Source: a bacterium (GTDB lineage Bacteria > Bacillota_I > Bacilli_A > RFN20 > UBA1709). Taken from it: a stretch of DNA of 16,932 nucleotides. The notes under the pieces were generated by a model that saw nothing but the letters and a program-made list of their open reading frames with translations, was not told the DNA's origin and searched no databases. Shown piece after piece: positions 1 to 16,932 of this stretch. Positions within the stretch are counted from its first letter, which is position 1, and the number at the start of each line of letters is the position of its first letter. Where the stretch lies: NCBI GenBank assembly GCA_012511355.1, contig JAAZGG010000016.1:1-16932 (forward strand), given 5' to 3'. A program made the translations under genes and the position numbers.

Positions 1-1357
1 CATTGAACCATTCAATTAAACTTATTTCATTTACAGTTTCGGATAACAATCCTTTTTCAGAGAATGCATTAAGTGCAGATAACATGACTTCTTGGGCTAC
101 TTCAGCAGCCAAGTATGCACCTGACATTGCTTCCTCATCACGCGGAGACATTGAACCATGCAACAATTCTGAACGATAATTATATGCTTTTCTTGCCTTA
201 GCCTTCCACTCTTGTCTATTTGCACCAGACATTAAACATAAATTTGCTGTCCGCTCCTCAATCATTCTCGATACATTGTCATGCTCACCAGTTGTTAACA
301 ATCGTTCGACTGCGGTAATAAACTTTATAGTCCGTGTAGATGCACTTTCATCACGACAAGCTTCCCCAAACCATTGTACTGCATCAAGAAATCGTATACT
401 TAAAGGTCTTCGGAGCTGAGGATTAACCGCAGCCTCCAGTAGGATATTTAATAAGCTACTCCAGGATTTCCACCTATCCGTGTCTAAAATTTCAGACCAA
501 TTCTCAGGATATTCAACATGACCAAAATATGCGTATGTTAAAGTTGTTTTTAATTTTCCTTGAGAGCAAAGTTTTAACTCTGCTCGTTTATCAGTTTTTA
601 AAGCAAAGCCACCTACCCGCATCCGGCCAGTATGTTTAAATCCGAGTAAAAGATGTAAGCAATTAAGTGCCGCCGTCACAGCATATACAGAAACTTCAGA
701 CGAGGTTTTTTTATCACAATTTGAAATTGTTACTTCTGCAATCCATTGAAAATTTCGATAATACAAAATAGCTTTAGCAAGGAGGCTTCTCTCATGTTGT
801 TGAGCATCTTGCTTTGATTGTTTTGACTTAGGACTGTTTTTTAACAATAATTTACGAAAACTATTTTTATCATGAAAAGTAATTGGACCAATAGTAAATA
901 AATCTTTACTGGAAGTACCCATCAAATGACAAGGGATAAAATACGTTTCTGTTACTAATTTAGTCTTAGCTTGCTTTGCTGCCGCTGATAGCAGCCTATC
1001 AACTTGTTTTCTTTCAACTAATCTCCTATCTTTTATAAACCAACGGACAAATAAGCTCTCCAGTGGTTTGCTAATCGTTGAGACAGTAATTTGGCGCTCT
1101 AGGCCACTTCTACGTAGCGCTTCTAAACTCAAGTCTGCTAACCTTTTCTTAGCTGCTCTTCCACATATCATACTCCCACTCCCTGAGGGATGTGGGAGTG
1201 TCCATAGAGATTCCATTGGTGGTATATTTTTAATGCCCGTAGAACTGAGAGTAGCTAAACGAACACATTCATCTAAAATAAAATTAACATCATCTATTGA
1301 AACTTCGTGATTATTTTTTTTATTTCCCGTCAATTTGCGCTCCCGAATAAATATCAT
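1..1357 (-). CDS. ApeA-like HEPN domain protein, 3' end cut by window edge
   Basis: Translating the minus strand from the ATG at 1357-1355 gives 452 open codons that run off base 1, so the C-terminus is missing. The first in-frame stop upstream of this ATG makes it the earliest ATG start. The C-terminal part has the hallmark of ApeA-like HEPN domains: a helix containing KFITAVERLL, then R395-SELL-H400 followed by Gly-Ser, the RX4H motif of HEPN ribonucleases. HEPN proteins of this type are often RNA-cleaving effectors of abortive phage defence. The N-terminal ~300 residues (Trp-rich, with a Cys-His segment around the middle) were not recognised and may be a sensor. The gene is divergent from the coiled-coil membrane gene across a 284-base gap. 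The HEPN call is fairly sure; RNase activity and a defence role are inferred. Confidence 0.72.
   Translation of the reverse strand, partial: MIFIRERKLTGNKKNNHEVSIDDVNFILDECVRLATLSSTGIKNIPPMESLWTLPHPSGSGSMICGRAAKKRLADLSLEALRRSGLERQITVSTISKPLESLFVRWFIKDRRLVERKQVDRLLSAAAKQAKTKLVTETYFIPCHLMGTSSKDLFTIGPITFHDKNSFRKLLLKNSPKSKQSKQDAQQHERSLLAKAILYYRNFQWIAEVTISNCDKKTSSEVSVYAVTAALNCLHLLLGFKHTGRMRVGGFALKTDKRAELKLCSQGKLKTTLTYAYFGHVEYPENWSEILDTDRWKSWSSLLNILLEAAVNPQLRRPLSIRFLDAVQWFGEACRDESASTRTIKFITAVERLLTTGEHDNVSRMIEERTANLCLMSGANRQEWKAKARKAYNYRSELLHGSMSPRDEEAMSGAYLAAEVAQEVMLSALNAFSEKGLLSETVNEISLIEWFN
1172..1199. repeat. Compact palindrome inside the HEPN gene
   Basis: An 8-bp arm ACTCCCAC (1172-1179) pairs perfectly with GTGGGAGT (1192-1199). 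An inner TCCC/GGGA stem closes over a TGA loop, with one bulged T. The hairpin lies within the coding sequence near codons 53-62, in a Pro/Gly/Ser-rich stretch. It could be a REP-like insertion kept in frame or chance. Confidence 0.5.
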
Positions 1358-1535
1358 TACCTTAGTGGATTTCGCATCTACTACTGCTAGCAGTCAAATA
1401 AAATATTTCTCTTTATTGTAACTTAAGTCACTAACTCGATTATTTCTAAGCAATGACACTAAAGAGAAGTTCTATTGTTCAGCTCTTTAAAATTCAGTGC
1501 CTATTTAATTCCACAGTAGAAACATAAACTTATTT

Positions 1536-1563
1536 TTGACCGCTCAAGAGATGTTACTATATG
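1536..1563 (+). promoter_or_regulatory. Candidate sigma70 promoter for the coiled-coil gene
   Basis: TTGACC (1536-1541) and TATATG (1558-1563) are separated by 16 bp. Transcription would start about 70 bases ahead of the ATG at 1642. The match to consensus is moderate. Confidence 0.35.
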
Positions 1564-1629
1564 TAAAAACATTGTTGCGATTTAATTAAATTCAATAGCT
1601 GCTTCTATATTCGACATAAACAACTACAT

Positions 1630-1635
1630 GGAGAG
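1630..1635 (+). promoter_or_regulatory. Ribosome binding site of the coiled-coil gene
   Basis: GGAGAG ends 6 bases before the ATG at 1642, which fixes that start codon. Confidence 0.7.
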
Positions 1636-1641
1636 AAATAA

Positions 1642-2922
1642 ATGAGTGAATGGGTAGATAGGATTGAAAATCATGAGATATTCAATACTTTTGAAAGCCT
1701 CAACAAGTTACTTGATGAAAATAGAGTTAAAGCGGAAAAAACATCAACTGAGGCGATAGATGCACTTGACCGAGTTTCTAGTGGAGTTCGCCACATAGAA
1801 AGCTTATTGAATAGAGTTGATCCAATTTTAATTGTCCCTAGTTCGCTTAATCAATTGAATGCGAGCCTAAATAAAATTTCTGCCTCTATGGCTCTTTTTA
1901 AACAAACGTCTGGACTTGTACACCTTATATCAGGAAACACTCAATTAGATACCGCCCTACCCCAACTATCGACAATTCATGTTTTAGCAACTCCTAGTGA
2001 TGTAGATAACTTACGTGAGGCCTCGTCTTCCTTTAGACGCTCCTGCGCCCAGTTAAATAAAAACTTAGAAATCGAAATTGAAAAGACACTTAGCACCTCT
2101 GAGAATCTAAAAACAAAACTTGATGAGCTATCAACAGAAATAACAAATCAAAAAACAAGATTAGATGATGCTATTACTAACTTCACTGAAAGCTTTAACA
2201 CCTCACAATCGAAAAGAACCGAAGAATTTTCTTCCTTCAAAGAACAATTTAAAACTGATGTATCTGACTTTATCAATAAATCTCAAAACTCTTTTACTAT
2301 TTTTATGTCTGAATCCAAAGAGAATTTAACTCAATTACATGATGATATGAACAGTGAGCACTTAACTCTTCTAAAAACTACCGAAGAAAATAATAATAAT
2401 ACTATGAAAGATATTGAGAAGCATAAAACTGAAGCTGAAAGATTAGTCGGAATTATCTCAATGACAGGTATGGTCGGTGGCTACCAAAAGGTCGCGAATA
2501 AAGAAAAATCAGCTTTTGTTCGCTGGAGAATAGGTACTGTAATTTGCATGATCCTACTTGTAACTTTTGGAGTTTATACCTTCTATACGACAGTATCCGA
2601 AAACTTTGACTCTGCTATTTTTGCAAATCGACTATTCGTAACAGTTACACTCGCACTTTTGTCTGGATATTCTGCTCTTCAAGCTGATCGCCATCGAAAA
2701 GCAGATGTTGAAAATCGACGCATGGAGTTAGAGTTGGCGTCTTTTGATCCTTTTCTTGCCTCACTAACTGATGAAGAAAGAAACGAGCTCAAAAAGAATA
2801 TGGCTGAACGAATATTTGGACGTCACGCAACTTCACATAAAAATAATGAACAAGTTTCCCCTAACGCTCTTGTTGATTTGCTCAAACAAGCTCTTGAAAG
2901 TATAGGAAAATCAAAAAATTAA
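1642..2922 (+). CDS. Coiled-coil protein with a two-helix membrane hairpin, unknown function
   Basis: The product is 426 residues. Residues ~120-270 are rich in Lys, Glu, Ser, Thr and Asn with heptad-like spacing, so a long coiled coil is likely. Two hydrophobic segments (about 297-317 and 328-348) form a membrane hairpin near the C-terminus, followed by a charged cytoplasmic tail (YSALQADRHRK, then DPFLASLTDEER) ending around 426. There is no signal peptide, so the coiled coil should face the cytoplasm. I do not recognise the family and see no catalytic motif. Its position next to a HEPN gene and other defence genes suggests, but does not show, a defence role such as membrane anchoring, sensing or disruption. 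The start is supported by a strong Shine-Dalgarno sequence. Confidence 0.8.
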   Translation: MSEWVDRIENHEIFNTFESLNKLLDENRVKAEKTSTEAIDALDRVSSGVRHIESLLNRVDPILIVPSSLNQLNASLNKISASMALFKQTSGLVHLISGNTQLDTALPQLSTIHVLATPSDVDNLREASSSFRRSCAQLNKNLEIEIEKTLSTSENLKTKLDELSTEITNQKTRLDDAITNFTESFNTSQSKRTEEFSSFKEQFKTDVSDFINKSQNSFTIFMSESKENLTQLHDDMNSEHLTLLKTTEENNNNTMKDIEKHKTEAERLVGIISMTGMVGGYQKVANKEKSAFVRWRIGTVICMILLVTFGVYTFYTTVSENFDSAIFANRLFVTVTLALLSGYSALQADRHRKADVENRRMELELASFDPFLASLTDEERNELKKNMAERIFGRHATSHKNNEQVSPNALVDLLKQALESIGKSKN

Positions 2923-2971
2923 AAGACCTACTTTTTACTTTTATAGAACCTCAACTACTTTGTCTGAGCCA

Positions 2972-3028
2972 GGTAATCCCCCCGCAAAACCGCATTGTGA
3001 ACTGACCCCATAAAAATGGGGGATTACC
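2972..3028. repeat. 11-bp inverted repeat, GGTAATCCCCC type
   Basis: GGTAATCCCCC (2972-2982) is matched perfectly by GGGGGATTACC (3018-3028), with a 35-base interior. The interior contains TGAACTGACCCC, which looks like the terminal sequence of some IS3-family elements; that likeness is from memory only. Confidence 0.6.
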
Positions 3029-3033
3029 ATGGG

Positions 3034-3077
3034 CCTTCTATATTGTTACCCCTATATATTATCGCTAATATAGAAGG
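3034..3077. repeat. 11-bp inverted repeat, CCTTCTATATT type
   Basis: CCTTCTATATT (3034-3044) and AATATAGAAGG (3067-3077) are exact reverse complements with a 22-base loop. It follows the previous inverted repeat after 5 bases, so the two hairpins form a paired structure. No U-run follows, so it is not a simple rho-independent terminator. Confidence 0.6.
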
Positions 3078-3089
3078 ATAAAAGGCTCA

Positions 3090-3161
3090 ATGTCCACCAT
3101 CATCCCAGAGTGCGATAACTTATTCCACAATAAAAAAACTAATATTTTTAGGCCCAGATAT
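3090..3161 (+). pseudogene. Short 23-codon frame, possible transposase N-terminal remnant
   Basis: ATG at 3090 opens 23 codons beginning MSTIIPECDNLF and ending FRPRYQRN before a TAA. There is no clear Shine-Dalgarno sequence. The peptide has an ordered feel, and it reminds me of N-termini of IS91-like transposases, but that is an unverified recollection. It may instead be a chance frame. Confidence 0.2.
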
Positions 3162-3237
3162 CAGCGTAATTGAATTTTCTATGATATCTAGACGACAAAA
3201 ATACTTAATGTTTAATCTAATGTTAAACTAAATAACA

Positions 3238-3267
3238 CTTGTGACAGCCAGTCTTGTGACAGCCAGT
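3238..3267. repeat. 15-bp perfect tandem duplication
   Basis: CTTGTGACAGCCAGT occurs twice head to tail (3238-3252 and 3253-3267), followed by CTT as the start of a third copy. It may be slippage, a junction scar, or a double binding site upstream of the ATPase gene. Confidence 0.85.
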
Positions 3268-3404
3268 CTTATTGATGGCACTTTATATGTAAGCTTTAAA
3301 GGAACTATCAATTTAAATGTTTATAGGTTAACTGACTATTTGATGGTGATAGAGCAACACCACTAATTAAATTATTTATGGAGCCTTTAGGTTCCTTAGT
3401 TTTA

Positions 3405-3433
3405 TTGCTTATGTAACGAAAAATAAATATTAT
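3405..3433 (+). promoter_or_regulatory. Candidate sigma70 promoter for the OLD-like ATPase gene
   Basis: TTGCTT (3405-3410), a 17-bp spacer and TATTAT (3428-3433) fit sigma70 well. The start site would fall near 3440, giving a leader of about 29 bases to the ATG at 3469, which has GGAAG at 3458-3462 as ribosome binding site. Confidence 0.5.
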
Positions 3434-3468
3434 TAAGGGAATACTTAAATAAAAGACGGAAGACTAAA

Positions 3469-5136
3469 ATGATAAGAAAAATTAATCTAATCCATTATCG
3501 ACGCTTAAAAAATATAGAATTATATTTTTCACCAAATGTTAATGTTGTTTCAGGATTAAATGGAACTTGTAAATCGTCAATTCTTTATCTTATAAGCAAT
3601 GCTTTTCAAGCAGAAACAAACAGATCACTAAAACTAGTTGAGCCCACAACTCTAAGTACTCTAAACGCGCTAACCGATAATGTAAACAAAAAAATAGAAA
3701 CTTTAACAAAAGGAGACAAAGAGTATAACGATCCAGCTTACGGGGTCTCCGGTCCTTTGTATTCGATTGAGTATTTAAACGACATTATAATGAAATTTCG
3801 TAGGCATAACACCAAAACTAACGCTCGTTTTAGATTGGCACCTATGTACAGCGCTGGTGAAAAGCTTCCTGTATTACGTATTGTTTATTTGAATTTATCA
3901 CGCCTTGTCCCATACGGAGAAATTGCTGATACCGTAAAAGGTCAGAAAAAATCAAAACAACTTCCCGAAAAATATACACAAATTTTTCATGACTTAGTAA
4001 AAGAAATATTAAACATCTCCATTCAAGAATCAAAACCTGAAGTCATCGATGGAATAAAAACAAGAAGTGACTATAAGACTAATTCAACTGGTATTGACTC
4101 TAATACATCATCTGCTGGAGAAGACAATGTAATTATAATTCTACATAATTTAGTTTTACTTCAATATTATTATGATCAGCTAGATAAAGAGAAAATAGAT
4201 GACACTTTACCCCAATCTATTCTCCTAATCGATGAATTGGATGCAACACTACACCCAGCTTTACAAGTGCGTCTCGCAAATCTCATCATAAACTATTCAG
4301 CAGACTTCAAAATACAGGTATTTTTTACTACTCACAGCCTATACCTTATAGAGCACATGTTCAAAAGAGCGCAAGTAAGAATCAACTATTTGACTCATCA
4401 AGATGATCATGTAACCTTGCTGCCAGAGCCAACGATAGAAAAAATAGAGCGCCACTTACAAGAATCATTAACAAACAGAGCTCGTGATAGTCATAGGATC
4501 CCCATTTTTTCGGAGGATCCTGAAGCAAGAAAATTTATTGATGCATTATTCGCTTACTATAAGGAAAACTGCAAGTACTTTCAAAAGGTTTCTAATAAGT
4601 TTCATTTTGTTGAAGCAAATATTGGATGCAACACTCTTCGAGCTCTTTTTACAGATTCATATTTAGATAGAAATACAATGAATGCAATTTGCATTCTAGA
4701 TGGCGATGGCGGCGACAAAAATACAAAAAAAAATATTATTGTTCTTCCAGGTAAAAAATCTCCAGAAAACTTAATATTTGATTATATTACTGATCAATAT
4801 CAAAACAATGGAACATTCTGGAATAGCGCTAAACCACTAGACCTAGGTTTTACAAAGCAAAGATTTAAACAACACATCCTTCCAAAAATCGAATCAATTC
4901 AAGAAACAGTTACAAAATCGGGGAAAAAAGAAAGAGAAGTTAAGAAGCAAGTTTTTAATGAAGACACTGAATATTATCAAATAGTTATTGATCATTGGGT
5001 AAAACATAACTTTGAGCTAATTCAAGCTTTTTATTATGATCTCAATTTTTGTTTCAGACAAGTTGCTTTATTACACAATATTGACCCAGATATTTGGCCA
5101 AAACAATCTATACTAAAAAATGAGAATCTTACATAA
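3469..5136 (+). CDS. OLD-like AAA/ABC-type ATPase with diverged TOPRIM domain
   Basis: The product is 555 residues and combines an ABC-class ATPase with a probable nuclease domain. Walker A is G29-LNGTC-K35-S36, where the usual Gly before Lys is Cys. A signature-like SSAGEDN sits at 214-220, Walker B ILLIDELDA at 251-259 (D255, E256) and an H-loop TTHS at 287-290. After the ATPase, FSEDPEARKFIDAL (E349) and ICILDGDGGD (D411, D413) fit the acidic pattern of TOPRIM domains as in OLD-family nucleases. Such proteins usually act on DNA in phage defence. The gene has its own promoter and is followed after 84 bases by the methyltransferase on the same strand, so the two may act as a pair. The ATPase call is strong and the TOPRIM call moderate. 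Base use is AT-rich relative to the BREX genes. Confidence 0.75.
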   Translation: MIRKINLIHYRRLKNIELYFSPNVNVVSGLNGTCKSSILYLISNAFQAETNRSLKLVEPTTLSTLNALTDNVNKKIETLTKGDKEYNDPAYGVSGPLYSIEYLNDIIMKFRRHNTKTNARFRLAPMYSAGEKLPVLRIVYLNLSRLVPYGEIADTVKGQKKSKQLPEKYTQIFHDLVKEILNISIQESKPEVIDGIKTRSDYKTNSTGIDSNTSSAGEDNVIIILHNLVLLQYYYDQLDKEKIDDTLPQSILLIDELDATLHPALQVRLANLIINYSADFKIQVFFTTHSLYLIEHMFKRAQVRINYLTHQDDHVTLLPEPTIEKIERHLQESLTNRARDSHRIPIFSEDPEARKFIDALFAYYKENCKYFQKVSNKFHFVEANIGCNTLRALFTDSYLDRNTMNAICILDGDGGDKNTKKNIIVLPGKKSPENLIFDYITDQYQNNGTFWNSAKPLDLGFTKQRFKQHILPKIESIQETVTKSGKKEREVKKQVFNEDTEYYQIVIDHWVKHNFELIQAFYYDLNFCFRQVALLHNIDPDIWPKQSILKNENLT

Positions 5137-5220
5137 TCCTCCATTAGATTTATTTATTGGCCAAAGCCCATTTATTTTGTTAGCATCCACATTAATAATG
5201 TGCTTTATATTAACTACATA

Positions 5221-6075
5221 ATGAGATTCCATACCCCTCTTCGCTATCCGGGTGGCAAAGGTAAATTCGCCCCTTTCATTAAGTCATTAATTGAAGTTAA
5301 TGGACTTCGTGGTGGGCATTATCTTGAATTGTATGCAGGCGGGGCAGGCGTAGCATTAGAGCTGTTATTTAAAGAACATGTATCAGACATCCACATTAAT
5401 GATTTAGATCCAGCTGTTGCTGCCTTTTGGCAGGCTAGTGTTGAGTTAACGGATGAGTTAATTACCAAAATTAGAGAAGTAGACATCACGATTGACAATT
5501 GGCACTACTATAAATCCATTATGGAAGACAACGATAATAATGACATTCTTGAAAGAGGTTTTGCAACTTTTTACATGAACCGCTGTAATCGGTCAGGAAT
5601 CTTAAAAGCTGGAGTTATCGGTGGAAAGACTCAATCTGGTGATTGGAAGTTAGATGCTCGTTTTAAAAAAGAGAACCTAATACCACGATTTGAAAAAATA
5701 AAACAATACAAGGATAGAATTCATGTTTACTCTGAAGATGCTAAAGACCTTCTAATAAGATGTGATGAAATTTTACCTACTAAAAATTCTCTTATATACC
5801 TAGACCCGCCTTATTATGTAAAGGGTCAAGGATTATATAGGAACTTTTATAATCACCAAGATCATATAGACATTAAAGAAACTCTAGACAAAATCGAATT
5901 CCCTTGGTTGGTTTCATACGATAATGCTCCTGAGATAAGGAGCATATATCAAGGATATAGAACACAAACTCACATTCTTACTTATACAGCCCAAGAAAAA
6001 AAGCTTGGGGATGAGATTTTATTCTTTAGCAAAGGACTTGAAATTCCCAGAAAAGGACTTCGTCAAACAGCATAA
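5221..6075 (+). CDS. D12-class (Dam-like) DNA adenine-N6 methyltransferase
   Basis: The enzyme transfers a methyl group from S-adenosylmethionine to adenine N6 in a specific DNA site. Counting from the ATG at 5221 (284 residues), the D12 family order is complete: TPLRYPGGKGK at 5-15, the SAM-binding LELYAGGAGVA at 35-45, INDLDP at 59-64, FYMNRCNRSGI at 117-127 and the catalytic YLDPPYY at 193-199. An in-frame GTG at 5200 would add seven residues, but the family normally begins close to the TPLRYPGGK motif, so the ATG is preferred; neither start has a clear Shine-Dalgarno sequence. The gene ends 20 bases from the convergent brxL end. The target site cannot be read from the sequence. It may protect host DNA from the upstream ATPase/TOPRIM protein or be an orphan methylase. 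Confidence 0.9.
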   Translation: MRFHTPLRYPGGKGKFAPFIKSLIEVNGLRGGHYLELYAGGAGVALELLFKEHVSDIHINDLDPAVAAFWQASVELTDELITKIREVDITIDNWHYYKSIMEDNDNNDILERGFATFYMNRCNRSGILKAGVIGGKTQSGDWKLDARFKKENLIPRFEKIKQYKDRIHVYSEDAKDLLIRCDEILPTKNSLIYLDPPYYVKGQGLYRNFYNHQDHIDIKETLDKIEFPWLVSYDNAPEIRSIYQGYRTQTHILTYTAQEKKLGDEILFFSKGLEIPRKGLRQTA

Positions 6076-6095
6076 TTTGCAACGACTACCCCACC

Positions 6096-8159
6096 CTACT
6101 CAACCCCCAACGCCTTAAAAACAGCATCCACTGGATCTGAGTAAAAACTAGTCTGAAACTTGGTAAATAACTCCATAGGGATTGATGGAATATCCACAGC
6201 GCTACTCATTGGTAGTGCTACTTTTTTGGCACCAGCATCGAAAGCTACTTGAAGGCACTCTGCAATACTTTCTACAGGTGTTACGGAGCCTCCAAGGCTC
6301 ATGTCACCAAGTACCACCATCTGGTTCTGCACTGGCTTAGCAAGTAGTCCTGATGCAAAAGCAACTAAAGCAGGAAGTGCTAGGTGGGTTAATGGTCCAG
6401 TATTTTGTAGTTCAACAACGTGTAAATGGAAGTCATGATCTAGAAGTTTGTTGCCCCCTGATATGCGTGAAGCGTTTGCTTTGAAATAATCAAAAGCAAT
6501 TTTCACCTGCTCTTTTGCACTGCCTGAGTTCCACAGCCCAGAGGTCGCAAGCTTACCCGACCCCTTGGTTACTTGCAGTTCTAATCGGTACAAGCCTGGC
6601 ATTCCCTTATTACTCAAGCCGATAGTATGCAAGAACCCTGGTTTAGCGGGCTCATCGGGAATAAGACCGCCGCCGCGTTGTTCTTTGACTGAGACGAAAT
6701 GCTCCTCAAGCGTGTCATTGTCTATATAACTGAAGTGAACGTCATAAAACTCCATCCCACCAATCTTTTTCAGTTGTTCTTTGACTCGGCGACGTACTTG
6801 GAGTGCGTATTCTAAGCATTGACGTACGTCTTCTTTATCAAACTTACCATGTGGGTACAGCAGCTTCATCAGACCTGAATCTGTCTTGCGAACTGCGATA
6901 ACATCTCGTTGGTTTAGGTTGTTTCCTAACTTAAAGTATTTATCAATCACATCAGCAAAGCTCATCTTACGCATTTCTCGGAAGTACTCAGCGAGGTAAT
7001 CAACAATTAAACCATAACGATCCGTAAAAAACTCTGGACGCATTTTGGGGATTTCCCAGCCCGGGATATAAGCATGGAACCGATCGAAGAAAGCCGAATC
7101 AATCATGGCTTCAGGAAACGGCGCTAGAAGATGGCTTGTCTTAACTAGTGACTCCACACTTTGATTGATGTTACCGACAAAAACCATTGAAGCAGATGCT
7201 TCCATTTGTTCACGACCACGCGCAAAAGAACCGGAGGCCATATAGTCTTTCATGATCTGGACACCGTCTTTATCTTTAAAAGAAATACCGGCCACTTCAT
7301 CAAAAGCCACCACGTCCCACAACCCAACTAACCCAATACGGCGACTACTCATATTATAAAAAAGGTTAGCAACTGTCGTATGTCCACCTGAGACAAGAAT
7401 ACTGTTCGGCGAACACTCTTTATAAATATGACTTTTACCTGTACCTCGTGGACCTAACTCACACACGTTATAGTTATTTTCTACAAAAGGCACCATGCGT
7501 GCTAAAAAATGCCATTGCACATCAACATCCAGAGAGGCTGGTTCCATTCCAATTGAACGAACTAAGCACTCTCGCCACTGATCAGTAGTAAATGCCTCTC
7601 TTCCACTAAACAGTTCATCCATATTCATGTTTGGCATCTGAATTGGCTTTAGTAGTGACACACCAAAAGGTGAGCTGTTTTGACCCTCTTCATAATAATA
7701 GCTTAGCGTTGCAATAACCCAAATTCCGCCGACCAGTAGTTTTTCGTACTCCTTGACAATACCGGAAGAAATTTCAGCATCCTTTATACCGAGGTTGCTA
7801 AATGACGCCTCATATTTATCCTTGCGCTCGTTAAGCTTAACAGTCACTCGGTCGATGATTTTATAACTACCGCGCTCACGCACCAAAGACTTTACTTTTT
7901 CTGCTTCATCGGGGCGTACATAGTTTTCTACTAACACTGTTTTGACGCTTTGTAACCCTTGATCTATGACATCAGGATCATCTGAGGCGCAGTACATACC
8001 CAACAAATACTCAAGAACATAAACGGGAACGTTGGCCCCTTCTTTAATCAACTTAGTGAGGTCTTTACGAACAACGCGACCGGCAAAATGCTCATTCAGC
8101 AGTTGATCTAAATCCTTTTCATTTACTGTATCCATATACATAGTACTTCGCTCAATCAT
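6096..8159 (-). CDS. brxL: BREX type I effector BrxL (AAA+ with Lon-like C-terminal domain)
   Basis: BrxL is the AAA+ DNA-binding phage-restriction factor of type I BREX. At 687 residues it has the family's usual length. Walker A is GPRGTGKS at 236-243, Walker B VVAFDE at 283-288, sensor-1 Asn330 in VFVGNIN and an arginine-finger candidate R360 in FFDRF. The C-terminal ~150 residues are Lon-protease-like, yet the Lon serine motif GPSAG reads GPLTH (588-592) and the dyad-lysine position in SIAECL is not Lys, so peptidase activity is unlikely. The N-terminal HFAGRVVRKDLTKLI is typical of BrxL. The true start may be the ATG at 8141 or 8135, because residues MIERSTMY precede the conserved start and no clear ribosome site supports 8159. 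It lies 9 bp after pglZ and is the last gene of the run. Confidence 0.93.
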   Translation of the reverse strand: MIERSTMYMDTVNEKDLDQLLNEHFAGRVVRKDLTKLIKEGANVPVYVLEYLLGMYCASDDPDVIDQGLQSVKTVLVENYVRPDEAEKVKSLVRERGSYKIIDRVTVKLNERKDKYEASFSNLGIKDAEISSGIVKEYEKLLVGGIWVIATLSYYYEEGQNSSPFGVSLLKPIQMPNMNMDELFSGREAFTTDQWRECLVRSIGMEPASLDVDVQWHFLARMVPFVENNYNVCELGPRGTGKSHIYKECSPNSILVSGGHTTVANLFYNMSSRRIGLVGLWDVVAFDEVAGISFKDKDGVQIMKDYMASGSFARGREQMEASASMVFVGNINQSVESLVKTSHLLAPFPEAMIDSAFFDRFHAYIPGWEIPKMRPEFFTDRYGLIVDYLAEYFREMRKMSFADVIDKYFKLGNNLNQRDVIAVRKTDSGLMKLLYPHGKFDKEDVRQCLEYALQVRRRVKEQLKKIGGMEFYDVHFSYIDNDTLEEHFVSVKEQRGGGLIPDEPAKPGFLHTIGLSNKGMPGLYRLELQVTKGSGKLATSGLWNSGSAKEQVKIAFDYFKANASRISGGNKLLDHDFHLHVVELQNTGPLTHLALPALVAFASGLLAKPVQNQMVVLGDMSLGGSVTPVESIAECLQVAFDAGAKKVALPMSSAVDIPSIPMELFTKFQTSFYSDPVDAVFKALGVE

Positions 8160-8168
8160 TATTTTTAA

Positions 8169-10793
8169 TTAGAAAAAGTCATCGCTAAAAGCCAAGTCGA
8201 TGGTCACTTTGTAGCGTTCAAGCTCAATATTGAGGTCTTTATCTTTTATCACTAAAAAATAATCTGCTCTACGGTCAAAATCACTACCAGATAAAGAGAT
8301 TTTTGGGTGTTTGATATACTCTTTTGAAGACTGATCAGTGCAGTCAAAGGTCAGAGTTTCTTCACTCGACACAAGGGTATCATGTGCATCATAAATAGCG
8401 ACTGAAACAGTAATAGGTGTGATTAAATCAGTCACCATCTCACTTTGCATCAGCGTAAATGAGTGAATGTTATTAACTACTTTGAGGTTGTTTATTGTAG
8501 AAATCACCTTAACCTTTCGCTTAGTTCGGCTAGCTGCATTCTCACCACGCAACTGTTTAACTAATATAACTGGCACGACAATTTCTTGTGGCATAATTCC
8601 GCCATGAACAAAGCGTGAACCGCCTGTAAAATGGAAACGATTATTTCCTTTGGGGATCCAGAAATGAACATCCGAACTAGTGTCTGCTGTTTCTTTGGTT
8701 GAACCTTTAAAAACAACTTGATTGTCAGGAAAATCACGACCTATGACATAACGTTTTTTATTTTTAATTACGACCTCAGGTACTTCGCCAAGTTTAGTTC
8801 GATCGATTTCATCTAACTTAGTTTGTTGATACAGAAAACCATGATCTGCGGTTATAAAGAGCGTTGAAATATTCATGTCTCTTAACAGCTTGCGACTCAG
8901 CTCATCAAGCTCTCTAATTGCTTGCTCTACCGCGATAAAGGTTTCTGATTCAGTCGTTGAATTATCACCACGGGCATCAATTACATTATGATAGACATAA
9001 ATTAATTCGATATTCCTTACTTTTTCTCGCGCTTCATCACGCGACCATTTCATGACTTCTTCAGCAGTAAAAGCCACCCCTTTATAAGCTTCGAGTATCT
9101 TTGAACGGGCTGCTGTTCCTTGACTTGTCTTACCATCAACAAGCACGTCATCACTGGCATTTTTATAATCCAATGTCTGATGTGGTAATAATGAAGCCAT
9201 TCCAAGTGTGGTATAACTCGGTACGACGCCAAGCTGTGAAGACAAAGTAGCTTGTGAGTATCTTTTTTGATTAATGAGTTCGCTTAACTCCACCGCAGCT
9301 TCATAACGAAATGCATCACTAATGATTACCGCAACACGACGTTTAGTTGTCGAGTTTAATAATGGCTCAATGTTCGTTCGATAAAAATTGTACTGATTGG
9401 GAACATTAGGAATTGTCCAATCATTTAAACGTTGCTCACCCTCTACTCTTTCGAGCAGGTTTTTAGAAAGTTTAACTAAATAGGTGTCTGCATAATAACT
9501 ATCAATTGCTTTATCAAGCGATTTCAACATCTCCAGACTAGCCTGCCGTGAAGCTTCACAATAGTGTCGGTAGGAAGTATCAAAACGGTACAACTCTTTT
9601 TCATAGTTCTTATAGATCGACTCACATGAATCAAAATAAAATCCGTCAATATATTTTTGTTTTAATGTGAATAATTCAATAGCAGCTTGTAACGCCATAT
9701 AGCCAATACGATAATTAGGCCGTTCTGCAGAGTATTTATATCTAGATGCCCAATAACCATCTAGACGTTCTGAAATTATATTGGCATAATGCGCTAAATC
9801 TTTTTCATCCGCATCAGGGACCAAATCTACTAAATCTCTGATGATCTTTATTTCAATGGCTTCAAAGGTCATTACGCTGACCAGTTGGTCAACTTTAAAA
9901 GGTTCTAGTCTCTCCTCAATTTTTAAAGTAAGTGATACTAATTTGCTTACATAATCAAAGCTCTGGTAATGACTAGAACTATCACACCAACGAGAGGCAT
10001 ATGCAATAGTAGTTGCTCTCGAATTAATTGACGGCATTACCGAGCTAGATGCCCATGTTGGCACCTCACCGAGACTTTCACAAAAGCTGGTCGCTATAAA
10101 ATGGGTTAAGAAAGTACCAAGATTAAACGGTTTTTCTCCAGTTTGCTCTTCTGTAGTAGGCTCATAACCAAACTCTTGCTTCAACACTTGCATCAAGGTC
10201 GCTGTCAAGCCAAACTTTTCTAGCTCAAGCATTGATGGAATCTCATCCCCTAAAGCAAGGTGACCCTCTGCCATTTCATCAGCAAGTGCCATCAAGATAT
10301 AGATTAACTCAGTATTCTCAGCTTTGAGTACTGTAGCTATCATAGCCATATCAATTTCTTGCTCATCCGCATCAGCTCGAATATAGCGCTTCAAACTTGC
10401 TAAGCGCTGTTTATTCGCACAAAACTTATCACGTTTAGAAAGATGTTCCCTAAGACTTTGTTTTTGCAGACCAAGTTGATTAAAGATGATAGAAAAGCGA
10501 TCAGCATAGAAACTGCGTGAATACAGTTTGATATCTAGCAACCAGTCATCTTCCATGTCTGGCTCAGCATATGGAAAATACAACAGATACTTATGCTCTG
10601 TCTCTTGAAGCTCTAACTTTATTTTGATTTCAAAAGTAGATCGCTCTTCCATATTGATGATCTGAACCTCATCTAACAGCAACTCATTGACTTCCTCAGT
10701 AAACGATTTTTCAGCGTCATACCAAAAAACGATGCGATGATTTTCATTAAAAAAAGCTTGTTCTAAACCTTTTTGTAGTTGTGCTAAATTCAT
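8169..10793 (-). CDS. pglZ: BREX type I PglZ, alkaline-phosphatase-superfamily protein
   Basis: PglZ is a core BREX protein of the alkaline-phosphatase fold, needed for both host methylation and phage blocking in type I systems. The product has 874 residues. The metal-site pattern is visible: IISDAFRYE at 490-498 (D493), SYTTLGMASLLP at 526-537, YHNVIDARGD at 601-610, TADHGFLY at 648-655 and RFVHGGIMPQE at 727-737. The N-terminal part (IVFWYDAEKSF at 21-31) and the C-terminal ending YKVTIDLAFSDDFF are typical of the BREX-1 class. Its ATG overlaps the dprA-like stop codon as ATGA (10790-10793), a sign of coupled translation, and brxL follows after 9 bp. No damaged motif was seen, so it should be functional. 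Confidence 0.94.
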   Translation of the reverse strand: MNLAQLQKGLEQAFFNENHRIVFWYDAEKSFTEEVNELLLDEVQIINMEERSTFEIKIKLELQETEHKYLLYFPYAEPDMEDDWLLDIKLYSRSFYADRFSIIFNQLGLQKQSLREHLSKRDKFCANKQRLASLKRYIRADADEQEIDMAMIATVLKAENTELIYILMALADEMAEGHLALGDEIPSMLELEKFGLTATLMQVLKQEFGYEPTTEEQTGEKPFNLGTFLTHFIATSFCESLGEVPTWASSSVMPSINSRATTIAYASRWCDSSSHYQSFDYVSKLVSLTLKIEERLEPFKVDQLVSVMTFEAIEIKIIRDLVDLVPDADEKDLAHYANIISERLDGYWASRYKYSAERPNYRIGYMALQAAIELFTLKQKYIDGFYFDSCESIYKNYEKELYRFDTSYRHYCEASRQASLEMLKSLDKAIDSYYADTYLVKLSKNLLERVEGEQRLNDWTIPNVPNQYNFYRTNIEPLLNSTTKRRVAVIISDAFRYEAAVELSELINQKRYSQATLSSQLGVVPSYTTLGMASLLPHQTLDYKNASDDVLVDGKTSQGTAARSKILEAYKGVAFTAEEVMKWSRDEAREKVRNIELIYVYHNVIDARGDNSTTESETFIAVEQAIRELDELSRKLLRDMNISTLFITADHGFLYQQTKLDEIDRTKLGEVPEVVIKNKKRYVIGRDFPDNQVVFKGSTKETADTSSDVHFWIPKGNNRFHFTGGSRFVHGGIMPQEIVVPVILVKQLRGENAASRTKRKVKVISTINNLKVVNNIHSFTLMQSEMVTDLITPITVSVAIYDAHDTLVSSEETLTFDCTDQSSKEYIKHPKISLSGSDFDRRADYFLVIKDKDLNIELERYKVTIDLAFSDDFF

Positions 10794-12115
10794 AGTAAAT
10801 TACTCTCTATGTCCTCTTGATTGTTATTACTTTTCTCATCACTTAGCCATGCATAGCGTAATTTACGCCCATCTCTTCGAACATAACCCTCAGCTTCTAA
10901 CTCTTTAAGCCATTTTTTTATTTGTGTTTCTTGCAACTCTGGGTAAATATATTTAATGCTACCCAAAGCAAAAAACGTTTCTTGTTCTTCTGATAATTGC
11001 TTTAAAGTGTCTTTAAATAATTTAAATATTTCACCATATTGCGGTGTAGCAACATCGAGTGATTCATCAATCGACTCAGCCTCCTTAGTGTAATCACTAT
11101 CGTTTATCATTTGATTTAAGCCTTCGGCAAACAAATCGGGTTGTAAATTTGTGGCACCTGTGGTGTAAGATACTGAATTTTCTCGACTCTGGCCCCCTTT
11201 TTCCAAAAACTCTGAATAAGGAACTTTGCTCTCACCTAACGGAATACCGCCCTCTTGAATCAATGCTTGATTCCCTTCTTGCGTACAATCCCTAACTAAC
11301 AAGGGCACCCAAGCTTTTTTTAAATTTTCTATGGCACCTCCCCAAGTCCCTCCCTTATTTTTATCACTTTTAACGACAACCACCGCTTGCGACATTGTAT
11401 AGATATACTTATTTCGTGCCATCGCGTTCCCTACACTAAAGCCTGCTTCCGGATAAAAGGGGCTGACCAATGCCAAGCTTTGATCTCGCAAATAACGTGA
11501 AAGCTCGCGACGATTTGAATTTACAAGAACGCCATCAGATAGTATGCCCACACTTTGGCCACCATACTCGAGCGCTGCTCGCATTGATGTTTGATCAATT
11601 CCCTTTGCACCACCTGAAATTAATGTATAACCCGCATCGACAGCTTGTTGTACTTTTTTAACTGTGAATAATGTATCATCCTCACTGATAGGACGAGAAC
11701 CAACGAAACCAATCCCAACTTGATTCAAAAGCTGTTTGTTGCCCAGACCATATAAAATCGGTGGATGCTGATCACTCAACTGTTTTTTTATAGAACGAGG
11801 GTAAAACTCACTGGCTCTTGAAATAACCCAAATACCTTGTTGATCCCATTTCTCAATAGCAAAACCCATACTACCTCCGCGACCTAACAATTGCAGAAGG
11901 CGTTCAGTAGTGATTTTTCTCTTGGGGTCAGTCCACTTATCTAAAATTACGTTGTCTTTACGAAACAGATCGGCTGGTGTGTAATTATTTTCGTGCAACC
12001 ACTTTGCAAATCGTAAGTACTCCGCACCAGTTAACGGTTTAAAAATTTTAACTTCGGTCTTATTGAAATAAGAGCAAAGTAGCAAGGTTGCTTGCATAAT
12101 TTCATCATATTGCAT
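10790..12115 (-). CDS. DprA-like protein (Rossmann/SLOG type), partner of the helicase-PRTase
   Basis: The central domain (~95-300 of 441 residues) is DprA/Smf-like: YGLGNKQLL, GFVGSRPISEDD at 136-147, ISGGAKGID at 166-174, GNAMARNKYI at 229-238 and GGTWGGAIENL near 255-265. These motifs form the ligand-binding surface of the fold. Unlike housekeeping DprA, the ends differ: an unfamiliar N-terminal ~90 residues and a C-terminal winged-helix-like segment (EEQETFFALG to VRRDGRKLRYAWL, ~375-424). It follows the helicase-PRTase after 2 bp, with the Shine-Dalgarno AAGGTGA inside the preceding gene, and overlaps pglZ by ATGA. In ShosTA systems a DprA-type protein is the antitoxin of a PRTase toxin, which this pairing recalls. 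A nucleotide or DNA-binding role is possible. The fold call is strong, the function inferred. Confidence 0.82.
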   Translation of the reverse strand: MQYDEIMQATLLLCSYFNKTEVKIFKPLTGAEYLRFAKWLHENNYTPADLFRKDNVILDKWTDPKRKITTERLLQLLGRGGSMGFAIEKWDQQGIWVISRASEFYPRSIKKQLSDQHPPILYGLGNKQLLNQVGIGFVGSRPISEDDTLFTVKKVQQAVDAGYTLISGGAKGIDQTSMRAALEYGGQSVGILSDGVLVNSNRRELSRYLRDQSLALVSPFYPEAGFSVGNAMARNKYIYTMSQAVVVVKSDKNKGGTWGGAIENLKKAWVPLLVRDCTQEGNQALIQEGGIPLGESKVPYSEFLEKGGQSRENSVSYTTGATNLQPDLFAEGLNQMINDSDYTKEAESIDESLDVATPQYGEIFKLFKDTLKQLSEEQETFFALGSIKYIYPELQETQIKKWLKELEAEGYVRRDGRKLRYAWLSDEKSNNNQEDIESNLL

Positions 12116-12117
12116 AT

Positions 12118-14226
12118 TTATTCACCTTGGTTCTGTTTGGATGTACTAGTTAATGCAATGGGATAAACAGCAACAGCACCAGCTCTTCGTAACAAGGCAG
12201 CTGCTACTGTGAAGGTCCAACCAGAATCGACGGCATCATCTAAAAGTAACACTGGACTTCTGAATCCTTGCTTACCATCTATGGTAAAAACTCCATCAAG
12301 GTTGCTGCTCTGTCTAAAACTATTTTGCATCGTTTTCTGTGGAGGCCGCTTCTCCACCATGACTAATGCCTCTCTGCAGGGAATTCCTAATTTTTCAGCC
12401 AAACGATAGGCAAAACTTTTAACCAGTTCAGGATTGCGCAGTGAGGGTATATAGGTTAGCCATTGCGGTTTTTCATCAAACTCCATTGATTTAACCATAG
12501 TAACCATAGGCTCTAACAAATCATCACTAAAATGTCCTACCCCTTTGTCATGAGCAACCAAATCTCCCCAAGCACCATCTCGCCAACTAGATAATGCCAA
12601 ACCTTCAGCAGCCTGCAAAGCTGAATCTTTAATAGGAAATCCATAATGAGGGAATGCATTTTTAGCCATAGCCCCAGATATGGCAAATTTTTTTCTTGGG
12701 CTGATTTTAATGTAACGATACTTTGAAAACTCCAGTGCTTCTTTAACCACATCCTCACTGACCTCAGTCAATAACTGACGATTAGGGGTACAATTCATGC
12801 AGTTTCCGCAATCCTCAGTCAAAGGATCGTCTAAAGCAAAAGTAAGCTCTTTCATCAAACAATTAGTGGCGTTATGATAAGCCCTTAATTGATTCCATTC
12901 CCTTTTTTTAATGGCTGTAATATGTTCAATATGCTCTGTAGGTAAACTATAGTTTTGTTCATTCCTGAAATATTTCTTAGTTCTACTGTCTTTATAAATT
13001 GGAGAAGGATTCTCTACTGTCAAAAACTTTAGAACAGCTCGAATTCTGCTCACACTCAAGTTGATTAGTCTTTCTATCTCATAGTCTTTTACGCCATCAG
13101 ACTGTTCCAATGCAGTTAAGACTTGCTCTATTTCTTCTTCACTAGGAAAGGCGTTATTAATAAAATAATCCTGTATCTTCTCAGACTCAGGACCATCCAT
13201 CAAAACACCATAGGCATGTTCAATAGCACGTCCGGCACGACCCACTTGTTGATAATACTCCACGATACTGCCTGGTAATTGGAAGTGAATGACAAAACCT
13301 AAATCCGGTTTATCAAAGCCCATACCTAAGGCAGAAGTTGCTACTAATACTTTTAATTTATTAGATAACAAGGCATCTTCAAGTCTGATGCGAAGCTCAT
13401 TATTGGAATTGCCATTATAAAAACTGGCATGTATGCCTTTATATCTGAGCCACTCCGCTAAAAGCTCACCATCCCTAATGGTTTTTACATAAACAATACC
13501 GGTTCCCTCAAGCTGAGGAATATACTCAGCAAGCCATGCCATTCGTGCACTTCGTCCAGCTGACGGCATATTTTGTAAATAAAGAGACTGTCGTTTCAGA
13601 TCACCTCGGATAACCTGCAAATCATCACCTAATTGCCGATTGATATCAGTAATTACCCGAGTAGTGGCAGTAGCTGTTGTCGCCAAAATAGGAATATTAG
13701 CAGGCATACGATTTAATAAGCGAACAATCCGGCGATAATCCGGTCGAAAATCATGCCCCCAATCAGAAATACAATGCGCCTCATCGACTACAAATAAACC
13801 AATATTAGAAAGAATATGGTTCAGTACATTTTCTACTAGCTCATCATTTGCTAGTTGCTCTGGTGAAATAATAAGGGCATCAATTTGCCGACTCAAAATT
13901 AGTTGTTTGGCTTCATCATTTTCTTGTTCTGATTGTGCAGAGTTAATGGAGACTACACTTAAACCTAGCTCACCCGCACGCTCTACCTGGTTACGCATTA
14001 AAGCAATAAGCGGTGAAATAATAATCGTAGGACCCTTACCTTGCAGACGCAATAATTTGGTTGCAATAAAATAGACCGCACTTTTCCCCCAGCCAGTTTT
14101 TTGAACAACCAATAGCTTTGATTGCTCTTCAACCAATTGCAAAATTGCTTCAAGCTGCCCTTCGTGAAACTCAGCAGCATGATTAGCAGTCATTTCTCGT
14201 AATAAGGTCAAGGCATTATCTTTCAT
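12118..14226 (-). CDS. RecQ-type helicase fused to a C-terminal phosphoribosyltransferase domain
   Basis: The 702-residue product joins two enzymes. The N-terminal ~480 residues are a RecQ superfamily-2 helicase: Walker A KTGWGKS at 43-49, DEAHC at 148-152, ATTATAT at 182-188, VATSALGMGFDKPD at 295-308, QQVGRAGR at 326-333, and a zinc site of C456, C473, C476 and C479. It has no HRDC domain. The C-terminal ~120 residues (WLTYIPSLRNPE from 589) are phosphoribosyltransferase-like, with the PRPP-binding loop VLLLDDAVDSGWT at 659-671. Residues ~490-585 link the two. The dprA-like gene begins 2 bp downstream. PRTase with DprA is the pairing of ShosTA-type toxin-antitoxin systems; fusion to a helicase suggests it is triggered by DNA structure. 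Domain calls are strong; toxicity is inferred. It is not a housekeeping RecQ. Confidence 0.88.
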   Translation of the reverse strand: MKDNALTLLREMTANHAAEFHEGQLEAILQLVEEQSKLLVVQKTGWGKSAVYFIATKLLRLQGKGPTIIISPLIALMRNQVERAGELGLSVVSINSAQSEQENDEAKQLILSRQIDALIISPEQLANDELVENVLNHILSNIGLFVVDEAHCISDWGHDFRPDYRRIVRLLNRMPANIPILATTATATTRVITDINRQLGDDLQVIRGDLKRQSLYLQNMPSAGRSARMAWLAEYIPQLEGTGIVYVKTIRDGELLAEWLRYKGIHASFYNGNSNNELRIRLEDALLSNKLKVLVATSALGMGFDKPDLGFVIHFQLPGSIVEYYQQVGRAGRAIEHAYGVLMDGPESEKIQDYFINNAFPSEEEIEQVLTALEQSDGVKDYEIERLINLSVSRIRAVLKFLTVENPSPIYKDSRTKKYFRNEQNYSLPTEHIEHITAIKKREWNQLRAYHNATNCLMKELTFALDDPLTEDCGNCMNCTPNRQLLTEVSEDVVKEALEFSKYRYIKISPRKKFAISGAMAKNAFPHYGFPIKDSALQAAEGLALSSWRDGAWGDLVAHDKGVGHFSDDLLEPMVTMVKSMEFDEKPQWLTYIPSLRNPELVKSFAYRLAEKLGIPCREALVMVEKRPPQKTMQNSFRQSSNLDGVFTIDGKQGFRSPVLLLDDAVDSGWTFTVAAALLRRAGAVAVYPIALTSTSKQNQGE

Positions 14227-14268
14227 ACACTTTAACTCTCTTAATATTCACAACTATTAAATACCGCT

Positions 14269-15153
14269 TTATGAATTTTTTCTAAATTCGAATGCCTTTC
14301 TAAATAGCTGTATCAGTAATTCTTGATTTTTATTTAGATCATCTGCAGTTAAACGAATTCGGCTACGACGCCATCTTGCATCATATTCCATGATGTCAAC
14401 TTCTGAGTCTTCACCTAAAACCTCTTTAATGATGTTCTTAATTTCCTCTTCTGGGATTTTTAGTTCAAGTATCATTACACTTCGGCGCGGACGCATTAGT
14501 ACAAAATTATATGCTCTACCATTCAACCAAAAACCAATGTAATGCTTGTTGTAACTGAGTTGTAGTGCAGGATCTATGCTTTGTGCTAACTCAGCTAATT
14601 TATCAACAAGATTCATTATTTCTTTTGTGCTTTTTTGTATTTCCCAAAAAGATCTATCAGTCGGTTCAGCCAGTTCTTCATCTTCATCCACTAGCCCTAA
14701 GCGCACTACATCTAAGACTTTTGTGAAACTTAAAACAATTCCTTCTGAGTGTTCATAAGCTGTAAGCTGTATAGCTATAAGAGGAATAGCACCATTAAAC
14801 AGACTAATGACATTAAGAAATCTTGAAGTGATATTTTCAGCAATAATGACTGCCGTATGTTCATATTGTGGATATCGTTTGCGCTCTAAATCCCAATATT
14901 CTATCGTACGGATAATATGCGACTCATCAGTTGCACCCAATTGAATTTCCACTTCGTAACGACTTAAACTATCAACATCTTGTAAAAGTAAATCTAACCT
15001 ACCCGCCCCAGTTTGCTGACGTTCTTTATCTCTAACAACCAAATCGCCTAGTTCCAATAGAGTAGGATCTTCACTAATTATTTTTTGAACCCATTGCTCT
15101 GAGATCGTCGGATGATTTTTTAAACTAACTTTCTTTAATTTAATGTGCTTCAT
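14269..15153 (-). CDS. PD-(D/E)XK-like nuclease with DUF5655-like C-terminal domain
   Basis: The 294-residue product shows a restriction-endonuclease-like core at its N-terminus: GAGRLDLLL at 49-57 (D54), then YEVEIQLG at 66-73 (E67, E69, Q71). In the PD-(D/E)XK scheme the last residue is usually Lys; here it is Gln, which some active relatives tolerate. SHIIRTIEYWD at 78-88 and SRFLNVISLF in the middle are strong family-like blocks. The C-terminal ~110 residues, with YNKHYIGFW and RRSVMILELKI, resemble the DUF5655 domain often found in nuclease-like proteins. It stands between pglX and recQ-PRTase, 83 bp after pglX and 42 bp before the helicase. No Shine-Dalgarno sequence is evident at the ATG. 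Role unknown: nuclease, or a non-cleaving DNA-binding relative. Confidence 0.65.
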   Translation of the reverse strand: MKHIKLKKVSLKNHPTISEQWVQKIISEDPTLLELGDLVVRDKERQQTGAGRLDLLLQDVDSLSRYEVEIQLGATDESHIIRTIEYWDLERKRYPQYEHTAVIIAENITSRFLNVISLFNGAIPLIAIQLTAYEHSEGIVLSFTKVLDVVRLGLVDEDEELAEPTDRSFWEIQKSTKEIMNLVDKLAELAQSIDPALQLSYNKHYIGFWLNGRAYNFVLMRPRRSVMILELKIPEEEIKNIIKEVLGEDSEVDIMEYDARWRRSRIRLTADDLNKNQELLIQLFRKAFEFRKNS

Positions 15154-15236
15154 ATACTTATATTAAATGTGATTTTCATGTATTGGTTAATCATTAATTT
15201 CAACGATTTGAATCTTGTCTTGAAAACCCCAAAGGA
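15154..15236 (-). other. 83-bp gap between pglX and the nuclease-like gene
   Basis: This is the widest gap in the minus-strand run. It holds a promoter candidate close to the downstream start and part of a palindrome over the pglX stop. No terminator-like U-run after a stable stem was seen. Confidence 0.5.
15162..15190 (-). promoter_or_regulatory. Candidate internal promoter ahead of the inserted module
   Basis: On the minus strand, TTAACC (15190-15185), a 17-bp spacer and TTTAAT (15167-15162) match sigma70 with one mismatch in the -10 box and two in the -35. The start site would be only a few bases from the ATG at 15153, so the mRNA would be nearly leaderless. This would let the nuclease, helicase-PRTase and dprA-like genes be expressed apart from pglX. 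Confidence 0.3.
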
Positions 15237-15245
15237 TTAATCCTT
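15232..15245. repeat. 14-bp perfect palindrome over the pglX stop codon
   Basis: AAGGATTAATCCTT is its own reverse complement and contains the pglX TAA stop (15237-15239). It could be an operator, an old insertion target or chance. Confidence 0.5.
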
Positions 15246-16932
15246 GCCCTTAGCAGCTATATCTTTTGCATTAGCCAACAAATCACCAAACTTACCATAG
15301 TTCACACGTACGCCATCATCTAGGTCTAAGGAGATACGCTGATCGGCATAGTGTCGTAATTTCTCTTCAAAGATTGAGAGCTCAGCCTGTTGTTTCTCTA
15401 AGTCCTGAATTTTCTTTTCTATGCGTTTAATCTCAGCCGCTGAGTCACTATTTTCTTTTGATGTTTCTAGTGATTTAACATAGGCTGCCATTTTTGACAT
15501 TAAAGGCATGACGTACTCTGTACGCATACGCGCTAAAGTACTTTCGTTATAACGATGTAAATAAACTAATGCTTGGAAAGCGCCTAACTTACCACTACTG
15601 AATAGCCAGTAAATCGGTCTTTTCTGATAAGTTCGCATATGGTCTTTATAAAACTTAGTTGCTAGGTAACGTCGAATACTCTCTTCTGGTGTTTCACCGA
15701 CTTTGCTACCTAGGCTATCAGATAACCAACGCATATTATCCTCTAAGGACTCTTTAGTCCACACAGTCCCCAAAAACTCTTTAATACGTGTTGCTGCATC
15801 GTTTTCAAACCAGTGCTCTTGAGTTAGAGGAATAATGCCATCCACATCAGCAGGAAATTTCTTATAACGACTAAGATCGAAATCTTCATTTGCTGCATGA
15901 GCATAAATTAAGCCTAGTTCGTCAAGACTATAACGGCCCATCATACAAGCAATGACATAAGAAACTAAGCGCTGACTATCTTTTTCACGGTCAGCACGAG
16001 TTAAAGTAATTTGCTCATCAGGCACATCAGGAGTTAATTCATCCTGTAAACCATAAGCATCGATAAACAACTTATTATTCTCTTCCTCAAGCTGCTTCAT
16101 CTCCGCTACTGCTGCTGTGTTTTGTTGTTGCCAAGTATTAAAAGATTGCTCTAAATTCGGCTGTTGAGTACGGATGATTGGGTTCTCAGTGAAATCCCAT
16201 GAGGTTTCATAGGAGTCCCAGTCTAACTTCGATATTTCAACCATTTTTTCAACCGATATTTGCACCTGCATTTCCAACTCTGGTAGTACTGGTATTTTTC
16301 CAATTGGACCCTCATGAAAATCAAGTGTTGGAGAAATAGCTAATAACAACTCACTAACCACTTTTGAATTCATTAAAGCAAGGACTAAATTTAACTTAGC
16401 ATCAGAATCAGGAAAACAAACTGAACCTTTCGTTTCAAATAAGAAACCAGCAGGAGAAAAACGCATAGAAAGAGAACTACTACTAATAGTAGACCAAGTC
16501 GTACCCTTTTTAAAATCGTAGCTTGGGTTACGAATAACTGATCCGGAGAATTCTTTCATTTCACTTCCATCATTCCCCCAATTCACTACATAATTATTAT
16601 TTCCATACCATTTTCTAAAGGTACCTCCCTTGTTGCAGGGATACCATTTAAATCCTTGATGTGCGTAAAAACAACTTATAGAAGAGAAATGAAAATTTAT
16701 TTCATGCCAATAACGAAGAAATCTATCATTACGACCTGTAGCGAACCCTTGGCGTGGAACAGCATATTCTTGCACAAAAACACCAAAATCAAAAACATCC
16801 CTTACCTTATCACTCACCCAATAAGCAATAGGACTTCCAGGAATCTTCTTGAAATCGTCAATTTTGGTGGTTTTTAAACGTTCATTTTGAATTGGAAATT
16901 GTTGTGGGACTCCACTGGTGTCTAAATCAGTA
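15237..16932 (-). CDS. pglX: BREX type I adenine methyltransferase PglX, C-terminal part only
   Basis: PglX is the site-specific adenine-N6 methyltransferase that marks host DNA in BREX. The frame is open to the right edge, giving 564 residues; the GTG at 16817 is an internal Val codon, not a start. Full-length PglX is about 1,200 residues, so the N-terminal catalytic half with its NPPY motif lies outside the window. What is present is the target-recognition and C-terminal region: PIAYWVSDKVRDVF, RQGFATGRNDRFLRYWHE, KWYPCNKGGTFRKWY and VVNWGNDG are typical of the BREX-1 class. The C-terminus ends in a charged coiled coil (KRIEKKIQDLEKQQAEL) and KDIAAKGKD. It is the first gene seen of the minus-strand run; brxA, brxB and brxC are expected further right. 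Confidence 0.93.
   Translation of the reverse strand, partial: TDLDTSGVPQQFPIQNERLKTTKIDDFKKIPGSPIAYWVSDKVRDVFDFGVFVQEYAVPRQGFATGRNDRFLRYWHEINFHFSSISCFYAHQGFKWYPCNKGGTFRKWYGNNNYVVNWGNDGSEMKEFSGSVIRNPSYDFKKGTTWSTISSSSLSMRFSPAGFLFETKGSVCFPDSDAKLNLVLALMNSKVVSELLLAISPTLDFHEGPIGKIPVLPELEMQVQISVEKMVEISKLDWDSYETSWDFTENPIIRTQQPNLEQSFNTWQQQNTAAVAEMKQLEEENNKLFIDAYGLQDELTPDVPDEQITLTRADREKDSQRLVSYVIACMMGRYSLDELGLIYAHAANEDFDLSRYKKFPADVDGIIPLTQEHWFENDAATRIKEFLGTVWTKESLEDNMRWLSDSLGSKVGETPEESIRRYLATKFYKDHMRTYQKRPIYWLFSSGKLGAFQALVYLHRYNESTLARMRTEYVMPLMSKMAAYVKSLETSKENSDSAAEIKRIEKKIQDLEKQQAELSIFEEKLRHYADQRISLDLDDGVRVNYGKFGDLLANAKDIAAKGKD

Follow-up and report, generated by a model that had tools for sequence, protein, structure and literature searches.

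The locus studied here raises the question of what three co-oriented genes, spanning 4.4 kb, are doing in a type I BREX operon, where they separate pglX from pglZ. The window, by which we mean the whole stretch of 16,932 nucleotides that was analysed, carries these genes on the minus strand together with the adjoining BREX genes (Table 1), and open reading frame calls and NCBIfam profiles confirm this arrangement, which had been described in a first-pass annotation of the same DNA. The pglX, pglZ and brxL genes are of the BREX-1 type, lie in the expected order and all score above the NCBIfam cut-offs; the PglX fragment matches NF033452 with 690.9 bits (cut-off 500) over profile positions 652-1210 of 1210, and the PADLOC PglX model with 729 bits. 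The contig ends inside pglX, and the region of brxA, brxB and brxC therefore lies outside the available sequence; in the relative L084 these three genes are present upstream.

Table 1. Features of the BREX operon segment, with coordinates in the window.
Feature	Coordinates	Strand	Assignment
pglX, C-terminal 564 aa	15237..16931	-	BREX-1 adenine methyltransferase; 5' part beyond contig end
nuclease-like gene, 294 aa	14269..15153	-	EndoMS/NucS-like PD-(D/E)XK fold + DUF5655/YdhG-like domain (fold from structure model)
psyrT/rqlH, 702 aa	12118..14226	-	RecQ-like SF2 helicase with C-terminal phosphoribosyltransferase; PADLOC PDLC03928
psyrA/rqlI, 441 aa	10790..12115	-	DprA-like (SLOG/Rossmann) antitoxin; PADLOC PDLC03927
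pglZ (BREX-1 type A)	8169..10793	-	TIGR02687, 782.3 bits (cut-off 270.35)
brxL	6096..8159	-	TIGR02653, 1167.1 bits (cut-off 628.25)

The genes are closely packed, with gaps of 83 bp between pglX and the nuclease-like gene, 42 bp between the latter and the recQ-type gene, and 2 bp between the recQ-type and dprA-like genes, whose tight joining to pglZ had been recognized earlier and is completed by a 4-bp ATGA overlap of the psyrA stop with the pglZ start. Shuffling predicts 28.6 promoter-like sites between positions 6000 and 16932, where 14 are seen; for terminator-like sites the figures are 7.2 expected and 10 seen. A comparison of base composition, made with recent transfer in mind, puts the GC fractions of psyrT (0.399) and psyrA (0.395) within the range of the BREX genes of the window (0.38-0.434), and only that of the nuclease-like gene below it, at 0.353. 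The contig is probably misbinned and derived from a Moraxellaceae-like bacterium. In the phylum assigned to the window, PsyrT is found at E<=1e-60 in one of 295 genomes, and as this is the window's own genome, kinship within the bin is uninformative.

On the basis of profile matches and motifs, the recQ-phosphoribosyltransferase (PRTase) gene and the dprA-like gene directly downstream of it are identified as the known toxin-antitoxin pair PsyrT/PsyrA, also called RqlH/RqlI, which places the PRTase/DprA pair of the first-pass annotation in a toxin-antitoxin and defence family. The PADLOC model for PsyrT matches residues 2-699 with 915.5 bits, and that for PsyrA scores 439.9 bits, with a further Pfam match to PF02481 (121 bits). 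All of the motifs checked are intact, namely Walker A, DEAH, Zn-Cys and the PRPP loop (VLLLDDAVDSGWT) in PsyrT, and GSR and SGGAKGID in PsyrA. The pair resembles the described PsyrTA/RqlHI systems in having both genes, in toxin-first order, with a tight junction and the same domain make-up and motifs; however, rqlHI of E. coli F11 is reported as a separate two-gene operon (PMC4670107), whereas the pair studied here lies inside a BREX operon. According to the same report, E. coli RqlH is toxic without RqlI and genotoxic by itself; this self-toxicity depends on the PRTase domain and requires residue D663, and the DprA-like partner binds RqlH and suppresses its toxicity.

Comparison with other BREX loci bears out the earlier suggestion that the space between pglX and pglZ is a slot for cargo; its contents vary, and the cargo genes share one orientation and are closely spaced. 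In related Acinetobacter plasmids the slot is combinatorial, being empty or holding GmrSD, a hypothetical gene, or PsyrTA together with GmrSD. L085 and L107 have it empty, L103, L104 and L106 have other cargo there, and in plasmid L084 PsyrTA lies between pglX and the next BREX core gene on the same strand. Other PsyrTA lineages fill the slot in BREX loci of Clostridium, Accumulibacter and Zoogloea. PsyrTA is nevertheless rare even among close BREX relatives, with one Acinetobacter plasmid record carrying PsyrT (E<=1e-60) against 141 Acinetobacter records carrying PglZ. The first-pass annotation had also placed brxU-type genes at this point, which holds only in part: the brxU gene of pEFER occupies the brxC–pglX gap, whereas GmrSD/DUF262 genes of the brxU family do occur in the pglX–pglZ gap of Acinetobacter plasmids (see also PMC10117892). 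The same slot has been drawn with recQ and dprA among its extra, 'intruding' genes in A. baumannii BREX (PMC10117892), and this much was already known; in the portions of that article consulted, the recQ/dprA/duf262 set is given neither the PsyrTA name nor a proposed function, and besides duf262 just one hypothetical protein is mentioned. We found no description of the wider pattern set out below in the literature searched.

This pattern emerges from a survey of 80 PsyrT loci from GTDB species representatives, 46 of which have at least 3 kb of sequence on both sides. Genes of BREX, DUF499/Hma or type I restriction-modification (R-M) systems lie near the pair in 13 of these 46 well-flanked loci, and HMM searches for such genes found none in the other 33. 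In eight of the 46 (L004, L005, L008, L014, L019, L035, L060 and L069) the pair, on the same strand as its neighbours, separates a methyltransferase or specificity gene from the core gene that follows, and some of these loci have extra cargo alongside. Outside BREX, the pair parts hsdS from hsdR in type I R-M systems and hmaB from hmaC in Hma (DUF499) systems, and 53 of 5426 E. coli genomes carry the unit hsdM-hsdS-psyrT-psyrA-hsdR. When 81 PsyrT sequences are placed on a tree, accounting for the five BREX rows takes 4 label changes, of which well-supported branches force at least 3; for the nine R-M rows it takes 5, of which at least 4 are forced. Recruitment thus happened repeatedly. Label shuffles gave values as low as those observed in 211 of 500 cases for BREX and 235 of 500 for R-M, and the labels are thus no more clustered on the tree than chance. 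The recurrence of PsyrTA at like positions in several methylation-based defence systems suggests a back-up alarm.

Embedding in an operon is by itself no proof of functional coupling, and PsyrTA may instead be a selfish addiction module that stabilizes its host operon or plasmid without sensing infection, the gaps between modification and restriction genes being merely tolerated, co-expressed landing places. The sporadic presence of the pair, with the slot empty or otherwise filled in the relatives named above, is in keeping with a passenger, as are the tyrosine recombinase genes that adjoin the R-M-embedded E. coli copy and the existence of stand-alone copies, such as one flanked by gntU and yhgN in E. 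coli M160133. Several ordinary genes (topoisomerase, RecC, MlaD, AMP-binding and UvrC) were among the PsyrT neighbours in the subset of loci scanned. In the one published deletion of a native PsyrTA that we found, that of E. coli NILS69, sensitivity was unchanged for 10 of 10 phages, while in K-12 the cloned pair failed to protect and impaired growth (PMC12409345; the sections consulted are silent on whether this copy lies inside an R-M operon). Against this stands the repeated, independent placement, in three types of system, between a methyltransferase or specificity gene and the core gene after it, which seems more specific than general hitch-hiking would predict. We regard a passenger as a possible but doubtful explanation.

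The nuclease-like gene must be considered apart from the pair. In a structure model its product has a predicted EndoMS-type PD-(D/E)XK fold at the N-terminus (residues ~15-134), with EndoMS residues 131-239 aligning to residues 18-134, followed by a DUF5655/YdhG-like domain (~165-294); in EndoMS/NucS, by contrast, the nuclease domain is C-terminal. The canonical EndoMS active site is D-E-x-K, with the lysine in E-x-K. In the protein studied here D54, E67, E69 and Q71 are invariant in 38 sequences, but no lysine lies near the motif or at the canonical position, and catalysis is uncertain for this reason. The two matches among PDB sequences, both to SEC3, have E values of 0.15 and 0.26 and are not meaningful. 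An HMM built from this one sequence matches just the window and its copy L083, and finds the gene beside none of the 80 other PsyrT loci, 34 of which have less than 3 kb on one side; the gene is also absent from the annotated region of L084, the closest relative. Two nuclease homologues lie on plasmids, and the one inspected has no BREX or PsyrTA genes in the 8 kb around it. The earlier proposal of a three-gene module was rejected on these grounds, and the slot content looks like a PsyrTA pair plus a separate nuclease cargo.

This result also weighs on the idea that the PsyrT helicase, the DprA-like protein and the nuclease jointly degrade or remodel BREX-recognized phage DNA without cell death. 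The helicase motifs and the EndoMS-like fold would suit such auxiliary restriction, and PD-(D/E)XK nucleases are reported as the commonest auxiliary effectors beside BREX (PMC12839542); however, the absence of the nuclease beside the pair at the 80 other loci, its missing lysine and the PRTase-dependent self-toxicity of the orthologue (PMC4670107) make it improbable. A role of the pair in repairing or protecting host DNA against damage by the restriction system (self-cleavage or under-methylation), suggested by the pairing of a RecQ-like helicase with a DprA-like partner and by the beneficial DNA function that the RqlHI authors propose in their discussion, is very unlikely given that RqlH by itself is genotoxic (PMC4670107) and that the L085 and L107 BREX operons manage without the pair.

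We propose instead, with roughly even confidence, that PsyrTA and, separately, the EndoMS-like nuclease gene have been recruited as cargo into the pglX–pglZ slot, and that the pair provides back-up growth arrest when infection disturbs the system. A second, growth-arresting layer had been suggested in the first pass and is plausible, as the PRTase/DprA pair belongs to a toxin-antitoxin and defence family. Judging from the gene packing, the cargo would be co-expressed with the BREX operon, and in the uninfected cell PsyrA would restrain PsyrT. We infer the trigger, the target and the back-up role for BREX as follows. Upon infection, PsyrA may be drawn off or switched in state by single-stranded or unmethylated phage DNA, or by a phage inhibitor acting on the methyltransferase complex; freed PsyrT would then damage or alter DNA or nucleotides through its PRTase domain, growth would stop and the phage would not be propagated, with the nuclease, if active, contributing DNA cleavage. 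PRTase-dependent genotoxicity and its suppression through binding of the DprA-like partner are taken from the E. coli orthologue (PMC4670107). A broader version, which we advance tentatively and hold at clearly less than even odds, is that PsyrTA guards methylation-based immunity in general. It would have been taken up independently by BREX-1 (with PglZ of types A and B), Hma/DUF499 and type I R-M systems, each time between the methyltransferase or specificity gene and the core gene after it; the antitoxin would sense the condition of the methyltransferase complex or of its DNA, and phage inhibition of that complex would unleash the helicase-PRTase.

The toxicity of PsyrTA/RqlHI is known, and the literature searched gives no established trigger. 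Its repeated presence in BREX, Hma and type I R-M operons would offer a candidate, namely that the methyltransferase complex is inhibited or engaged, and dependence on the operon might account for the lack of protection when PsyrTA was assayed in stand-alone style (PMC12409345). If this is true, a helicase-PRTase joins the back-up effectors known in BREX, namely BrxU, PARIS and the nucleases of PMC12839542. BREX-embedded PARIS of Salmonella, which provides a precedent for an embedded back-up layer, and BrxU of pEFER are likewise accessory defence genes within a core BREX operon, and homologues of both are counted among pglX–pglZ genes (PMC11341690), where PARIS is also reported to show no activity with the phages tested; however, the PARIS and BrxU proteins are unrelated to the slot proteins described here. 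Effector domains of the PrrC and PARIS types (anticodon nuclease; OLD-ATPase with TOPRIM) were not reported in the three slot proteins. The prrC gene lies between hsdS and hsdR. PrrC, a second precedent for such a layer, is a back-up effector of the type I R-M system EcoprrI (PMC9122126), and while it is an anticodon nuclease and PsyrT a helicase-PRTase, both are tied to a methylation-based restriction system.

On the minus strand the window runs from the C-terminal part of pglX through genes for proteins of 294 (nuclease-like), 702 and 441 residues to pglZ and brxL; brxA, brxB and brxC lie outside view because the contig stops inside pglX. The window pglX, pglZ and brxL exceed the NCBIfam BREX-1 cut-offs. 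The 702-residue protein matches PADLOC PsyrT (915.5 bits) and the 441-residue protein PADLOC PsyrA (439.9 bits), each over nearly its full length, and it is near certain that the pair is PsyrT, a RecQ-like helicase with a PRTase domain, and its DprA-like partner PsyrA (together PsyrTA, or RqlHI). The junctions described in the first-pass annotation were the same on re-measuring, psyrT and psyrA being 2 bp apart and psyrA overlapping pglZ by ATGA.

In an alignment of 81 of 84 PsyrT sequences, where the three omitted rows below the score limit are the split ORFs of loci L015, L025 and L082, Walker A, DEAH and the PRPP-loop residues D-D, S, W and T hardly vary, and the window has every one of them. 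The window also keeps the zinc cysteines, positions that are gapped in 19 of the 81 rows, including the Candidatus Accumulibacter (L069) and Spirochaetaceae (L061) copies. Among the 75 PsyrA sequences with letters at the relevant positions, both Rossmann motifs are conserved. The E. coli orthologue of PsyrT, RqlH, is reported to be genotoxic without RqlI, to require its PRTase domain for this, and to interact with RqlI (PMC4670107), and a 2017 survey had already tied the helicase-PRTase to DprA and invasive DNA (PMC5512222).

Related Acinetobacter plasmids share about 75% DNA identity with the window over the aligned 19-25% of its length. Among plasmids picked by hand from search listings, a comparison of examples and not a census, the pglX-pglZ gap is empty (43 bp) in pTol5 and pYH16040-1, and holds DUF262 in pAb-C63_1, one hypothetical gene in pEC_gr13 and psyrT-psyrA-GmrSD in pYUSHP14-1. 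The PsyrT of this last plasmid shares 71% identity with the window protein. The final cargo gene overlaps pglZ by ATGA in all four filled slots compared (the window, pYUSHP14-1, pAb-C63_1 and pEC_gr13). PsyrT occurs in 13 plasmid records (E<=1e-60), one of them from Acinetobacter, and PglZ in 141 Acinetobacter records; the three PsyrT records inspected comprise one BREX locus, one type I R-M locus and one from Nostoc with neither within its annotated flanks.

A genome contig scan gave at least 591 PsyrT loci, and the best 80 were taken, their neighbours being called by local HMM searches and family scans. Among these 80, three have PsyrTA in the pglX-pglZ slot: Clostridium nigeriense (L060; slot order SHOCT gene, GmrSD, psyrT, psyrA, Fic), Candidatus Accumulibacter and Zoogloea (L035). 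In Zoogloea it is tightly packed with genes for a TrlF-like ATPase and a NERD-helicase. PglZ is of BREX-1 type A in the first and type B in the other two, and PglX of these latter two falls below the NCBIfam cut-offs. In the Spirochaetaceae MAG PsyrTA comes after brxL. Two Pseudomonas loci (L004, L005) and a Verrucomicrobia MAG (L008) carry it between a DUF1156 gene and a DUF499 gene, which match PADLOC HmaB, a DNA-adenine methylase (1832 bits in L004, 1021 in L008), and HmaC (1622 and 942 bits); the assignment of L005 rests on local HMMs. Such loci are classed as BREX-related systems that centre on DUF499 and include an N6-methyltransferase with DUF1156 (PMC12839542). In Vibrio furnissii (L014) and Providencia heimbachae (L019) the pair sits between hsdS and hsdR. 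Flanks of 3 kb or more on both sides are available for 46 of the best 80; 13 of these loci contain genes of BREX, DUF499 or type I R-M systems, some a few kb off, and in eight PsyrTA lies between the methyltransferase or specificity gene and the next core gene, while local HMMs found no such genes in the remaining 33. We consider it well supported that PsyrTA is cargo in the BREX slot.

Features of the window and of compared loci
Locus	Positions	Strand	Feature
Window	2-1357	-	Protein truncated by contig end, no Pfam match; R-x4-H motif in C-terminal part by eye, putatively HEPN-like
Window	1642-2922	+	426-aa protein, coiled-coil look with hydrophobic stretches by eye; no Pfam match, weak LeoBC match
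Window	3469-6075	+	ABC-type ATPase (AAA_15) gene, then D12 adenine methyltransferase (PADLOC PD-Lambda-5_B, 389.9 bits); pair convergent with brxL
L060, C. nigeriense BREX	13204-14337		Fic/DOC gene immediately after psyrA
L061, Spirochaetaceae BREX (unrelated to L060)	13379-14419		Fic/DOC gene immediately after psyrA
L035, Zoogloea BREX	7095-9965		TrlF-family ATPase gene, pglX-pglZ cargo
L104, Vibrio plasmid BREX	3981-6647		TrlF-family ATPase gene, pglX-pglZ cargo
L104, Vibrio plasmid BREX	323-3887		pglX annotated as two overlapping genes
pAb-C63_1, A. baumannii	10814-14359		Gene cluster with CBASS cyclase, directly adjoining BREX operon
L086, plasmid with type I R-M	8688-18767		PsyrTA between hsdS and hsdR; tyrosine recombinase genes and ssb gene nearby
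L042, PsyrT locus			DUF499 gene upstream of PsyrTA

On a quick tree of the 81 PsyrT proteins, with DUF499 loci labelled 'other', the window and pYUSHP14-1 copies are sisters (SH-aLRT 100) and the remaining BREX copies fall elsewhere. The BREX label (five rows) requires four changes, at least three forced by starred branches, and the R-M label (nine rows) five, at least four so forced. Neither label clusters more than in shuffled labels, which fits repeated recruitment of PsyrTA, but specialised BREX lineages are not apparent from this tree.

The hsdM-hsdS-psyrT-psyrA-hsdR unit is present in 53 of 5426 E. coli genomes, with 54 of 55 places chromosomal; the one chromosomal copy inspected has ssb and two tyrosine recombinase genes in its vicinity. 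One stand-alone E. coli copy of PsyrTA sits between gntU and yhgN. Position and the toxicity of the orthologue make a back-up function the likeliest reading, in which PsyrTA may act as a second, possibly abortive layer, such as the first-pass annotation proposed for the pair together with the nuclease. The main rival is that PsyrTA is a passenger or addiction module. Deletion of PsyrTA from E. coli NILS69 reportedly altered sensitivity to none of ten phages, and the cloned pair gave K-12 a growth defect and no protection (PMC12409345); these results speak against a general defence role, and we count them against a back-up function. The Hma identity of the DUF1156/DUF499 loci, in contrast, counts in its favour, and these two points together leave the balance between the readings unchanged.

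The source of the contig was also considered. At 16.9 kb it far exceeds the 14 sampled contigs of the same bin (1.5-6.7 kb), and its tetranucleotide correlation with six unmasked bin loci pooled is 0.55, whereas each of the six correlates with the rest at 0.79-0.89; with pTol5 the window reaches 0.76. Neither length nor composition fits the bin, and the window is probably misbinned from a Moraxellaceae-like bacterium or plasmid, although an origin in mobile DNA could look alike.

Our literature search, mostly without full texts, recognised no published description of PsyrTA as an embedded pair in BREX, DUF499 and type I R-M systems alike. The words RecQ, DprA, PRTase, phosphoribosyl, PsyrT and SLOG are absent from the main text of PMC12839542. 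Some 7000 genomes out of roughly 9000 are reported to carry genes between BREX components, BrxU and PARIS being named (PMC11341690); Psyr, RecQ and DprA do not appear in its main text, and its supplement may list PsyrTA. The consulted part of PMC10117892 gives neither a function nor the PsyrTA name, but for A. baumannii its 'intruding' genes, drawn in the pglX-pglZ interval, include recQ and dprA, and the basic arrangement was thus already in print.
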